NCBI GenBank assembly: GCA_016194975.1
Contig: JACQAM010000008.1
Coordinates: forward strand, 186,001 to 250,000
DNA: 64,000 nt
From: Bacteroidota bacterium
Lineage (GTDB): Bacteria; Bacteroidota; Bacteroidia; Palsa-965
Reading direction: 5' to 3'
Shown: one piece after another, positions 1 to 64,000 of the stretch
How the letters are laid out: every line of letters starts with the position of its first letter
Position numbering within the stretch: the stretch's first letter is position 1
Notes under the pieces: generated by a model
Told to the model about the DNA's origin: nothing
The model's input: the letters and a program-made list of their open reading frames with translations, nothing else
The model's database searches: none
Made by a program: the position numbers and the translations under genes

Positions 1-2
1 GA

Positions 3-3000
3 TCGGAAGTGTGGGTGACCAACAGGACCGGCGCGGTTGATAATACGAGAAACATTGTTGCATTCGCAGATATTGGTGAACCAAAACCGGAGTGTGAAAA
101 TGTGGGAACCGGATTTATTCAGGATTCTGCACAGTATTCCACTATTGAATATCCATTCAACGGGCATACGACACTTTATGGAACGCTCGTCCAGAGTTAC
201 CCTGGAATCCGCGACATTAATTCTTCTATTGCCACTACACTGGCTCCGCTCAATGCAAGCGATGGATTTTCTCAATCGGTGAATTACGAAAAGATCAACA
301 ACGCAAGAAAACTTGCGGCAACAGAATACACGCTCAATCCCAGATTAGGATACGTGTCGCTTAACCAGGCGCTGAATTACGATGAAGTGGTGGGTGTTGC
401 TTACGAATACACCGTGGGAGGAAAAACGTATAAGGTTGGAGAATTTTCTACCGATGGAATTTCCGGGCAGAATGCACTCATTGTAAAATTACTGAAGAGT
501 ACCAATGATGTTCCGAAAGTTTTTGATCCCCTTGTCAATGCACAGAAAAAATACAAGTTGTGGGACCTGATGATGAAAAATATTTATTCCATTGGTGCGT
601 ATCAGGTGAATTCACAGAATTTCAATCTGCAGATCTGGTACAACAATCCTTCTACAGGAACAGATATTCCATTCATTCCCGAAGGGCCCATCAATGGAAA
701 ACCATTGCTGCAGGTAGAAAATCTTGATAAATTAAATCAGCAACAGGTTGCAGTGCCCGATGGAATTTTTGATTTCATAGATGGCGTTACCATCAATGCT
801 GCGAACGGCCGTGTAATTTTTCCAACAGTGCATCCGTTCGGCAATCATCTCTTCGATGAATTTTCTCCCGATCCGAACCAGGGTACGCTTTATTCGAAAT
901 ATGGTTATCCGCAATTGTACGATTCCACAAAAACAATTGCGCAAACAGTTTTCGCAGGGAAAAACCGTTTCAAATTAAAAGGCACGTACCAGTCGGCATC
1001 CAATTCCGATATTTCTCTCAATGCTGTAAATATTCCGCAGGGATCTGTAGTGGTCACTGCCGGTGGCGCCCCGCTCGTGGAGAATACGGATTACACGGTT
1101 GACTACACCCTCGGGCGGGTGAAGATCATCAATGAAAGTATTCTCAATTCCGGCGTGCCTATAAAAATTTCTCTCGAGAGTAATTCACTTTTCAATATTC
1201 AAACGAAAACTTTGTGGGGAACACATTTCGACTATCGCATCAATAAACAATTCAACATTGGTGCAACGATCATGAATCTCACCGAACGCCCGGTGACACA
1301 AAAAATAAATATTGGCGAGGAACCAATGAGCAACACGATCATGGGAACGGATCTCAGTTATTCAACAGACGCGCCTTTCCTCACACGTTTTGTCGATCAC
1401 ATTCCCGGCATCGATACAAAAGCTCCTTCATCAATTTCTGTCAATGGAGAATTTGCTTATTTGCATCCTGGCCACAACAAAGCCATTGGTAAAAACGGAA
1501 ATTCTTACATCGATGATTTTGAAGGAACACAATCTGCCATCGACATTCGTTCTCCGCAGGGATGGTCGCTCGCTTCTGTTCCGCAGGGACAACCGCAGCG
1601 TTTCCCGGAAGCAATAGAAGATTCTACACCTTCCGGTTTCAATCGCGCAAAACTTTGCTGGTACACGATTGATCCGCTTTTTCAGCGTTCCGATATCACT
1701 AATCACCCGGGTTATATTACGGATGCTGACATGTCGGATCATCGTGTGCGTTCCGTTATGGAAACAGAAGTTTTCCCCGGCAAACAACCACCGAGCGGAC
1801 AACCGATGAATATTTCCATGCTTGATCTCGCATATTATCCGGGCGAGCGTGGCCCTTATAATTTTGATGTTGCACCATCGGCACATTCTGCAGGATTGAA
1901 TGCAAATGGCGAATTGAATAATCCGGCAACACGCTGGGGCGGCATCATGCGTCGCATAGAAACCAATGATTTTGAAGCGGCGAATATCGAATACATTCAG
2001 ATCTGGATGATGGATCCGTACAATGAAGATGTTCCGGTTGCCGATCAGAATACGACCGGTGAATTGTGTGTGGATCTCGGAAATATTTCTGAAGATGTGC
2101 TGAAAGATTCGCGCAACAGTTTTGAAAATGGTTTGCCTACAAACGGAGATCTCTCTCTTGTAAATACAACTCCGTGGGGAAGAGTTCCTGTTGTACAATC
2201 GATCGTGAATGCTTTTGACAATAATCCCGATAAAAGAAAATTGCAGGACGTTGGCCTTGATGGATTGGGTGACGATGATGAAACAAATTTTGACGCCACG
2301 TACATCAGCCAGGTGCAAAGTCTTCTTGGTGCAGGATCACAGGCCGCTGCCAATGCAGTGAAAGATCCTGCCGGCGATAATTATCATTACTACCGCGGAA
2401 CAGATTATGATAACAATCAAACTTCCATTCTTGTTCGTTACAAAATGTTCAATGGAGTAGATGGAAATTCTCCTGCAACCGGACAAAAAAATGATGACGG
2501 TTATTCCGAGAGTTATCCTACGCAATCCACTACGCTTCCCAACCAGGAAGACATCAACCGCGATAACACGCTGAATGAAACAGAAAGTTATTACGAATAC
2601 AGGATCAAATTAAATTCAACAGACATTAACGTCAACAACGTTGGAAATAATTTCATCACGGATAAATGGACCACACAGGTGCAAACTGCAGATCATCGCA
2701 CGCGTACAGTTACGTGGTACCAGTTCCGCATTCCTATCCAGGATTACACCACCAAAGTCGGCAACATAGAAAATTTCAATTCCATACGCTTCATCCGCGT
2801 TTATTTCAAGGATGTCGATAAGCCGGTGATCTGTCGCATGGCGCGTCTCGAATTGGTTCGCAGCGACTGGCGCAAATACAATTATTCACTGCTCACTCCC
2901 GGAGAATATATTTCCAACGGACAAAGCAATACTGAATTCGATCTCGCTGCAGTGAACATCGAGGAGAATGGAAATAAAGTTCCGGTGAATTATGTTTTGC

Positions 3001-6000
3001 CTCCCGGGATCGATCGCGAACAGAATGTGCAGAGTGCAACATTAGTTCGTTTGAACGAGCAGGCGTTGTCCATGAAAGTTTGTAATCTCGAAGACGGCGA
3101 TTCGCGCGCATGCTACAAGACGGTGAACAACATGGATGTTCGCTCTTACAAAAAGATCCGCATGTTCGTTCACTGCGAGCAGCGCGCCGGCAGTACACAA
3201 CCCTTGCACGATAATGATCTTGTTGCATTCATTCGCATTGGCGCCGACCAGACCGACAATTATTACGAGTATGATATTCCGCTGAAAGTTACTCCTGCAG
3301 GAAATTATTCTCCGAATGATGAAACCGATCGTTTGAAAGTTTGGCCGGAGGATAATAATCTCGTGCTTGCATTTACTTTATTGCAATACGTGAAACAACA
3401 GCGCAACATTGCACTTGCGAATGGAACTGTTTCACTCACGCAGGAATTCACAATTGAAGATCCTGATAATCCGGGAAGAATGGTCACTGTAAAAGGAAAT
3501 CCGAATCTTTCGCAGATAAAAGTTTTCATGCTCGGTGTAAAAAACCCGAAGAAGACCAGCGCAACTCCAGGTGATGACGGCTATACAAAATGTGCAGAGT
3601 TGTGGTTCAATGAACTTCGCCTTACTGATTTTGATGAGCACGGAGGTTACGCAGCCACTGCGCGCGTGAATGCGAAGCTGGCGGATTTCGCTGTGGTAAA
3701 TCTTTCGGGCAATATGGCGACACCGGGATTCGGAAGTATCGAGAAAAAAGTAAGCGAACGTTTGCGCGAAAATCAACTCAACTACGATGTGTCGGCGCAG
3801 GTAGAACTCGGAAAATTCTTCAATGATAAATCCGGGATCCGTTTGCCGCTCTTCTGGGGATTCGGCGAAACTTTTATCACGCCACAATATAATCCGCTCG
3901 ATCCTGATATTCTTCTCAAACCTATTCTCGGCAATGAAGCGATCGGTAAAGATGTGCGCGACTCCATTCGAAGTGCGGCGGTCGATTACACGCGGCGAAA
4001 GAGTTTCAACATGACCAATATTCACAAAGACCGGAGTAAAGGAAAATCGCAGGCAGGACATTTTTATGATATCGAAAATTTCACAATGAGTGTTGCCTAT
4101 ACAGAATTGTATCATCACAATGTGAACATCGAATATTCTGAATTGAAAAATTATCGCGGCGGACTCACGTATGCTTTCAATCCGCAGGTGAAACCATGGA
4201 AACCATTTGACCAGGCGCCGTGGGCAAAATCGAAATGGATGACCATCGTGCGTGAATTCAATTTAAATCCTGCGCCATCCATGCTTGGTTTCAGTACTGA
4301 TCTCAATCGCCAGTTCGGCGAAGTGAAAAGCAGGAACATTACCGGCTTCAGCGATTTTGTTACACCAACAAGTTTCAATAAATCATTCGTGTGGATGCGC
4401 AGTTACGATATGCGCTGGGACCTCAGTAAAAATCTGAAAATGGATTTCAGCGCCGACAATCAGGCAAATGTGCTGGAGCCCTACGGAAGATTAGATACAA
4501 AAGAAAAACGCGACACGCTGCTCAGTAATCTCAAAGGATTCGGAACGACCATGAATTATCATCACACGTTCAATGCGAGTTACGCGATACCGATCAATAA
4601 AATTCCTGCCTTCGACTGGATCACACCGAGTGTAAAATATTCTGCAGGATATATGTGGGCTAAAGCGCCGTTCTCCGCCGATTCAGTTGGAAATACCATT
4701 GGTAATAATGCGAAATGGGATTACACTGCGCAGTTGAACATGAATAATCTTTACAACAAAGTTCCTGCGCTCAAAAAGATCAATGCGAAAAAACCAGGCG
4801 AGCTGAATAAGAAAGCGCCGACTGCGAATAAACCGAAGCCACCCACATTCAAATTGCCAATGACGCGCGCGGATTCGCTCAAGCTGCAGGCGTGGAAAGA
4901 TTCGGTGGACAAAGCGAATAAAAATCCGTATGCAGTTTTCGAATACGTTGCGCGCATACTCATGAGTGTGAAAAATGTTTCCGGAACTTATTCCGTGAAT
5001 TCTACAATGGGATTGCCCGGCTACGGACGCCGCACGCAAATTCTCGGCTTCGATGATAAATTCGAAGGGCCCGGGCTTGGTTTCCTTTTCGGACAACAGA
5101 ATGGTTTTGGTCCCGACAAACTCGATTACCCGATCTACGCCTCGCAACAGGGATGGCTCGTACATACGCAATCGCTATACACTCCGTTCACCAAGGGAAC
5201 ATCGCAGAACCTGACGATGCGTGCCACGCTGGAACCTTATCCCGATGTGAAAATAGAACTCACTGCAAACAGAACGTATTCGATGAACAAGAGTGAATTC
5301 TATCACTGGAATCCGAACACCGGCAACTGGGAAATTCAATCGCCGACGGAGAACGGAACTTTCAGTATCTCTATCATCACCTGGCATACTGCGTTCATGC
5401 GCGAAAGTAAATCGGATCACGTTTCAAAAGTTTTCGAACAGTTTTTAAATAACCGCGCAACTATTTCCCGCCGCCTCGGTGAAGCGAATCCGAATTCAGG
5501 CGGAGTGACCAACAGCGGATTTTTCGATGGTTACAGTAATATACAGCAGGATGTACTCATTCCCGCATTCATTGCTGCGTACACCGGTCACCGTGCAGAA
5601 GGACAATCGCTGAATATGTTTCCGCAAATTCCGCTGCCGAACTGGAGAATTACTTACGACGGACTCACCAAATATCCTGCAATCAAAAAACGTTTCAAGA
5701 CCATTACGCTCAATCATTCTTATCGTTCCACTTACCAGCTCGGCGGATTCCAGACCAATCTCGATTACTATGCAGACGCAGATGGTTTTTCTTCCGTGAG
5801 AAATGTGATCGATGATTTCCAATCGCAATTCCAGATCACAACGGTGACTATACAGGAACAATTTGCACCGCTTGCAGGAATTGACATGACCTGGAACAAT
5901 AGTCTGACCACGCGCCTCGAATACAAAAAGGATCGCACACTGAGTTTGAGTCTTGCGAATACGCAGCTCACCGAGATCAGCGGACAGGAAATTGTGGTGG

Positions 6001-6326
6001 GACTTGGTTATCGTGTTCCAAAACTCACTCTGAATTTCATGAAAAAAGTAATGCGCGGAAAAGCGCCGGTGAGTGATCTGAATATGCGCGCCGATGTTTC
6101 TTTCCGCAATAATGAAACGATCATACGTAAAGCAGTGGAAGGTGTGAACGTTCTTACAGCAGGGCAGAATATTTTTTCCATCAAAACTTCCATCGATTAC
6201 CAGCTCACGACGCAGTTGCAGATCCGTTTCTTCTGCGACCGCATCATGACAAATCCACTCATCTCTTCTTCTTTCAAAACTGCAAATACCAATGCAGGGA
6301 TCAGTTTGAGATTCATGCTCCAGTAA
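3..6326 (+). CDS. sprA: T9SS outer membrane translocon SprA (Sov), C-terminal part
   Basis: Partial gene: the frame is open to the left edge, and the GTG at 9 lies inside the coding sequence (codons for S-E precede it), so the true start is upstream. The roughly 2,107 residues visible match the SprA/Sov family, whose members are usually about 2,400 residues long. SprA forms the very large 36-strand outer-membrane barrel that exports T9SS cargo. Typical features are the block IDDFEGTQSAIDIRSP near residue 505, alternating aromatic/polar beta-strand texture throughout, and a final strand ending in FMLQ at the stop. T9SS cargo genes with matching C-terminal domains occur elsewhere in the window. 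Function is known from the family; the identification rests on sequence similarity. Confidence 0.95.
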   Translation, partial: SEVWVTNRTGAVDNTRNIVAFADIGEPKPECENVGTGFIQDSAQYSTIEYPFNGHTTLYGTLVQSYPGIRDINSSIATTLAPLNASDGFSQSVNYEKINNARKLAATEYTLNPRLGYVSLNQALNYDEVVGVAYEYTVGGKTYKVGEFSTDGISGQNALIVKLLKSTNDVPKVFDPLVNAQKKYKLWDLMMKNIYSIGAYQVNSQNFNLQIWYNNPSTGTDIPFIPEGPINGKPLLQVENLDKLNQQQVAVPDGIFDFIDGVTINAANGRVIFPTVHPFGNHLFDEFSPDPNQGTLYSKYGYPQLYDSTKTIAQTVFAGKNRFKLKGTYQSASNSDISLNAVNIPQGSVVVTAGGAPLVENTDYTVDYTLGRVKIINESILNSGVPIKISLESNSLFNIQTKTLWGTHFDYRINKQFNIGATIMNLTERPVTQKINIGEEPMSNTIMGTDLSYSTDAPFLTRFVDHIPGIDTKAPSSISVNGEFAYLHPGHNKAIGKNGNSYIDDFEGTQSAIDIRSPQGWSLASVPQGQPQRFPEAIEDSTPSGFNRAKLCWYTIDPLFQRSDITNHPGYITDADMSDHRVRSVMETEVFPGKQPPSGQPMNISMLDLAYYPGERGPYNFDVAPSAHSAGLNANGELNNPATRWGGIMRRIETNDFEAANIEYIQIWMMDPYNEDVPVADQNTTGELCVDLGNISEDVLKDSRNSFENGLPTNGDLSLVNTTPWGRVPVVQSIVNAFDNNPDKRKLQDVGLDGLGDDDETNFDATYISQVQSLLGAGSQAAANAVKDPAGDNYHYYRGTDYDNNQTSILVRYKMFNGVDGNSPATGQKNDDGYSESYPTQSTTLPNQEDINRDNTLNETESYYEYRIKLNSTDINVNNVGNNFITDKWTTQVQTADHRTRTVTWYQFRIPIQDYTTKVGNIENFNSIRFIRVYFKDVDKPVICRMARLELVRSDWRKYNYSLLTPGEYISNGQSNTEFDLAAVNIEENGNKVPVNYVLPPGIDREQNVQSATLVRLNEQALSMKVCNLEDGDSRACYKTVNNMDVRSYKKIRMFVHCEQRAGSTQPLHDNDLVAFIRIGADQTDNYYEYDIPLKVTPAGNYSPNDETDRLKVWPEDNNLVLAFTLLQYVKQQRNIALANGTVSLTQEFTIEDPDNPGRMVTVKGNPNLSQIKVFMLGVKNPKKTSATPGDDGYTKCAELWFNELRLTDFDEHGGYAATARVNAKLADFAVVNLSGNMATPGFGSIEKKVSERLRENQLNYDVSAQVELGKFFNDKSGIRLPLFWGFGETFITPQYNPLDPDILLKPILGNEAIGKDVRDSIRSAAVDYTRRKSFNMTNIHKDRSKGKSQAGHFYDIENFTMSVAYTELYHHNVNIEYSELKNYRGGLTYAFNPQVKPWKPFDQAPWAKSKWMTIVREFNLNPAPSMLGFSTDLNRQFGEVKSRNITGFSDFVTPTSFNKSFVWMRSYDMRWDLSKNLKMDFSADNQANVLEPYGRLDTKEKRDTLLSNLKGFGTTMNYHHTFNASYAIPINKIPAFDWITPSVKYSAGYMWAKAPFSADSVGNTIGNNAKWDYTAQLNMNNLYNKVPALKKINAKKPGELNKKAPTANKPKPPTFKLPMTRADSLKLQAWKDSVDKANKNPYAVFEYVARILMSVKNVSGTYSVNSTMGLPGYGRRTQILGFDDKFEGPGLGFLFGQQNGFGPDKLDYPIYASQQGWLVHTQSLYTPFTKGTSQNLTMRATLEPYPDVKIELTANRTYSMNKSEFYHWNPNTGNWEIQSPTENGTFSISIITWHTAFMRESKSDHVSKVFEQFLNNRATISRRLGEANPNSGGVTNSGFFDGYSNIQQDVLIPAFIAAYTGHRAEGQSLNMFPQIPLPNWRITYDGLTKYPAIKKRFKTITLNHSYRSTYQLGGFQTNLDYYADADGFSSVRNVIDDFQSQFQITTVTIQEQFAPLAGIDMTWNNSLTTRLEYKKDRTLSLSLANTQLTEISGQEIVVGLGYRVPKLTLNFMKKVMRGKAPVSDLNMRADVSFRNNETIIRKAVEGVNVLTAGQNIFSIKTSIDYQLTTQLQIRFFCDRIMTNPLISSSFKTANTNAGISLRFMLQ

Positions 6327-6327
6327 T

Positions 6328-6396
6328 AATTACAGATTACAGGATTACTGATATCCGTCTGAAAATTCATTAATCTGTCATTTGTAATCTGTAATT
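6328..6396. terminator. Inverted repeat between sprA and gcvH, likely terminator
   Basis: A perfect 14-base inverted repeat (6328-6341, AATTACAGATTACA, against 6383-6396) begins 2 bases after the sprA stop and encloses 41 bases. The GATTACAG core recurs at 18580 and at both ends of the 28.8 kb GC-rich insert, so it belongs to a dispersed repeat. A transcript end for sprA here is an inference. Confidence 0.5.
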
Positions 6397-6410
6397 TGTC
6401 ATTGCTTTGT

Positions 6411-6418
6411 TATATTTG
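6411..6418 (+). promoter_or_regulatory. Bacteroidota -7 promoter element before gcvH
   Basis: TATATTTG matches the Bacteroidota -7 consensus TAnnTTTG and lies 22 bases before the gcvH ATG. No good -33 TTG is seen at the usual spacing. Confidence 0.5.
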
Positions 6419-6439
6419 CCCGACTAAAAAAACACACCA

Positions 6440-6820
6440 ATGAATTTTCCTGACAACTTAAAATACACCAAGGACCACGAATGGGTTCGCCTCGAAGGCA
6501 ATACTGCTATCATTGGAATCACGGATTACGCACAGGGAGAACTCGGGGATATTGTTTATGTGGAGATCGATAAAATGGGAGAAGAAGTTTCCCGCGAAGA
6601 AAAATTCGGAACCATCGAAGCGGTGAAAACTGTTTCCGATCTTTTCATGCCGATCAGTGGAAAAGTAACCGAGAAAAATAATTCCATTGATGGAAATCCC
6701 GAATCCGTGAACAAAGATCCTTACGGAGAAGGATGGATCATCAAGGCGGAGATCAAAGATGCATCTGAGTTGAATAAATTACTGGATGCTGCTACGTATC
6801 GTTCGCTCATCGGCCACTGA
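6440..6820 (+). CDS. gcvH: Glycine cleavage system H protein
   Basis: A 126-residue protein of normal length for GcvH, the lipoyl-carrying shuttle that moves the aminomethyl group between the P, T and L proteins of glycine cleavage. The lipoylation site is clear: Lys63 in IEAVKTVSD, preceded by the conserved GDIVYVEI strand. The N-terminus ([11 protein letters not shown]) is also typical, which fixes the ATG. GcvP, GcvT and GcvL are not in this window, so the system is dispersed. It follows sprA in the same direction but has its own TAnnTTTG promoter. Confidence 0.97.
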
Positions 6821-6863
6821 GCAGAAAATAAATGATGAATGTTCGATCGATGTTCATCTTCCA

Positions 6864-7262
6864 ATGAAAAAGCGTCCGTATCTCTCCACTTTTCTCTGGG
6901 CGCTTGTCATTCTCATCTTATGCGGAATTCCCGGAAAGGATATTCCGCATATTTCTTTTCTCGAGTTACTGAGTTTTGATAAATGGGTGCATGCTGGAAT
7001 TTTTTTCGTGCTCGTAATATTTTTCATTCGCAGCAATCGCTTGCAGGAGAAAAATAAATATGTGAAAGCGAATGCGGTTTTTATTGCCGTGGGGCTTTCC
7101 ATTCCCTATGGTGGATTGATCGAGATCATGCAGGGAACTCTGTTTGTTGGCCGCAGCGCCGATTTTTATGATTTCATTGCCAACAGCGCCGGCTGTTTCA
7201 TGGCGGCATTAACTTATCCTTTTATCTCGAAAAAAATTCCGAAGTTGCGTTTGCCATTATGA
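6864..7262 (+). CDS. VanZ-like family membrane protein
   Basis: A 132-residue membrane protein with about four hydrophobic segments. It resembles the VanZ-like family: the pattern DKWVHAGIFFVLVIFF followed by a later GGLIEIMQ helix is characteristic. VanZ-like proteins are small integral membrane proteins, mostly of unknown role; one member is linked to teicoplanin resistance. The upstream-open frame reaches 6786 inside gcvH, but the MKKRPYLSTFLW start at 6864 gives a sensible cytoplasmic N-terminus and avoids the overlap. The stop overlaps the next gene by four bases (ATGA), so the two are probably translationally coupled. Confidence 0.8.
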   Translation: MKKRPYLSTFLWALVILILCGIPGKDIPHISFLELLSFDKWVHAGIFFVLVIFFIRSNRLQEKNKYVKANAVFIAVGLSIPYGGLIEIMQGTLFVGRSADFYDFIANSAGCFMAALTYPFISKKIPKLRLPL

Positions 7263-7720
7263 ATACGAATGACGTTATAAAATGGGAGTGCAAACATTTC
7301 CGTGAAATGAATGCAAAGGAATTGCATGCTGTTCTTGCATTGCGATGCGAAATTTTCATCATCGAACAGCATTGCCCTTATCTCGATCCCGATCCCAAAG
7401 ATTTCCGCTCGTATCATGTGATGGGATGGTGTGATGAAAAATTAATTGCAGTGGCGAGAATTGTAGAACCCGGAATTTCTTACAACGAAGTTTCCATTGG
7501 CAGAGTCGCTACTTCTTCGTCCGTGCGCGGTACAGGCGCAGGAAAAATTCTAATGGCGAAGACGATGGAATATATTCGCGCACATTTTGGAAAAGTTCCC
7601 GTGAGAATTTCAGCGCAATCGTATTTGCAGAAATTTTACGAAGGATATGGATTCAAAAGAACAGAAAAGGAAGAATACCTGGAAGATGATATTCCGCATG
7701 TGGAAATGCGCACGAGTTAG
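7259..7720 (+). CDS. elaA: ElaA-type GNAT N-acetyltransferase
   Basis: A 153-residue GNAT-fold protein of the ElaA subfamily. It shows the ElaA hallmark LALRCEIFIIEQHCPYLDPD near residues 27-46 and the acetyl-CoA loop GRVATSSSVRGTGAGKILM. The C-terminal part has the FYEGYGFKR signature. ElaA proteins are predicted acetyl-CoA-dependent N-acetyltransferases with unclear substrates. The ATG overlaps the VanZ-like stop by four bases. Bases 7446-7708 are repeated almost perfectly 2,267 bases downstream as a fragment lacking the N-terminal third. Confidence 0.9.
   Translation: MNTNDVIKWECKHFREMNAKELHAVLALRCEIFIIEQHCPYLDPDPKDFRSYHVMGWCDEKLIAVARIVEPGISYNEVSIGRVATSSSVRGTGAGKILMAKTMEYIRAHFGKVPVRISAQSYLQKFYEGYGFKRTEKEEYLEDDIPHVEMRTS
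7446..7708. repeat. Donor copy of a 263-bp direct repeat (elaA 3' part)
   Basis: This segment is repeated at 9713-9975 with one visible mismatch (T at 7573, C at 9840; silent in a Tyr codon). The near identity indicates a very recent duplication, or an assembly artefact. Confidence 0.95.
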
Positions 7721-7725
7721 GAGAG

Positions 7726-7790
7726 AGGAGCTCCATCGGAGCGTCATTTCGGTAGTTCCGGAGGAACGGAATTTCGGTAGTAGCTCCGAA
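7726..7790. repeat. REP-like cluster of short palindromes
   Basis: Three small palindromic units in a row: GCTCCATCGGAGC, GTTCCGGAGGAAC and a partial AGCTCCGA. They are linked by repeated TTTCGGTAG spacers. Each forms a hairpin with a five-base stem and three-base loop. The layout resembles repetitive extragenic palindromes. No copy of this exact unit was seen elsewhere in the window. Confidence 0.5.
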
Positions 7791-7895
7791 ACAACATCGT
7801 GAGATCTCAGCATTGCATCTACAAAAAATTTCATTTACATTTAAGGAATGCATACCGGCAAAGTATACGCAGATTCCCTGTCAAAACTTCTTCTC

Positions 7896-9665
7896 ATGAA
7901 AAATTTTTTACTTTTTCTCCCTGCATTTTTCTTCGCACATGAAATTTTTTCGCAGACCATCGTTCCCGGCGGAGTGGTGACAGGTCCGTGGACCGCTGCC
8001 GGTTCTCCTTACATCGTGCAGGGAAATATCCAGTGCAATAATCTGGTGATACAGGCGGGTGTTGATGTCCGTTTTCAGAATGGATCGGGACTCACTTCCT
8101 ACAATTCTGTTAAAGCGCAGGGAACAACATTGCTGCCTGTGATATTTGAAAGTGATGATACGACGGGATGGTCGAACATGAGTATTGCCAATGGCGGCAC
8201 GAGCGGAATTTATATTTACGGTAGCACGAGCGACACGAGTATTTTTGATCACTGCATCATAAGGGATGCGAAAGGGCTCATCAGTAATAATGCAGCGGTG
8301 TGTCTCGGTGTTTACGGTTCACATCTTGTGTTGACGAACAGCGAAATTTATCACAACTATATTTCCGGAACATCCTACATTATTTCTGTCTCAAATGTTC
8401 CGCCGGTGATCACGGATAATTCCATTCACAATAATTACGGTCGCGGCTGCGGGGGAATTTCGATCTGGTCGACGAGCGGAATAATTTCCGGCAATGAACT
8501 CTATCAGAATTCCGGCAATGAAGGCGGCGCATTTTTTATTGTGAGTGATCCGGATCCGGCAGGGCCAACGATCACCAACAATAACATTCACAACAACCGC
8601 GCGTATTTCGACGGTGGCGCGATCATGATCGAAGACGGACCGGTGACGATCAGCAACAATACGATTGCATTCAATCATTCCGCGCGTGCCGGTGCGGGCA
8701 TTTACGTTCTGTATGCGCACGCGAAAATTCTTTCGAACTGGATCTGCAACAACACGGATTCTATTTACAACAACTGTGGCATCAACGATGGCGGTGGCGG
8801 AATTCTCATCAACAACGGATCGGGTGCCGATACTGCGGAAGTTTACAACAATGTGATCGCGAATAATAATTGCTGCTTCGAAGGAGGCGGCATCCGGGTT
8901 TGTGGTGGCGCGGGAACAGCGTTCATCGAGAACAATGATATAGTGAACAATACTTGCCACGGCGGATATTTTACGGGCGGAATAAATATTTCGAATAATA
9001 TTTACGCGAGCATCCGCAATAATATTCTCTACGGCAACCGCGGATTCACAACGTTCGGCCAGATGGATTCGGTGCAGATCTATGCAGGTGCTAATGATAC
9101 TATCGCGATAGAATATAATTGCGCTGAATTTTCTTACATGGGAGGATTGCTCACCAATTCCGGAACGCAGGTGACAGGAAATCAATCTACGAACACCGGT
9201 GTGTATGGTGTTGATCCGGGTTTTGTAATGATCAGCGGCGGTGCCGGAATTCTTTACGATGGTACCGCTGCCGACTGGCATCTCGTTTCTACGAGTGTGT
9301 GTATTGATTCGGGCACAACTGTTTTTCTTGCAGGCATTCCGATGGCGACAGACCTTTATGGTGATCCGAGAATATTGGGAATTGCGATCGACAAAGGTGC
9401 CGTGGAATATCCGAGCGAAACCGGAATGGTGGAGCAGAATAAAAATACTTTAGAGATTTTTCCGAATCCGTCAAGCGATCTTATTTACATAAAAGATCTT
9501 TCGCCGTTTACAGATGTGCGGATCGCGAATGCAGCAGGACAAATTGTAAGTGCTGAAAAATACCGAAGCGGAATTGATCTTTCGGCTTTTGTACCCGGCG
9601 TGTATTTTGTTTCGTTCACTGATAAGAATGGGCGACAAACCACCTCTTCATTCGTGAAGCAATAG
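7896..9665 (+). CDS. Secreted right-handed beta-helix protein with T9SS sorting domain
   Basis: A 589-residue secreted protein. The ATG at 7896 starts a clean signal peptide (MKNFLLFLPAFFFAHEIFSQ); the in-frame ATG at 7848 would put an implausible tail before it. Residues about 80-430 hold many short repeats with NN(I/T)I and GGGI turns, as in right-handed parallel beta-helix (pectate-lyase-like) proteins. Residues about 515-589 form a type A T9SS domain (LEIFPNPSSDLIYI to GVYFVSF). It is therefore predicted to cross the outer membrane by SprA-dependent T9SS and be surface-bound or released. No catalytic residues for a polysaccharide lyase can be assigned, so the substrate is unknown. Confidence 0.85.
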   Translation: MKNFLLFLPAFFFAHEIFSQTIVPGGVVTGPWTAAGSPYIVQGNIQCNNLVIQAGVDVRFQNGSGLTSYNSVKAQGTTLLPVIFESDDTTGWSNMSIANGGTSGIYIYGSTSDTSIFDHCIIRDAKGLISNNAAVCLGVYGSHLVLTNSEIYHNYISGTSYIISVSNVPPVITDNSIHNNYGRGCGGISIWSTSGIISGNELYQNSGNEGGAFFIVSDPDPAGPTITNNNIHNNRAYFDGGAIMIEDGPVTISNNTIAFNHSARAGAGIYVLYAHAKILSNWICNNTDSIYNNCGINDGGGGILINNGSGADTAEVYNNVIANNNCCFEGGGIRVCGGAGTAFIENNDIVNNTCHGGYFTGGINISNNIYASIRNNILYGNRGFTTFGQMDSVQIYAGANDTIAIEYNCAEFSYMGGLLTNSGTQVTGNQSTNTGVYGVDPGFVMISGGAGILYDGTAADWHLVSTSVCIDSGTTVFLAGIPMATDLYGDPRILGIAIDKGAVEYPSETGMVEQNKNTLEIFPNPSSDLIYIKDLSPFTDVRIANAAGQIVSAEKYRSGIDLSAFVPGVYFVSFTDKNGRQTTSSFVKQ

Positions 9666-9666
9666 C

Positions 9667-9714
9667 TCAGTCCATATTTTTTACGTACACCACCGTTTCA
9701 CCGTCGCATCCTTT
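9667..9714 (-). pseudogene. Remnant: last 15 codons of a GNAT acetyltransferase
   Basis: Read on the minus strand, these bases encode KGCDGETVVYVKNMD and a stop. This matches the C-terminus of the intact acetyltransferase ending at 10855 (KGCEGETVIYEKFG). The rest of the gene is missing: the homology stops exactly where the duplicated elaA fragment begins (9713). It is thus the stub of a former paralogue truncated by the event that brought in the elaA segment. Confidence 0.7.
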
Positions 9715-9987
9715 GCAGTGGCGAGAATTGTAGAACCCGGAATTTCTTACAACGAAGTTTCCATTGGCAGAGTCGCTACTTCTTCGTCCGTGCGCGGTAC
9801 AGGCGCAGGAAAAATTCTAATGGCGAAGACGATGGAATACATTCGCGCACATTTTGGAAAAGTTCCCGTGAGAATTTCAGCGCAATCGTATTTGCAGAAA
9901 TTTTACGAAGGATATGGATTCAAAAGAACAGAAAAGGAAGAATACCTGGAAGATGATATTCCGCATGTGGAAATGATCAGCCGCTGA
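9713..9987 (+). pseudogene. Truncated duplicate of elaA
   Basis: A copy of elaA bases 7446-7708 lacking the first 62 codons, with only one mismatch over 263 bp. After the repeat ends at 9975 the frame runs through four foreign codons (ISR and stop). A GTG at 9718 could start an 89-residue peptide, but it would lack the N-terminal part of the GNAT fold (EQHCPY region), so it is unlikely to be active. It lies directly against the minus-strand acetyltransferase stub. Confidence 0.85.
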
Positions 9988-10000
9988 TTGCACCGATTTT

Positions 10001-10035
10001 CACTGATTAATCTGTGCGCATCCGTGAAATCAGTG
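10001..10035. terminator. Inverted repeat between convergent ends
   Basis: CACTGATT (10001-10008) pairs with AATCAGTG (10028-10035) across a 19-base loop, between the truncated elaA copy and the convergent outer membrane protein gene. It could end transcription from both sides. No strong T-run follows. Confidence 0.35.
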
Positions 10036-10043
10036 GCAGATTT

Positions 10044-10667
10044 TCAGAATCTCAGAAAAAATCCTAAACCAAAATTATTTCCAGGCCCGTCGAGCTTCAG
10101 GTGATAGGAATTCTGCCCGGTGTCGTCGCTGAGTGTTCCATTTGGATATTTGTATTGTGCGTGACTGTACCAGAATTGCATTCCCACATGGCCGTCGGTA
10201 CTGAACAGCCAGCGCAATTTTATTCCCCAGGTAAACACTCCACCGCCGGCAAGATATTTTGGATTGTTGATCGTGAATGTCCGGTAAGCGAAATGCGAGT
10301 AGCCGTATCCGAAATGGGCGAGCAGATCCAGTTTCTGTAATCCCCAGGGAATATGAAAGAATACCGATGGAATGAGATCGATTCCATTTGCTTTATCAGT
10401 GGTAGAATCATTGTTGATGTAGTGCGCGTAATTCATGACCATTCCCGCGCCAAACCATTTTTTTATTCCGTATTCAAAAGTGACCGGAACCTGCACCGAT
10501 CCACTCGTGTCGCGCGGATTGGCAGCGTTTGTGCGGAGATCGGTGAATTGATAATGTTCTATTCCCAATCCTATGCCCGCGTCAAAGAGAAGTTTTCCAT
10601 TGTCGGTAACTTGTGCATTCGCATTAAAAACCGGAAGAAGAAACAGGAAAGCAATTAAATTTTTCAT
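10044..10667 (-). CDS. Outer membrane beta-barrel protein
   Basis: A 207-residue protein with a signal peptide (MKNLIAFLFLLPVFNANAQ) followed by alternating amphipathic strands rich in Gly, Tyr and Phe. It ends in GLGFFLRF, a typical outer-membrane final strand with terminal Phe. Its size suits an 8-stranded barrel. It does not carry an OmpA domain or any recognised catalytic motif, and its function is unknown. It is a single gene with a weak TATCTTGC promoter-like motif about 30 bases upstream. MITE copy A begins 64 bases upstream of its start. Confidence 0.75.
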   Translation of the reverse strand: MKNLIAFLFLLPVFNANAQVTDNGKLLFDAGIGLGIEHYQFTDLRTNAANPRDTSGSVQVPVTFEYGIKKWFGAGMVMNYAHYINNDSTTDKANGIDLIPSVFFHIPWGLQKLDLLAHFGYGYSHFAYRTFTINNPKYLAGGGVFTWGIKLRWLFSTDGHVGMQFWYSHAQYKYPNGTLSDDTGQNSYHLKLDGPGNNFGLGFFLRF

Positions 10668-10731
10668 ATCGGGTTTTTTATTTTCTGCAAGATAAAAAAA
10701 TCCCGCTCGTTATTTTTCTTCTGCAAATTTT

Positions 10732-10859
10732 GGTAGTGGGTCAGTTTGAAAATTCTTAGCGCCTTAGCGTCTTTGCGGTTTAATAAAAGAATGGTTTAGG
10801 AACCGCGAAGGCGCCAAGGCGCGAAGTTGAATCGGAAAAGAGCAAACTGAGCCACTACC
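10732..10859. mobile_element. MITE, copy A (128 bp, 8-bp target duplication)
   Basis: A non-coding element with terminal inverted repeats GGTAGTGG(G/C)TCAGTTTG (10732-10748 against 10843-10859). It is flanked by a perfect 8-bp duplication CAAATTTT (10724-10731 and 10860-10867). Internally it is an imperfect palindrome (GCGCCTTAGCGTCTTTGCGGTT against AACCGCGAAGGCGCCAAGGC, read in 20-base pieces), so the whole element can fold into one long hairpin. It encodes no transposase. An 8-bp duplication is usual for IS families such as ISL3, IS1595 and IS66; the parent is not in this window. A second copy lies at 15934. Confidence 0.9.
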
Positions 10860-11358
10860 CAAATTTTTCGTAGATCACGGTTTCGCCCTCACAACCTTTG
10901 CTTTCACGTAAAAATTTCATTCCGCACTTTTCCATGATGCGTATTGATGCAGCATTTTCTTTTCTTGCTTCAGCGAAAATTTTTTTCACCCCAAGTTTTT
11001 CAAATCCGTATTCCAGAGCTGCACCACACGATTCTGTTCCATATCCTTTTCCCCAGAATTTTCTGAAGAAACGATAACCCACATCTGTTTCTTTTTTTTC
11101 TTCAACGAATTTTAATCCGCACCATCCGATCACTTCTTTATTCTCTTTTAATTCTGCGATCCATCTTCCGTATCCGGCTTTTGCATAAGCAGCCAGTCGT
11201 TCCTCAATGAAAATCCGTGTTTTCTCCAATGAATTAAACGGCGGATCATCCGTGTAACGGATCACTTCCGGATCGCTGTTGAGTTCGAAAAGAATTTCTG
11301 CGTCAGCAACAAGCATGTCGCGGAAACGGAGGCGGGAAGTTTCGAAGAGATAATTCAT
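10855..11358 (-). CDS. RimJ/RimL-type GNAT N-acetyltransferase
   Basis: A 167-residue acetyltransferase of the RimJ/RimL branch, starting MNYLFETSRLRFRDM at 11358. The longer upstream-open frame lacks family similarity and runs into the toxin gene. The acetyl-CoA loop RKFWGKGYGTESCGAALEYG and the closing block AASIRIMEKCGMKFLRE are present. Such enzymes acetylate protein N-termini or small molecules; the substrate here is unknown. The last codon and the TAG stop come from the terminal repeat of MITE copy A. Removing the element and one target duplicate in thought restores an ending KFAEEK-stop, so the insertion swapped the last four residues for one Gly. Confidence 0.9.
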   Translation of the reverse strand: MNYLFETSRLRFRDMLVADAEILFELNSDPEVIRYTDDPPFNSLEKTRIFIEERLAAYAKAGYGRWIAELKENKEVIGWCGLKFVEEKKETDVGYRFFRKFWGKGYGTESCGAALEYGFEKLGVKKIFAEARKENAASIRIMEKCGMKFLRESKGCEGETVIYEKFG

Positions 11359-11368
11359 GAAAGAACAG

Positions 11369-11635
11369 CTACGGAAATAGTTTGTAGATATCTTTTCTGT
11401 TAGCGAACACGGTGAGTATAACGACACCCTGCTGGAGAAAAAAACCAATACGAAAATCACCTATTCTGACGCGATAAGCATTTGAAGCACCTTCAATCTT
11501 TTTGAGTGATGCAATTTCGTGAAGGGTTTTGCATTTCTGCAGATTGGAAATAAGATCTTCTACTTTACGCGCGATCTTCGGATCCTTAAGGCGTGCGAGA
11601 TCCTTATTGAAGGATTTCGTAACAAGCACTTCCAT
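11369..11635 (-). CDS. RelE/ParE-family toxin
   Basis: An 88-residue basic protein with the RelE/ParE pattern: MEVLVTKSFNKDLARLKD at the N-terminus, the central strand IASLKKIEGASNAYRVRIGDFRIGF (residues about 41-65) and the C-terminal VFANRKDIYKLFP. RelE-type toxins cut ribosome-bound mRNA, while ParE-type toxins inhibit gyrase; the YRVRIGDFRIGF core favours the RelE side, but this is an inference. It starts 3 bases after the upstream antitoxin stop, a typical toxin-antitoxin operon with the antitoxin first. Confidence 0.88.
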   Translation of the reverse strand: MEVLVTKSFNKDLARLKDPKIARKVEDLISNLQKCKTLHEIASLKKIEGASNAYRVRIGDFRIGFFLQQGVVILTVFANRKDIYKLFP

Positions 11636-11638
11636 CGC

Positions 11639-11842
11639 TTAGCGTATTTTCTTTAGAATATCGAGTGATCTTGACACAGGGATGAGTTCATCCGATTCTC
11701 TTTCCATCATCATGGAAATAAGGCCTACATCTTCTTTTTTTTCGTCGGAAAGGATACGCGTTTTAAAATGAAGTTTCTTTGCCAATTCAATAAGTAATCT
11801 GGCTGAAGAATCGTTGTCGACGTTTATAACTAAGGTTTTCAT
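11639..11842 (-). CDS. Antitoxin of the adjacent RelE-type toxin
   Basis: A 67-residue acidic protein starting MKTLVINVDNDSSARLLIEL at 11842. The frame is open further upstream, to 11914, but that extension overlaps the next gene and has no similarity. The N-terminal part could form a small DNA-binding or dimerising domain, and the charged C-terminal half (DEKKEDVGL to LDILKKIR) would wrap the toxin. The position directly before the toxin with a 3-base gap is the main evidence. Such pairs are usually autoregulated at their own promoter. Confidence 0.75.
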   Translation of the reverse strand: MKTLVINVDNDSSARLLIELAKKLHFKTRILSDEKKEDVGLISMMMERESDELIPVSRSLDILKKIR

Positions 11843-11886
11843 ATGATTAAAGTTAGGAAAATTAACCGTGTGATCTACTCGTACTT

Positions 11887-12300
11887 TTACTGGGATAAAA
11901 TGTGTTTGTCGCATTCAGCGATCTGGTCTTTTGGATATTGTTCAGCAGCTTTTAATGCGCTCGCTTGTTGATACAAGATTTTCGCTCCGTTCCAATCACT
12001 TGCTTTGAACTTATTATCCGCTTTTGTGATCAGATCATTGTATATTCTATCGGTTGCGGCGTTCTTGATGTTATCATCACATGCCTTGATCCGATCTTTG
12101 GAATAGGTGTCATCACTCCTGAGTTTGCTTGCTTTCAAATAATATTTTTTTGCCTTATAATAATCGTGCGCTTGATAATAATTGTCAGCCTTCTGAATAA
12201 TTAATTCGTACTTGTCAACATTGGTGGTAATAACGCTTTGCCCGAAATTAAAAGTCGAAACCAAAAGAAAAATGCAAGAAAGAAAAATTATTTTCTTCAT
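11887..12300 (-). CDS. Secreted TPR-like repeat protein
   Basis: A 137-residue exported protein with a signal peptide (MKKIIFLSCIFLLVSTFNFG) and two similar helical repeats of about 45 residues. Repeat one is Y-x2-I-x2-ADNYYQAHDYYKAKKYYLKAS; repeat two is Y-x2-L-ITKADNKFKASDWNGAKILYQQAS. Both are followed by a KD-x-I-x3-D segment. This is a TPR/Sel1-like pattern that usually mediates protein contacts in the periplasm. No enzymatic motif is seen. It is a monocistronic gene downstream of cysN on the same strand. Confidence 0.7.
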   Translation of the reverse strand: MKKIIFLSCIFLLVSTFNFGQSVITTNVDKYELIIQKADNYYQAHDYYKAKKYYLKASKLRSDDTYSKDRIKACDDNIKNAATDRIYNDLITKADNKFKASDWNGAKILYQQASALKAAEQYPKDQIAECDKHILSQ

Positions 12301-12309
12301 AGATATTTC

Positions 12310-12349
12310 GTAAAATCCGTGTTTCGTAATTCGTGAATTTCGTAGTTCG
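12310..12349. repeat. TTCGTA-type dispersed repeat
   Basis: The stretch TTCGTAATTCGTGAATTTCG followed by TAGTTCGTAC recurs, inverted, in the hairpin element at 45103-45247, and similar words occur at 51170-51296. It lies between cysN and the TPR-like gene. Confidence 0.6.
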
Positions 12350-12353
12350 TACG

Positions 12354-13595
12354 CTATACGATCATTCCAGCACCGACCGTTTCATTCGTCGCTTCGTCAA
12401 TGAAAATGAGCGAGCCGGTAGTTCTGTTGCGTGAATATTTATCGAAGAACAACGGAACAGTCGTGCGGATCTTTATTCTCGCAATGTCATTCATCGCAAT
12501 GTTCTTGTCGCTTTCATTCCGGTGCAATGTGGAAATATCCATTTTATAAGTGATCTCTTTTACCACGCAACGTGCGTCACGCGAAGTGTGTTTCACATTG
12601 TATTTTCCATTCAACTGAAGTGGTTTTGGATTGAACCAGCACACCATCACATCCACATCCTGCGAAATTTCCGGCTGATTATTTTCGCGAACGATCATGT
12701 CGCCGCGTGAAATATCTATTTCATCTTCGAGCGTGATCGTCACACTCTGCGGAGGAAAAGCTTCCTGAATTTCTCCGGTGAATGTGTCAATAGATTTAAT
12801 TTTTGTCTGGAATCCGCTGGGAAGAACGGTCACCGCATCTCCTTTTTTGAAAACGCCACCCGCAACTCTTCCTGCAAATCCGCGGTAATCGTGGAATTCA
12901 TTATTCATCGGGCGAACCACATATTGAACAGGAAAACGGCAGTCGATATGATTCAGATCGGAAGCGATGTGAATATTCTCCAGTGTGTAAAGAAGTGTTG
13001 CGCCTTCGTACCATTTCATATTTTCAGAACGATCGACCACGTCATCTCCTTTCAAAGCGGAAATAGGAATGAAGGTGATATCGATCGCGTCGAGTTTGGA
13101 TGCGAATGCTTCGAAATCTTTTTTGATCTGCAGGAATATTTCTTCTTTGTATCCGACAAGATCCATTTTATTCACGCAGACAACGATGTGCGGAATTTTC
13201 AACAGCGATGCAATGAAGGTGTGACGCATGGTTTGTTCGATCACACCCTTGCGCGCGTCTATGAGCACGATCGCTACGTTCGCAGTACTTGCGCCCGTGA
13301 CCATGTTGCGCGTGTACTGTATATGCCCGGGCGTATCCGCGATGATGAATTTTCTTTTCGGCGTTGCGAAATAACGATATGCAACATCGATGGTAATTCC
13401 CTGTTCGCGTTCCGCGCGCAATCCATCGGTGAGTAATGCGAGATTCACATATTCCTCTCCGCGTTTTTCGCTCGACTCTTTCACCGCTTCATACTGATCT
13501 TCGAAAATGGATTTCGAATCGTAAAGTAATCTTCCGATGAGTGTTGATTTCCCATCATCAACAGAACCAGCTGTTGTGAAGCGGAGGAGATCCAT
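12354..13595 (-). CDS. cysN: Sulfate adenylyltransferase subunit 1 (GTPase)
   Basis: A 413-residue GTPase subunit of ATP sulfurylase, which drives formation of adenosine phosphosulfate (APS) by CysD. GTP-binding motifs are visible: GSVDDGKS (10-17), DTPGH (87-91) and NKMD (142-145). EF-Tu-like domains II and III follow. The start is placed at MDLLRFTTAG (13595); the longer frame upstream runs into a tandem GATTGTT repeat. There is no fused CysC domain, consistent with the separate cysC upstream. It is the last gene of the cysC-cysD-cysN group and is separated from cysD by a small four-helix-bundle gene. Confidence 0.96.
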   Translation of the reverse strand: MDLLRFTTAGSVDDGKSTLIGRLLYDSKSIFEDQYEAVKESSEKRGEEYVNLALLTDGLRAEREQGITIDVAYRYFATPKRKFIIADTPGHIQYTRNMVTGASTANVAIVLIDARKGVIEQTMRHTFIASLLKIPHIVVCVNKMDLVGYKEEIFLQIKKDFEAFASKLDAIDITFIPISALKGDDVVDRSENMKWYEGATLLYTLENIHIASDLNHIDCRFPVQYVVRPMNNEFHDYRGFAGRVAGGVFKKGDAVTVLPSGFQTKIKSIDTFTGEIQEAFPPQSVTITLEDEIDISRGDMIVRENNQPEISQDVDVMVCWFNPKPLQLNGKYNVKHTSRDARCVVKEITYKMDISTLHRNESDKNIAMNDIARIKIRTTVPLFFDKYSRNRTTGSLIFIDEATNETVGAGMIV

Positions 13596-13612
13596 ATCCA
13601 GGTAGGATTGCT

Positions 13613-13638
13613 GATTGTTGATTGTTGATTGTTGATTT
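13613..13638. repeat. Short tandem repeat (GATTGTT)n before cysN
   Basis: Three perfect 7-base units GATTGTT plus a partial unit, ending 17 bases upstream of the cysN start. The unit number could vary by slippage and alter the leader length. The rest of the 257-base gap to the next gene shows only a weak hairpin. Confidence 0.6.
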
Positions 13639-13779
13639 GGCATTTCTCTATTGTTGATTTCAGATTGCTGAATGTCAATCTGAATTTTTGTATTTAGTTT
13701 TTGAAGTGTCTTTCATTCATTAGAGTTTATATCGATTAAGAGTTGTATAACAATGATTGCAAGCGCTCCATTATTAAAA

Positions 13780-13813
13780 ACTGAGCATTTGCAAGGCATT
13801 CCCGATGCTCAGT
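13780..13813 (-). terminator. Possible weak terminator after the four-helix-bundle gene
   Basis: A 9-bp inverted repeat, ACTGAGCAT (13780-13788) against ATGCTCAGT (13805-13813). On the minus strand it is followed by TTTTAATAAT. The short T-run makes termination uncertain. If active it would reduce read-through into cysN. Confidence 0.35.
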
Positions 13814-13852
13814 CTGATTCATTTGAATGTCAAAAAGTTTCCTGTTTCGCAT

Positions 13853-14152
13853 TTAGTATTCTTTGAGAAGCCGATCACGTTCTTTTTGTTCGCCAAGATT
13901 TTCTCCCGCTAATATTTCAAGCCAATAACAACTCTCATCAGCCTCTTCTTCCACGATTCCCATTTTATGGACGAATGTTGGTTTTGTTTTACTTCTGCAC
14001 GCAGCACGATAATTAGCACCAACTGCTGTTCCGCATCTATAGAGTTGATCCCCCGGGTACCATTTATCGGGACATTGCGGAAGCTGTTTTACAAAGCGAA
14101 TAACATCAATCGCGAACCGTTTAGTTCTTTTCTTTAATTCATCTTGTGTCAT
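13853..14152 (-). CDS. Four-helix-bundle (S23/intervening-sequence-type) protein
   Basis: A 99-residue protein of the four-helix-bundle family first described from 23S rRNA intervening sequences (S23). Family features are FAIDVIRFVKQLP, the loop GDQLYRCGTAVGANYRAAC, and EEADESCYWLEIL. Members are usually about 115-125 residues; this one stops shortly after the fourth helix begins (RDRLLKEY), so the C-terminus may be shortened. The family role is not settled. It lies between cysD and cysN in the same direction, an odd place for an unrelated gene, and may be a later insertion into the operon. Confidence 0.8.
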   Translation of the reverse strand: MTQDELKKRTKRFAIDVIRFVKQLPQCPDKWYPGDQLYRCGTAVGANYRAACRSKTKPTFVHKMGIVEEEADESCYWLEILAGENLGEQKERDRLLKEY

Positions 14153-14180
14153 TGTTCTTTCAATTTAATTAATTCAACAA

Positions 14181-15086
14181 TCAGAAGTATCCTTGTTTTT
14201 TCCGGTCTTCCATTGCTGCTTCGCTTCGTTTATCATCAGCACGTGTTCCTCTCTCTGTTGTGCGTGACGCTGCAACTTCAAGAACAATTTCTTCCAGTGT
14301 TGAGGCAGTCGATTCCACTGCGCCGGTGCACGTAATGTCGCCGATGGTGCGGAAGCGTACAATTTTTTCTTCGGCCACTTCATTCGGTTTCTTCAGCATG
14401 AAATCAAAATCGGCGAGCCACTGATTATCGCGTTTGAAAACTTTCCGCTTGTGAGAGAAATATAATTTCGGCAGCGGAATATTTTCACGGAGAATATATT
14501 GCCATACATCCATCTCCGTCCAGTTGGAAATCGGGAACACGCGGAAATGTTCGCCCATGTTTTTTTTGCCATTGAAAATATTCCATAATTCCGGGCGCTG
14601 ATTTTTCGGATCCCACTGGCCGAATTCATCGCGGTGAGAAAAGAATCTTTCTTTCGCTCTCGCTTTTTCTTCGTCGCGACGTGCACCGCCAATGGCACAA
14701 TCTGTTTTCAATTCTTCGATCGCTTCGAGCAGTGTTACTGTTTGCAGAACATTCCTGCTCGCGTTGTATCCTTTTTCTTCCACTGCAGTTCCGCGATCAA
14801 TGGAATCCTGAACATATTTCACAATGACTTTTGCGCTGATCTCATTCGCCCACCAGTCGCGGTACTCAAGTGTTTCCGGAAAATTGTGTCCGGTGTCGAT
14901 GTGCAATAATGGAAAAGGAATTTTCGCGGGATGAAAAGCTTTGCGTGCGAGATGAGAAACGACGATGGAATCTTTTCCGCCGGAGAATAAAAGTGCGGGG
15001 CGTTCAAATTGTGCAGCCACTTCGCGCAGTACATAAATGGATTCCGATTCGAGTTCGTCGAGATGTTTGAGAGTGTAATTTTTCAT
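14181..15086 (-). CDS. cysD: Sulfate adenylyltransferase subunit 2
   Basis: A 301-residue catalytic subunit of the CysDN ATP sulfurylase, of normal length. The PP-loop SGGKDS (35-40) binds ATP. Also typical are HIDTGHNFPET, CAIGGARRDEEKARAKER and the C-terminal block TCTGAVESTA followed by RGTRADD. It forms APS from sulfate and ATP using energy from GTP hydrolysis by CysN. It begins one base after the cysC stop, so the two are co-transcribed and probably translationally coupled. Confidence 0.97.
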   Translation of the reverse strand: MKNYTLKHLDELESESIYVLREVAAQFERPALLFSGGKDSIVVSHLARKAFHPAKIPFPLLHIDTGHNFPETLEYRDWWANEISAKVIVKYVQDSIDRGTAVEEKGYNASRNVLQTVTLLEAIEELKTDCAIGGARRDEEKARAKERFFSHRDEFGQWDPKNQRPELWNIFNGKKNMGEHFRVFPISNWTEMDVWQYILRENIPLPKLYFSHKRKVFKRDNQWLADFDFMLKKPNEVAEEKIVRFRTIGDITCTGAVESTASTLEEIVLEVAASRTTERGTRADDKRSEAAMEDRKKQGYF

Positions 15087-15087
15087 T

Positions 15088-15684
15088 TCAGATATTCCTG
15101 TTAACGAATTCCAGCAGATCTTTCAATGATGCTTCGAATGAATTATTTTCAGTATTAATAACCAGCGCTGCATTTTCCGGCGCTTCGAATTCCTGATGAA
15201 TGCCCGTGAAATCTTTTATTTCTCCCGCGCGTGCTTTCGCATACAAACCTTTCACATCACGCTTTTCACATTCAGCAATAGAAGCATTCACATAAACTTC
15301 CAGAAAATCTTTTTCACCTATGATCTTTTTTGCAAGCGAACGGATCTCAATTGTCGGAGAAACAAAACTGCAGATCACAATTACTCCTGAGTCAAGCATC
15401 AGTTTTGCCACTTCCGCTACGCGACGGATATTTTCTGTACGATCCTCATTCGAAAAACCGAGATTGGAATTTATTCCTGCACGCACGTTATCGCCATCGA
15501 GCACATACACTAATTTCCCATTCTCATATAGTGATCTTTCCAGGCCGATAGCGAGTGTCGATTTTCCGGAACCCGACAAGCCCGTCATCCAGATCACTTT
15601 TGCTTTTTGTTTCAGAAGGTCTTCCCGCTCGTTACGCTGAACGAGTTTTTGGAAGATGGGATGAATGTTTTTATCGTTGTTCAT
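15088..15684 (-). CDS. cysC: Adenylylsulfate kinase
   Basis: A 198-residue APS kinase that phosphorylates APS to PAPS. The P-loop GLSGSGKS lies at 35-42, followed by YVLDGDNVRAGINSNLGFS and a lid region ending DFTGIHQEFEAPE. It is the first structural gene of the minus-strand sulfate operon. Its start is 57 bases downstream of a terminator hairpin and 130 bases downstream of the end of a Cys/Met-rich leader ORF, suggesting control by attenuation. PAPS reductase is not in the window; the PAP phosphatase CysQ lies at 20 kb. Confidence 0.96.
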   Translation of the reverse strand: MNNDKNIHPIFQKLVQRNEREDLLKQKAKVIWMTGLSGSGKSTLAIGLERSLYENGKLVYVLDGDNVRAGINSNLGFSNEDRTENIRRVAEVAKLMLDSGVIVICSFVSPTIEIRSLAKKIIGEKDFLEVYVNASIAECEKRDVKGLYAKARAGEIKDFTGIHQEFEAPENAALVINTENNSFEASLKDLLEFVNRNI

Positions 15685-15740
15685 TGCTCATTGAGCATTT
15701 GGTATTGAGCATTATTTTTTTCGTAGAAATTCGTAATAAC

Positions 15741-15768
15741 AAAAAAGTCCTTCCGGAACAGGAAAGAC
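15741..15768 (-). terminator. Leader terminator (attenuator) before cysC
   Basis: Read on the minus strand: arm GTCTTTCC (15768-15761), loop TGTTCC, arm GGAAGGAC (15754-15747), then six T (15746-15741). The stem is 8 bp with one G-U pair. It is a good intrinsic terminator placed upstream of the operon, not after a gene, which is the layout of an attenuator. The loop and 3' arm (15752-15758) can instead pair with 15802-15808 just after the leader ORF. Confidence 0.75.
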
Positions 15769-15813
15769 ATTTTGAGTGTTTTTAGCAATACAAAAACAAA
15801 TTTCCGGATATTA

Positions 15814-15873
15814 TCAGAAACACATACAGCACATCATGCTGCAGGAGTTATAGATATGGAAGTTGTTTTTCAT
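15814..15873 (-). CDS. Cys/Met-rich leader peptide of the sulfate operon
   Basis: A 19-residue ORF, MKNNFHIYNSCSMMCCMCF, starting at 15873 and ending with TGA at 15814-15816. Four Cys and three Met fall in the last nine residues (C11, C15, C16, C18; M13, M14, M17). It starts 16 bases after a TAnnTTTG promoter element and is followed by an intrinsic terminator and then cysC. This order (promoter, short ORF with runs of the pathway's end product, terminator, biosynthetic genes) is the classic amino-acid attenuator. The inferred role is to sense charged tRNA-Cys and perhaps tRNA-Met: stalling would favour read-through into cysC-cysD-cysN. It could alternatively be a small functional metal- or thiol-binding peptide. 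Confidence 0.75.
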   Translation of the reverse strand: MKNNFHIYNSCSMMCCMCF

Positions 15874-15888
15874 TGGCTGTTTCGGGGT

Positions 15889-15896
15889 CAAAGATA
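15889..15896 (-). promoter_or_regulatory. Bacteroidota -7 promoter element of the cysCDN leader
   Basis: On the minus strand the bases read TATCTTTG, a full match to TAnnTTTG, 16 bases before the leader-peptide ATG. A TTG lies at 15923-15921, 24 bases away, slightly longer than the usual spacing, so the -33 element is uncertain. Confidence 0.6.
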
Positions 15897-15933
15897 AACA
15901 AATTGAGAAACATGGCTTCACAATGAAAAAACG

Positions 15934-16067
15934 GGTAGTGGGTCAGTTTGAAAATTCTTAGCGTCTTTGCGGTTTAATAAAAGAATGGTTTAGGAACCGC
16001 CCTTCAATTCTTCAGGGCAAGCTCCGGCGTGAAGTTGAATCGGAAAAGAGCAAACTGAGCCACTACC
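15934..16067. mobile_element. MITE, copy B (134 bp, 8-bp target duplication)
   Basis: This second copy of the element has the same ends, GGTAGTGGGTCAGTTTG on the left and CAAACTGAGCCACTACC on the right. A perfect 8-bp duplication AAAAAACG lies at 15926-15933 and 16068-16075. The left arm lacks the first GCGCCTTA block and the right arm carries a different insert (about 15995-16030), so the two copies have diverged inside while the ends stay conserved. It sits in the 426-base gap between the divergent cysC and deoC genes, between their two -7 elements. Confidence 0.9.
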
Positions 16068-16094
16068 AAAAAACGCCCTTTTCCCGCTATTCCG

Positions 16095-16102
16095 TACATT
16101 TG
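16095..16102 (+). promoter_or_regulatory. Bacteroidota -7 promoter element of deoC
   Basis: TACATTTG matches TAnnTTTG and ends 8 bases before the deoC ATG. The position where a -33 element would lie (about 16068-16076) is occupied by the right target duplicate of MITE copy B, and no TTG is present there. Confidence 0.55.
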
Positions 16103-16110
16103 TTTTCCCA

Positions 16111-17013
16111 ATGAAAAACACATTCGATTTTCACAATACTCCCGTCATCGATCAAGTTGGTGTAGAAGAACGCGTGGCGCGATTCAATTCAAGAAGTATA
16201 AAAAAAACTTCCAAGGTGGAAGGATTGAAACTGGCGCTGAGCATGATCGATCTCACCACGCTCGAGGGAAAAGATACGGAAGGAAAAGTGCGGCAGATGT
16301 GTTACAAAGCGCAACATCCGCACGATGAACTTCCGGGATTACCCACTGTTGCTGCGGTTTGTGTTTACCCGACGTTTGTGAAGCTTGCGAAAAAGGAACT
16401 CGGAAATTCAGGAGTGCAAGTTGCTTCGGTTGCAACCGCATTTCCTTCGGGACAATCGACACTGAAAGTAAAACTCGACGATACTAAATTCGCAGTGGAA
16501 AGCGGGGCCGATGAAGTGGATATGGTTATTTCACGCGGAGAATTTCTTGCCGGCAATTACAATTTTGTTTTTGATGAAATTGCTGAAATAAAAAATGCTT
16601 GTGGAAATGCAAGATTAAAAGTGATTCTTGAAACAGGAGAACTTTCTACGCTTGATAATGTTCGTCGTGCGAGCGAGATCGCTATGCGTGCTGGTGCTGA
16701 TTTCATTAAAACATCAACAGGAAAAATTTCTCCGGCTGCCACACAACCGGTAACACTCGTAATGCTGGAAGCGATACGCGATTACTATTACGAAACAGGA
16801 ATTATGATCGGGATGAAACCTGCCGGTGGAATTTCTACGGCGAAAATTGCATTGCAATATCTCGTAATGGTGAAAGAAACACTTGGTAACGCATGGCTCA
16901 ATAATATCTGGTTCCGCTTCGGCGCAAGTTCATTGGCGAATGATATTCTCATGCAGCTTTGCAAAGAAGCGACCGGAGTTTACCAGGGAGCGGATTATTT
17001 TTCGAAAGATTAG
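16111..17013 (+). CDS. deoC: Deoxyribose-phosphate aldolase
   Basis: A 300-residue DERA, longer than the usual 220-260 because of an N-terminal extension of about 40 residues, as in eukaryote-like DeoC enzymes. It cleaves 2-deoxyribose 5-phosphate to glyceraldehyde 3-phosphate and acetaldehyde. The Schiff-base lysine is Lys200 in GADFIKTSTGK, and the second catalytic lysine is Lys236 in GMKPAGG. VILETGEL (171-178) is also conserved. Two aldehyde dehydrogenase genes follow in the same direction and could oxidise the acetaldehyde. Confidence 0.96.
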   Translation: MKNTFDFHNTPVIDQVGVEERVARFNSRSIKKTSKVEGLKLALSMIDLTTLEGKDTEGKVRQMCYKAQHPHDELPGLPTVAAVCVYPTFVKLAKKELGNSGVQVASVATAFPSGQSTLKVKLDDTKFAVESGADEVDMVISRGEFLAGNYNFVFDEIAEIKNACGNARLKVILETGELSTLDNVRRASEIAMRAGADFIKTSTGKISPAATQPVTLVMLEAIRDYYYETGIMIGMKPAGGISTAKIALQYLVMVKETLGNAWLNNIWFRFGASSLANDILMQLCKEATGVYQGADYFSKD

Positions 17014-17083
17014 CTGCGGATGAGCACGAATTAGCGCTGATTTTCTTAGTGCCTTCGCGTCTTAGCGGTGAACATAAAATAAG

Positions 17084-18571
17084 ATGAATACAAAAACAAC
17101 TACTGAAAAGAAAAAACCAAAACTCGATTTCGATTCGGGCTGGAATTATTCGCCATCGCCTGAAAGCACCGGACATATCCGTCTTGAAAAGCGATACGAT
17201 CATTTCATCAATGGGCAATTTGTAAAACCAGCAGGAGGAAAATATTTTCCTTCGATAAATCCCGCCACTGAAAAAGTAATTGCTGAAGTTGCTTACGGTG
17301 ATGAACGCGATATTGACAAAGCGGTGAAAGCGGCGCGGAATGCGTATGAAAAAGTGTGGAAGAAAATGCCGGGAGCGGAACGTGGAAAATATCTCTATCG
17401 CATTGCACGCATCATGCAGGAACGCGCGCGTGAACTCGCCGTGATCGAATCGATGGATGGAGGAAAAACAATTCGTGAATCGAGAGATGTCGATACGCCA
17501 TTGGCTGCTGCACATTTTTTCTACTATGCGGGCTGGGCAGATAAATTGGAATATGCTTTTCCCAATAGAAAAATTTCTCCTGTTGGTGTTGCAGGACAAA
17601 TTATTCCGTGGAATTTTCCATTGCTCATGGCCGCGTGGAAAATTGCGCCAGCGCTCGCGTGCGGAAATTGTGTGGTGCTAAAACCTGCAGAAACTACCCC
17701 GCTCACTGCAATGAAACTTGCTGAAATTATCCGCGACGCAGGATTGCCTCCAGGCGTTGTAAATATTGTGAATGGAGATGGAAAAGCGGGAGCAGCATTA
17801 GTGAATCACAAAGACGTTGATAAAATTGCATTCACCGGTTCAACTGATGTCGGGAAAATTATTCAGCGCGCCATTGCAGGAACAAAAAAGAAAGCGACGC
17901 TCGAACTTGGCGGAAAAGCGGCGAATATTATTTTCGAAGATGCTGCGATCGACCAGGCGGTGGAAGGAATCATCAATGGAATTTTCTTCAACCAGGGTCA
18001 CGTATGCTGCGCGGGCTCGCGCCTGTTCGTGCAGGAAAGTGTTGCGGAAGTGGTGATCAGAAAATTAAAAGACCGGATGAGTACGCTCATCGTTGGCGAT
18101 CCGCTGGATAAAAACACGGACATCGGCGCGATCAATTCCAAAGAGCAACTCGGAAAAATAAATGAGTATCTGAAAATTGGTGTGGATGAGGGAGCGGAAA
18201 TGTGGCAGAGCAAATGTTCCATTCCTTCCAATGGATTTTTCTGCCGCCCGACAATTTTTCTGAACGTTTCTCAGTCACACAGAATTGTGCAGGAAGAAAT
18301 TTTTGGGCCGGTTTTAGCAATACAAACTTTCCGAACGATTGATGAAGTGATCGAGAAAGCAAACAACACTCCATTCGGATTATCCGCAGGAGTGTGGACG
18401 GATAAAGGTTCCAAAATTTTCAATCTCACTTCCAAACTCAGAGCCGGAGTGGTATGGGCGAATACGTACAACAAATTCGATCCTACTTCTCCATTCGGCG
18501 GTTACAAAGAATCCGGATTCGGAAGAGAAGGAGGATTGCATGGATTACAACCGTATTTGAATCTTAAATGA
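17084..18571 (+). CDS. Aldehyde dehydrogenase, catalytic (ALDH16-like N-terminal half)
   Basis: A 495-residue NAD(P)-dependent aldehyde dehydrogenase of full length. Visible catalytic parts are Asn177 in PWNFPL, Glu274 in LELGGK and the nucleophile Cys308 in NQGHVCCAGSR, plus EEIFGPV and a C-terminal FGGYKESGFGREGG. It follows deoC by 70 bases and is followed by a second, truncated ALDH gene. The order deoC-ALDH-short ALDH and the two sizes match the two halves of ALDH16 proteins, so the pair may act as a complex. That is an inference; the substrate could be acetaldehyde or another aldehyde. Confidence 0.92.
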   Translation: MNTKTTTEKKKPKLDFDSGWNYSPSPESTGHIRLEKRYDHFINGQFVKPAGGKYFPSINPATEKVIAEVAYGDERDIDKAVKAARNAYEKVWKKMPGAERGKYLYRIARIMQERARELAVIESMDGGKTIRESRDVDTPLAAAHFFYYAGWADKLEYAFPNRKISPVGVAGQIIPWNFPLLMAAWKIAPALACGNCVVLKPAETTPLTAMKLAEIIRDAGLPPGVVNIVNGDGKAGAALVNHKDVDKIAFTGSTDVGKIIQRAIAGTKKKATLELGGKAANIIFEDAAIDQAVEGIINGIFFNQGHVCCAGSRLFVQESVAEVVIRKLKDRMSTLIVGDPLDKNTDIGAINSKEQLGKINEYLKIGVDEGAEMWQSKCSIPSNGFFCRPTIFLNVSQSHRIVQEEIFGPVLAIQTFRTIDEVIEKANNTPFGLSAGVWTDKGSKIFNLTSKLRAGVVWANTYNKFDPTSPFGGYKESGFGREGGLHGLQPYLNLK

Positions 18572-18574
18572 AAT

Positions 18575-18609
18575 GGGTAGATTACAGATAGTACGGATGT
18601 AATCCACCC
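18575..18609. repeat. Hairpin between the two ALDH genes
   Basis: GGGTAGATTACA (18575-18586) pairs with TGTAATCCACCC (18598-18609) with one mismatch across an 11-base loop. It carries the same GATTACA core as the repeat after sprA. It may shift the ratio of the two ALDH products by stabilising the upstream mRNA or partly ending transcription. Confidence 0.6.
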
Positions 18610-18623
18610 ACAAGCAAAATAGC

Positions 18624-19505
18624 ATGACAAGAACAACCATAAAAAAAACCTATAAGCTCTACATCGGCGGGCAATTCCCGAGAACCGAATCCGGACGATA
18701 TTATCCATTGCTCGATAAAAAGAAAAATGTGATCGCCGATATCTGTCTTGCATCACGAAAAGATTTTCGCAATGCAGTTGTTGCGGCGCGTTCTGCATTT
18801 GGCGGATGGAGTTCGCGTTTTGCTTTCAATCGCTCGCAGATCCTTTATCGCATTGCAGAAATGATGGAAGGAAGAAAAGCGCAATTTCTTGAGGAACTTT
18901 TAGTGCAGGGATCTTCAAAAGTGAATGCAGAAAAGGAAATTACTTTGTCCATCGATCGTCTTGTTTATTATGCAGGATGGTGTGATAAGTACCAGCAGAT
19001 CTCTTCAAGTGTAAACCCGGTTGCTTCTTCTCATTTCAATTTTTCCGTTCCCGAACCGACCGGAGTCGTTGCAATCGTTGCGCCGCAGAATAGTTCTTTG
19101 ATCGGAATTATTTCTGTGGTTGCACCTGTTATTGCCGGAGGAAATGTTTGCATTGTCCTTGCTTCCGAAAAATTTCCTTTATGCGCGATCACGTTCGCAG
19201 AAGTTCTTGCTACTTCTGATCTTCCCGGTGGGGTAGTGAATATTCTCACCGGAAAAATTTCAGAATTACTCACGCACATGTCCTCGCACATGGATGTGAA
19301 TGCGCTCGTGTATGCGGGGAAAGACCAGAAAGAAATTACCCTGGCAAAAGAAAATGCATCGCTGAATGTGAAACGCGTTTTTGTTTATGATGATGTTTGG
19401 GAAAAAGGAACTGCTCAATCTCCGCATTTCATTCTCGATGTGCAGGAAATAAAAACAACGTGGCATCCGATAGAGAATGTTGGGGCAGCAGGAGCGAAAT
19501 ACTGA
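18624..19505 (+). CDS. Truncated, non-catalytic aldehyde dehydrogenase-like protein
   Basis: A 293-residue protein similar to the N-terminal part of aldehyde dehydrogenases: KLYIGGQFPRTESGRYYP, then an NAD-binding-like region with VAPVIAGGNVCIVLASE and GGVVNILTG. The family PWNFP motif is replaced by APQNSSLIG. The protein ends (ENVGAAGAKY) before the segment that carries the catalytic Cys, so it cannot be an active enzyme by the usual mechanism. Its length matches the C-terminal pseudo-ALDH domain of ALDH16. It is probably a structural partner of the upstream dehydrogenase. It is not an obvious pseudogene, since the frame is open and the start is clean. Confidence 0.8.
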   Translation: MTRTTIKKTYKLYIGGQFPRTESGRYYPLLDKKKNVIADICLASRKDFRNAVVAARSAFGGWSSRFAFNRSQILYRIAEMMEGRKAQFLEELLVQGSSKVNAEKEITLSIDRLVYYAGWCDKYQQISSSVNPVASSHFNFSVPEPTGVVAIVAPQNSSLIGIISVVAPVIAGGNVCIVLASEKFPLCAITFAEVLATSDLPGGVVNILTGKISELLTHMSSHMDVNALVYAGKDQKEITLAKENASLNVKRVFVYDDVWEKGTAQSPHFILDVQEIKTTWHPIENVGAAGAKY

Positions 19506-19540
19506 TAGATTTTTGTATCTTTAAGTAAGTACTTGTAATA

Positions 19541-19780
19541 ATGACAAAGTCGGTTCTCAAACGGAAATTAACTAAAGCTATTACTGAAAGCAATGATGAA
19601 TGGATGTTGAACAACGTTTATCAGTTTATGCGGAAGATGATGCTTTCCGAGGAATATGAAATATCCGATGAGGACAAAGTTGAGCTTGATGAACGTCTTG
19701 CCAGAGACAAGGCAGGACTTGAGAGATCATATTCCTGGGAAGAAGTCAAGAAACTTGTCAGGAAAAGAAAAAAAATCTGA
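19541..19780 (+). CDS. Antitoxin-like small protein (addiction module component)
   Basis: A 79-residue charged protein, MTKSVLKRKLTKAITESNDE onward, ending SYSWEEVKKLVRKRKKI. This is the pattern of the addiction-module component family that precedes ParE toxins in Bacteroidota. A ParE-like gene follows after 14 bases. A similar orphan protein (the shared feature is an N-terminal helix followed by a charged tail) occurs at 55941. It probably represses its own operon and neutralises the partner. Confidence 0.7.
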   Translation: MTKSVLKRKLTKAITESNDEWMLNNVYQFMRKMMLSEEYEISDEDKVELDERLARDKAGLERSYSWEEVKKLVRKRKKI

Positions 19781-19794
19781 TCGTAACTTCACTT

Positions 19795-20016
19795 ATGAAG
19801 ATCATCATAAAGATATCGGCACTTCGCGATATTCAGGAAATATTTGAGTGGTATGAGAAGGAAGCGGAAGGGTTAGGGGAAAAATTCCTTGAAGATTTTC
19901 AGAAAACACTTTCTTACCTCGTCATGTATTCAAGATCTTTCAGGATCAGCGGTCAATCGATCATTATTCAGAGAGTCGGCCATCAAAGTCGCAACAAAAG
20001 AAAACTTAAACTCTGA
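19795..20016 (+). CDS. ParE-like toxin with internal deletion
   Basis: A 73-residue protein; ParE toxins are usually about 95-100 residues. The N-terminal half is typical (SALRDIQEIFEWYEKEAEGL then GEKFLEDFQKTLSYL) and the end IIIQRVGHQSRNKRK matches the family C-terminus, VxHQSRNPxK. The middle part, normally the strand with RRALLKKFPYxIYY, is missing. The frame stays open, so this looks like an in-frame deletion of roughly 25 residues. The toxin is probably inactive, or a variant. Its stop overlaps the cysQ ATG by one base. Confidence 0.65.
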   Translation: MKIIIKISALRDIQEIFEWYEKEAEGLGEKFLEDFQKTLSYLVMYSRSFRISGQSIIIQRVGHQSRNKRKLKL

Positions 20017-20795
20017 TGACAGAATTATTACACAACGCGATCGTTGCGTCGTTGCAAGCAGGCGAAGCGATCATGAAAGTTTACGCTTCCGATTCTTTTG
20101 AAGTAGAATCAAAATCCGATAATTCTCCATTGACAAAAGCAGATCGTGCTTCGCATGAAATTATTGCTGCGCATCTCGCAAAAACAAATATTCCTGTGCT
20201 GAGTGAAGAAGATTCGAAAAATCATCCTTACGAAAAAAGAAAAAAATGGACTCGTTGCTGGATCGTGGATCCGCTCGACGGAACAAAAGAATTCATCAAA
20301 CGCAATGGAGAATTTACGGTGAATATTGCCCTCGTTGAAAATGGGGAGTCCATTCTCGGTGTGATCTTTGTTCCCGTGAAAAATGAATTGTATTACGCAG
20401 AAAAAAATGAAGGTGCATTTCTTTCCAATGACCAGAACCGCACGAATATCCAGTTGCCCTGTTTTAAATTGCCGCAAACAAAAACTATTGCAGGAAGCCG
20501 TTCGCATACTTCAGCCGAAACAGAAAAATTTGTTCGCGAAATGGAAGAACGATCAGGAAAAATAAATTTCATTTCCGCAGGCAGCGCTTTGAAATTCTGT
20601 TTGCTCGCAAAAGGAGAAGCGCATTTTTATCCGCGGTTTGCGCCAACAATGGAATGGGACACGGCAGCCGGACAAATCATTCTCGAAGAGAGCGGCGGGA
20701 AAATGGTACAATGGCCTTCGAAGGAAAAATTCGTTTACAACAGGGAAAATCTGCGCAACGGATGGTTTCTCGCCACAGCCGGAAATTCTCATTAA
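20016..20795 (+). CDS. cysQ: 3'(2'),5'-bisphosphate nucleotidase
   Basis: A 259-residue enzyme of the inositol monophosphatase superfamily that removes the 3' phosphate from PAP, the by-product of PAPS use in sulfate assimilation. Metal-binding motifs are SEED near residue 67, WIVDPLDGTKEF near 88 and EWDTAAGQIILEESGG near 212. It probably works with the cysC-cysD-cysN operon 4 kb away on the other strand. The ATG shares one base with the stop of the shortened ParE-like gene, so translation may be coupled to the toxin-antitoxin operon. Confidence 0.93.
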   Translation: MTELLHNAIVASLQAGEAIMKVYASDSFEVESKSDNSPLTKADRASHEIIAAHLAKTNIPVLSEEDSKNHPYEKRKKWTRCWIVDPLDGTKEFIKRNGEFTVNIALVENGESILGVIFVPVKNELYYAEKNEGAFLSNDQNRTNIQLPCFKLPQTKTIAGSRSHTSAETEKFVREMEERSGKINFISAGSALKFCLLAKGEAHFYPRFAPTMEWDTAAGQIILEESGGKMVQWPSKEKFVYNRENLRNGWFLATAGNSH

Positions 20796-20817
20796 ATTCG
20801 TTTTCTAATCTGAACTC

Positions 20818-21906
20818 ATGGCAAAGACTGCGCTGATCACCGGTGTTACCGGACAAGACGGGGCTTATCTCGCGGAATTACTTTTACAAAAAGGATACGA
20901 AGTGCACGGCATCAAACGCCGCAGTTCATTGTTCAACACCGATCGCATCGATCATCTTTACAATGATCCGCACGAAAAGGGAAAACCTTTTCATCTTCAC
21001 TTCGGCGATCTCACTGATTCCACCAATCTCATTCGCACGGTGCAGGAAATTCAACCCGATGAAATTTATAATCTCGCAGCGCAATCGCATGTAAAAGTTT
21101 CTTTCGAAACGCCGGAGTACACTGCGAATTCCGATGCTGTGGGTACGCTGCGTTTACTCGAAGCTATTCGTATTCTCAAACTGGAAAAGAAAACAAAATT
21201 CTACCAGGCCTCCACTTCCGAGATGTACGGGAAAGTGCAGGAAACTCCGCAGAAAGAATCTACGCCGTTTTATCCGCGCAGTCCGTATGGTGTTGCAAAA
21301 CTTTATGCGTACTGGATAGCGAGAAATTACCGGGAAGCTTATGGAATTTTTGCGAGCAACGGAATTCTTTTCAATCATGAAAGCCCTGTGCGCGGAGAAA
21401 CTTTTGTTACGCGCAAGATTACGCGCGCGGTGGCGAAAATAAAACTCGGACTGCAGAAAAAATTATATCTCGGTAATCTTGATGCGGAGCGCGACTGGGG
21501 CCATGCGAAAGATTATGTGGAAGGAATGTGGCGCATTGTCCAGCATAATGAAGCGGATGATTTCGTACTCGCCACAGGAAAAAAAATAAAAGTGAGAACA
21601 TTCGTGGAGTGGGCTTTTCGTGAAGCAGGAATTGAAGTAACATGGAAAGACAAGCATGAAAAAGAAGTGGGCGTAGATGCAAAAACAGGAAATGAAATTG
21701 TGGGCGTGGATGAAAAATATTATCGCCCGGCAGAAGTGGATATGCTCGTAGGCGATGCATCGAAAGCAAAAAAATTACTCGGGTGGGAACCGAAATATAC
21801 CGTCGAAGAATTAGTGAAAGAAATGGTTGCGTCCGATCTTAAATTATTCGAGCGAGATAAATATCTCATGGAAGGCGGGCATAAAGTGAATAATATCCAG
21901 GAGTAA
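20818..21906 (+). CDS. gmd: GDP-mannose 4,6-dehydratase
   Basis: A 362-residue short-chain dehydrogenase of the extended type, typical for Gmd. It turns GDP-mannose into GDP-4-keto-6-deoxymannose. The NADP site is [15 protein letters not shown] (residues 8-22), the catalytic YxxxK is YGVAKLYAY, and the substrate-loop block [16 protein letters not shown] is diagnostic. The next step enzyme (Fcl) is encoded at 27.8 kb, after two secreted-protein genes. Together they supply GDP-L-fucose for surface glycans. Confidence 0.97.
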
Positions 21907-21945
21907 TTCCTTAGTTAGAGATGTAAATCATTCTTGGAATTTTGC

Positions 21946-21976
21946 TTGCCAAAGACCCCGAATTTTGCTACTTTTC
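21946..21976 (+). promoter_or_regulatory. Bacteroidota promoter before the T9SS beta-propeller gene
   Basis: TTG (21946-21948), a 20-base spacer and TACTTTTC (21969-21976), a near match to TTG-N19-21-TAnnTTTG with the last base changed. The ATG follows 5 bases later, so the leader would be extremely short. Confidence 0.4.
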
Positions 21977-21981
21977 GGTTA

Positions 21982-23448
21982 ATGAAAAAAATCACTTTTT
22001 TATTGTTAATGCTACTGCCACTTTTTCTAACAGCGCAATCTCCAATTGCTTTCGAACGTTATTACGATTTCGGTTTGGGCTTTGGTGAAGAAGGATATTG
22101 TGTGCAGCAGACCAACGATCACGGATATATTACTTGCGGTAGGCAGACTACCGGAATTGGATTTTCACAAATGCTCCTGCATAAAGTTGATTCACTTGGG
22201 AACACTCAATGGTACAAACTTATCGGTACTATTTATGAAAATGAAGCTTTTTCTGTAAAACAGACTTCAGATAGCGGGTATATTATGACGGGCTATTCTA
22301 CCGATGTGAATTACACAAACTTTATTACATTGGTAAAAACAGATGCCAATGGGAACGTTGCCTGGATGAAAAACAATATTTCGCCAATTGCTGCTTTGCC
22401 ACAAGGAGGACCCGGAGGGGGGCACGGTACAGATGTTATACAAACTTCTGATGGTGGCTATTCCATTCTTGCTATAATGACCGATTTGGATACCATAAGT
22501 TCCTCTGTTTTGATAAAGACAAATGCTAATGGAGATACCTTATGGACGAAGAAATACAGGCGTTCGTTCGGAGTCGGGTTTTATTCCTTCCAGCAAATTC
22601 CGGATGGAAGTTATATAATGGCAGGAATAGTTGATGTTAGTTTGAGTCCTGTTGATGAATCAGTTTATCTTTTAAAGACAAATGTTAATGGTGACACACT
22701 TTGGTCGAAAATTTACGATTTTGCCGGAGAAAATACTGGCTGCTATAATGTGGAGCAGACAACCGATAGTGGTTTTTTTCTTAGAGGCGGAATTTATCAT
22801 CCGTCCTCTTTTTCTACTGACATTTTAATAATCAAAACAGACTCCTTCGGTGATTCCTTATGGTCAAAAACTATTGGTGGTAATTTAAATGAAGGGGGGG
22901 AAGGAGCAAGGCAAACTTCAGATGGGGGATTTATCATTGCGGGAGGAACGACAAGTTATGGCGTTGGGGGCGAAGATGTCTATTTAGTGAAAACGAATAG
23001 TGGAGGACAAACGTTGTGGCAAAGGACTTTTGGTGGAATCAGTAATGATCAGGGAGATTATATTTTTCAAACTAATGACAAAGGTTTTATCATTTGCGGA
23101 AATTATTCCGGCCCTTTTGGTGATGGAGCAAGTCTATACCTCATAAAAACGGACAGCTCAGGAAACGCACCGACAGGAATCAATGAAATAATTTCAGATG
23201 AAAATTCTGTTTCTGTTTTTCCAAATCCTGTTTTTGCCACATCAAATATTTTTCTGAAAGAAGACAAGCTTAATGGAGAGCATATTTTTTTACTATATGA
23301 TTTTTCCGGTAAGGAAATAAGGGGCGAAGTTTTCTCGGGATCATCATATCTGTTTAACAGAAATGATTTGGCGGGTGGAATGTATTTATGTGTTATTCAG
23401 AATGAAGATGGAAAAATTATTGGAAAGGCAAAAGTTATTGTACAGTAA
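21982..23448 (+). CDS. Secreted beta-propeller-type protein with T9SS sorting domain
   Basis: A 488-residue protein; ATG 21982 opens a signal peptide (MKKITFLLLMLLPLFLTAQ). Residues about 30-410 hold seven or eight repeats of about 50 residues, each with (T/S)-D-x-GYI-x-G and a KTD/N-x-x-G-D-T-LW-x-K element, which predicts a beta-propeller. Residues about 415-488 are a type A T9SS domain (SVSVFPNPV to GGMYLCVIQNEDGKIIGKAK). Such proteins are frequent T9SS cargo in Bacteroidota; the ligand is unknown. It interrupts the fucose gene group between gmd and fcl. Confidence 0.85.
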   Translation: MKKITFLLLMLLPLFLTAQSPIAFERYYDFGLGFGEEGYCVQQTNDHGYITCGRQTTGIGFSQMLLHKVDSLGNTQWYKLIGTIYENEAFSVKQTSDSGYIMTGYSTDVNYTNFITLVKTDANGNVAWMKNNISPIAALPQGGPGGGHGTDVIQTSDGGYSILAIMTDLDTISSSVLIKTNANGDTLWTKKYRRSFGVGFYSFQQIPDGSYIMAGIVDVSLSPVDESVYLLKTNVNGDTLWSKIYDFAGENTGCYNVEQTTDSGFFLRGGIYHPSSFSTDILIIKTDSFGDSLWSKTIGGNLNEGGEGARQTSDGGFIIAGGTTSYGVGGEDVYLVKTNSGGQTLWQRTFGGISNDQGDYIFQTNDKGFIICGNYSGPFGDGASLYLIKTDSSGNAPTGINEIISDENSVSVFPNPVFATSNIFLKEDKLNGEHIFLLYDFSGKEIRGEVFSGSSYLFNRNDLAGGMYLCVIQNEDGKIIGKAKVIVQ

Positions 23449-23505
23449 TAGCAGGAAAATTCTAAAAATTTTATTCTCAAATATTTCCCCGAACTCTCCC
23501 TCAAG

Positions 23506-26500
23506 ATGAAACACACACAATCCGGATGTAAGAGAATAACGCTATTCGCTTCTATTCTATTCTCATTTTTCGCAATTGCTCAATCAGTACAATCCCGCTT
23601 ATGGAGTGTTCCTCCTAAGGAAATAATCTTTCCGGCATTAGCCACACCAAATTTACCCGCGCCATCAGCAGGAGATTACAATGGTTCTCCTTCATTCTAC
23701 GCGAATAATGCGATGCATGATCCGAACGGGAATCTTTTGTTTTTTATTAACGACGGAAATGTTTACGATTACCAGGGACGATTTATCGGGAGCATTTTTG
23801 CCAACGTTGGAGGAAATGATTTTATCCTTACCGGAACAACAGAATGGGTTATAGTTCCAGTGCCCAACCACTGCCAGCAGTATTACCTCGTAGCCGGATA
23901 TTATTCTGATGTTTCCGGATCTTCATTGGGCGGGGCGCCCCGGCCTTACTACATCATTCTTGATTTAACTCTGCCGAATCAAAACGGCAACCCGCAGGCG
24001 TATGGAGATTTCGTGGGAAATGATGGAATGAATGGGCAACAGTTACATAGTCATGAAGCATTCTTTTTGGATGATCCGACAATGGCCGGAGTAAACAATC
24101 TTGCATACAGCTCAGCATCTTCTTTGGGAAGTAATATGCATTTTGCTGTTACGCCGTTGAGGCCTAATGGAAGTACCAGGTTTCTATTTATTGATAATGT
24201 TTGTGGCGCCGGTATAAGCCGCTTTCTTGTAACTCCCAATGGAATTATATATGATAATTACACTGTTATTCCCACTAACTCGGATGGGCACGGCCAGGTG
24301 CGTGCAGAAATGGAAGTGGTTATCATTTCTGATCCTTCTGATCCCAACGTTGGAAATTATCGCCTGGCAGTTCCTTACACACGTGTGAACTTTACAACGT
24401 CGGCGCAGGAAATGGGTGTGTTTGTGCAGGACATAGATTTTAATACAGGAAATTATATCGGCAGTGCGAAGTTTGTTTTTTTGCCACGCTACTTCAATGG
24501 AACAGATTATATTACACCTGATGTTCATGGATTAGAATTTTCTGCCAATGGAAAATTCCTTTATGTTACTCATACAACTCCACCATACATTGAGTACTCT
24601 GATATTTCGCAGGCTAGTCCGACATTTTCAGCTCTACAGGCTCTTTCGAATATTTCGCCGAATCTTAATAACCCACAAGATTTTCAAAATTCTCAAATTG
24701 AATTGGGAAATGATGGACGTCTGTATTTTGCCGCGTCAAATCGTCTTGCTGCATTAAGTATCAATTTTTCTTTACCGCCAAATGCTGTCGGTGTTTTTTG
24801 GACTGACAATGCGATTCCATCTGTCACTGTTCCCATCAGCTCCGCAATTTTTCCTTCGCAAGTAGTAATTTCTTCCGACATTTCTGATGTTCGACTTCTG
24901 AATGACCAGGTTGATGGAGAAGTTTATCAGGTGGTTTCACAAACATCTCCGCCGGATGGATGTTGCTTGACAGGTACAATTTTTACAGCAAACAATTATA
25001 TAGCCGGAACTCCAGGCACACCAAACTTTACTACTTACGCAAATGCCAATCAAATATGGACTCCAACAAATAATCCGTTTGGCGGAACATCAACGAATCC
25101 GGTTACCATTGTAATGATAAAGAATACACTCACTATTCCGGCCGGAAAAACTATTACAATCAAGAATATGATTTTCAAATTTGCTCCGCGTGTATATTCT
25201 CCAAATAATGTTCCAGGTGGAGAAGTAATTATTTTAGGCAGTTCACTTCCCAATATTCACGGCGGGAAATTAATACTTGATAATACAACCTTTACCTCTT
25301 ATGACGGTTGTGGACTCGGAATGTGGGAAGGAGTAGAAGTAAACGGCAGAGCAAGCCTGCCTCAGGCACCTAATCTCAATTTAAGCCAGAGCCAGCAAGG
25401 TTGGCTCGTTCTTCAAAACAATGCTGTCATTTCAAATGCATACACCGGCACTCTTGCAGGAAAACGCGCAACACCTTTTCCAAATATTACTTGGGATCAG
25501 AATTTTAATGGTGGAATTATCACTGCAACAAATTCAAAATTTTTAAACAACACGATTGCTGTTCAGTTTCGTCCATACACCGATCCGTCAAACGTGCTTC
25601 ACAATTACAGTTATTTCACACGCTGCGATTTTCTCACTACGATAAATCCTCTTAACGATCCGCATAGTGCAACAAGATTCGTAATTTTTGTTCAGATGAT
25701 GCAGACAGCAGGAATTGTTTTCAGTGGAAATAATTTCAATAACAGTAGCGCGTTGCCGAGCAATAGTGTGTTGGATATGCCTTCGAATGGTTATGGTATT
25801 TATGGTTTCGATGCAAATTTTCAAGTGCTTCCTGCCTGTGCAAATCCTCAACTTTGTACGCAATTCATTCCTAATACATTTCAGAATCTTGGTTATGGTG
25901 TTCTTTCATGGAGTTCAAATCCACTTAATTCTGTAAAGATTGACGGATCACAATTTTTAAATAATTACAGGGGCGTGCTTATAAATTTTGTCGACTACTC
26001 TACGATCACGAATAATCATTTCACAATAATAAAATATCCATTTCTTGCTGGACCGGGCCCTGCTTATGGAATTTATTTAAACAACAGCACAGGATATCAA
26101 GTAGAGGCGAATGATTTTGCATATTCAACAGCGCCGATTAATACGCTTGCCGTTGGATCTTCCTACGGAGTTATTGTCAGTAATTCCTTATCTGCGAACA
26201 ATCTTATTTATCGAAATATTTTCCACCACATTTATATTGGATGCCAAACTCAGCGTGTGAATTGTCAGGTAGTTCCCAATCCTATGAATGGTGATCCTTA
26301 CAATCCCCAGGGGTTGCAATTCATTTGCAACTCATTCGATGCAAATTCAAATGACAATTTTAATATTGTTCAGCCAAATGGTTGTGAGGATTTTTTCCAG
26401 GGAAGTAAAACCAGAACCGCAGACAACTGTTTCGCCGATGATAATGTTCATTATGATTATTGGGTGAATTTTTCATCAACGATTGACCCTTTCACCAATC

Positions 26501-27762
26501 TCACGCATCTTCAAACGCCAATATTATATTCTTATTCCACCGTTGGTGCATGCTCCACCACGATCCCAACGACTATTACTCCTGCGTCAATCACACTTCA
26601 GGATGCTTCGCTCACGAGCAATTTTAATTGTACTTCAATGATTGGCTGCAATCCATCATGCCAGAGAACTTCAATTGCTGCCACTACAAATGAAATTGCA
26701 AACCTGACTTCTTTGATTGACGGTGGGATAACTTCCACTTTGTTTGCAGATATCAATGGAAATATGCCAGCGGGACAATTGAAAAATGTTCTCATGCAAT
26801 CTTCTCCATATTTATCCGACCAGGTTTTGATTGCTTACATCAACAAACATAATGTTCCACTAGGCAACCTGAAAGATATTTTACTTGCGAATTCACCTCT
26901 GCGACCAGCCGTGATTTCTGCGTTCAATGGAATGTCTTCAACACTACCAAATGGAATTAGAAATAATATTCTTTTCGCACAGCAAGGCCTTTCTCCACTG
27001 GATGGATTGTACGGACAAATAGCAGAAGCAACGGCCAATCGCGATTTTGCAATCGATGGATTAATTCGTGATTTTCTTTTCGATACAACAATTGTTGGCG
27101 GATTAGACAGCGTTCAATTTGTTTTGAAGGCATATTTGATAACAAATGGAGACAGGTGTAAAATTGCAGCCGCTCAAGTGGCAGCCAAAGAATTTGCTGC
27201 AGCAACAGCTACACTCGATTCAATTGCTATTGCGAACAACAATACACTCGACAATTCCTGCCAACTGCTACAAATTCTTATTCGGTTAGAGCAATCTGCA
27301 GATGGCTGCTTCTCCCTGAAAACCGATCCGGCTTTCGCAGGAGATTCAGCAACCCTAAGTCAGATTGCGGCAGATACGATGGCGGATGGATGCGTAGGTG
27401 CACAGGCGCTGATGAAAGCAATATTCAACCTTTCATTTCAAGAAGTTGTTGATCTCGTTCCAAATTCTTCGAGTGCCCGTTTGGCAAGTCCGGATCAGGA
27501 AACAACTGAGATGGAGCAAGGGAAAATTTATCCCAATCCAAATAATGGGACTATGATTTTCAGTTATGAAATTCCAGAGAATTCGAAGGGAATTCTTGTT
27601 TTCTATGACATCAGTGGAAAACAAGTCGACAAATTTATTTTGCGGGAAGGACAAAGCACAGCACAGATCAGTGACGAGAATTTGCAAGCAGGAATTTATT
27701 TCTATCGTTTCATCGTTGACGATGAACAAATAAATTCCGGGAAGTTTGTGATCGTGAAATAG
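23506..27762 (+). CDS. Very large secreted beta-helix protein with T9SS sorting domain
   Basis: A 1,418-residue protein with a signal peptide (MKHTQSGCKRITLFASILFS, then FFAIAQS). Residues about 30-450 resemble a beta-propeller-like segment with no clear family. Residues about 480-1,020 include short Asn-rich turns (NNSF, GNNFNNSS, LNNYRG) typical of right-handed beta-helices. Residues about 1,050-1,330 are helical and Cys-containing, and the last 80 residues (GKIYPNPNNGTMIFSYEIPE to GIYFYRFIVDD) are a T9SS type A domain. The predicted role is a surface adhesin-like or matrix protein. No catalytic motif could be assigned. Base composition is more AT-rich than the flanking fucose genes. Confidence 0.8.
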   Translation: MKHTQSGCKRITLFASILFSFFAIAQSVQSRLWSVPPKEIIFPALATPNLPAPSAGDYNGSPSFYANNAMHDPNGNLLFFINDGNVYDYQGRFIGSIFANVGGNDFILTGTTEWVIVPVPNHCQQYYLVAGYYSDVSGSSLGGAPRPYYIILDLTLPNQNGNPQAYGDFVGNDGMNGQQLHSHEAFFLDDPTMAGVNNLAYSSASSLGSNMHFAVTPLRPNGSTRFLFIDNVCGAGISRFLVTPNGIIYDNYTVIPTNSDGHGQVRAEMEVVIISDPSDPNVGNYRLAVPYTRVNFTTSAQEMGVFVQDIDFNTGNYIGSAKFVFLPRYFNGTDYITPDVHGLEFSANGKFLYVTHTTPPYIEYSDISQASPTFSALQALSNISPNLNNPQDFQNSQIELGNDGRLYFAASNRLAALSINFSLPPNAVGVFWTDNAIPSVTVPISSAIFPSQVVISSDISDVRLLNDQVDGEVYQVVSQTSPPDGCCLTGTIFTANNYIAGTPGTPNFTTYANANQIWTPTNNPFGGTSTNPVTIVMIKNTLTIPAGKTITIKNMIFKFAPRVYSPNNVPGGEVIILGSSLPNIHGGKLILDNTTFTSYDGCGLGMWEGVEVNGRASLPQAPNLNLSQSQQGWLVLQNNAVISNAYTGTLAGKRATPFPNITWDQNFNGGIITATNSKFLNNTIAVQFRPYTDPSNVLHNYSYFTRCDFLTTINPLNDPHSATRFVIFVQMMQTAGIVFSGNNFNNSSALPSNSVLDMPSNGYGIYGFDANFQVLPACANPQLCTQFIPNTFQNLGYGVLSWSSNPLNSVKIDGSQFLNNYRGVLINFVDYSTITNNHFTIIKYPFLAGPGPAYGIYLNNSTGYQVEANDFAYSTAPINTLAVGSSYGVIVSNSLSANNLIYRNIFHHIYIGCQTQRVNCQVVPNPMNGDPYNPQGLQFICNSFDANSNDNFNIVQPNGCEDFFQGSKTRTADNCFADDNVHYDYWVNFSSTIDPFTNLTHLQTPILYSYSTVGACSTTIPTTITPASITLQDASLTSNFNCTSMIGCNPSCQRTSIAATTNEIANLTSLIDGGITSTLFADINGNMPAGQLKNVLMQSSPYLSDQVLIAYINKHNVPLGNLKDILLANSPLRPAVISAFNGMSSTLPNGIRNNILFAQQGLSPLDGLYGQIAEATANRDFAIDGLIRDFLFDTTIVGGLDSVQFVLKAYLITNGDRCKIAAAQVAAKEFAAATATLDSIAIANNNTLDNSCQLLQILIRLEQSADGCFSLKTDPAFAGDSATLSQIAADTMADGCVGAQALMKAIFNLSFQEVVDLVPNSSSARLASPDQETTEMEQGKIYPNPNNGTMIFSYEIPENSKGILVFYDISGKQVDKFILREGQSTAQISDENLQAGIYFYRFIVDDEQINSGKFVIVK

Positions 27763-27798
27763 ATTTTGAATTTACATATCCCCAATCCAGAATCTATT

Positions 27799-28764
27799 TT
27801 GAATCTCACTTCCAAAATATACATTGCCGGCCACCATGGAATGGTGGGTTCTGCGCTTATCCGTTTTCTCTCGTCAAAAGGATATTCCAATCTCATTTAC
27901 CGCACCTCGGCAGAGATAGATCTTCGTGAGCAAAATAGTGTAAGAGAATTTTTCAAAAAAGAAAAACCGGAATATGTTTTTCTCGCCGCCGCGAAAGTGG
28001 GAGGAATTCATGCGAATGATACCTACCGTGCTTCTTTCATTTACGATAATCTCATGATCCAGTCGAATGTCATTCATGAATCGTATCTGCACAAAGTCAA
28101 AAAATTATTGTTCCTCGGTTCCACCTGCATTTATCCGAAACTTGCACCGCAACCGCTGAAAGAAGAATATTTGTTGTCAGGGAAACTCGAACCAACGAAT
28201 GAGCCGTATGCATTGGCAAAGATCGCCGGAATAAAAATGTGTGATGCTTATCGCGATCAGTACGGATGCAATTTTATTTCTGTGATGCCCACAAATATGT
28301 ATGGCACCAATGATAATTATGAATTGAACAATGCGCACGTGCTTCCTGCTTTGCTGCGGAAATTTCATAATGCAAAAGCAAAAAAAGAATCGCACGTCAC
28401 CATCTGGGGCAGCGGCAAACCGAGAAGAGAATTCATGTATGTCGATGATTTTTCAGAAGCGTGCCTGCATCTCATGCTGCATTTTAATGAGTCGGGATTT
28501 GTGAATGCGGGAACGGGAGAAGATATTTCCATTGGTGATCTGGCTTTGCTCATCAAAAAAATTACCGGCTTCGAAGGAGAAATTAAAAATGATCTTTCTC
28601 AACCCGATGGAACACCGCAGAAACTGACGGACGTTTCAAAAATTCATTCACTCGGATGGAAACATAAAACTCCGCTCGAAGAAGGAATCCGGAAAATTTA
28701 TTCTGAAGTGAAAGATCTTTTCGATGAAGAATTGAAAGGACATCACGTATTAAGAGAAGTTTAA
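27799..28764 (+). CDS. fcl: GDP-L-fucose synthase
   Basis: A 321-residue epimerase-reductase that converts the Gmd product to GDP-L-fucose. The Rossmann motif GHHGMVGSALI is at the N-terminus, FLGSTCIYPK is mid-domain, and the catalytic YxxxK is EPYALAKIAG. No ATG lies before the Rossmann motif, so the start must be TTG. The TTG at 27799 gives MNLTSKIYIAGH, which fits the family length. A TTG at 27766 would add eleven residues and begin 3 bases after the previous stop. It pairs with gmd at 20.8 kb. Confidence 0.9.
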   Translation: MNLTSKIYIAGHHGMVGSALIRFLSSKGYSNLIYRTSAEIDLREQNSVREFFKKEKPEYVFLAAAKVGGIHANDTYRASFIYDNLMIQSNVIHESYLHKVKKLLFLGSTCIYPKLAPQPLKEEYLLSGKLEPTNEPYALAKIAGIKMCDAYRDQYGCNFISVMPTNMYGTNDNYELNNAHVLPALLRKFHNAKAKKESHVTIWGSGKPRREFMYVDDFSEACLHLMLHFNESGFVNAGTGEDISIGDLALLIKKITGFEGEIKNDLSQPDGTPQKLTDVSKIHSLGWKHKTPLEEGIRKIYSEVKDLFDEELKGHHVLREV

Positions 28765-28770
28765 AAAGGG

Positions 28771-28882
28771 AAGATTACAGATCATACGCCCGCCTGCTTG
28801 CCCGTGCCGCCCGCCCGGACGAGCCATTCGGACGGGGTAAGGACGGGAATGACGAAGTCGGGCAGGGATATACAGATTACAG
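28771..28882. repeat. GC-rich insert bounded by GATTACAG words
   Basis: A stretch much richer in G and C than its surroundings (about 28788-28865), made of CGCCCGCCTGC-like and GGACGGG/CCCGTCC words. It is bounded by GATTACAGATCATA on the left and CAGATTACAGAT on the right. GATTACAG words also occur at 6331 and 18580. It looks like a dispersed repeat inserted between fcl and the next gene. Confidence 0.45.
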
Positions 28883-30712
28883 ATGGAACGAATGAGAAAG
28901 ATGTTTTGCAAAAGGAATCAGCGCAATCGGCGGCGAAATTTTATCGGCCTCTTTCTTTTTCTTTTCATGAATGCATTCTCTCAGCAGGCCAACGTTCCGC
29001 TCAATTACGAATGGATCCAGGAAAGTGAAGCGCGAATGGTAAAGAGCGGCGGATTCAGTCTCGACAGAAGGCTAATGATGAATTACGAAGCAGATTCTGT
29101 TTTGCGATCTGTTTTCGGTGAAAGTGAAATTAGTCTTGATTCCATTGCGAGAATTTCATTTCCCATGCAAACTTCCATGCGCCCGTGGATCGAGCAGGGA
29201 CATCCGCTGAGAAAAAATATTGCATTGCAGAATGCACACGATAATTACTACGTGTTTTATTGCAGAGACTGCGGCCGTTACCAACATGGAACGCCACACC
29301 CAATGATAAGATGGATGAAATATTATCACGATGATAAAAGTCTTCTGCAACTCGAACACGAACCACAAAACGACGAACCCACCTTCCGGTTGTATATCGA
29401 TCCACTCTTGAATCTCACTTACATGAACGTGAGTAATGACACATCGCAATCTTCATTCTACATCAACACACGCGGCGTAAATGCGCACGGTGACATCGGC
29501 ACAAAAATTTCTTTCGAAACTTCTTTCTGGGAAAACCAGGCGTTCTTTCCGAAATATATTTCTGATTTTGCCAATGGAACACAAGTAATTCCCGGCCAGG
29601 GACGCTGGAAAACTTTCAAGAAAACCGGTTACGATTATGCAATGGCGGCAGGATATGTTTCGTATTCCCCCTGCAGAAATTTTAATTTGCAAGTCGGAAC
29701 AGGAAAACATTTTGTAGGCGATGGCTATCGATCACTTTTACTTTCCGACAATTCTTTCAATTATCCATTTGCAAGACTGACCGGATGGTTTGGCCCCGAT
29801 AAAATGTTTCAGTACACAACGATCTATGCTTCACTGATGAATCTTGTTTCGAATGCACCCGTTCCGCCGGGCACCGAAAGATTGTACCAGAAAAAAGCGG
29901 CACAGTTCGATCAGTTGTCAATGAAGATCGGAAGAGTGGGAGAGATCTCGCTTTTCCAGGGGCTCATCTGGACAGCGGCCGATGATCGCAACAAACAATG
30001 TATTCATCTCACGTATGCGAATCCTGTCATCTTCACTTCACTTCCGTTTTATGGATTGAACAACAGGAATAATTATCTCCTCGGTGGAACTTTTCGTTTC
30101 GATCTTTTCAAAACAATTCGTTTGTATGGTCAAGGTGTGATCGATGATTCCGGGAAAGAACCGGTGCATCATAAATCAGGATTTCAATTGGGAATAAAAT
30201 ATTTCAATGCGTTCACTTTAAAACATCTTCACCTTCAATTTGAATTCAATCGCGTGAATCCGTACACGTACGCGGCCACCGATTCCGCGCAGTCGTACAC
30301 GCATTACAACCAGCCGCTCGCGCATCCGCTCGGCGCAAATTTTTCCGAACTGATCTTCGGATTGCAATACAAGATCGGCGACTTTTTCATCCAGGGCCGT
30401 TATGAAATTGCAAACCTCGGCGCCGATTCCATCAACAGCAATTTCGGACAGAATATTTTTCATTCAGATTACTCTGCATATTTTCCGACTACTTCCGGAA
30501 ATTTCAAGCTCGGGCAGGGAGTGAAAACCAATGTCACTTACTTCGATGTGCATGTCGGGTACATGATCAGTTATGCATCGAACCTGAATATTTCATTGGG
30601 TTATACGAATAGAAATGTGATGAATAATGTAAACCCGGAGCGCACTTCTTACGTATACTTCGCACTCCGCACGTCGTTGAGCAACACCTATTACGACTTT
30701 TTCCGGAATTAA
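28883..30712 (+). CDS. Wzi/RemB-like outer membrane protein, paralogue 1
   Basis: A 609-residue protein with a signal-type N-terminus (basic MERMRKMFCKRNQRNRRR, then a hydrophobic helix ending NAFSQ). The body has beta-barrel texture and the blocks GDGYRSLLLSDNSFNYPF, NPYTYAATDS and QPLAHPLGANFSELIFG. These resemble the capsule-assembly Wzi family and the flavobacterial gliding protein RemB. Wzi helps attach or organise surface polysaccharide; RemB is linked to gliding. A homologue with the same blocks lies at 32007, on the other side of a WecA-like gene. An N-terminal part with CRDCGRYQHG (Cys pair) is not shared with the paralogue. Confidence 0.7.
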   Translation: MERMRKMFCKRNQRNRRRNFIGLFLFLFMNAFSQQANVPLNYEWIQESEARMVKSGGFSLDRRLMMNYEADSVLRSVFGESEISLDSIARISFPMQTSMRPWIEQGHPLRKNIALQNAHDNYYVFYCRDCGRYQHGTPHPMIRWMKYYHDDKSLLQLEHEPQNDEPTFRLYIDPLLNLTYMNVSNDTSQSSFYINTRGVNAHGDIGTKISFETSFWENQAFFPKYISDFANGTQVIPGQGRWKTFKKTGYDYAMAAGYVSYSPCRNFNLQVGTGKHFVGDGYRSLLLSDNSFNYPFARLTGWFGPDKMFQYTTIYASLMNLVSNAPVPPGTERLYQKKAAQFDQLSMKIGRVGEISLFQGLIWTAADDRNKQCIHLTYANPVIFTSLPFYGLNNRNNYLLGGTFRFDLFKTIRLYGQGVIDDSGKEPVHHKSGFQLGIKYFNAFTLKHLHLQFEFNRVNPYTYAATDSAQSYTHYNQPLAHPLGANFSELIFGLQYKIGDFFIQGRYEIANLGADSINSNFGQNIFHSDYSAYFPTTSGNFKLGQGVKTNVTYFDVHVGYMISYASNLNISLGYTNRNVMNNVNPERTSYVYFALRTSLSNTYYDFFRN

Positions 30713-30713
30713 G

Positions 30714-30721
30714 TACCTTTG
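30714..30721 (+). promoter_or_regulatory. Bacteroidota -7 element before the WecA-like gene
   Basis: TACCTTTG matches TAnnTTTG and lies 62 bases before the ATG at 30784. No TTG at the expected spacing is evident. Confidence 0.4.
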
Positions 30722-30783
30722 TTAAAATCCTGTTTGCAAGGCATTAATAAAACTGTCTTGGATTTCATCAGACCACCTGACCA

Positions 30784-31911
30784 ATGGTTCACCTTTTATT
30801 CACGCTGCTTACTTCCTTCCTCATTGTTCTGCTGGCTACACCGGCATTGATCAAAGTTGCATTCCTGAAACGTTTGTTCGATGAACCCGGCGATGCGCGC
30901 AAACTGCACAAGCGCGTAGTGCCCACCATTGGAGGAATCATCATTTTCGCCGCCACACTCTTCGCATTTTCATTGTGGTTTCCGTACGATCATCCCGAAA
31001 CAGAATTACTGAAAAGATGGATCCGCGATTTTCAATTCATCGTTGCATGCATGCTCATTTTATTTTTTGTGGGTGTGAAAGATGATATTATCGGCACGGC
31101 GCCAATGAAAAAATTAGCAGCGCACATCATCGTGGGAATGATACTCGTGCTCATGGGCGAAGTGCGCATTCATTCGCTGCATGGACTTTTCGGCGTTACT
31201 GAAATTCCATTGTGGGCAAGTATTTTTCTTTCGCTCTTCACGTACATCGTTGTCGTAAACGCATTCAATCTCATTGACGGAGTTGACGGACTTGCAGCAG
31301 GCGTTGGCCTCATCGGCGGACTCGCTTACGGAGCTGCATTCGGCCTCGGCGGAGATATTGTTATGGGAAGTCTTGGTTTCGCACTTGCAGGGTCGCTGGC
31401 GGCATTTCTTGTTTTCAATTTTTCTCCGGCAAAAATTTTCATGGGCGATTCGGGAGCAATGAGTATTGGATTGGTGCTGGCAGTGCTCGCGATAAAATAT
31501 GTAGAGTTCATTCCGGATAATACGGTTCATCCTTTCATTCATGAAATTTTTTCTCCGGTAATGGCAATGGCCATCATCGCCTACGCACTCACCGACACGC
31601 TGCGCATTTTTCTCTGGAGAGCGATCCGTGGTGTTTCTCCATTCTCTGCCGACAGGAATCACATGCATCATTTGCTTATCGATAGCGGAATGAGCCATGC
31701 GAAAACAGTGTTGTGCATTTACGCTGCAAGTTTCTCTGTGATCGGCGTTGCGGTGCTCACGCGACTGATGCCGGTGACAATTTCATTCTGCATTACGGGC
31801 GGATACGTAATTGTAATTTCTTTTATTCCCTGGATCAGGAAACGCATGCACATGAAAAAGAAAGGCATGACCGGGGAAACACGCCATCTCGATTCAGTTT
31901 CGGCCGCATGA
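30784..31911 (+). CDS. MraY/WecA-family glycosyl-1-phosphate transferase
   Basis: A 375-residue integral membrane enzyme with about ten or eleven transmembrane helices. It would transfer a sugar-1-phosphate from a UDP-sugar to undecaprenyl phosphate and so start polysaccharide synthesis on the inner membrane. Family motifs are GVKDDIIG, NAFNLIDGVDGLAAG (near 157-171), FMGDSGAMSIG and the loop HMHHLL. These fit the WecA/TagO branch; MraY itself would normally lie in the division cluster. It lies between two Wzi/RemB-like genes, suggesting a surface-polysaccharide locus. Confidence 0.9.
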   Translation: MVHLLFTLLTSFLIVLLATPALIKVAFLKRLFDEPGDARKLHKRVVPTIGGIIIFAATLFAFSLWFPYDHPETELLKRWIRDFQFIVACMLILFFVGVKDDIIGTAPMKKLAAHIIVGMILVLMGEVRIHSLHGLFGVTEIPLWASIFLSLFTYIVVVNAFNLIDGVDGLAAGVGLIGGLAYGAAFGLGGDIVMGSLGFALAGSLAAFLVFNFSPAKIFMGDSGAMSIGLVLAVLAIKYVEFIPDNTVHPFIHEIFSPVMAMAIIAYALTDTLRIFLWRAIRGVSPFSADRNHMHHLLIDSGMSHAKTVLCIYAASFSVIGVAVLTRLMPVTISFCITGGYVIVISFIPWIRKRMHMKKKGMTGETRHLDSVSAA

Positions 31912-31917
31912 ATTTCA

Positions 31918-31990
31918 GCAGGCAGCAGGCAGTAAGCAGCAGGCAGAAGGCAGTAAGCAGTTTTCGGTTTTCAGTTTTCAACCTGCCCGC
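31918..31990. repeat. Low-complexity GCAGGCAGTAA repeat
   Basis: Imperfect tandem units of GCAGGCAGCAG/GCAGGCAGTAA followed by repeated TTTTCGG/TTTTCAG words and a GC-rich CCTGCCCGCCGAGG. It lies just after the WecA-like stop and before the start chosen for the second Wzi-like protein. Confidence 0.5.
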
Positions 31991-32006
31991 CGAGGTGAAA
32001 TGTAGG

Positions 32007-33812
32007 ATGGGTTTTCAGTTTTTTTATTTGAGCGAAACATTTTCCCGATTCAGAATTTGGAATTTATTTTTCAGAATTTATTTTTTTCTCTGCTTTTTTT
32101 CGGTGAATGGATTTTCGCAGCATCCCGTGTTGTTTACTGACGATGAAAATCTTTTACTGATGCAATATTTAAATAAAGCGAATGTTTCTTTTTCCAATGG
32201 AGTTGTAAGTTTTTCAACCGATTTTGCTCACACTTCAATTCTGCCAATGATCGATGCCGATCTTCGAACCCGTTATGAAAAATCAGACAGTAATGCTTTT
32301 CATCTGGTCTATGATTGGGATCTTGCATTTTTATTGAGGAGGCCAACGTTCAAAAATTATTATCGGAAAGAACCTGCAGTTACAGCGATAGATGATTTGG
32401 CTTCGAATGAAGAATTGAAAAAATCGGCGTTTATCCTCCGCCCCGTTTACGATTTCACCGGCGGAAAAGATTTTAAAACAAAGAATACAATTTTCAATTC
32501 GTATGCCGGAGTAATTCTCGATGCCGATTACAAACAGAAGATAGGAATTGAAGCGCGCTTTGTTTCCGGAATTTCTGCGTTGCCCGGAAATCTGGATTCC
32601 ATTGCACGTTTCACCGGAATGATGCCGGGATTTGGAGATCGCGCTTATGCATTGGGAAATGCCGGCCAGAATGGCGGAGCCGGGCTGGGCAATTATTCTT
32701 TCCAGCATTTTTCAGGAAATATTATTTACCGTCCTTCAAAAATTTTCAATATTCAAATCGGCAGAGACAAACATTTCTGGGGCGATGGCTATCGTTCGCT
32801 TTTTCTTTCTGATGTGGGTGCGGCAATGCCCTATCTGAAAATGCAAACTACGATCTGGAAAATACAGTACACTTCGCTCTTCACATGGATGCAGGACTGG
32901 ACCAATTCAAATGGATCTTCAAAAGATTTCAGAAGTAAATTCGGCACGTTTCATTACATCGATTTCAATGCGGCGAAATGGCTGAACCTCGGAGTTTTTG
33001 AATCCATTATTTTCCAGGGAAACGATTCGTACCGCATGCGTGGCTTCGATCCGGATTATTTAAATCCGATTATTTTTTATCGCCCGGTGGAATATTCGCT
33101 TGGCTCTTCTGATAATGCGCTGCTTGGTTTTTCTTTCAAGATCCGTTTCAACACAAACAATGTTTTTTATTCCCAGCTATTGCTCGATGAATTTTACCTG
33201 AAAGAAATCAAGAACTGGAAAGCAGGATGGTGGGGAAATAAACAAGGCGTGCAGCTCGGTTACAAAATTTTCAACGTTGCACATGTGAGCGGATTGAATC
33301 TGCAAATGGAAATGAACATCGTGCGCCCATACACGTACACGCACGGAAGCCCGCAGCAGAATTATTCGAACGCAGGCATGCCGCTCGCGCACCCGCTCGG
33401 CGCGAACTTTGCCGAAGGGCTTGGAATTCTTTCGTATTACCACAAAAGATTTTCTGTAAGCGGCAAAATGGTAATGGCCGGCATCGGTCTCGATTCTGCA
33501 GGAAAAAATTACGGGCAGAATATTTTTCTTCCTTACACTACACGTTCCGTTACCATTGCTACACTAAGTCCTGCCGCCGATTATAATCACCATATTTTCG
33601 ACGGGACAAAAGCAATTTTATTTTCCGCCGAATTCTCTTGTGCGTATCGTTTCAACACTTCATTCCCATTGCGCGTAGAACTTATAGCAGGAACTTATGG
33701 TTTGCATCAATATGCAAAAGGATTGAAAAATCCGGCGTCTGCTGTAAACAAGAGTTCCTATGTTCAAATCGGGCTTTCACTTCCGCTCTGGAAAACGTAC
33801 CGCGATTTTTAG
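32007..33812 (+). CDS. Wzi/RemB-like outer membrane protein, paralogue 2
   Basis: A 601-residue protein using ATG 32007 (MGFQFFYLSETFSRF, then a hydrophobic segment ending VNGFSQ). The frame is also open from an ATG at 31908 that overlaps the WecA-like stop, but that stretch translates the low-complexity repeat. It shares with paralogue 1 the blocks FWGDGYRSLFLSDVG, VRPYTYTHGSPQQNYSN and MPLAHPLGANFAEG, at matching positions. The C-terminal strand ends LPLWKTYRDF. It is probably an outer membrane partner in polysaccharide attachment or gliding; the exact role is inferred. Confidence 0.72.
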   Translation: MGFQFFYLSETFSRFRIWNLFFRIYFFLCFFSVNGFSQHPVLFTDDENLLLMQYLNKANVSFSNGVVSFSTDFAHTSILPMIDADLRTRYEKSDSNAFHLVYDWDLAFLLRRPTFKNYYRKEPAVTAIDDLASNEELKKSAFILRPVYDFTGGKDFKTKNTIFNSYAGVILDADYKQKIGIEARFVSGISALPGNLDSIARFTGMMPGFGDRAYALGNAGQNGGAGLGNYSFQHFSGNIIYRPSKIFNIQIGRDKHFWGDGYRSLFLSDVGAAMPYLKMQTTIWKIQYTSLFTWMQDWTNSNGSSKDFRSKFGTFHYIDFNAAKWLNLGVFESIIFQGNDSYRMRGFDPDYLNPIIFYRPVEYSLGSSDNALLGFSFKIRFNTNNVFYSQLLLDEFYLKEIKNWKAGWWGNKQGVQLGYKIFNVAHVSGLNLQMEMNIVRPYTYTHGSPQQNYSNAGMPLAHPLGANFAEGLGILSYYHKRFSVSGKMVMAGIGLDSAGKNYGQNIFLPYTTRSVTIATLSPAADYNHHIFDGTKAILFSAEFSCAYRFNTSFPLRVELIAGTYGLHQYAKGLKNPASAVNKSSYVQIGLSLPLWKTYRDF

Positions 33813-33884
33813 CCGCAGATTTCCGATTTTGTTGAAAACATTAACAGGCAAAAAAATTATTTCTCAGAAAATCCTCTTTAATTT

Positions 33885-33975
33885 TAGCGCTGCTTTAGGG
33901 GTGTTTTTCATTGACGAAGAACTGAGATCATACCCTTGGAACCTGACGCAGTTCATACTGCCGGAGGAAAAAGTA
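33885..33975 (+). promoter_or_regulatory. TPP riboswitch (THI element)
   Basis: A thiamine-pyrophosphate aptamer with the conserved cores: AGGGGTG (33897-33903), CTGAGA (33922-33927), ACCC (33932-33935), GAACCTGA (33939-33946), ATACTGCCGGAGGAAA (33955-33970). It lies about 50 bases upstream of thiS. A small hairpin after it (ATGG 33978 pairing with CCAT 33998-34001) could switch translation of thiS. Binding of TPP is expected to lower expression of the operon. Confidence 0.95.
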
Positions 33976-34025
33976 AAATGGTAATTCTTCTCTGCCGCCA
34001 TTCCTGAAGCAACAACATCACCGGA

Positions 34026-34235
34026 ATGGAAATCAAAGTAAACAACGTTTCAAAAAAAATCAGTGAACAGGGAAAGTTCACGCTTCAGCAATTGCTGGAT
34101 GCGGAAATTCCCGGCGCTCATAAAGGAATTGCTGTGGCAGTGAACAGCAACGTGATCCCGAAAAATAACTGGAATGATCATGCTCTTCTTTCCGGCGATG
34201 AAATTCTCATCATCAAAGCCACGCAGGGCGGATGA
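34026..34235 (+). CDS. thiS: Sulfur carrier protein ThiS
   Basis: A 69-residue ubiquitin-fold protein ending in Gly-Gly (IIKATQGG), the site adenylated by ThiF and turned into a thiocarboxylate. It gives sulfur to the thiazole made by ThiG. It is the first gene after the TPP riboswitch and has normal length for the family (about 65-70). The short length and the QGG end identify it without doubt. Confidence 0.95.
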   Translation: MEIKVNNVSKKISEQGKFTLQQLLDAEIPGAHKGIAVAVNSNVIPKNNWNDHALLSGDEILIIKATQGG

Positions 34236-34247
34236 AAAAAATATTAG

Positions 34248-36125
<1,878 letters not shown>

Positions 36126-36740
36126 ATGAAACTGATCGTCATATCTCCACCGGGTTCTTTTCCCAATGAAGCAGATCATATCAACGCTTTGCTCGATGAA
36201 GGATTGAAAATATTTCATTTGAGAAAACCGGATCATTCATCTTCTTCGATGGAAAAAATCATTTCAAAAATAAAAACGAGGCATCTCGGAAAAATTTCCA
36301 TTCACAGTCATCACGAAAAGGCAAATGACTGGGGAATATCGCGATTGCATTTCCCGGAAAAAATGAGAATGGAAACAACCGCCGGCGAATTGAAAAAAAC
36401 TTCAACAAAAAAACTTTCCACCTCCGTTCACGGGGAAAAGTGGAGCGTAGGGAATGAATTCAGGTACGTATTCTACGGACCAGTCTTCGAAAGCATTTCA
36501 AAAAAAGGATACGGACCGGAGCCTGGAGAAGAAATTCTATTGACTGAAAATAAAGTTCGCGGCACAAAAATATTCGCCATTGGAGGGATCAATGAAAAGA
36601 ATATTTCCAGAATTCAGGAAATGGGTTTTGATGGAGCTGCGCTGCTCGGTGCGATCTGGAATTCGAAAGAACCGCTCACGAGTTTCAAAAAGATATCAAA
36701 CGCCATTCAGCATCTTCAACCAGCAAACGTTGAACATTAA
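36126..36740 (+). CDS. Divergent thiamine-phosphate synthase-like protein (ThiE1)
   Basis: A 204-residue TIM-barrel protein related to ThiE/TenI: the N-terminal LLDEGLKIFHLRKPDHSS replaces the usual LQLREK motif, and FYGPVFESISKKGYGP and FAIGGINEKNISRIQEMGFDG are recognisable. A second, more typical ThiE lies at 37496. Two ThiE-like genes in one operon are common in Bacteroidota; one may act as a thiazole tautomerase (TenI-like). The ATG abuts the thiC stop. Confidence 0.8.
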   Translation: MKLIVISPPGSFPNEADHINALLDEGLKIFHLRKPDHSSSSMEKIISKIKTRHLGKISIHSHHEKANDWGISRLHFPEKMRMETTAGELKKTSTKKLSTSVHGEKWSVGNEFRYVFYGPVFESISKKGYGPEPGEEILLTENKVRGTKIFAIGGINEKNISRIQEMGFDGAALLGAIWNSKEPLTSFKKISNAIQHLQPANVEH

Positions 36741-36750
36741 ACGCAGAACA

Positions 36751-37503
36751 TTGAACAAAAATCGTCCATACGTTTTATCAGTCGCAGGATTCGATCCGAG
36801 TGGCGGCGCAGGAATTCTTGCTGACATAAAAACGCTGGAGCAGCATCACGTTTACGGGATTGCTGTGATCACCGGGATAACTTTGCAGGCGGAGGAGAAG
36901 TTTCATTGGGTGAAATGGGAAAATGTGGAAGAGGTGGCTGGCGCAATAGAAGTGCTGATGAATGTTTACAAAGTTGATGTGGTCAAAACAGGAATCGTTC
37001 CCTCTCTGGAATTTCTTTCGGAAATAATTTCCTGCGTGAAAAAAAATAATCCGTCGGCAAAGATCATTGTCGATCCTGTTATCCGTTCCAGTACCGGTTT
37101 CGATCTTCTCGGAAAACACAATTGGAATGAATTGAAAAAGATCCTGGAAAATATTTTTCTCCTTACGCCCAATGCCGATGAAGCGATGAAGCTCACCGGG
37201 GATGCATTGCCGGAAGAAGCGGCGAAAAAACTTTCCGCTTATTGCCACGTGTTGCTCAAGGGCGGGCATCACCGGGACAAGCCGGGAACGGATCAACTCT
37301 TTACAGGAGGAAGTTGTATTGAAATACAACCATTCCGGAATAATATTTTTTCCAAACACGGTTCGGGATGCGTCTTGTCTTCCGCCATTGCCGCAGAAAT
37401 TGCTTCGGGGCGTGGCCTGGAAACGGCTTGCACCCGTGCAAAAAAATACACCGAAGAATTTCTGTTCAGCAACTCCTCCTTACTCGGGTACCACCATGTT
37501 TAG
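36751..37503 (+). CDS. thiD: HMP/HMP-phosphate kinase ThiD
   Basis: A 250-residue ribokinase-family kinase that phosphorylates HMP and HMP-P. Motifs are VLSVAGFDPSGGAGILADIK at the N-terminus, IIVDPVIRSSTG, LTPNADEAMKLTG and KHGSGCVLSSAIAA with the anion hole. No ATG lies between the end of thiE1 and this motif; the TTG at 36751 gives MNKNRPYVLSVAGF and a 10-base gap, so it is chosen over the longer frame inside thiE1. Its stop overlaps the next gene by 8 bases. Confidence 0.92.
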   Translation: MNKNRPYVLSVAGFDPSGGAGILADIKTLEQHHVYGIAVITGITLQAEEKFHWVKWENVEEVAGAIEVLMNVYKVDVVKTGIVPSLEFLSEIISCVKKNNPSAKIIVDPVIRSSTGFDLLGKHNWNELKKILENIFLLTPNADEAMKLTGDALPEEAAKKLSAYCHVLLKGGHHRDKPGTDQLFTGGSCIEIQPFRNNIFSKHGSGCVLSSAIAAEIASGRGLETACTRAKKYTEEFLFSNSSLLGYHHV

Positions 37504-38128
37504 CCGCCTTCAATACATCTCGCAGGGAAAAACTGCTGACGGGCAATCGCAGAATATCCAACAGGCGCTGGAAGCAGGTTGTGCCTGGATACAACTGCGG
37601 TTTAAAAATGCTTCGTTGCAGGAATTATTTCCGCTTGCTGAAAAAGTGAAAAGAATGTGCGAAAATTACAAGGCAGTTTTCATGGTGAACGATTACGTGC
37701 AGGTCGCAAAAGCTGTAGATGCTCACGGCGTTCATCTCGGGATCACGGATGATTCTCCCGTTGACGCAAGAAAAATTCTCGGCGACAAAAAACTGATCGG
37801 CGGAACTGCGAATACTATGGCGGATGTGATGAAACGCGTTGAAGAAAAATGTGATTACATCGGTCTCGGCCCTTATCGTTTCACAACTACAAAAGAAAAA
37901 CTGAGCCCGGTTCTCGGGCTGGAAGGATTTGAAAAAATAATGAGTGAACTGAAACAGAAGAATATTTTCATCCCGGTTTATGCGATTGGTGGAATTACGG
38001 AACAAGACATCGATCCCATTATGAAAAGCGGGGTTTACGGCGTGGCAGTTTCAGGAACGATAACCGCGCACAATGAAAAAAGAAAATTAGTCGGACAATT
38101 AAAAAATCTGCTGCATGGACAATCTTAA
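37496..38128 (+). CDS. thiE: Thiamine-phosphate synthase ThiE
   Basis: A 210-residue TIM-barrel enzyme that joins HMP-PP and thiazole phosphate to thiamine phosphate. Family blocks: [59 protein letters not shown] and [20 protein letters not shown]. The frame is open upstream into thiD, but the ATG at 37496 ([11 protein letters not shown]) is the only sensible start. It overlaps thiD by 8 bases and thiG by 14. Confidence 0.93.
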
Positions 38129-38885
38129 AATTGCCGGAAAGGAATTTGCCTCACGATTATTTCTCGGCACCGGGAAATTCGGTTCTTCTTCTCAAATGGA
38201 AAAAGCAGTTCTTGCTTCAGGAACGGAGTTGGTTACGGTTGCATTGAAGCGTGTGGATCTCGAAACAGAAACGGACGAACTGTTGTCGCATCTTCATCAT
38301 CCGCACATCAATTTACTTCCGAACACTTCGGGTGCGCGCAATGCGAAAGAAGCTGTTTTCGCTGCGCAGCTTGCAAGAGAAGCGCTCGAAACAAACTGGC
38401 TGAAACTCGAAATTCATCCCGATCCGAAATATCTTTTGCCGGATGCGATTGAAACGCTGAAGGCAACGGAACAATTGGCGAAACTCGGATTCATTGTGCT
38501 GCCTTACATTCATGCCGATCCTGTTTTGTGCAAACAACTGGAAGATGCGGGAACTTCTGCGGTGATGCCGCTTGGTTCTCCCATTGGAACGAACAAAGGA
38601 TTGAAGACGATCGATTTCCTTGAAATTATCATTGAGCAAAGTAATGTTCCTGTTATTATTGATGCAGGAATCGGCGCTCCGTCGGATGCAGCAAAAGCAA
38701 TGGAGCTTGGCGCTGATGCGGTGCTTGTGAATACGGCAATTGCTGTTGCAGGAGATCCTGCTGCGATGGCGAGAGCTTTTAAAATGGCAGTTGCTTCCGG
38801 GCGAATTGCATTTCACGCACGCACAGGAAAAAAATCGGAACAAGCCGTCGCTTCAAGCCCACTCACTTCCTTCCTGCATGAATAA
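38115..38885 (+). CDS. thiG: Thiazole synthase ThiG
   Basis: A 256-residue TIM-barrel thiazole synthase that combines deoxyxylulose 5-phosphate, the ThiS thiocarboxylate and dehydroglycine. The pattern [13 protein letters not shown], then VTVALKRVD with the catalytic Lys, [31 protein letters not shown] and [20 protein letters not shown] is full and intact. Its end overlaps thiH by 8 bases. Confidence 0.97.
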
Positions 38886-39990
38886 TTTCATTGACATATT
38901 CGATCGCTATAGCTGGAATGAAGTAAAGAATTCCATCTACGGAAAAACGGTGGGCGATGTGGAGAAAGCTATCGCATCTGAAAAAAGATCGTTGGAAGAT
39001 TTCAAAGCGCTGATCTCTCCTGCTGCAGAAATGTACCTCGAAGAATTAGCAGGAGAAAGTCATCGCCTCACACAAAAACGTTTCGGGAAAACCATTCAGC
39101 TTTACGTGCCCATGTACGTGAGCAATGAGTGCAATAACATTTGTACGTATTGTGGTTTCAGTTTCGATAACAAACTGAAAAGAAAAACGCTGAGCGACGA
39201 AGAACTGATCGTGGAAGCAGGCGCAATAAAAAAACATGGGTTCAATCACATTCTTCTTGTTTCGGGTGAAGCCGATCAAATGGTGAACGTGAATTATTTT
39301 AAAAATGCGATCCGTCTTCTCCGCTCACGCTTCGCGAATATTTCCATTGAGTTTCAGCCGCTCGAAACGGAAGAATATTCTGCATTGCATGAGCTCGGTG
39401 TTTATTCTGTTCTTGTTTATCAGGAAACTTATCACCGTGAAGTTTACAAAACGTATCATCCCAAAGGGAAAAAATCGAATTTTAATTATCGCCTTGAAAC
39501 TCCTGATCGTGTTGGTGCAGCAGGAATTCACAAAATAGGTTTGGGTGTTTTACTCGGCCTCGAAGACTGGAGGACCGATGCATTTTTCTGCGCTCTTCAT
39601 CTCGATTATCTCCGGAAGAAATACTGGCGCTCGAAACTTTCTGTTTCATTTCCGCGCATGCGTCCCGCGGAAGGCATCATTGAACCGAATGTGATCGTGA
39701 GCGATAAAGAACTCGTGCAGATGATGTGCGCTTACCGTTTGTTCAATGAAGATCTCGAACTTTCGATCTCGACTCGCGAGTCGGAAAAATTCAGAAATAA
39801 TATTATTCCACTTGGTATAACGAGCATGAGTGCGGGATCAAAAACAAATCCGGGAGGATATGCCGTGGAGCCGGGATCGCTCGAGCAATTCGAAATAAGT
39901 GATGAACGAAGTGCGGAAGTCATTGCGGCACGAATAAAAAAATCGGGATACGAACCGGTTTGGAAAGACTGGGACAAAGTTTTAGCATAA
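38878..39990 (+). CDS. thiH: 2-iminoacetate synthase ThiH
   Basis: A 370-residue radical-SAM enzyme that cleaves tyrosine to dehydroglycine for ThiG. The iron-sulfur motif is [12 protein letters not shown] (Cys85, Cys89, Cys92). The segment [13 protein letters not shown] and the C-terminal [11 protein letters not shown] are typical. Use of ThiH, and not the oxygen-dependent ThiO, implies the oxygen-sensitive route even though the window also carries oxidase genes. The ATG at 38878 lies inside the thiG end; the longer upstream frame has no similarity. Confidence 0.96.
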
Positions 39991-39994
39991 CACG

Positions 39995-40711
39995 ATGAGC
40001 AATTTCACAAGGGAAGAACTGATCCGTTACAGCAGGCAGATGATGTTGCCGGAGATCGGAATGAAAGGGCAGGAGAAAATCCGTATGGCGAAAATTCTCG
40101 TCGTCGGCGCCGGCGGACTCGGTTGCCCGGCGTTGCAATATTTATGTGCGGCTGGAACCGGAACATTGGGAATAATTGATTTCGATAAAGTGGAATTGCA
40201 CAATCTTCACCGGCAAATTCTTTTTTCTGTGAATGACATCGGGAAATCAAAAGCAATTGTTGCCGCAGCAAAGCTGAAAGAAATGAATCCTTTTCCTGAA
40301 TTGAAAGTGTTTGATGAAATGCTGAATGAAAAAAATGCAGAAAGAATAATTTCAGATTTTAATCTCGTGATTGATGCTTCAGATAATTTTCTCACGCGCT
40401 ATCTCGTAAATGACACGTGCGCGAAATTGAAAATCCCATTGGTGTATGGAAGTATCCTGCGCGACGAAGGACAGCTTGCTGTTTTCAATTATAAAAACGG
40501 GAAAAATCTCCGCGATCTTTTTCCGGAACCACCGGCCCCGGAAGATGTACCGAATTGCGATGAGAATGGAGTGCTCGGTACACTTCCTGCAATTGTGGCT
40601 TCACTGATGACGCATGAAGCGATGAAAATTATTCTGGGAATGGAAGTTCTCACCGATCAGATCGTGATTTTTGATGCAAAGAATTTTCAATTACAAAAGT
40701 TGAATTACTGA
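39995..40711 (+). CDS. thiF: ThiF/MoeB-family adenylyltransferase
   Basis: A 238-residue E1-like enzyme expected to adenylate the ThiS C-terminus. It has the nucleotide motif VVGAGGLGCPALQYLCAAG, the Arg-containing NLHRQILFS and the Asp in LVIDASDNFLTRYLVND. It lacks the C-terminal rhodanese domain of MoeB-type proteins. The usual paired CxxC zinc motifs are not seen (only one Cys in VPNCDENG). It is last in the thi operon, and a long palindromic element follows its stop by 2 bases. Confidence 0.9.
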   Translation: MSNFTREELIRYSRQMMLPEIGMKGQEKIRMAKILVVGAGGLGCPALQYLCAAGTGTLGIIDFDKVELHNLHRQILFSVNDIGKSKAIVAAAKLKEMNPFPELKVFDEMLNEKNAERIISDFNLVIDASDNFLTRYLVNDTCAKLKIPLVYGSILRDEGQLAVFNYKNGKNLRDLFPEPPAPEDVPNCDENGVLGTLPAIVASLMTHEAMKIILGMEVLTDQIVIFDAKNFQLQKLNY

Positions 40712-40713
40712 GA

Positions 40714-40853
40714 GGCTGTTTAAAATTCATTTTTTGGAATTGTTATGATGCCATTTTTGTTCAGCCGAGGCGCATTTTGCAGGCCATAGTGGAGCGACTA
40801 CGGCCAAGAAATGCAACGAAGGATGGACAAAAATGGCGCATAACAAAACAGCC
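40714..40853. repeat. 140-bp long palindromic element after thiF
   Basis: The ends GGCTGTTT and AAACAGCC (40847-40853 core) are inverted. Inside them TGTTATGATGCCATTTTTGT (40741-40760) pairs with ACAAAAATGGCGCATAACA, and a central GGCC...GGCC pairs further. The left arm carries a 20-base insertion (about 40721-40739). The element can fold into one large cruciform or hairpin, has no ORF and no clear target duplication. It fills most of the 258-base gap before ctaB and may end thi transcription. Confidence 0.8.
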
Positions 40854-40969
40854 CTTTCTATTGGGAGTAATGCCTAAATTTGGCGGATTTTAAAAACAGA
40901 AAATTGCTCACACCGGGAGCTCATACCATCGAAAAAACGGAGAACCGCGAAAGCGGCCATTCGGGAATT

Positions 40970-41836
40970 ATGGGAAAGATATCAGATTACGCACAGTTCG
41001 TAAAACTCCGTCTTACCGTTCTCGTTGTCTTCTCCGCTGTTATCGGATATTTTATCGGCATCCGCGAATTGAGGTTCAATGCCGAATGGATGCAGTTGAC
41101 CGCGCTTATCGTTGGTGGATTTCTCGTGACGGGATCTTCGAATGGATTCAACCAGGTGATCGAGCGTGATCTCGACAAACTCATGCCGAGAACAATGAAA
41201 CGCCCTCTTCCGCAGGGAAGGATGTCGGTGCGCGAAGGAATAATTCTCGCTTCTGTTATGGGAATTTCCGGAATAATCCTGCTTACACTTTACACGAATT
41301 ATCTCGGTGGAATTCTCGGCGCACTTGCCTTGTTGCTTTATACTTGCGTTTACACGCCTTCAAAACGATTTACTCCATTCGCCACTTTCATCGGCGCATT
41401 TCCCGGAGCAATTCCTCCAATGCTGGGATGGGTGGCTGCTGTGCATGGATTCGGATTCATAGGAAGTTCTGCACTTCTTCTTTTTGCAACGCAGTTCATG
41501 TGGCAGTTCCCGCACTTCTGGGCCATCGCATGGGTTTCGCACGAAGATTATCTCAAAGCAGGATTTCATCTTCTTCCTTCGAAAGGAGGACGCGATAAGT
41601 CAAGTGCATTCCAGATCGTAGTTTATACACTTTGCCTGATACCGATCAGTTTGTTTCCTGTACTCTTTCACATGTCGGGAACCATTTCGGTGATCATAGC
41701 GATCATCTGCGGAACATTATTTTTTCTGCAGGCATTGCGGCTTTACAGAACGTGCGAAGTGCGCGATGCACAACGGCTCATGTTCGGATCATTTATTTAT
41801 TTACCGGTCATTCAGCTTGCTTACCTGTTCGGATAA
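40970..41836 (+). CDS. ctaB: Heme O synthase (protoheme IX farnesyltransferase)
   Basis: A 288-residue UbiA-superfamily membrane enzyme with about nine helices that adds a farnesyl group to heme B, making heme O for cytochrome oxidase. The first Asp-rich motif is NQVIERDLDKLMPRTMKRPL, and the second loop region is YTPSKRFTPFATFIGAFPGA. The ATG at 40970 (MGKISDYAQFVKLRL) matches the family start; the TTG at 40880 would add 30 atypical residues. It leads the oxidase-assembly gene group. Confidence 0.95.
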   Translation: MGKISDYAQFVKLRLTVLVVFSAVIGYFIGIRELRFNAEWMQLTALIVGGFLVTGSSNGFNQVIERDLDKLMPRTMKRPLPQGRMSVREGIILASVMGISGIILLTLYTNYLGGILGALALLLYTCVYTPSKRFTPFATFIGAFPGAIPPMLGWVAAVHGFGFIGSSALLLFATQFMWQFPHFWAIAWVSHEDYLKAGFHLLPSKGGRDKSSAFQIVVYTLCLIPISLFPVLFHMSGTISVIIAIICGTLFFLQALRLYRTCEVRDAQRLMFGSFIYLPVIQLAYLFG

Positions 41837-41837
41837 A

Positions 41838-42434
41838 ATGATGACAACAGTTGCAGAAGAAAATGAATTTCGTTTGCGCAGGGAAAAAGCCCAGCGCAAT
41901 CTCATGTGGTTTGGTGTAGGAAGTATTGTAATGGTATTTGCCGGGCTCACGAGCGCGTATGTTGTGCGCAGGGGTGGTGGCGATTGGTTCAGTGTTGTTC
42001 TGCCGCAGATATTCTGGGCAAGTTCTGCTGTTATTTTGATGAGCAGTGTTACTATGAATTCAGCGATGATGAGTTTCCGAAAGGACAAACTCACTACAGG
42101 AACAATATTTCTCGGAACTACATTTTTACTCGGACTTCTTTTCGCGTGGTTGCAATTCAGGGGATGGAGCGATCTTACACGGAATGGAATTTACCTCGTG
42201 CATCCCAAGGGGCAGAACTCTCTTGTTTCCGGCTCATTTATTTATCTTCTTTCCGGTCTTCATCTTGCGCACCTGGTGGGAGGATTGATCGCGCTCGCAT
42301 TCACATTTGTCAAATCACTCATGGGTCGTTATGGATCGGCAAACATGCACGGACTCCGGGTTGCTGCTATTTACTGGCATTTCCTCGATGTATTGTGGAT
42401 GTATTTGTTCATTTTTCTGACGATTTTTAAGTAA
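41838..42434 (+). CDS. Cytochrome c oxidase subunit III-like protein, short form
   Basis: A 198-residue membrane protein with five helices of the heme-copper oxidase subunit III family, with AGLTSAYVVRRGGGDW and the C-terminal LHLAHLVGGLIAL and AAIYWHFLDVLWMYLFI. It starts one base after the ctaB stop. A longer subunit III follows, as is usual in Bacteroidota caa3-type clusters, in which two subunit III-like genes occur side by side. Confidence 0.9.
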   Translation: MMTTVAEENEFRLRREKAQRNLMWFGVGSIVMVFAGLTSAYVVRRGGGDWFSVVLPQIFWASSAVILMSSVTMNSAMMSFRKDKLTTGTIFLGTTFLLGLLFAWLQFRGWSDLTRNGIYLVHPKGQNSLVSGSFIYLLSGLHLAHLVGGLIALAFTFVKSLMGRYGSANMHGLRVAAIYWHFLDVLWMYLFIFLTIFK

Positions 42435-42485
42435 ACTTGCAACGCATAAAAGGATCAAAACCTTAAACGGAAAACAATAATTTTT

Positions 42486-43301
42486 ATGGAAGTAGCACAC
42501 GAAGAAACTAAAAATTCAGGATGGGGCGGAGCAACCTCACCACTTGGAATCAGCTACGGAAAAATGTTCATGTGGTTCTTTCTCATTTCCGATGCCCTCA
42601 CATTCTCCGGTTTTCTTTGTTCATACGGATTTTTCCGTCACCGTTTCGCTGGTGAATGGCCAATTCCCGGTCACGTATTCCACCACTTTCCTTTTCTCGA
42701 AGGCCATCATCTTCCGTTGATGTATGTGGGTCTTATGACTTTTATTCTCATTATGAGTTCGGTGACTATGGTTCTTGCAGTTGAAGCCGGGCATCGTAAC
42801 GATAAAAAGAAAGTACTCGTCTGGATGTTTCTCACCATTATCGGCGGACTGATGTTCGTGGGTTCACAGGCGTGGGAGTGGACGAATTTTATCATTGGTT
42901 CGGAGAATGGCGCGATCCTTTATCAGAATCACATTTACACGTACCAGTTCAATGATAAAACGCACGAGTCGAATACGAAGATACTGCACTTCAAAGGCGC
43001 TGATCTTTCTGAAACCGAATCGGCGTATATCATTTCTCACGGAGAAGTTTTTCACGGCGCCAATCTTCAGCATAATGAATATGGCCATACCGGTTTTGCA
43101 GATTTCTTTTTCTTCATCACCGGCTTCCACGGCTTCCACGTTTTTTCGGGAGTGTGTATCAATATCGTGATCTTCATTATGGCATTGCAGGGAGTAATGG
43201 AACGACGGGGCCATTATGAAATGGTGGAAAAAGTGGGACTCTACTGGCACTTTGTCGATCTCGTGTGGGTATTCGTGTTCACCTTCTTCTACCTCCTCTG
43301 A
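42486..43301 (+). CDS. Cytochrome c oxidase subunit III
   Basis: A 271-residue subunit III-type membrane protein. Conserved parts are KMFMWFFLISDALTFSGFL, MYVGLMTFILIMSSVTM, FFFITGFHGFHVFSGV and YWHFVDLVWVFVFTFFYLL. A loop of about 60 residues between helices (EWTNFIIGSENGAIL to the His-rich HGEVFHGANLQH) is longer than in classic subunit III. The catalytic subunits I and II are not nearby. Confidence 0.92.
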   Translation: MEVAHEETKNSGWGGATSPLGISYGKMFMWFFLISDALTFSGFLCSYGFFRHRFAGEWPIPGHVFHHFPFLEGHHLPLMYVGLMTFILIMSSVTMVLAVEAGHRNDKKKVLVWMFLTIIGGLMFVGSQAWEWTNFIIGSENGAILYQNHIYTYQFNDKTHESNTKILHFKGADLSETESAYIISHGEVFHGANLQHNEYGHTGFADFFFFITGFHGFHVFSGVCINIVIFIMALQGVMERRGHYEMVEKVGLYWHFVDLVWVFVFTFFYLL

Positions 43302-43344
43302 TCTTACCCGTAAAAAAACTATCAACGCTTAAAAAGAAAATAAT

Positions 43345-43746
43345 ATGTCAGAATTCCACGATCCGTTTCCGAATTATGAAATGCTCGCTCACCATTCTGA
43401 AGAGCATGGGAAAAAAGCAAGACGCAAACTCTGGAATGTATTCTGGTTGCTGCTTGTTGTAACACTCATCGAAGTATTCGTTGGAGTGAAAGCGCACGAG
43501 TGGGGACTTCCTCATTTATTCCTGAAATTCTTTTTCATCGGTTTCACCGTTGTGAAAGCATTCTACATTGTTTACAGTTTCATGCATCTTGGTGATGAAG
43601 TGCGCTGGGCAAAATGGATGATCATTGCGCCTTTTAGCGGTTTTATTCTTTATCTCATTGTGATGCTGGTTATGGGCGAAGGAAATTATGCAAGAGAACA
43701 CCGGCTCGATCCGCCGGCGAATACAGAACAGGTTCCGAATAAATAA
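43345..43746 (+). CDS. Cytochrome c oxidase subunit IV-like protein
   Basis: A 133-residue membrane protein with three helices resembling the prokaryotic subunit IV (CoxF/CyoD type): a His-rich N-terminus (EMLAHHSEEHGKKARRK), then WNVFWLLLVVTLIEVFVGV and FYIVYSFMHLGDEVRWAKW. It probably stabilises the oxidase complex. Its stop overlaps the next ATG by one base. Confidence 0.88.
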   Translation: MSEFHDPFPNYEMLAHHSEEHGKKARRKLWNVFWLLLVVTLIEVFVGVKAHEWGLPHLFLKFFFIGFTVVKAFYIVYSFMHLGDEVRWAKWMIIAPFSGFILYLIVMLVMGEGNYAREHRLDPPANTEQVPNK

Positions 43747-44435
43747 TGAAATCGAGAGCAATACTTTTCACTGTTCTCCTTCTGCCAACGATCGTTTACA
43801 TTTATTTTGCGCTCGGAGTTCCCAAAACTTTCCGGGCGCCTTTTTTTGGCCCGCGCCATTCGATCATAGTGAAGGATAAGAATGGGAATGATAAAACGGA
43901 TACTTCTTATTTCGCGATCCCGTCTTTTACCTGCCATACGGTAGGAAATACAATTTTCAATACAGAAAAATTATCCGGCCACCTGTACGTTGCTGTTTTT
44001 GTAAACCCTGATTCTCTTACTACACTTCTTCCTTCTCTCGCAGAAGATCTCCACCTCAATCGTGAAAAATATAAATACGCACGTTTTGTTTTTTTCTACC
44101 CCGGCGATTCACTCGGAAATGTTACTCCTTCCTGTCCTGATTTCGGAAAGGATCTGAAACTGAATGAAGATTCTGCGATCTCGCTTTATCTTTCGCCGGC
44201 AACATTCGATTCGCTTCACGCGAAATATTATTTTGTTCCCGATCCTTCGCGCAAAAAAGATCCATGGCAAACGTGGAGTGATGCCATACTCATCGATCAC
44301 AAAGGAAGGATACGCGGCTATTATAATATCAGGATGGCATCTGAACTGAAAAAACTGAAAGAGGATGTCCCTTTTATTAATTTCCGTGATGAAGCAGCGG
44401 AGACGATCGACAACAGTACCATCGAGAAAAGATAA
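43746..44435 (+). CDS. SCO1-like thioredoxin-fold protein without the copper Cys pair
   Basis: A 229-residue protein with one N-terminal membrane anchor (AILFTVLLLPTIVYIYFALG) and an outer domain. The position in the oxidase cluster and blocks such as HLYVAVFVNPDSL and SDAILIDHKGRIRGYYN resemble SCO proteins, but the CxxxC copper motif is absent; only isolated Cys (FTCHT, PSCPD) remain. It is probably a divergent partner of the SCO protein that follows after 5 bases. No function is assigned beyond that. Confidence 0.6.
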   Translation: MKSRAILFTVLLLPTIVYIYFALGVPKTFRAPFFGPRHSIIVKDKNGNDKTDTSYFAIPSFTCHTVGNTIFNTEKLSGHLYVAVFVNPDSLTTLLPSLAEDLHLNREKYKYARFVFFYPGDSLGNVTPSCPDFGKDLKLNEDSAISLYLSPATFDSLHAKYYFVPDPSRKKDPWQTWSDAILIDHKGRIRGYYNIRMASELKKLKEDVPFINFRDEAAETIDNSTIEKR

Positions 44436-44440
44436 GAATC

Positions 44441-45097
44441 ATGCGTTACGGAATTATTTTTTTCATTTTCTTTTTTTCCTGCTCAACGGGTGGAGATCAG
44501 AAAAAACCGGTAGCCGATACTGTAGGAAATATTTCTTCCGGTTCACAGCGGCTCATGCTGTATTACCCGACCGATTCTACGGATAAGAATGGGAATAAAA
44601 CATATCACACCATTCCCGGCGTCCAATTGATCCAGCAGAACGGAAAACTATTTTCCACCAATTCTTTGAATGGAAAAATTGTCGTGAGCGATTTTTTCTT
44701 TGCGAATTGTAAAGGCCCGTGCCCGCGCATGACGAGCCAGCTTGCGCGCGTGCAAAGTGCATTCGCAGGAAATCCCGATGTGAAAATTATTTCCTACACC
44801 GTGGATCCCGATCGTGATACCGCGGCTGCATTACTGGAATATGCAAAACGTTTCAACGCCGACAGCTCACAATGGAAATTCGTAACAGGCCCGAAAAAAA
44901 AATTATACGATCTTGCCCGCTATGGATTTTATATGAGTGTCGATTCGGGAGATGGCGGACCGGATGATTTCATTCACAGCGACCAGGTCATTCTTGTTGA
45001 TCGCAATGCGCACATCCGCGGTTACTACTCAGGAACTGACTCTGTATCGATCGATACTATGATCTCGGATATAAAAACATTATTAAAACAACAATGA
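44441..45097 (+). CDS. SCO-family copper chaperone for cytochrome oxidase
   Basis: A 218-residue lipoprotein-type protein (lipobox FFFSCSTG, Cys14) with the SCO thioredoxin fold. The copper ligands are Cys90 and Cys94 in FANCKGPCPRM, and the distal His is in DDFIHSDQVILVD. It would deliver copper to the CuA site of subunit II in the periplasm. It follows the SCO-like gene without the motif. Confidence 0.92.
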   Translation: MRYGIIFFIFFFSCSTGGDQKKPVADTVGNISSGSQRLMLYYPTDSTDKNGNKTYHTIPGVQLIQQNGKLFSTNSLNGKIVVSDFFFANCKGPCPRMTSQLARVQSAFAGNPDVKIISYTVDPDRDTAAALLEYAKRFNADSSQWKFVTGPKKKLYDLARYGFYMSVDSGDGGPDDFIHSDQVILVDRNAHIRGYYSGTDSVSIDTMISDIKTLLKQQ

Positions 45098-45102
45098 ACT
45101 CT

Positions 45103-45247
45103 ATTGTACGAACTACGAAATTCACGAATTACGTAATACGAATCGACGAAAAAATCGAAAATGGAATAGTAAAACAAGATTCATACCTGTTTTATTCGAT
45201 TCGCTTTTTGGTACTTCGTACTTCGTCAATTTCGCAGTTCGTACAAT
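45103..45247. repeat. 145-bp palindromic element of TTCGTA words
   Basis: The outer arms ATTGTACGAACTACGAAATT (45103-45122) and its near-complement at about 45228-45247 are inverted. The middle holds further TTACGTAATACG words and a 15-base AAAACAAGATTCATACCTGTTTT palindrome (split for length). Parts match the repeat at 12310-12349. It fills the gap between the SCO gene and the DUF420 gene. Confidence 0.75.
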
Positions 45248-45263
45248 ACAAATAAAATTTTCA

Positions 45264-45800
45264 ATGTCAGAAAAATCCATCTTCCGCATCGTAATGACAA
45301 TTTCCATCGTGGTATTTGCCGCAGTGGTAGTGCTCAATAAAAAAATACTTCCTGTTCCGGAAGTGATCCCGTCTTTCGTTTACCGTCTTCCTTTACTCCA
45401 CGCAATACTCAACGGAACGTGTTTTGTGCTGCTGCTATTTTCATTCATCGCGATCCGGAAAAAAAAGATCATCATTCACAAACGGATCAACATCACCGCA
45501 TTTTTCCTTTCGAGTTTATTTCTCATTTCCTATGTAACCTATCACTGGCTGGCTCCTGAAACAACTTTTCCGAAAGAGAATTCACTACGCACTATTTATC
45601 TCATCATTCTTTCGGCACACATCATTCTTGCCGGAGTTGTTCTTCCGCTTATCCTCATGTCGTTCTGGTACGGATTGAAAAATAATATTGTGAAGCATAA
45701 AAAAATTGTTCACTGGACTTACCCGATCTGGTTGTATGTTACATTTTCCGGAGTAGTGGTGTACCTGATGATATCGCCATACTACCATTTTCCTGTTTGA
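45264..45800 (+). CDS. DUF420 membrane protein
   Basis: A 178-residue protein with five transmembrane helices and conserved histidines (LPLLHAILNG, YVTYHWLAPE, AHIILAGVVLP). DUF420 proteins lie next to cytochrome oxidase genes in many Bacteroidota and Firmicutes (CtaM/YozB-type assembly factor). It is therefore expected to help oxidase maturation. Confidence 0.88.
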   Translation: MSEKSIFRIVMTISIVVFAAVVVLNKKILPVPEVIPSFVYRLPLLHAILNGTCFVLLLFSFIAIRKKKIIIHKRINITAFFLSSLFLISYVTYHWLAPETTFPKENSLRTIYLIILSAHIILAGVVLPLILMSFWYGLKNNIVKHKKIVHWTYPIWLYVTFSGVVVYLMISPYYHFPV

Positions 45801-45833
45801 AATCTCATTGGGAAAAAGAGTACCTTTAATACA

Positions 45834-46070
45834 ATGAAACAGAAACTATTTTTCTTTTTAATTTTATTTTTTGTGATGAGCATTGCTTCTCACGCGCAGT
45901 GCGCCATGTGCAGGGCTGTAGCGCAGAGCGGGCAGAATACAGTAAGCGGCGGACTCAACAACGCCATCCTTTACCTGATGGCTTTACCTTATCTCCTCAT
46001 CATTATTTTATTCCGGAAAAGGATCTGGACTTTTTTGAAAGAGTTGCGCGGATTGTGGGTGAAGAACTGA
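45834..46070 (+). CDS. Small membrane protein with CxxC, end of oxidase cluster
   Basis: A 78-residue protein with a signal peptide (MKQKLFFFLILFFVMSIASH), a Cys pair CAMC at residues 23-26 and one transmembrane helix (AILYLMALPYLLIIILFRK). Such small CxxC proteins often close Bacteroidota oxidase clusters. Function is not known. It ends directly against the convergent DUF4249 gene with no gap. Confidence 0.65.
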   Translation: MKQKLFFFLILFFVMSIASHAQCAMCRAVAQSGQNTVSGGLNNAILYLMALPYLLIIILFRKRIWTFLKELRGLWVKN

Positions 46071-46955
46071 TCAGTGATAATTGACCAGGTAAAAATATCT
46101 CACATCCGGAAAATGCGTTGCGAAATATCCGTAACCACCTTCTACATTCGACGGATAATTAATCGGTTCTCCCGAAAGTTGATTGAACAAACTCGATGAA
46201 CGTTTGTACGCTGTAAGAAATTCATAATAACCTTTCGTGATGTGTGAGATCGTGCACGCGATCGTGTCATTTATTCCAACACCACTCAACTGCTGATTGC
46301 GCGTTAATTTTCCGTCCTGGTCAAAATCCTGGTCGGTGATCAGATCGAATGCGCTGAGCTGGTTGGTTCCCTGCGTAAAATAATTATTCAGATCAAACAT
46401 ACTCGTGTCACTCGACTTTCGGTAATAACAAGCCACATAATAATCCTGCTCATTGGGAAAATCAGTCAATTCATAGTGAATGTATGGCGCCGAATCGGCA
46501 GTGATAGGATCCGTGCCGATGTAAGGATAGATCGTATCGAAAATTTCTTTCGGCAATAATTCTGTCGTAGCAGTTACTTCTTCTCCGGTGGAAGGATCTT
46601 TTGCATGAATAGTGTACGTTCCGAAATCAACAAGAAGAATATTCAGACTCGCATAAATTCCGGGAGTGAGCATGTACAACGTGTCCGTTCCTCCCGGATG
46701 TGTGACAGTGACAATTGCATTGCTCACAAGAATACTGTCGATGAAATTATTCTGCAGCGTATCCTGATTTCCCCCGGAACTCAGCGCAGAAAAACTTTTT
46801 GTGAGGCCCACGACCATCACGCTGTTTGGAATAATCTGTGAAGCGATCACCAGTTTGCTCGGAGCAGGAGCTACACCAATGTCAATAGGTTTCGGCCTGC
46901 AGTTGCCCATGATAAAAGCAAGAAGGATGAAGAGATATATTTTGTTTTTGCTCAT
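46071..46955 (-). CDS. DUF4249 lipoprotein
   Basis: A 294-residue exported protein with a lipobox (FIMGNC, Cys19) and an Ig-like fold typical of DUF4249. These proteins are almost always encoded next to a TonB-dependent receptor and are thought to be its surface-exposed partner. Seen here: VMVVGLTKSFSALSSGG and repeated DT-rich turns. It follows the receptor gene after 42 bases on the same strand. The ligand is unknown. Confidence 0.85.
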   Translation of the reverse strand: MSKNKIYLFILLAFIMGNCRPKPIDIGVAPAPSKLVIASQIIPNSVMVVGLTKSFSALSSGGNQDTLQNNFIDSILVSNAIVTVTHPGGTDTLYMLTPGIYASLNILLVDFGTYTIHAKDPSTGEEVTATTELLPKEIFDTIYPYIGTDPITADSAPYIHYELTDFPNEQDYYVACYYRKSSDTSMFDLNNYFTQGTNQLSAFDLITDQDFDQDGKLTRNQQLSGVGINDTIACTISHITKGYYEFLTAYKRSSSLFNQLSGEPINYPSNVEGGYGYFATHFPDVRYFYLVNYH

Positions 46956-46997
46956 TTTATTTTTGTGTAGTAAACTCTTCGTATTTTCTACTCCGCA

Positions 46998-49292
46998 TTA
47001 GAATCTGAAATTATAAGCGATGCTCGGAATAAATCCGAATAATCCTACCGCCTGGTATTTGTATCCGCCGTTTCCATCGGCAACAATATTTATTTTGTAA
47101 GGTTGTGCGCGATTGTAAACATTGTAACCACCGATCTGCCATTCACCCGTCCACTTCATCCACTTTCTGTTCAGGCGCGATTTGATCACGAGGTTTACAT
47201 CGAGACGATGCGACGGAGGAAGTTCAATCGCATTTTTATCGGAATAGATGGGAAGAATATTCACGTGTGTGAGCGTCGCGTCGGGCATGAGAAAATCTCC
47301 TGTCACTGCGGTGAATCTTTGCCCGGTGGAATAAACCCAAACAGCAGCGAAAGAAATTCTTTTCGTGATCTCGTACGTTCCCACAATGGAAAAATCGTGG
47401 CGGCGATCGTATTTCGAAAAATACGGATTGCCTTTATTCAGATCAGGAAAATCACGCACGGACCAGGAAAGTGTATAGCCGATCCAGCCGGTGAGTTTTC
47501 CTTCGGTACGTTGCGCAAAAAATTCAAATCCGTAAGCATGGCCTTTTCCTTTCACCAGTTCATTCTCATAATTGTCATTAAGAATAAGCACAGCGCCCTC
47601 ACGATATTCAATAATGTTCTGCATCCACTTGTAATAACTTTCAACAGTAACAAGTGTTTTTATTTTCTGGATATTCAGGTTGTATGCAACAGCAAGCTGA
47701 TCGGCGTAAAGTGGTTTTATGTTTTTTGTAACCGGATACCAGAGATCAGTAGGCAATGCAACGGATGAACTCGACACGAGATGCAAATATTGTGTCATGC
47801 GCGAATAACTGAATTTGAAGGACTGGTGAGGCCGGAAAAGATAGGTTGCTGAAAAACGTGGCTCGGGGCTCGAATAAAATTTTCCCGGAGCTGCACATCC
47901 CGTCATACGCATTCCGAAATTTATTTTGAAAAGTGAATCGAGCTGAATCTCTTGGTTGTAATACAAGCCAAGCTCATGCGTGTAGATGCGCGCACCCTCG
48001 CGTGAACGCAGGTAATCGGAAATATCTCCCGATGTGCTCACCACGTTCGGCCGGAAAATATGCATCGTGTAAGCAAATCCATACCGGATGGTATTTTCCG
48101 GATTCACATAAAAACTATAATCATCACGCGCACCAAAATCAGAAATTCTTGAACGTGTGAGAAAAGAATTCCCGGGAATACTTGCTTCCACATCATAACG
48201 GAATCGCGTTTGAACAAGAGAAATATTCGAGAACAAACGCGGGTTGAAAGTGTGATTCCATCTTGCAGTTGTCGTGAAATTTCCGAGCTTGAATCCACCG
48301 TCGAAAAAAGAACTGTCCGACTTTTGTTTTGTACTCAGTATATCATCGCCGTAATAACCGCTGAGAAAAAGACGATTGTTCTGGTTCACGAGATAATTCA
48401 GTTTCATATTCGCATCATAGAAATAATAAGGCAACACATTCTGTCCGTGATAAGCGAGCTTGAAAACCTGGTCGATGTAAGAACGCCGCGCAGAAAATAA
48501 AAATGAAGAAGTATCTTTTTTTATCGGCCCTTCAATCGTGATATGCGACGACAATAATCCTATTCCTCCTACAGCATGAAATTTCTGCTGGTCACCATCT
48601 TTCATCCTGATGTCCATCACTGAAGAGAGCCGCCCACCGTATTGCGCCGGAAATCCTCCTTTGTAAACGGTAATGTCTTTCAGCGCATCATTATTGAAAA
48701 CAGAAAAAAATCCGAACAGGTGCGATACGTTGTAAACCGTTGCCTCGTCAAGTAGAATTAAATTATCATCGCCATTTCCGCCACGCACATACATCCCGTT
48801 CTGTCCTTCGCCCCCGCGTTTTATTCCAGGCATCAACTGAACTACTTTGATAATATCCGTTTCTCCACCAATGGTGGGAACCAAACGTATCTTGTCGACA
48901 GGAATACTGATTACGCTCGTTTGTGTGGACTGCACCTGGTCCTGGTTGCGATCGGCTTTGATGACCACTTCTGTTTTCATCACTGCAGAATTCGAAAGTT
49001 TTACATCCTGCGTCACATCGGCATTGAGCGAAATGGAAATTGTTTTTGTGCGATAGCCCACGAAATTGTAAAGCAATTCATAATCGCCCTGCGGAAGAGT
49101 GATGGAATAAAATCCGTAAACATTCGCGCCGGCACCTTTGCTCGTTCCTTTGGCGAAAACAGAAGCGCCGATGAGCATTTCTCCATTCGAAGAATCAGAA
49201 ATAAAACCAGAGATCGTGTAGGAATTCTGCGCAGGCAGAACAGTTGCGGAGAAAAAAAATAAAATAATCAGTAAAAGAAAAATCCGTCTCAT
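46998..49292 (-). CDS. TonB-dependent receptor with carboxypeptidase-like domain
   Basis: A 764-residue outer membrane receptor. The signal peptide is MRRIFLLLIILFFFSATVLP. Residues about 25-105 are a CarboxypepD-regulatory-like domain (ISGFISDSSNGEMLIGASVF). Residues about 115-225 are the plug (VVQLMPGIKRGGEGQNGMYV, RGGNGDDNLILLDEATVYN). The barrel ends SIAYNFRF with terminal Phe. It belongs to the class paired with DUF4249, not to SusC/SusD. The transported ligand cannot be told from sequence. Confidence 0.93.
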   Translation of the reverse strand: MRRIFLLLIILFFFSATVLPAQNSYTISGFISDSSNGEMLIGASVFAKGTSKGAGANVYGFYSITLPQGDYELLYNFVGYRTKTISISLNADVTQDVKLSNSAVMKTEVVIKADRNQDQVQSTQTSVISIPVDKIRLVPTIGGETDIIKVVQLMPGIKRGGEGQNGMYVRGGNGDDNLILLDEATVYNVSHLFGFFSVFNNDALKDITVYKGGFPAQYGGRLSSVMDIRMKDGDQQKFHAVGGIGLLSSHITIEGPIKKDTSSFLFSARRSYIDQVFKLAYHGQNVLPYYFYDANMKLNYLVNQNNRLFLSGYYGDDILSTKQKSDSSFFDGGFKLGNFTTTARWNHTFNPRLFSNISLVQTRFRYDVEASIPGNSFLTRSRISDFGARDDYSFYVNPENTIRYGFAYTMHIFRPNVVSTSGDISDYLRSREGARIYTHELGLYYNQEIQLDSLFKINFGMRMTGCAAPGKFYSSPEPRFSATYLFRPHQSFKFSYSRMTQYLHLVSSSSVALPTDLWYPVTKNIKPLYADQLAVAYNLNIQKIKTLVTVESYYKWMQNIIEYREGAVLILNDNYENELVKGKGHAYGFEFFAQRTEGKLTGWIGYTLSWSVRDFPDLNKGNPYFSKYDRRHDFSIVGTYEITKRISFAAVWVYSTGQRFTAVTGDFLMPDATLTHVNILPIYSDKNAIELPPSHRLDVNLVIKSRLNRKWMKWTGEWQIGGYNVYNRAQPYKINIVADGNGGYKYQAVGLFGFIPSIAYNFRF

Positions 49293-49347
49293 CGGTTATG
49301 CCAAAGTTAGACGGATTTCCTGTTTTATAAGTTACACCTCCCGAACG

Positions 49348-50652
49348 TCATTTGGGAGATTCTTTATAGACGAGCATCACGGCATCGCACGTTTTAAGAT
49401 CGGAACTGAGCACAACATTCGAACTGTTTTTCCCGTCTTTGATAATGATAGCGCATGTGTTCGGTGGAGTTTTTCCCATATTCACCGCATAAAGCACGAG
49501 TTGTTTCGGATGAGCCGGATCGAGTGTGATCTCGTATGTTTTTTTCTTGTGCGTTAAGCTGAGATTTTCCACAATGGCCGAATCGCCGAAATAAATAGAC
49601 ACACTATCCCCATCCACTTCATCTTTATCGAACAAGGTTACTTCAATTGTTCTCGAATGAACTTCTATCGTGCGTCCTTTCTTAACTTTTCTTCCATTGA
49701 GTTCCTGCATTGCAAATGCATCGGGCTTCAGAACTTTTACAGTAATATTTTTACTTCCACCTTCACCAGTCACTACAAAAGTTTTTTGTTCATCCATTTT
49801 CACGGTCAGCTGATCGGTGGTAGAAAGTATCTTGGCCGGTTTTCCGTATTCGGCCCAGGAATAAGTTTTGCTTCCGGTAGCAATGAGATGCGCCTCTGTT
49901 CCTATCGCAACCAGCGTATCGCCTGTCACCTCAAGTGAATTTTCCACGGGCTTCACGGTTACGTCATCAATGTAATAGGCAGCGATGTCTGTATTGTAAC
50001 TATAAGAATCTGTACCGGCAGCAACGTTACGTTTGTCTATCTGCGTAGCTGTAGTGGAAAGAAAATTTCCAATGGCGAAATAAGTATAAGCATCACTCGC
50101 TGTAAAAATTCCGCTCACTTTGTACCATCCGTCTGTTTGATTGATAACAGCTGTGATGTTGATCTGTGGATTCGCACTCACCAGCATCGAACTCTGCTTG
50201 GTGAAAACACCGGTGAAAAATGCCATGCCTAAATTATTCGTTGCTACCTGGCATTTATCGCCAAGCGAAACAAAAAATTCCACAGAATATTTTTTCCCTT
50301 TTTTAAGCGGTTCATTGAGGGTAGCGCCAAGATATTCACGATAAGAATCGCCATGCGCAGTGGTCATGATCATTCCTTCTCCGTGCCCGCCGTGCGGTTT
50401 TTCATTGCCGAAACTAATGCTGCTCGTGGAATTTGTGCTTGCATAACAATCTTTGCCTATTTCTGAATAATCATAGAGCACATCCGGTGTTCCGTTTCCC
50501 AAACTGTTCCAGTCTTTGATGTATTCCGATAAATCATACTGCATACAGGTGCAGGGAAGTTTTACATAATCTTCAAAACCGGGATTAGGAACTAGGTTCT
50601 GTGCGTGGGCAAAAACCGGCACGAAGGCGAAGAGGAGCAGCGTTCTTTTCAT
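49348..50652 (-). CDS. Secreted carbohydrate-binding-like protein, no sorting domain
   Basis: A 434-residue exported protein (signal MKRTLLLFAFVPVFAHAQ). The N-terminal 240 residues begin LVPNPGFEDYVKLPC and continue with a jelly-roll pattern (PHGGHGEGMIM, AAYYIDDVTVKP) seen in Bacteroidota OmpA-associated proteins. An Ig-like middle (TGDTLVAIGTEAHLIATG) and a C-terminal domain ending AVMLVYKESPK follow. OmpA peptidoglycan-binding and T9SS domains are absent. Function is unknown. It is transcribed alone on the minus strand, ahead of the TonB receptor gene. Confidence 0.65.
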   Translation of the reverse strand: MKRTLLLFAFVPVFAHAQNLVPNPGFEDYVKLPCTCMQYDLSEYIKDWNSLGNGTPDVLYDYSEIGKDCYASTNSTSSISFGNEKPHGGHGEGMIMTTAHGDSYREYLGATLNEPLKKGKKYSVEFFVSLGDKCQVATNNLGMAFFTGVFTKQSSMLVSANPQINITAVINQTDGWYKVSGIFTASDAYTYFAIGNFLSTTATQIDKRNVAAGTDSYSYNTDIAAYYIDDVTVKPVENSLEVTGDTLVAIGTEAHLIATGSKTYSWAEYGKPAKILSTTDQLTVKMDEQKTFVVTGEGGSKNITVKVLKPDAFAMQELNGRKVKKGRTIEVHSRTIEVTLFDKDEVDGDSVSIYFGDSAIVENLSLTHKKKTYEITLDPAHPKQLVLYAVNMGKTPPNTCAIIIKDGKNSSNVVLSSDLKTCDAVMLVYKESPK

Positions 50653-50898
50653 AGGAGGAAATAAATTTTCAGGGCAGTCCGGGTTATACAGTAAGTGTCA
50701 CAAAAATCACACCGCGTTGCCGGAGTTCTTATACTTATAACGTCAGCCGGTAAAAAAAGTGACACGGTCACGTAAATTATTCTTTGGTCTTAATAAGATT
50801 ACCTAAGGAACGGATTTCCACACGGCAGATTGCCCTTTTTACATTATTTGTGGGAATTTTACCGGGGATGCAAGCCCCTGCGGTGAGGCGATTTTTCT

Positions 50899-50906
50899 TA
50901 AATTTG
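50899..50906 (+). promoter_or_regulatory. Bacteroidota -7 element of the S-box leader
   Basis: TAAATTTG matches TAnnTTTG and lies 20 bases before the SAM riboswitch. The preceding 240 bases (50653-50890) contain a small hairpin with GGGG/CCCC stem near 50862-50880 and otherwise nothing recognised. Confidence 0.55.
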
Positions 50907-50926
50907 CAGCAGTTCTTTCAAAAATT

Positions 50927-51097
50927 ACTTATCCGGAAAGGCAGAGGGATAGCGCCCGATGAAGCCTTGGCAACCCTGTTAGAAGGGAGTCAGGAGATTG
51001 GAGATTGGAGAATTTTCTCCTCCCTCCTCCCTCCATTCTCCATTCTTAAAAGAAGGTGCCAATTCGCATCCAGAATTAATTTCTGGAAAAGATAAGT
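50927..51097 (+). promoter_or_regulatory. SAM-I (S-box) riboswitch
   Basis: Helix P1 is ACTTATC (50927-50933) with GATAAGT (51091-51097). The core holds GCAGAGGGATAGCGCCCGAT (50941-50960), GAAGCCTTGGCAACCCTG and AAGGTGCCAATTC (51053-51065), all conserved in S-box RNAs. Helix P3, between GGCAACC and GGTGCC, is extended by a long palindrome of GGAGATTGGAGA/TCTCCTCC words. Downstream genes are a methyltransferase and metH, so SAM would shut off methionine synthesis. Confidence 0.95.
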
Positions 51098-51130
51098 CAG
51101 AAGAATGATCTTACTCATAAAAAAACTGCG

Positions 51131-51161
51131 ATCCCTTCTGACTACGGAAGGGATTTTTTTT
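51131..51161 (+). terminator. Riboswitch-controlled terminator
   Basis: ATCCCTTC (51131-51138) and GAAGGGAT (51147-51154) form the stem, followed by seven T. The alternative antiterminator pairs GTCAGAAG (51096-51103), which overlaps the end of P1, with CTTCTGAC (51135-51142). This is a complete S-box expression platform: with SAM bound P1 forms and the terminator folds. Confidence 0.92.
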
Positions 51162-51169
51162 GAAACGGA

Positions 51170-51296
51170 AGGAATTACGAAACTCTGCGAAAATGCAAAA
51201 TGCAAACTTACGAATAGCGAAATTCGGATATTCGCACTTCCGCACTTCGAATTTTCGCACGGACGCGAGCATCCGGTTTCGCAATTCGTTTCCAAG
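51170..51296. repeat. Palindromic element in the met leader
   Basis: GGAATTACGAAACTCTGCGA at 51170 is roughly complementary to GCATCCGGTTTCGCAATTCG and TTTCC near 51270-51296. An inner stem GCGAAATTCG pairs with CGAATTTTCGC (51247-51257). It lies after the riboswitch terminator and before the methyltransferase start, and shares TTCG/CGAA words with the elements at 12310 and 45103. Confidence 0.6.
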
Positions 51297-51308
51297 ATTA
51301 GTAAGAAA

Positions 51309-52076
51309 ATGAAAACAACAGAACGTTTCAGCGATCGGGTTGCGAACTATGTAAAGTATCGCCCCGACTATCCTTTTGCGGTGGTGGAAAAACTGAAGGA
51401 GGAAAAAGTTCTTTCGGAAAATTCTGTTATCTCCGATGTGGGATCGGGAACGGGATTGTCGGCTAAAATATTTCTTGAGAATGGTAATGAAGTTTTTGGT
51501 GTGGAACCGAATAAAGAAATGCGCGAAGCCGGAGAAAAATTCCTGGAGTCGTTCGGAAAATATCACAGCATCGACGGAACCGCCGAAGAAACAAAACTGG
51601 AAAATAATTCCATCGATGTGGTCATTGCCGGACAGGCATTTCATTGGTTCGACCGGGAAAAAACAAAAAAAGAATTCCGGAGAATTTTAAAACCAGGCGG
51701 CTGGGTAGTTCTCGCCTGGAACGATCGCCGTACTGATTCCAGCGAATTTCTCAAAGCGTATGAAGATCTCCTGAAAATGTTCGGAACAGATTACAATAAA
51801 GTGAATCACCGCAATGTGAACCTGAACGAAAATGTTTTCGATGATTTCTTTGGAAAAAATAAATGGAAAAGTTTTTCCGTAGAGAATTTCCAGGATTTCA
51901 ATTTCGAAGGCGCCAAAGGAAGATTGTTCTCCTCATCGTATGTTCCGCCCGAAGATCACCCCGACAGCAAACTGATGACCGATGTACTGAAGAAAATATT
52001 TCTCCGCTACCAGGAAAATGGTTTCGTGAGATTTGAATATGATACACGAGTTTACTACAGTGGTGTCAGGTGTTAA
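51309..52076 (+). CDS. SAM-dependent class I methyltransferase
   Basis: A 255-residue methyltransferase: SAM motif I is SDVGSGTGLSAKIFLENG, motif II NSIDVVIAGQAFHWFDREKT and the post-motif LKPGGWVVLAWNDR. This UbiE/trans-aconitate-like family has varied substrates. The ATG at 51309 (MKTTERFSDRVANYV) is the family start; the frame extends upstream only through a palindromic leader. The last six residues (YSGVRC) and the TAA come from a tandem palindromic repeat, so the natural C-terminus was probably altered by its insertion. Read-through from the S-box controls this gene and metH. Confidence 0.88.
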   Translation: MKTTERFSDRVANYVKYRPDYPFAVVEKLKEEKVLSENSVISDVGSGTGLSAKIFLENGNEVFGVEPNKEMREAGEKFLESFGKYHSIDGTAEETKLENNSIDVVIAGQAFHWFDREKTKKEFRRILKPGGWVVLAWNDRRTDSSEFLKAYEDLLKMFGTDYNKVNHRNVNLNENVFDDFFGKNKWKSFSVENFQDFNFEGAKGRLFSSSYVPPEDHPDSKLMTDVLKKIFLRYQENGFVRFEYDTRVYYSGVRC

Positions 52077-52140
52077 CACCCGACACCACTCTGGCACAAC
52101 AGTGGTGTCGGGTGTTAACACCTGACACCACTCTGGCACA
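52059..52140. repeat. Two tandem 40-bp palindromic units at the methyltransferase end
   Basis: Each unit is a 32-bp near-perfect palindrome (half-site AGTGGTGTC(A/G)GGTGTT) followed by CTGGCACA, at 52059-52098 and 52101-52140. The one asymmetric base pair of each palindrome lies on opposite arms in the two units. The stop codon of the methyltransferase lies in the centre (TGTTAACA) of unit 1. Unit 2 ends 12 bases before the metH ATG. Confidence 0.92.
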
Positions 52141-52152
52141 GAGAAGAATTTT

Positions 52153-55100
52153 ATGAAGGATATCAAAAAAGAACTGGAGAAAAGAGTACTCATCATCGAC
52201 GGAGCGATGGGCACTATGATCCAGCGTCATAAACTTTCTGAAGAAGATTATCGTGGTACTCGTTTCAAAGACTGGCCGCATGATGTGAAAGGGAATAATG
52301 ATCTGCTTGTACTGACACAGCCCGATATCATTTACGGAATTCATTGCGAATACCTCGAAGCCGGCGCCGACATCATTGAAACAAATACATTCAACGCACA
52401 GAAAATTTCGCTCGCCGATTATCACATGCAGTCGCTCGCGTACGAGATGAATGTTGCTGCTGCGAAAATTGCGCGGAGAGCTGCAGATGAATTCAACAAA
52501 AAAGATCCTTCACGTCCGCGTTTTGTTGCCGGCGCAATAGGGCCAACGAATCGCACGGCATCACTTTCGCCCGATGTGAATGATCCCGGTTATCGCGCTG
52601 TTTCGTTCGATGATCTCGTTGATGCGTATCTCGAACAGGCGAAAGGTTTATCAGATGGCGGCTGCGATCTTTTTCTTATCGAAACAATTTTCGACACACT
52701 CAATGCGAAAGCGGCGTTGTTCGCGGTACAATCACTCGAAGAAAAATCAGGAAGAAAAATTCCGGTCATGGTTTCAGGAACGATCACCGATGCGAGCGGA
52801 AGAACTTTGTCCGGACAAACCACTGAAGCGTTTTTAAATTCTATTTCACATGTCGATCTGCTGAGCGTTGGATTGAATTGCGCGCTCGGCGCAGCGCAGA
52901 TGCGTCCTTATCTCGAAGAACTCGCAACAAAAGCTCCGTTCTATGTGAGCTGTTATCCGAATGCAGGTTTGCCGAATCAGTTCGGTGAATATGACCAGAC
53001 GCCGGAAGATATGGGTGTGCAGGTTTCTGATTTCATCAAAAGTAAATTCATCAATATCATCGGCGGTTGTTGTGGAACTACGCCCGCGCACATTCGCAGG
53101 ATCGCGGAGATCGCGCGCGGAGAACGTCCGAGAAATATTCCATACCGCGAACCATTTTTGAGATTGAGCGGACTTGAGCCGGTCACACTTCGCCCTGAAA
53201 GTAATTTCATGAATGTGGGCGAGCGTACGAATGTTACCGGCTCAAGAAAATTTGCGCGGCTCATTATCGAAGGAAATTATGACGAAGCACTTGCCATTGC
53301 GCGCGACCAGGTGGAAGGAGGAGCACAGGTCATCGACATTAACATGGATGAAGGGATGCTCGATTCAGAAGCGGCGATGAAAAGATTTTTAAATCTCGTT
53401 GCTGCCGAACCCGATATTGCTCGTGTTCCCATCATGCTCGACTCTTCGAAATTTCATGTCATCGAATCGGGATTGAAATGTGTGCAGGGAAAAGCGATCG
53501 TGAATTCCATTTCCATGAAAGAAGGAGAAGCGGAATTCAAACGTCAGGCGCATCTTGTAAAAAAATTCGGCGCCGCCGTGATCGTCATGGCATTCGACGA
53601 AAAAGGACAAGCGGATACTTTACAACGGCGGATCGATATCTGCAAGCGTGCGTATGAAATTCTTGTCAATGAAGTTCATTTTCCTCCGCAGGATATTATT
53701 TTCGATCCGAATATTTTTCCTGTTGCCACCGGAATGGATGAGCACAGGAAAAATGCGCTGGACTTTTTTCAAGCTACAAAATGGATCAAAGAAAATCTTC
53801 CGCATGCAAAAGTAAGCGGAGGAGTTTCCAATGTTTCATTTTCTTTCCGCGGCAATGATCATGTGCGTGAAGCAATCCATTCTTCATTTCTTTATCATGG
53901 AGTGAAACACGGAATGGATATGGGCATTGTCAACCCCGGGCAATTGCAGATCTATGATGAAGTGCCGAAAGAATTATTGACGCTCGTGGAAGATGTACTG
54001 CTTGATCGTAATGATGATGCAACAGAACGTTTGATAGCGTACGCAGAAAAAGTAAAAGGCGATGGCGTTGGAAAAAAAGCAGAGAAAGATGAAGAGTGGA
54101 GAAAAGGAAATGTGAATGAACGACTCACGCATTCACTCGTGAAAGGAATCACCGATCACATTGATGCAGATGTGGAAGAAGCAAGAAAGAATTTTCCAAA
54201 AGCATTGCATGTCATCGAAGGCCCGCTCATGGATGGAATGAATGTGGTGGGTGATCTTTTCGGCGCCGGAAAAATGTTTTTACCTCAAGTGGTGAAGAGC
54301 GCGCGCGTCATGAAAAAAGCAGTGGCTTATCTCACGCCGTATCTCGAAGCAGAAAAAGTTGCCGGCGAAGGAAAAGCTGCCGGAAAAATTCTGATGGCAA
54401 CTGTGAAAGGCGATGTGCACGACATCGGAAAAAATATTGTTGGAGTTGTGCTCGCTTGTAATAATTATGAGATCATCGATCTCGGTGTGATGGTTCCTGC
54501 CGACAAAATTCTCGACACCGCCATAAAAGAAAAAGTGGATGTGATCGGCCTCAGCGGATTGATCACTCCGTCGCTCGACGAGATGGTGCACGTTGCAAAA
54601 GAAATGGAACGTCGCGGATTTAAAATTCCTTTGCTCATTGGAGGAGCAACTACTTCGCGCGTGCATACGGCCGTGAAGATCGCACCGAATTATTCGCAGC
54701 CCGTCGTGCATGTGAATGATGCATCGCGCAGCGTTCCCGTAGTGAGCAATCTTATTTCCGCAGCATTGAGAATCGGTTTTGTAAAAGAAATTGAAAAAGA
54801 TTACATGCGTGTGCGCGAGCAGAATGCTCGCTCGCTCGGGCAGAACAAATTTATTTCCATCAACGAAGCCCGTGCCAATAAATTTTCCATCGACTGGGAC
54901 GCGGCGCACATAACGGGGCCCTCATTCATGGGCACAAAAATTTTTGATAATTATCCGCTGGAGGAATTAGTGGATTACATTGACTGGACCCCATTTTTCC
55001 ATAGCTGGGAAATGAAAGGGCGTTACCCGAAAATATTCGAAGACAAAGATCGCGGCGACGAGGCAAAAAAACTTTTCGATGATGCGCAGAAAATGCTCCG

Positions 55101-55821
55101 GCAGATTGTGAAAGAAAAATGGATCAGTGCAAAAGCGGTCATCGGTTTCTGGCCGGCGAATACGGTGGATGATGATTCCATGGAAGTTTATTCTGATGAA
55201 ACGCGAAAACATAAACTCGGAACTTTTTTCGGTGTTCGCCAACAGACAAAAAAACCGGATGGACAAGCGAATATTTCCATCGCCGATTTTCTTGCACCAA
55301 AAGGAATTGCTGATTTCATTGGAGGATTTGCCGTGTGTGCGGGTTATGGTGTGGATGAAAAAGTAAAGCAATTCGAAAAAGATAACGACGATTATTCCGC
55401 GATCATGCTCAAAGCAATTGCAGATCGTTTCGCGGAAGCGTTCGCCGAGCGTATGCACGAGCGCGTGCGTAAAGAATTCTGGGGCTATGCAAAAGATGAG
55501 CATTTCTCCAATGAAGATCTCATCAATGAAATGTACCACGGCATTCGTCCTGCGCCGGGTTATCCCGCGCAACCCGATCATACGGAGAAAACAACATTGT
55601 TCAATCTGCTCGACGCCGCAAAAAAAATTGATCTGCAGTTAACGGAAAGTCTGGCAATGTATCCGACAGCTGCAGTGAGCGGATTATATTTTTCAAATCC
55701 AAAATCCCATTATTTCGGAACAGGAAAAATTTCAAAAGACCAGGTGGAAGATTATGCAAAGAGGAAAGGAATGAGTTTTGAAGAAGCGCAGAAATGGCTG
55801 GGGCCGATTTTGGGATATTAG
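52153..55821 (+). CDS. metH: Cobalamin-dependent methionine synthase
   Basis: A 1,222-residue, full four-module MetH that moves the methyl group from methyltetrahydrofolate to homocysteine through cobalamin. Module 1 has zinc ligands Cys243 (GLNCALG) and Cys306/Cys307 (GGCCGTT). The folate module begins near residue 350 ([16 protein letters not shown]). The B12 module has the base-off motif DVHDIG (Asp754, His756, Gly759) and TPSLDEMV. The reactivation domain covers about 900-1,222 ([24 protein letters not shown]). It lies in the S-box operon. Confidence 0.98.
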
Positions 55822-55940
55822 CAACCCGCTTACCTGCAATAGATGTTGCTGTGAAAATTTACAAAGGTGTCAGTGAGGAGAAGTTTAGTCAGTTTGGGAC
55901 ATTTCCTTCCAAAATCCTATCTTTATCATAGCAACCAATT

Positions 55941-56162
55941 ATGACAACAATTCAAAAACGTAAACAGGTTCGCGATTTTCTCAGTAAGAATGCTGACGAT
56001 AAGTTTATTAATATGGTTTATGCCATGATGATGGAATATTTCAACGAATTGAAACCGATGACGGAGGAGGAGCTTCTGGAGAGAAATAAAAAGTCACAGA
56101 AGGACATCAAGGCCGGCAGACTTGTCGGTCAGAACGAAGTGCGCAAGAAATTCGCATTCTAA
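55941..56162 (+). CDS. Orphan antitoxin-like small protein
   Basis: A 73-residue charged protein starting MTTIQKRKQVRDFLSKNADD, with a predicted helix-rich N-terminus and a tail ending KAGRLVGQNEVRKKFAF. It resembles addiction-module antitoxins such as the one at 19541, but no toxin gene follows; a palindromic element and then a phosphatase gene come next. It may be left from a lost toxin-antitoxin pair, or act alone. Confidence 0.55.
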   Translation: MTTIQKRKQVRDFLSKNADDKFINMVYAMMMEYFNELKPMTEEELLERNKKSQKDIKAGRLVGQNEVRKKFAF

Positions 56163-56193
56163 AATTTTCTTCCTAATTTCGCCCATCATTATC

Positions 56194-56275
56194 AAAAATG
56201 AAAACGCAACAAAATACTTTCTTCATTATTAATAACCGAATGACCGGTTATTATGACTGCGTCATTTTCATTTTT
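56194..56275. repeat. 82-bp palindromic element
   Basis: Outer arms AAAAATGAAAA (56194-56204) and TTTTCATTTTT (56265-56275); inner arms AATAACCG (56231-56238) and CGGTTATT (56245-56252). No coding content. It could act as a terminator for the small gene before it. Confidence 0.65.
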
Positions 56276-56364
56276 ACCGGAATAAATTTCTAACCGGACC
56301 TTTTCACCAATCAATTTTATCGGAATACAAATCGCAATCGTAAGATTGTACAATTCATTTTTAC

Positions 56365-57519
56365 ATGAGAACTGTTCATGAAAAAACAATCGAGAATTCA
56401 GGTGCTATCGTAGTGGTCGTTGACAATGATGGTAAAGCCGAATACGTGAGTGCGTCCGTAAAAGACGTACTCGGATTCCAGCCGGAAAAACTTTTGGGCG
56501 AAGGATGGTTTGCATTCACACAAATTAATTCGGGCGAACGCGAATCTGTTCTCGAACATTTGTCCGGCGTTACCAGCGGATCTGCTGTTGCGATTCCTTA
56601 CGAGCGTTTACTCCGCACAGCGTGGGGCGGACAGAAATGGATCCTCTGGAAAACTTCCCGTGCCGATGATGGAAAATTATTGGGGATCGGTTACGACATC
56701 ACCGAACGGAAAATAAAAGAACAACAACTTGAAAAACGCACGCGCGATCTCGCAGAAAGAAATCGTGAAATGGAAGCGAGTCTCCGTTATGCAAAACGCA
56801 TCCAGGATGCGATCCTTCCTTCGCCGGCGGCGTTGCAGGAATTTTTTCCGGAATCATTTGTATTCTATAAACCGAAAGACATCGTGAGCGGCGACTGGTG
56901 GTGGATGCACGAAACCGAAAATGAAATTTATGTTGCGGCCATCGATTGTACAGGGCATGGAGTTCCCGGCGCGCTTTTGTCGGTGCTCGCACATTCTATT
57001 TTCCGCGAAGTTTTCGTGAACAGAAAATTTTATTCACTTTCTGAAATTCTTCATGAAATTGATCGTGAACTTTTTTCTGCGCTGAATCACGATCATACTT
57101 CCGATCCTTATCTCGATGGGATGGATGTTGCATTGCTGCGCATTTCGAAAGATAAAAATGCTGTTGGGTTTGCGGGAGCTTGTCGCCCGCTTTTACTTAA
57201 AAAAGAAAATGAATGGATCGAATTTAAAAGCGATCCTTACCCGATAGGATTTTATTCGGGGATGAATAAAAAATTCACGGAACGAGTCATTGATGTGAAG
57301 AAGGGCGATACGATTTTTCTTTTCTCTGATGGTTTTGCCGATCAGTTCGGAGGGCAGCGCAATAAAAAGCTCGGCAAAAAAGCATTCCGGGAATTACTGC
57401 TTTCACTCGGCGGAATGAACGGAAATGAACAGGAATCCTTTCTCGAATATTCGCTGAACAACTGGAAACAGGAAGAAGAACAGACGGATGATATCACCGT
57501 AATTGGCCTGCGATTATGA
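56365..57519 (+). CDS. PAS-domain PP2C (SpoIIE-type) serine phosphatase
   Basis: A 384-residue signalling protein. Residues about 8-115 are a PAS domain (SGAIVVVVDNDGKAEYVSAS then VKDVLGFQPEKLLG). A coiled coil follows (IKEQQLEKRTRDLAERNREM), then the SpoIIE-like phosphatase (residues about 150-384) with SLRYAKRIQDAILPSP, KDIVSGDWWW, AAIDCTGHGVPGALLS and FLFSDGFADQFGG. The Asp residues in these motifs bind Mn/Mg. Such proteins usually regulate an anti-sigma or gliding/stress pathway; no partner is encoded next to it. Confidence 0.92.
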   Translation: MRTVHEKTIENSGAIVVVVDNDGKAEYVSASVKDVLGFQPEKLLGEGWFAFTQINSGERESVLEHLSGVTSGSAVAIPYERLLRTAWGGQKWILWKTSRADDGKLLGIGYDITERKIKEQQLEKRTRDLAERNREMEASLRYAKRIQDAILPSPAALQEFFPESFVFYKPKDIVSGDWWWMHETENEIYVAAIDCTGHGVPGALLSVLAHSIFREVFVNRKFYSLSEILHEIDRELFSALNHDHTSDPYLDGMDVALLRISKDKNAVGFAGACRPLLLKKENEWIEFKSDPYPIGFYSGMNKKFTERVIDVKKGDTIFLFSDGFADQFGGQRNKKLGKKAFRELLLSLGGMNGNEQESFLEYSLNNWKQEEEQTDDITVIGLRL

Positions 57520-57530
57520 ATTCATTTACG

Positions 57531-57538
57531 TAAATTTG
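57531..57538 (+). promoter_or_regulatory. Bacteroidota -7 element before the lipoprotein operon
   Basis: TAAATTTG matches TAnnTTTG, 14 bases before the ATG at 57553. Confidence 0.5.
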
Positions 57539-57552
57539 ATAAAACGTTTTCC

Positions 57553-57987
57553 ATGAAGAAAATATTTTTTTCTGCCTTCATCATACTGTCTGCTTTTATT
57601 TCCTGCAATAAGTTCGAAGACGGGCCGGCATTCTCTTTGCACACGAAAAATCACCGCGTGGCGAATGAATGGTACCTCGACCAGGTTTTTGAAGATGGTG
57701 TTGACAAGACTTTAGATTATGCAGGCATTTATGTGCATTACCGGATGATCTTGAAAAGAGATAACTCGTACAATCTTTCTTATCGCTATGCAGGTTCGAT
57801 CGATTACAATGAAGACGGAACCTGGCTGTGGAATAAAGAGAAGACCGATATCATTTTCACTAAAAATAATTCTTCTACTACTACCGACTGGAAAGTTCTC
57901 CGGCTGAAAGAAAAAGAGTGGTGGATAGAGTACATCGACGAAAATTCAAATCCGGCGAAGACCATTGATTTTCATTTTGTGCGCTGA
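57553..57987 (+). CDS. Small lipoprotein of unknown function
   Basis: A 144-residue protein with a lipobox (ILSAFISC, Cys18) and a beta-rich domain with Trp-containing strands (EWYLDQVF, DGTWLWNKEKTDIIF, EWWIEYIDEN). This pattern is like the lipocalin-like lipoproteins common in Bacteroidota, but no ligand can be assigned. Its stop shares one base with the following NUDIX start, so they form an operon. Confidence 0.7.
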   Translation: MKKIFFSAFIILSAFISCNKFEDGPAFSLHTKNHRVANEWYLDQVFEDGVDKTLDYAGIYVHYRMILKRDNSYNLSYRYAGSIDYNEDGTWLWNKEKTDIIFTKNNSSTTTDWKVLRLKEKEWWIEYIDENSNPAKTIDFHFVR

Positions 57988-58412
57988 TGGATTTCCCGAC
58001 AGTTTTTGCCACCGTTGATATCGTGATCCGCCGCGACGGAAAATTATTGCTCGGGAGAAAACCACACCAGGAAAAATTTCGCTTCGTTGGAGGATTCGCC
58101 GATCCTGCTCTTGATAATTCTTACGAAGATTCCGCAAAACGAGAAGTGAAGGAAGAAACGTCGCTTGATGTGCAAAGTGTGCGTTATCTCGGGAGCACGC
58201 GCATTGATGATCCCCGTTACCGCGGAACCGAGCATTGCATCATCACACATTTATTTCTTGCGGAAGAGTGGAGCGGGGAACCGAAAGCAAGCGACGACAT
58301 TATCGAATTGAAATGGTTCGGAGAAAAAGATATTTCGGAAAAAGATTTTGTGGCGGAACATCATGTGCTGTGGAAAATGTATCAGGGCTCATTGACAATA
58401 AATAGGAAATGA
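57987..58412 (+). CDS. NUDIX hydrolase
   Basis: A 141-residue NUDIX-fold protein that would hydrolyse a nucleoside diphosphate linked to another group. The NUDIX box is GGFADPALDNSYEDSAKREV then KEETSLDV: the REVKEE core is intact, but the first conserved Glu is not in its usual place (the loop LDNSYE is one residue longer). Substrate specificity cannot be told. The four-base ATGA overlap links it to the next, broken gene. Confidence 0.88.
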   Translation: MDFPTVFATVDIVIRRDGKLLLGRKPHQEKFRFVGGFADPALDNSYEDSAKREVKEETSLDVQSVRYLGSTRIDDPRYRGTEHCIITHLFLAEEWSGEPKASDDIIELKWFGEKDISEKDFVAEHHVLWKMYQGSLTINRK

Positions 58413-58903
58413 AAAAAGGAATTATTTTTCTTGCATTGCTTTTCAGTTTCGAAAAATATTTTTCGCAAAAAATTCCAGGCATCAGTTATTTTTTTTAACT
58501 CGTTAGGAAAGATACTTCTGTGGTGTTTGATAGTTTGCGAAGTGCAGGATTTAAAACAAAAGGCAGGGTTTACGCTTATAAAAAATCCTGTTGCGGCGAT
58601 TTCTGCGGCGATTCCGCAAAGAATTATTACGGGATGATTTTTTCCGATGATACGGTTGATGTGCAAATGTGTATTAAGAAAAATGCTACGGTTGTTCTGT
58701 TCTATGTTAATGTGAAGAAGCCGTGCCGTGCATACATGAATGATAATGTTGCGTGGATGAAAGCAAATGGATTTACTCATCATGATAACTGGACCGACGA
58801 TCAATTGAACAACGAATCGCTCTGGTGTTTTCTGCAGGTAAATGATCTCAGCGGGTTTTTCACGGTATTCGATATTACCCTTACAACCATGAAGGAGGAA
58901 TAG
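58409..58903 (+). pseudogene. Small exported protein interrupted by an in-frame stop
   Basis: ATG 58409 opens a signal peptide (MKKGIIFLALLFSFEKYFSQ), but an in-frame TAA at 58496-58498, at the end of an eight-T run, stops it after 29 residues. The same frame then continues for 134 codons (LVRKDTSVVFDSLRSAGFKT and further, with KKSCCGDFCGD and CRAYMNDN) to a stop at 58903. A GTG at 58517 or 58520 could restart translation without a signal peptide. A nonsense change such as CAA to TAA, or a sequencing error, would explain it. The family is not recognised. Confidence 0.6.
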
Positions 58904-58908
58904 CCGTA

Positions 58909-60441
58909 TCAATTCTTTTTCATCTTCACATTCACCACTTCTTCAAAACTTCTTTTCGTGATCTTGCTTTCCAGCCAGGAAATAATATCAAAGAATCCGA
59001 GAATCTGTTTTTCATACGGATCGTTGCGAATAGATTCCAATTGTTTTTTCAGATCGATGAATGCCTCTCGCATCAATCGCGGTGTTGTATATTTTCCGCT
59101 GCGGCGGATGAAAGTGAGCATGATCGTTTCGAATTTGTATAAACGTTTCTGGCGAATAAACAGGCGGTAGGTGGAACGCATTTCGTAAGCAAGTAATTCC
59201 TGATTCTTCATTTCGAAATGCAGGATGAGATTCATGATCCTGCCGAAAAAATAAATTTCGGGACGAACCTGTGCAGTGTCATCGTTCAGCAGTTGGTTCA
59301 TCCACGTGAGTGCATCTTTGAATTTTTCTGCGCCAAAGTAACCGTAGAAAAACTGGTATTTGAAAGCGAGCAGGAATTCAGGATGCAGCAATCGCCCGTG
59401 TTGTTTCAAACCTTCTTTCACTTCTTTCGCATTCCCCACAAGTTCCCTGAATTCTCCGTCGTTGAGTTGCTGTGTCATGCGGATATTCCAGGTGTAACCG
59501 AAAACCCGTGCTTTGATATTCGGCGACCTGGTTTTCAACTGGTGAAGTTTAGCTATCGTCTGCTCACAATCTTCACGCAGCCCGAGTTCATCCTGGCTAT
59601 TCAATAAATTATTCAGCGCCATCACATAACGCTGCTGATCGTCGTTGATCAGGTGCGGTTTTTTTTCTGCAAAATCAACGAGCATTTTCCTGTAATGGTA
59701 AGTTTCATTTTGTTTGCCGAGCAATTCATTGTAATAGCTGCTGATATTATAAAAATGAAGCGTAGAGCGGAAGGATAAGGCATTCCTGCCGTTCTTCATG
59801 AGCGGATCGCGGATAATTTTTTCGTACCGCTTTTTTTCTTCATGACTACGCGGGAAACCGAATTTTTTTGAGAGAAGAAAAATATCTTCTTCAAGCCGGC
59901 GGAACCGCGTGAAATTATCGAATTGTTTCAGCCATTGTTTCTGCTGCTTCCTGCTTTCCTGCATGAAAATTTCAAAAGCGCCAAGATCGGCGAGTGATTT
60001 GAGGATTTTCGATTCCCATTCGTGGAGGTGAAGCTGGATCAGCGGTTTTTCATAATGCGCCGCAATTTTTTTCGCCTTGCTTAATAATTTATTGCATTGG
60101 AGAAACAAACCTTTGTCATACAACAATTCGATGGAATGAACAAGATCGCGCAGTTTTTTTTCCGACGATGATTCCGAATGGAATTCCCCGAGTGCGCGCA
60201 GGATAAGATGGTAGAGATAATTTTTTTCTGATGGGAGATGACGGATGAATGTTTCTTTTCTGAATATTTTCCTGATCTGTTCCTCGTCGTACTCTTTCTG
60301 CCGTTCTATAGCGTCGAACAAACGAATGTAATTGTTACCGCTCCCGACGACATGTTTAGAGGCGTATTTTTTGAAATACCCTTTTTCGTTCTTGGAAAGG
60401 GAGCGGATAAGCAGGAAAAGTTCGTCAGAAGGTGTCATCAA
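58909..60441 (-). CDS. Large helical protein of unknown function
   Basis: A 510-residue, entirely helical protein without signal peptide (MMTPSDELFLLIRSLSKNEK). It has regular Leu, Lys and aromatic spacing and TPR-like pairs across residues about 90-460. It ends FEEVVNVKMKKN. Many Bacteroidota genomes encode such long soluble helical-repeat proteins, but I cannot assign a family or function. It is transcribed alone and converges on the broken gene before it. Confidence 0.75.
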   Translation of the reverse strand: MMTPSDELFLLIRSLSKNEKGYFKKYASKHVVGSGNNYIRLFDAIERQKEYDEEQIRKIFRKETFIRHLPSEKNYLYHLILRALGEFHSESSSEKKLRDLVHSIELLYDKGLFLQCNKLLSKAKKIAAHYEKPLIQLHLHEWESKILKSLADLGAFEIFMQESRKQQKQWLKQFDNFTRFRRLEEDIFLLSKKFGFPRSHEEKKRYEKIIRDPLMKNGRNALSFRSTLHFYNISSYYNELLGKQNETYHYRKMLVDFAEKKPHLINDDQQRYVMALNNLLNSQDELGLREDCEQTIAKLHQLKTRSPNIKARVFGYTWNIRMTQQLNDGEFRELVGNAKEVKEGLKQHGRLLHPEFLLAFKYQFFYGYFGAEKFKDALTWMNQLLNDDTAQVRPEIYFFGRIMNLILHFEMKNQELLAYEMRSTYRLFIRQKRLYKFETIMLTFIRRSGKYTTPRLMREAFIDLKKQLESIRNDPYEKQILGFFDIISWLESKITKRSFEEVVNVKMKKN

Positions 60442-60611
60442 AATCCAATAATAAGCTAAAATAGGAATTTAATACCAACTAATTTCCCAATGATAAAATA
60501 AATTTATGGGAGGCATCTCAAGTAAAAAAGATTGAACAATATCCAAGAAAGAATCGGGTTTTGAAGTCCCGCCTTTATTATCCGGGCTACTTTTGAATCG
60601 TACTAAAACAA

Positions 60612-61088
60612 ATGAAGATGGCTCCTCTTCAGAATTACAATCTCTACCGCACCCGCAATTCCGTTCCGGCATCATTGGTTCCTACCTGCATAGCAGCAAT
60701 TATACTTCTTATTATTTTCCTGGTTCTTCCCGAATTTCTTCCGGCAAGGAGTGCGAATGTGAATGAAAATAACAGCGCAAATGAAAAACAGTTTACACTC
60801 AAGCCGCCGACTACATTTCAAGCAACACTATCTGTGATCGTTGAACGATTTCACATTCGCGAGACGAATTTCAGGTGCTTGCTTTATTACATTCCTTCAA
60901 AACAAAATAACAGAAATCCTCAAATTATTTTTTCCGGAGAAAAAAATGCGCACACCATTAATACTAACGGTGTCGCGGGGCCTGTAGGGACAAACCGAGC
61001 TACCGGTGCCATTGGAGCCACTGGTGCAACCGGTAGTATCTGTCCCGCAGGCCCGGTGTGCATGACACGCAATGGTATTTCACTTTAA
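60612..61088 (+). CDS. Small membrane-anchored protein with a collagen-like tail
   Basis: A 158-residue protein: one transmembrane helix at about 23-41 (SLVPTCIAAIILLIIFLVLP), a soluble middle (TFQATLSVIVERFHIRETN), and a Gly-X-X run near the C-terminus (GVAGPVGTN, then GAIGATGATGSICPAGPVC) of about ten triplets. The short collagen-like stretch suggests a remnant of, or a minimal, collagen-repeat protein. It is isolated between a minus-strand gene and a membrane-protein gene. Confidence 0.5.
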   Translation: MKMAPLQNYNLYRTRNSVPASLVPTCIAAIILLIIFLVLPEFLPARSANVNENNSANEKQFTLKPPTTFQATLSVIVERFHIRETNFRCLLYYIPSKQNNRNPQIIFSGEKNAHTINTNGVAGPVGTNRATGAIGATGATGSICPAGPVCMTRNGISL

Positions 61089-61153
61089 AGAGAACGTAAA
61101 GCGCAGCTGGAAGCGGAGTGAAAGCAGAAAATAATATTTCTATCTTTCTCTTT

Positions 61154-61555
61154 ATGAAGCCGGGGAATATTCAGAACCGCATGCTGTTGATCTTCGCGAT
61201 TTCACTTATCATTTGCGCCATAATATTATTTCTTTTTTCACTTGACTTCGGTGGAATGGAAACGCTCGTTACCTATGGAATAATTGTGGCGATACTTTTC
61301 AGTCTCATCGTGAATTCTTATAGAAAGCACCGTGGAGATTTTGATGTAACGGCGATCCCATTGCTTCCTTTCATTTTTATCTACTACACCTGGAGATGGA
61401 TCGTTCACCGTCATATTGATTTCCACTATACGGGTAGTTGGGTCGATGGTCTTCGCGCAGGAGTTGTTCCCATAATTTATGTGATCAAATGGATCATGAG
61501 TCTTATCACCTTCGTAGTGATTCTTCTTTTTCAGAATGCAGACGAAAAGAATTGA
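61154..61555 (+). CDS. Small membrane protein of unknown function
   Basis: A 133-residue membrane protein with four helices (MLLIFAISLIICAIILFLFS, TYGIIVAILFSLIVNS, AIPLLPFIFIYYTWRWI, VPIIYVIKWIMSLITFVVIL). An upstream ATG at 61118 is possible but adds a poor N-terminus. No motif is recognised. It may be co-transcribed with the collagen-like gene. Confidence 0.55.
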   Translation: MKPGNIQNRMLLIFAISLIICAIILFLFSLDFGGMETLVTYGIIVAILFSLIVNSYRKHRGDFDVTAIPLLPFIFIYYTWRWIVHRHIDFHYTGSWVDGLRAGVVPIIYVIKWIMSLITFVVILLFQNADEKN

Positions 61556-61573
61556 AAAATAAATGATGCCGTA

Positions 61574-61918
61574 TTATTCGTGCACGGCCACTTCCCGCAC
61601 TAAAGCATCTCTTCCGGGAAAAATGACTTTTACTTTATAATTTCCATAAGTGGGAACATCGATCACCGTTGTCATTCCGGGCGCATTTACGTAGGCAATT
61701 AATTTTCCGCCTTCATTCATTACTTCTATAGCAATGGCGCGCTCGCCGGTTTCCTGGCTGATGATAATTTTTTTGTTGCTCGCCTGGGCAATGATGTGAT
61801 CGTATGCTGCGCGTGAAATAATATTTCCATCCGGAAATTTATCTGCCTTCACCGGAATGCATATTGCAGCAATAAAAAAAATGGAGAGAAGGATTGTAAG
61901 AGGAAGATGCGATCTCAT
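61574..61918 (-). CDS. Small exported protein of unknown function
   Basis: A 114-residue protein with a signal peptide (MRSHLPLTILLSIFFIAAIC then IPVKA) when started at 61918. The rest is a beta-rich domain (IIISQETGERAIAIEVMNEG, VNAPGMTTVIDVPTYGNYKV). It resembles the small secreted domains seen in Bacteroidota, but no family is assigned. The next 200 bases upstream (61919-62119) hold no recognised feature. Confidence 0.6.
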   Translation of the reverse strand: MRSHLPLTILLSIFFIAAICIPVKADKFPDGNIISRAAYDHIIAQASNKKIIISQETGERAIAIEVMNEGGKLIAYVNAPGMTTVIDVPTYGNYKVKVIFPGRDALVREVAVHE

Positions 61919-62119
61919 GAGTGTAACGTTTTGTAATGATGGGGGACTGCAAACGTACCGTCTCATTGTAAAAACCGGAAACCTCAAGCGAAAATCTTCT
62001 TGCCGGTGTAAGAAAAAAAGGAATTTTGTAAGGAGAAAAACGGATTATAGCCACTTTATTTTTCCAGAATTCCTATTAATGCTGCTTTGTAAAGAGTTGG
62101 TTGGATTTCTCCGAATAAA

Positions 62120-62517
62120 TCAAATTGTCGCAAACCATAGATCCTTAATAGATATCCCTTCACTGGGTATTGAAGAATGCCACTTCAATATGGAATCAGA
62201 AACAGAAGTATTCAAGGAATAGATTCTTGCATCAAAATCTTGGACTTCTACAATAATTACTCTTCTTTCATCAATCATTTGTTTCATCTCCGAAATATAG
62301 TTAGTGGAAACAAAAATCAGGGGAAGCTTTGCGCTGAAATAAAGTACCAGTTCATTCTTGTTAATCAGCATACCCCATTCCTCACCACATTCTTGATCCC
62401 AGTTAATTCTAAAGCCATTCTTTTTTGAGTAGCGATCGATCAATTGCAGGAAATTATCCTGAACAATTTCGTTTTTTTTACAAAAGCTTTTGTAAAATAT
62501 TCGGCAAGTTCAATCAT
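62120..62517 (-). pseudogene. Frameshifted gene, unknown family
   Basis: ATG 62517 starts MIELAEYFTKAFVKK in one frame. An eight-T run (62472-62479; eight A on the coding strand) separates it from a second frame that runs NEIVQDNFLQLIDRYSKKNG to the stop at 62120. Joining the two at the run gives a continuous protein of about 131 residues with even codon use. One missing or extra base in the run, real or a sequencing error, would break the frame. The function is unknown. Confidence 0.6.
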
Positions 62518-62530
62518 TGTGATAATTTCA

Positions 62531-63024
62531 TTATTTAACTGGGGGATTTCCAGGTGTTCCGTGAACCATTGGAAGTTCTGTTCCCGCATCTGTTCTGTAA
62601 ATATTCATCCATTGTGTCGGTTGACCATTCGAATATCCGATAATTCCGTCTTTAATGAAAACTTTAGCACTATTTTGCGCATCCCAAAGATTGTATTTAT
62701 CGGCATAAGCAGTTCCATCCAATACGAATACAAAGTCGTATCCCAATTCCAAATCTGTTCATAGCTCAGAAAAAATCTTCCGCAATAAACCTGGAGAGCG
62801 CAAGTATTTTCAGAATTGAATCCACTCAGATCATTCTCCAAATCAGTTTTAATTGATGCTTCGGAAAAGAAAGTGGCTCCACCGTTTTCATACGCTTCGT
62901 CGAGATAAGAATTTCCACCGGTATCGTAGGCGCAATTTTCTTCGGTGATATATGGCGAATCTTTATCCCGCGAATACGCCAACGTCGCACATAGGGAAAG
63001 GAGGAAGAAAAATATTTTTCTCAT
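62531..63024 (-). pseudogene. Frameshifted exported protein with RHS/toxin-like region
   Basis: ATG 63024 starts a signal peptide (MRKIFFFLLSLCATLAYS). The first frame runs to about FFLSYE (near 62760); a second frame then continues DLELGYDFVFVLDGTAYADK to PGNPPVK and a stop at 62531. The frames join if one A is restored in GAACA (62757-62761). The C-terminal block (GQPTQWMNIYRTDAGTELPM) hints at a secreted hydrolase- or toxin-like domain, but I assign no family. The gene after it (62517) is also frame-broken, so both may be a decayed pair. Confidence 0.55.
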
Positions 63025-63166
63025 TTTTTGTTCAGGAATTTAATAGTTGTAGCTTTTACAAAAAGATCAAGTTGATCATGAGCAAAGGAGATCAATTGAG
63101 ATTGAGAATTTCCCTGCAGTATTTTTTGATTTAATTTCTCATTCAGCGAATTGGATTCGACAGGGA

Positions 63167-64000
63167 TCAATAATCCACCTCCACCCTCACCATCTTCGTC
63201 TCTGCGCCGCTTTTCATAATTGCTTTTATGGCATACACATATTCATTGCCTGGATAAAGTTCGTTGTCGTTCATTGATGTAATATTTCCATTCACGGTTT
63301 TCCATGTACGAAGCTGTTCTCCTTTTTTTGCTTTGTAAATAATGTAGCGGTCGGTATTCTGCTCACTGTTCCAGGATAAAGAGATCTTCCTTTTTTCACG
63401 ATCAGGTACTGCAGAAAACATTTTCATGGCGGGAATAATTCGCGGCTGAAAAATAATGGAAGGAAAATCAGTTACACTTTTATTTCCACTGCTGTCGGTG
63501 ACGGTCATACGGTAGGAATATTCTTCGTCGTTCACAACGGAAGTGTCTTCAAAAAATGCGAGTGAGTCGTTTCCGTTTTTACGAAAAATAATTTTCACTT
63601 CATTATTTTCTTCTCTTCTCGTCAGTACGTAATCGCTTACATCATCGCTCGTGCTGTTTATCCAGCCAACATTTACAGAAGTATCAGTATGAAAAATATA
63701 ATTCACAAGCACCGGCACGGGTGGAATTTTATCGGGGCGCTTTAATTGCAATGGCGTAGAATTATTTGAGTTGTTCCATCGCATGTCCACGCTGCGCACG
63801 CAATAGTACACGTTGTGCGTGAGTGTGTGCAGGGAAATTGTATCAGTAAAAAAATTACTCCGGATGATAGAGTCATTCACTTCCACGAATTCTTCCTGGA
63901 GCGCATTACAGCGAAACACACGGTATCCTTTAAGATCCGGCGCTTCCGAAATTTTCCAGGATAGATGCACCACGCCATTTGAATCAATTTTTCCATTCAG
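63167..64000 (-). CDS. Fibronectin type III domain protein, C-terminal part
   Basis: Partial: the frame is open to the right edge (codons for LNGKIDSNGV precede the first Met), so the gene begins outside the window. The 277 residues seen contain three fibronectin-type-III-like units of about 90 residues (LKGYRVFRCNA, DYVLTRREENNEVK, DRYIIYKAKKGEQLRTWKTV), each with Tyr and Trp at the usual places. The end AETKMVRVEVDY lacks a T9SS domain. It is probably a large exported or surface protein. Confidence 0.8.
   Translation of the reverse strand: MNGKIDSNGVVHLSWKISEAPDLKGYRVFRCNALQEEFVEVNDSIIRSNFFTDTISLHTLTHNVYYCVRSVDMRWNNSNNSTPLQLKRPDKIPPVPVLVNYIFHTDTSVNVGWINSTSDDVSDYVLTRREENNEVKIIFRKNGNDSLAFFEDTSVVNDEEYSYRMTVTDSSGNKSVTDFPSIIFQPRIIPAMKMFSAVPDREKRKISLSWNSEQNTDRYIIYKAKKGEQLRTWKTVNGNITSMNDNELYPGNEYVYAIKAIMKSGAETKMVRVEVDY

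Follow-up and report, generated by a model that had tools for sequence, protein, structure and literature searches.

A short Cys-rich ORF followed by an intrinsic terminator precedes the sulfate-assimilation genes cysC-cysD-cysN in a 64-kb stretch of Bacteroidota DNA (the window, 64,000 nt in full), and we consider, with a probability of roughly 0.9, that it acts as a trp-type ribosome-mediated transcription attenuator sensing charged tRNA-Cys. As judged by comparing loci, this arrangement of Cys leader and terminator, rebuilt with different sequences, recurs ahead of sulfur genes in many Bacteroidota, and because the decoy ORF and terminator recur there, members of this phylum probably read their cysteine supply through ribosome stalling, in the way that E. 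coli reads its tryptophan supply. Ribosome-mediated transcription attenuators of the trp/his type belong to the Proteobacteria, and those of the trp type also to the Actinobacteria. Bacteroidota are a dominant phylum of soil, water and gut, and to our knowledge the regulation of their sulfur assimilation is poorly understood.

A Cys-rich leader ORF and an intrinsic terminator precede cysC

The leader ORF (15814-15873, minus strand; ATG at 15873, end at 15814) has 19 codons and would encode MKNNFHIYNSCSMMCCMCF, with the Cys codons 11, 15, 16 and 18 as the predicted regulatory codons. Its final nine residues, CSMMCCMCF, hold four Cys and three Met, just as the sequence-only reading of the window had described. 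Such Cys leaders are too short for ordinary gene calling. Among the 812 short ATG ORFs of the 64-kb window, MKNNFHIYNSCSMMCCMCF is the single one with at least four Cys in the last nine residues, and the leader RNA is predicted to fold at -36.4 kcal/mol (z = -4.2), more stably than all 200 of its shuffles. Downstream of the ORF, a terminator scan recovered the 8-bp hairpin with six T that had been reported ahead of cysC. This intrinsic terminator (15768-15741, minus strand) reads GTCTTTCC-TGTTCC-GGAAGGAC, forming an 8-bp stem at 15768-15747, and then TTTTTTG, the T6 run occupying 15741-15746.

The leader could be a Cys-rich ORF that arose by chance beside an ordinary terminator, and the terminator by itself is indeed unremarkable, with 21 terminator-like sites found in the region and 16.1 expected. 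This explanation is left with a negligible probability by two observations: when the 426-nt intergenic stretch was shuffled 20,000 times with dinucleotides preserved, only 20 shuffles (0.1%) contained an ATG ORF whose last nine residues held four or more Cys, and the combination of Cys-rich ORF and terminator recurs in relatives with divergent sequence, a conservation that contradicts chance.

The identity of the sulfate-assimilation genes downstream was borne out by NCBIfam. All on the minus strand, they are cysC, encoding adenylyl-sulfate kinase and predicted to be the first controlled gene (15088-15684; NF003013/TIGR00455), cysD, encoding the small subunit of sulfate adenylyltransferase (14181-15086; NF003587/TIGR02039), and cysN, encoding its large subunit (12354-13643; TIGR02034/NF003478). 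A gene for a 99-aa four-helix-bundle protein (13853-14152, minus strand; TIGR02436) lies between cysD and cysN, and other small ORFs part these two genes in some relatives.

Upstream of the ORF, TATCTTTG (15889-15896, minus strand) matches the TAnnTTTG consensus of the Bacteroidota -7 promoter element. The leader start does lie 16 bases past this element at 15896-15889, as the earlier reading stated, so that 15 nt separate the box from the ATG in a test for a leaderless ORF made on the sequence only. The transcript is expected to start near 15883, about 10 nt ahead of the leader ATG, and the 5′ UTR is probably very short but not zero. Of 40 leaders, 34 likewise have a TA..TTTG-like box 4-21 nt ahead of their ATG.

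Four RNA segments with predicted mutually exclusive pairings

Four segments can be assigned to the leader RNA, all on the minus strand. Segment 1, GAAAAACAACTTCCA (15857-15871), is predicted to pair with segment 2 when the leader carries no ribosome; this 1:2 duplex reaches -9.8 kcal/mol (z = -2.0), is present in the MFE fold too, and is predicted to be a strong protector pairing. Segment 2, ATCCGGAAATTTGTTTTT (15791-15809), would form the 5′ strand of the antiterminator and begins 4 nt past the stop codon, so that a ribosome positioned at this codon would cover it. A ribosome is stated to cover up to about 12 nt beyond the stop codon (PMC4833913), in keeping with the position of segment 2. 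An 8-bp spacer hairpin, TGTTTTTGTATTGCTAAAAACA (15777-15798), is predicted by folding; in the modelled antiterminator it draws segment 2 close to segment 3 and, because it overlaps the 3′ part of segment 2, would compete with the 1:2 pairing. Segment 3, GTCTTTCC (15761-15768), is the 5′ arm of the terminator and is conserved in relatives as [G/A]G[T/C/G]CTTTCC, and segment 4, GGAAGGAC (15747-15754), is the 3′ arm.

In the mechanism that we propose, when cysteine is plentiful the leading ribosome would reach the stop codon and cover segment 2, upon which segments 3 and 4 would form the terminator and transcription would end ahead of cysC. When cysteine is short, the ribosome would stall at the Cys codons and cover segment 1; the freed segment 2 would then pair with segment 3, no terminator would form, and cysC-cysD-cysN would be transcribed. 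On a leader without a ribosome, the 1:2 pairing would leave 3:4 free to form, making off the default state.

The pairings were then compared across leaders. Each of the 17 cysC leaders has a segment that begins -3 to +8 nt from the stop-codon end and is able to pair with the terminator hairpin, and the pairing of segment 2 with the terminator 5′ arm and loop gave a mean z of -2.8 against shuffles, a value uncorrected for the shared ancestry of these 17 leaders. The antiterminator segment is placed differently in some of the sir, korAB and tandem leaders, where it falls within the final part of the ORF. A modelled ribosome at the first Cys codon yielded the antiterminator in 25 of 26 leaders, and one at the stop codon yielded the terminator in 26 of 26, while the 1:2 pairing exceeded the shuffle mean in 23 of 26 (Stouffer -8.2, kinship uncorrected). 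The terminator 5′ arm occurs in the variants GTCTTTCC, GCCTTTCC, GGCTTTCC, GCTTTTCC and GCTCTTCC, and the post-stop segment and the 3′ arm change along with it, so that pairing is kept. At columns -5 to -7 of the tabulated arms, UA/CG, CG/UA and UA/CG/GC pairs were found, segments 2 and 4 tracking segment 3, and RNAalifold detected compensatory change in 5 of 9 pairs of the terminator alignment. An antiterminator with three-way covariation is thus present in relatives, an element beyond what the sequence-only reading had described, and the pairing pattern, as modelled, follows the same four-segment logic as the trp attenuator.

These pairings also bear on another possibility, namely that translation or Rho-dependent termination is what the leader regulates, the mode proposed for mycobacterial poly-Cys leaders, and that the intrinsic terminator is secondary. 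Mycobacterial cys leaders are indeed described as lacking terminators (PMC1262725), and the leaders of Pontibacter and Botryobacter without a clear terminator leave room for such a mode in the phylum. We nevertheless regard it as unlikely here, given that a terminator follows the leader of the window, as it follows every one of the 40 leaders examined, and that the 2:3 pairing targets the 5′ arm of that very terminator.

Alternatively, the ORF could encode a small functional Cys/Met peptide, binding metal or thiol, that acts in trans, with the hairpin merely ending its own transcript. A CCMMCC-like composition does recur, and Met is enriched as well as Cys. The peptides are otherwise unalignable, however, and vary in the spacing and number of their Cys, whereas the feature that is conserved is RNA pairing at the stop codon together with its co-variation with the terminator; moreover, all modules found under a strict criterion (defined below) upstream of sir or cysC lie on the sense strand. 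A trans-acting peptide is for these reasons very unlikely.

Were the ORF incidental, the leader could instead be a T-box or a metabolite-binding riboswitch, in keeping with a genome that itself uses SAM riboswitches (window 50926-51098). A Rfam scan of 15650-16120 returned no family at or near threshold, whether SAM-I, T-box or other cis-regulators, and the sequence from the ORF to the terminator is unconserved except for the pairing arms; both results make this explanation highly improbable. Compared with all these alternatives, ribosome-mediated attenuation remains the preferred reading.

The antiterminator of the window copy is the weakest of the modelled set

The window copy departs from the pattern of the other leaders: at the canonical register, it gave only 0.3 expected antiterminator pairs, the weakest of the modelled set. 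Its segment 2 (ATCCGGAAA) pairs instead off-register, through TCCGGAA, with TTCCGGA (15752-15758, minus strand) in the terminator loop and 3′ arm. This non-canonical pairing reached 4.2-4.5 expected pairs when the RNA had emerged to 15753-15751, and was lost on completion of the terminator; the modelled antiterminator was assigned -11.9 kcal/mol, versus -15.1 kcal/mol for the terminator plus spacer hairpin. Because this pairing is transient and loses to the terminator, the window antiterminator would have to act kinetically, or else regulation would be shallower. In terms of the model, it may act only kinetically, may be partly decayed, or may confer shallower regulation.

The Cys leader and terminator recur ahead of cysC and sir in relatives

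Relatives were picked from whole genomes by CysD and CysC homology. Cys-rich short ORFs occupy the same place ahead of cysC elsewhere in family f1, to which the window belongs, as well as in families f21 and f44, and the encoded peptides, such as MNNNLHISITRYSCKNCCWMCM, MKNSNLHLVMSFVVCTMCCCMTLL, MNVTKFSFSIRTSSPMMCCMLCCC, MKKTNAIARHSCSCCCMMHAC, MKTSNFYKAMSKNNTIMCCMMCCI and others, have little in common beyond the Cys run. Across 39 regions with 257 upstream gaps, 14 Cys-rich short ORFs were detected, 7 of which lay in the gap before cysC. A search of other Bacteroidota for a Cys-rich short ORF and terminator ahead of sulfur genes, which the sequence-only reading had named as a check, was positive in many genomes of several families. 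The comparison with relatives hence supports its interpretation of the locus as a trp- or his-type attenuator for sulfur genes, in which the response to cysteine is a predicted property.

To quantify the recurrence, a strict module was defined: its ORF starts with ATG, spans 8-60 codons and has 3 or more Cys among its final 16 residues, and an intrinsic terminator comes after it. In the 1 kb that precedes sir or cysC, 27 of 140 loci carried such a module on the sense strand, and none of the 140 did on the antisense strand (Fisher p = 3.7e-9, a value that overstates the evidence for these related loci). Elsewhere in the sir loci, the background rate was 0.53 strict modules per 100 kb of strand, a figure that includes genuine leaders of L209. 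Sequence divergence from leader to leader is large among the sir and cysC loci, and the module is patchy, most sampled cysC loci and many sir loci having no strict module. Two f21 loci illustrate loss ahead of cysC: one (L106) has lost the leader ATG and most Cys codons, and the other (L105) retains the terminator with the Cys ORF absent. Terminator arms persist at both loci, and both leaders show decay.

Among 40 leaders, Cys made up 31% of the last 12 residues compared with 2.2% of earlier positions, and Met 18.8% compared with 5.5%. Because Met is enriched near the leader C-termini, Cys alone may not be what is sensed.

A wider set of Cys leaders, some in tandem

A covariance model (CM) was built on the cysC leaders and searched over 295 genomes of the class. 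Hits were obtained in 142 of the 295, a tally that is no measure of prevalence because many CM hits are ordinary terminators. Hits in the class with E > ~1e-4 were mostly of that kind and were rejected, as were the stronger L190 and L193. The CM nonetheless led to modules ahead of NirA-type siroheme reductase (sir) with cobA and cysG, and ahead of korAB, hom and metY, the downstream gene families having been assigned by family search and by eye. Among the genomes with leaders before sir are those of Pedobacter fastidiosus, P. miscanthi, P. suwonensis, P. rhizosphaerae, P. schmidteae and Mucilaginibacter endophyticus.

In the genome from which the window derives, the regulon rests on CM and protein searches. 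There, two Cys leader/terminator units, MKTPQFHNQSKINCNMCCMIIP and MKTATNHFHSTYMCASMCMCCCMRSSPGVLYSS, stand in tandem ahead of an operon that comprises sir, cobA, hom and a CysG-type gene and also contains a weak CysD-like (cysH-like) match; the first of the units corresponds to a weak CM hit (L145, E 0.115). Tandem leaders upstream of the sir operon are also present in a genus mate (G001). The other CM hits in the window's genome, L146-L150, were rejected as ordinary terminators; a leader was searched for at korA of this genome and none was found; and the exact pattern TGYTGYATGTGY gave 4 matches there, equal to the reversed-control count and uninformative alone. Tandem Cys leader/terminator units were seen before sir or cysD operons at L201:12432-12700 (minus strand), L203 ~7022-7450 (minus strand), L219 and L209. 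The second tandem leader ends in ...CMCCCMR(S/G)..G(V/D)LYSS in two species, with the antiterminator strand inside the ORF.

Cys-rich leaders with terminators were also observed ahead of korAB, the 2-oxoacid:acceptor oxidoreductase alpha/beta genes, at L184, L188, L194, L195 and L196 (e.g. MNQSALNTTKMACMCCKFCTCGDCF), a placement suggesting that reductant supply for sulfite reductase could be under cysteine control. Cys leaders would in this way flag genes of a cysteine regulon, such as korAB, beyond what enzyme annotation suggests. At L192, MKNKITMMCCMMGNENYVKA and a second Cys/Met-rich short ORF, each followed by a terminator, stand ahead of a metY-like gene.

In Pontibacter (L216, L220, L232), Botryobacter (L230) and L217, a SAM-I riboswitch (RF00162, 60-68 bits) lies directly upstream of a poly-Cys ORF. 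The genes behind are sir (e.g. after the ORF MNKTSGTSHTNPASAANIPFAVSPQKACCCCCCSC), or an acetyltransferase-like (metX-like) gene and hom. When a terminator was looked for downstream of the Pontibacter and Botryobacter poly-Cys ORFs, no clear intrinsic one was found. From this order of elements, two-input control by SAM and cysteine is possible, and if true, the tandem would place that logic on a single transcript.

Taking these loci together, we lean towards a Cys-tRNA-sensing attenuation regulon of the Bacteroidota, in which independent trp-type attenuators, some in tandem, would stand before cysCDN, siroheme sulfite reductase, korAB (perhaps for reductant supply), hom and metY, with a SAM riboswitch directly before a poly-Cys leader that has no clear terminator in Pontibacter and Botryobacter.

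Relation to known attenuators and leader peptides

Like the trp/his attenuators, the present system has a short leader ORF carrying codons for the product of the pathway, four segments with predicted 1:2, 2:3 and 3:4 pairing, an intrinsic terminator before the first gene, and a segment 2 that a ribosome at the stop codon can reach. It differs from them in its Cys (and Met) codons, its Bacteroidota promoter and very short predicted 5′ UTR, the placement of segment 1 before the regulatory codons and of segment 2 immediately past the stop codon, its tandem copies before sir, and, in some genera, a SAM riboswitch ahead of the poly-Cys leader.

A 2005 study predicted poly-Cys leaders ahead of cys operons in Actinobacteria and stated expressly that they have no terminators (PMC1262725), and mycobacterial poly-Cys leaders are described as responding to cysteine (Canestrari et al., 2020, as cited in PMC9094748). 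As these accounts present them, the mycobacterial leaderless sORFs resemble the leaders studied here in being Cys-rich short ORFs that stand before cys genes and carry their Cys close to the stop codon, in their proposed cysteine sensing, and in being translated from or near the transcript 5′ end, as is likewise predicted here. The two groups of leaders have no sequence relationship, and unlike the mycobacterial loci, which have no conserved terminator (PMC1262725), the Bacteroidota loci combine an intrinsic terminator with a predicted antiterminator, and so would supply the terminator/antiterminator machinery missing from the mycobacterial cases.

For another member of the phylum, Flavobacterium psychrophilum, a transcriptome study noted "strong clues" that leader-peptide attenuation operates ahead of operons for amino-acid biosynthesis (PMC9723704), and its main-text passages concerned name no cysteine or sulfur operons in this connection. 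Our literature search returned no report of a Bacteroidota cysteine attenuator; an earlier mention is possible, for example in the amino-acid attenuation survey of Lopatovskaya et al. (2010). The S-box (SAM-I, RF00162) also controls sulfur genes in Bacteroidota and stands upstream of the Pontibacter and Botryobacter poly-Cys leaders; it senses SAM by an aptamer and not by translation, and is absent at the window locus. What is proposed here is a concrete mechanism with many natural replicates, including the culturable Pedobacter and Mucilaginibacter.

Beyond cysteine, a His-rich leader, MKNSTHIHHHHTYPKG, with a terminator was observed before a hisG-type operon at L199, which suggests that the same architecture may serve other amino acids in Bacteroidota. 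Elsewhere in the window, the SAM-I riboswitch at 50926-51098 (73 bits) is followed by a terminator and by a SAM-dependent-methyltransferase-like ORF from ~51310, and a TPP riboswitch (66 bits) is found at 33887-33986.
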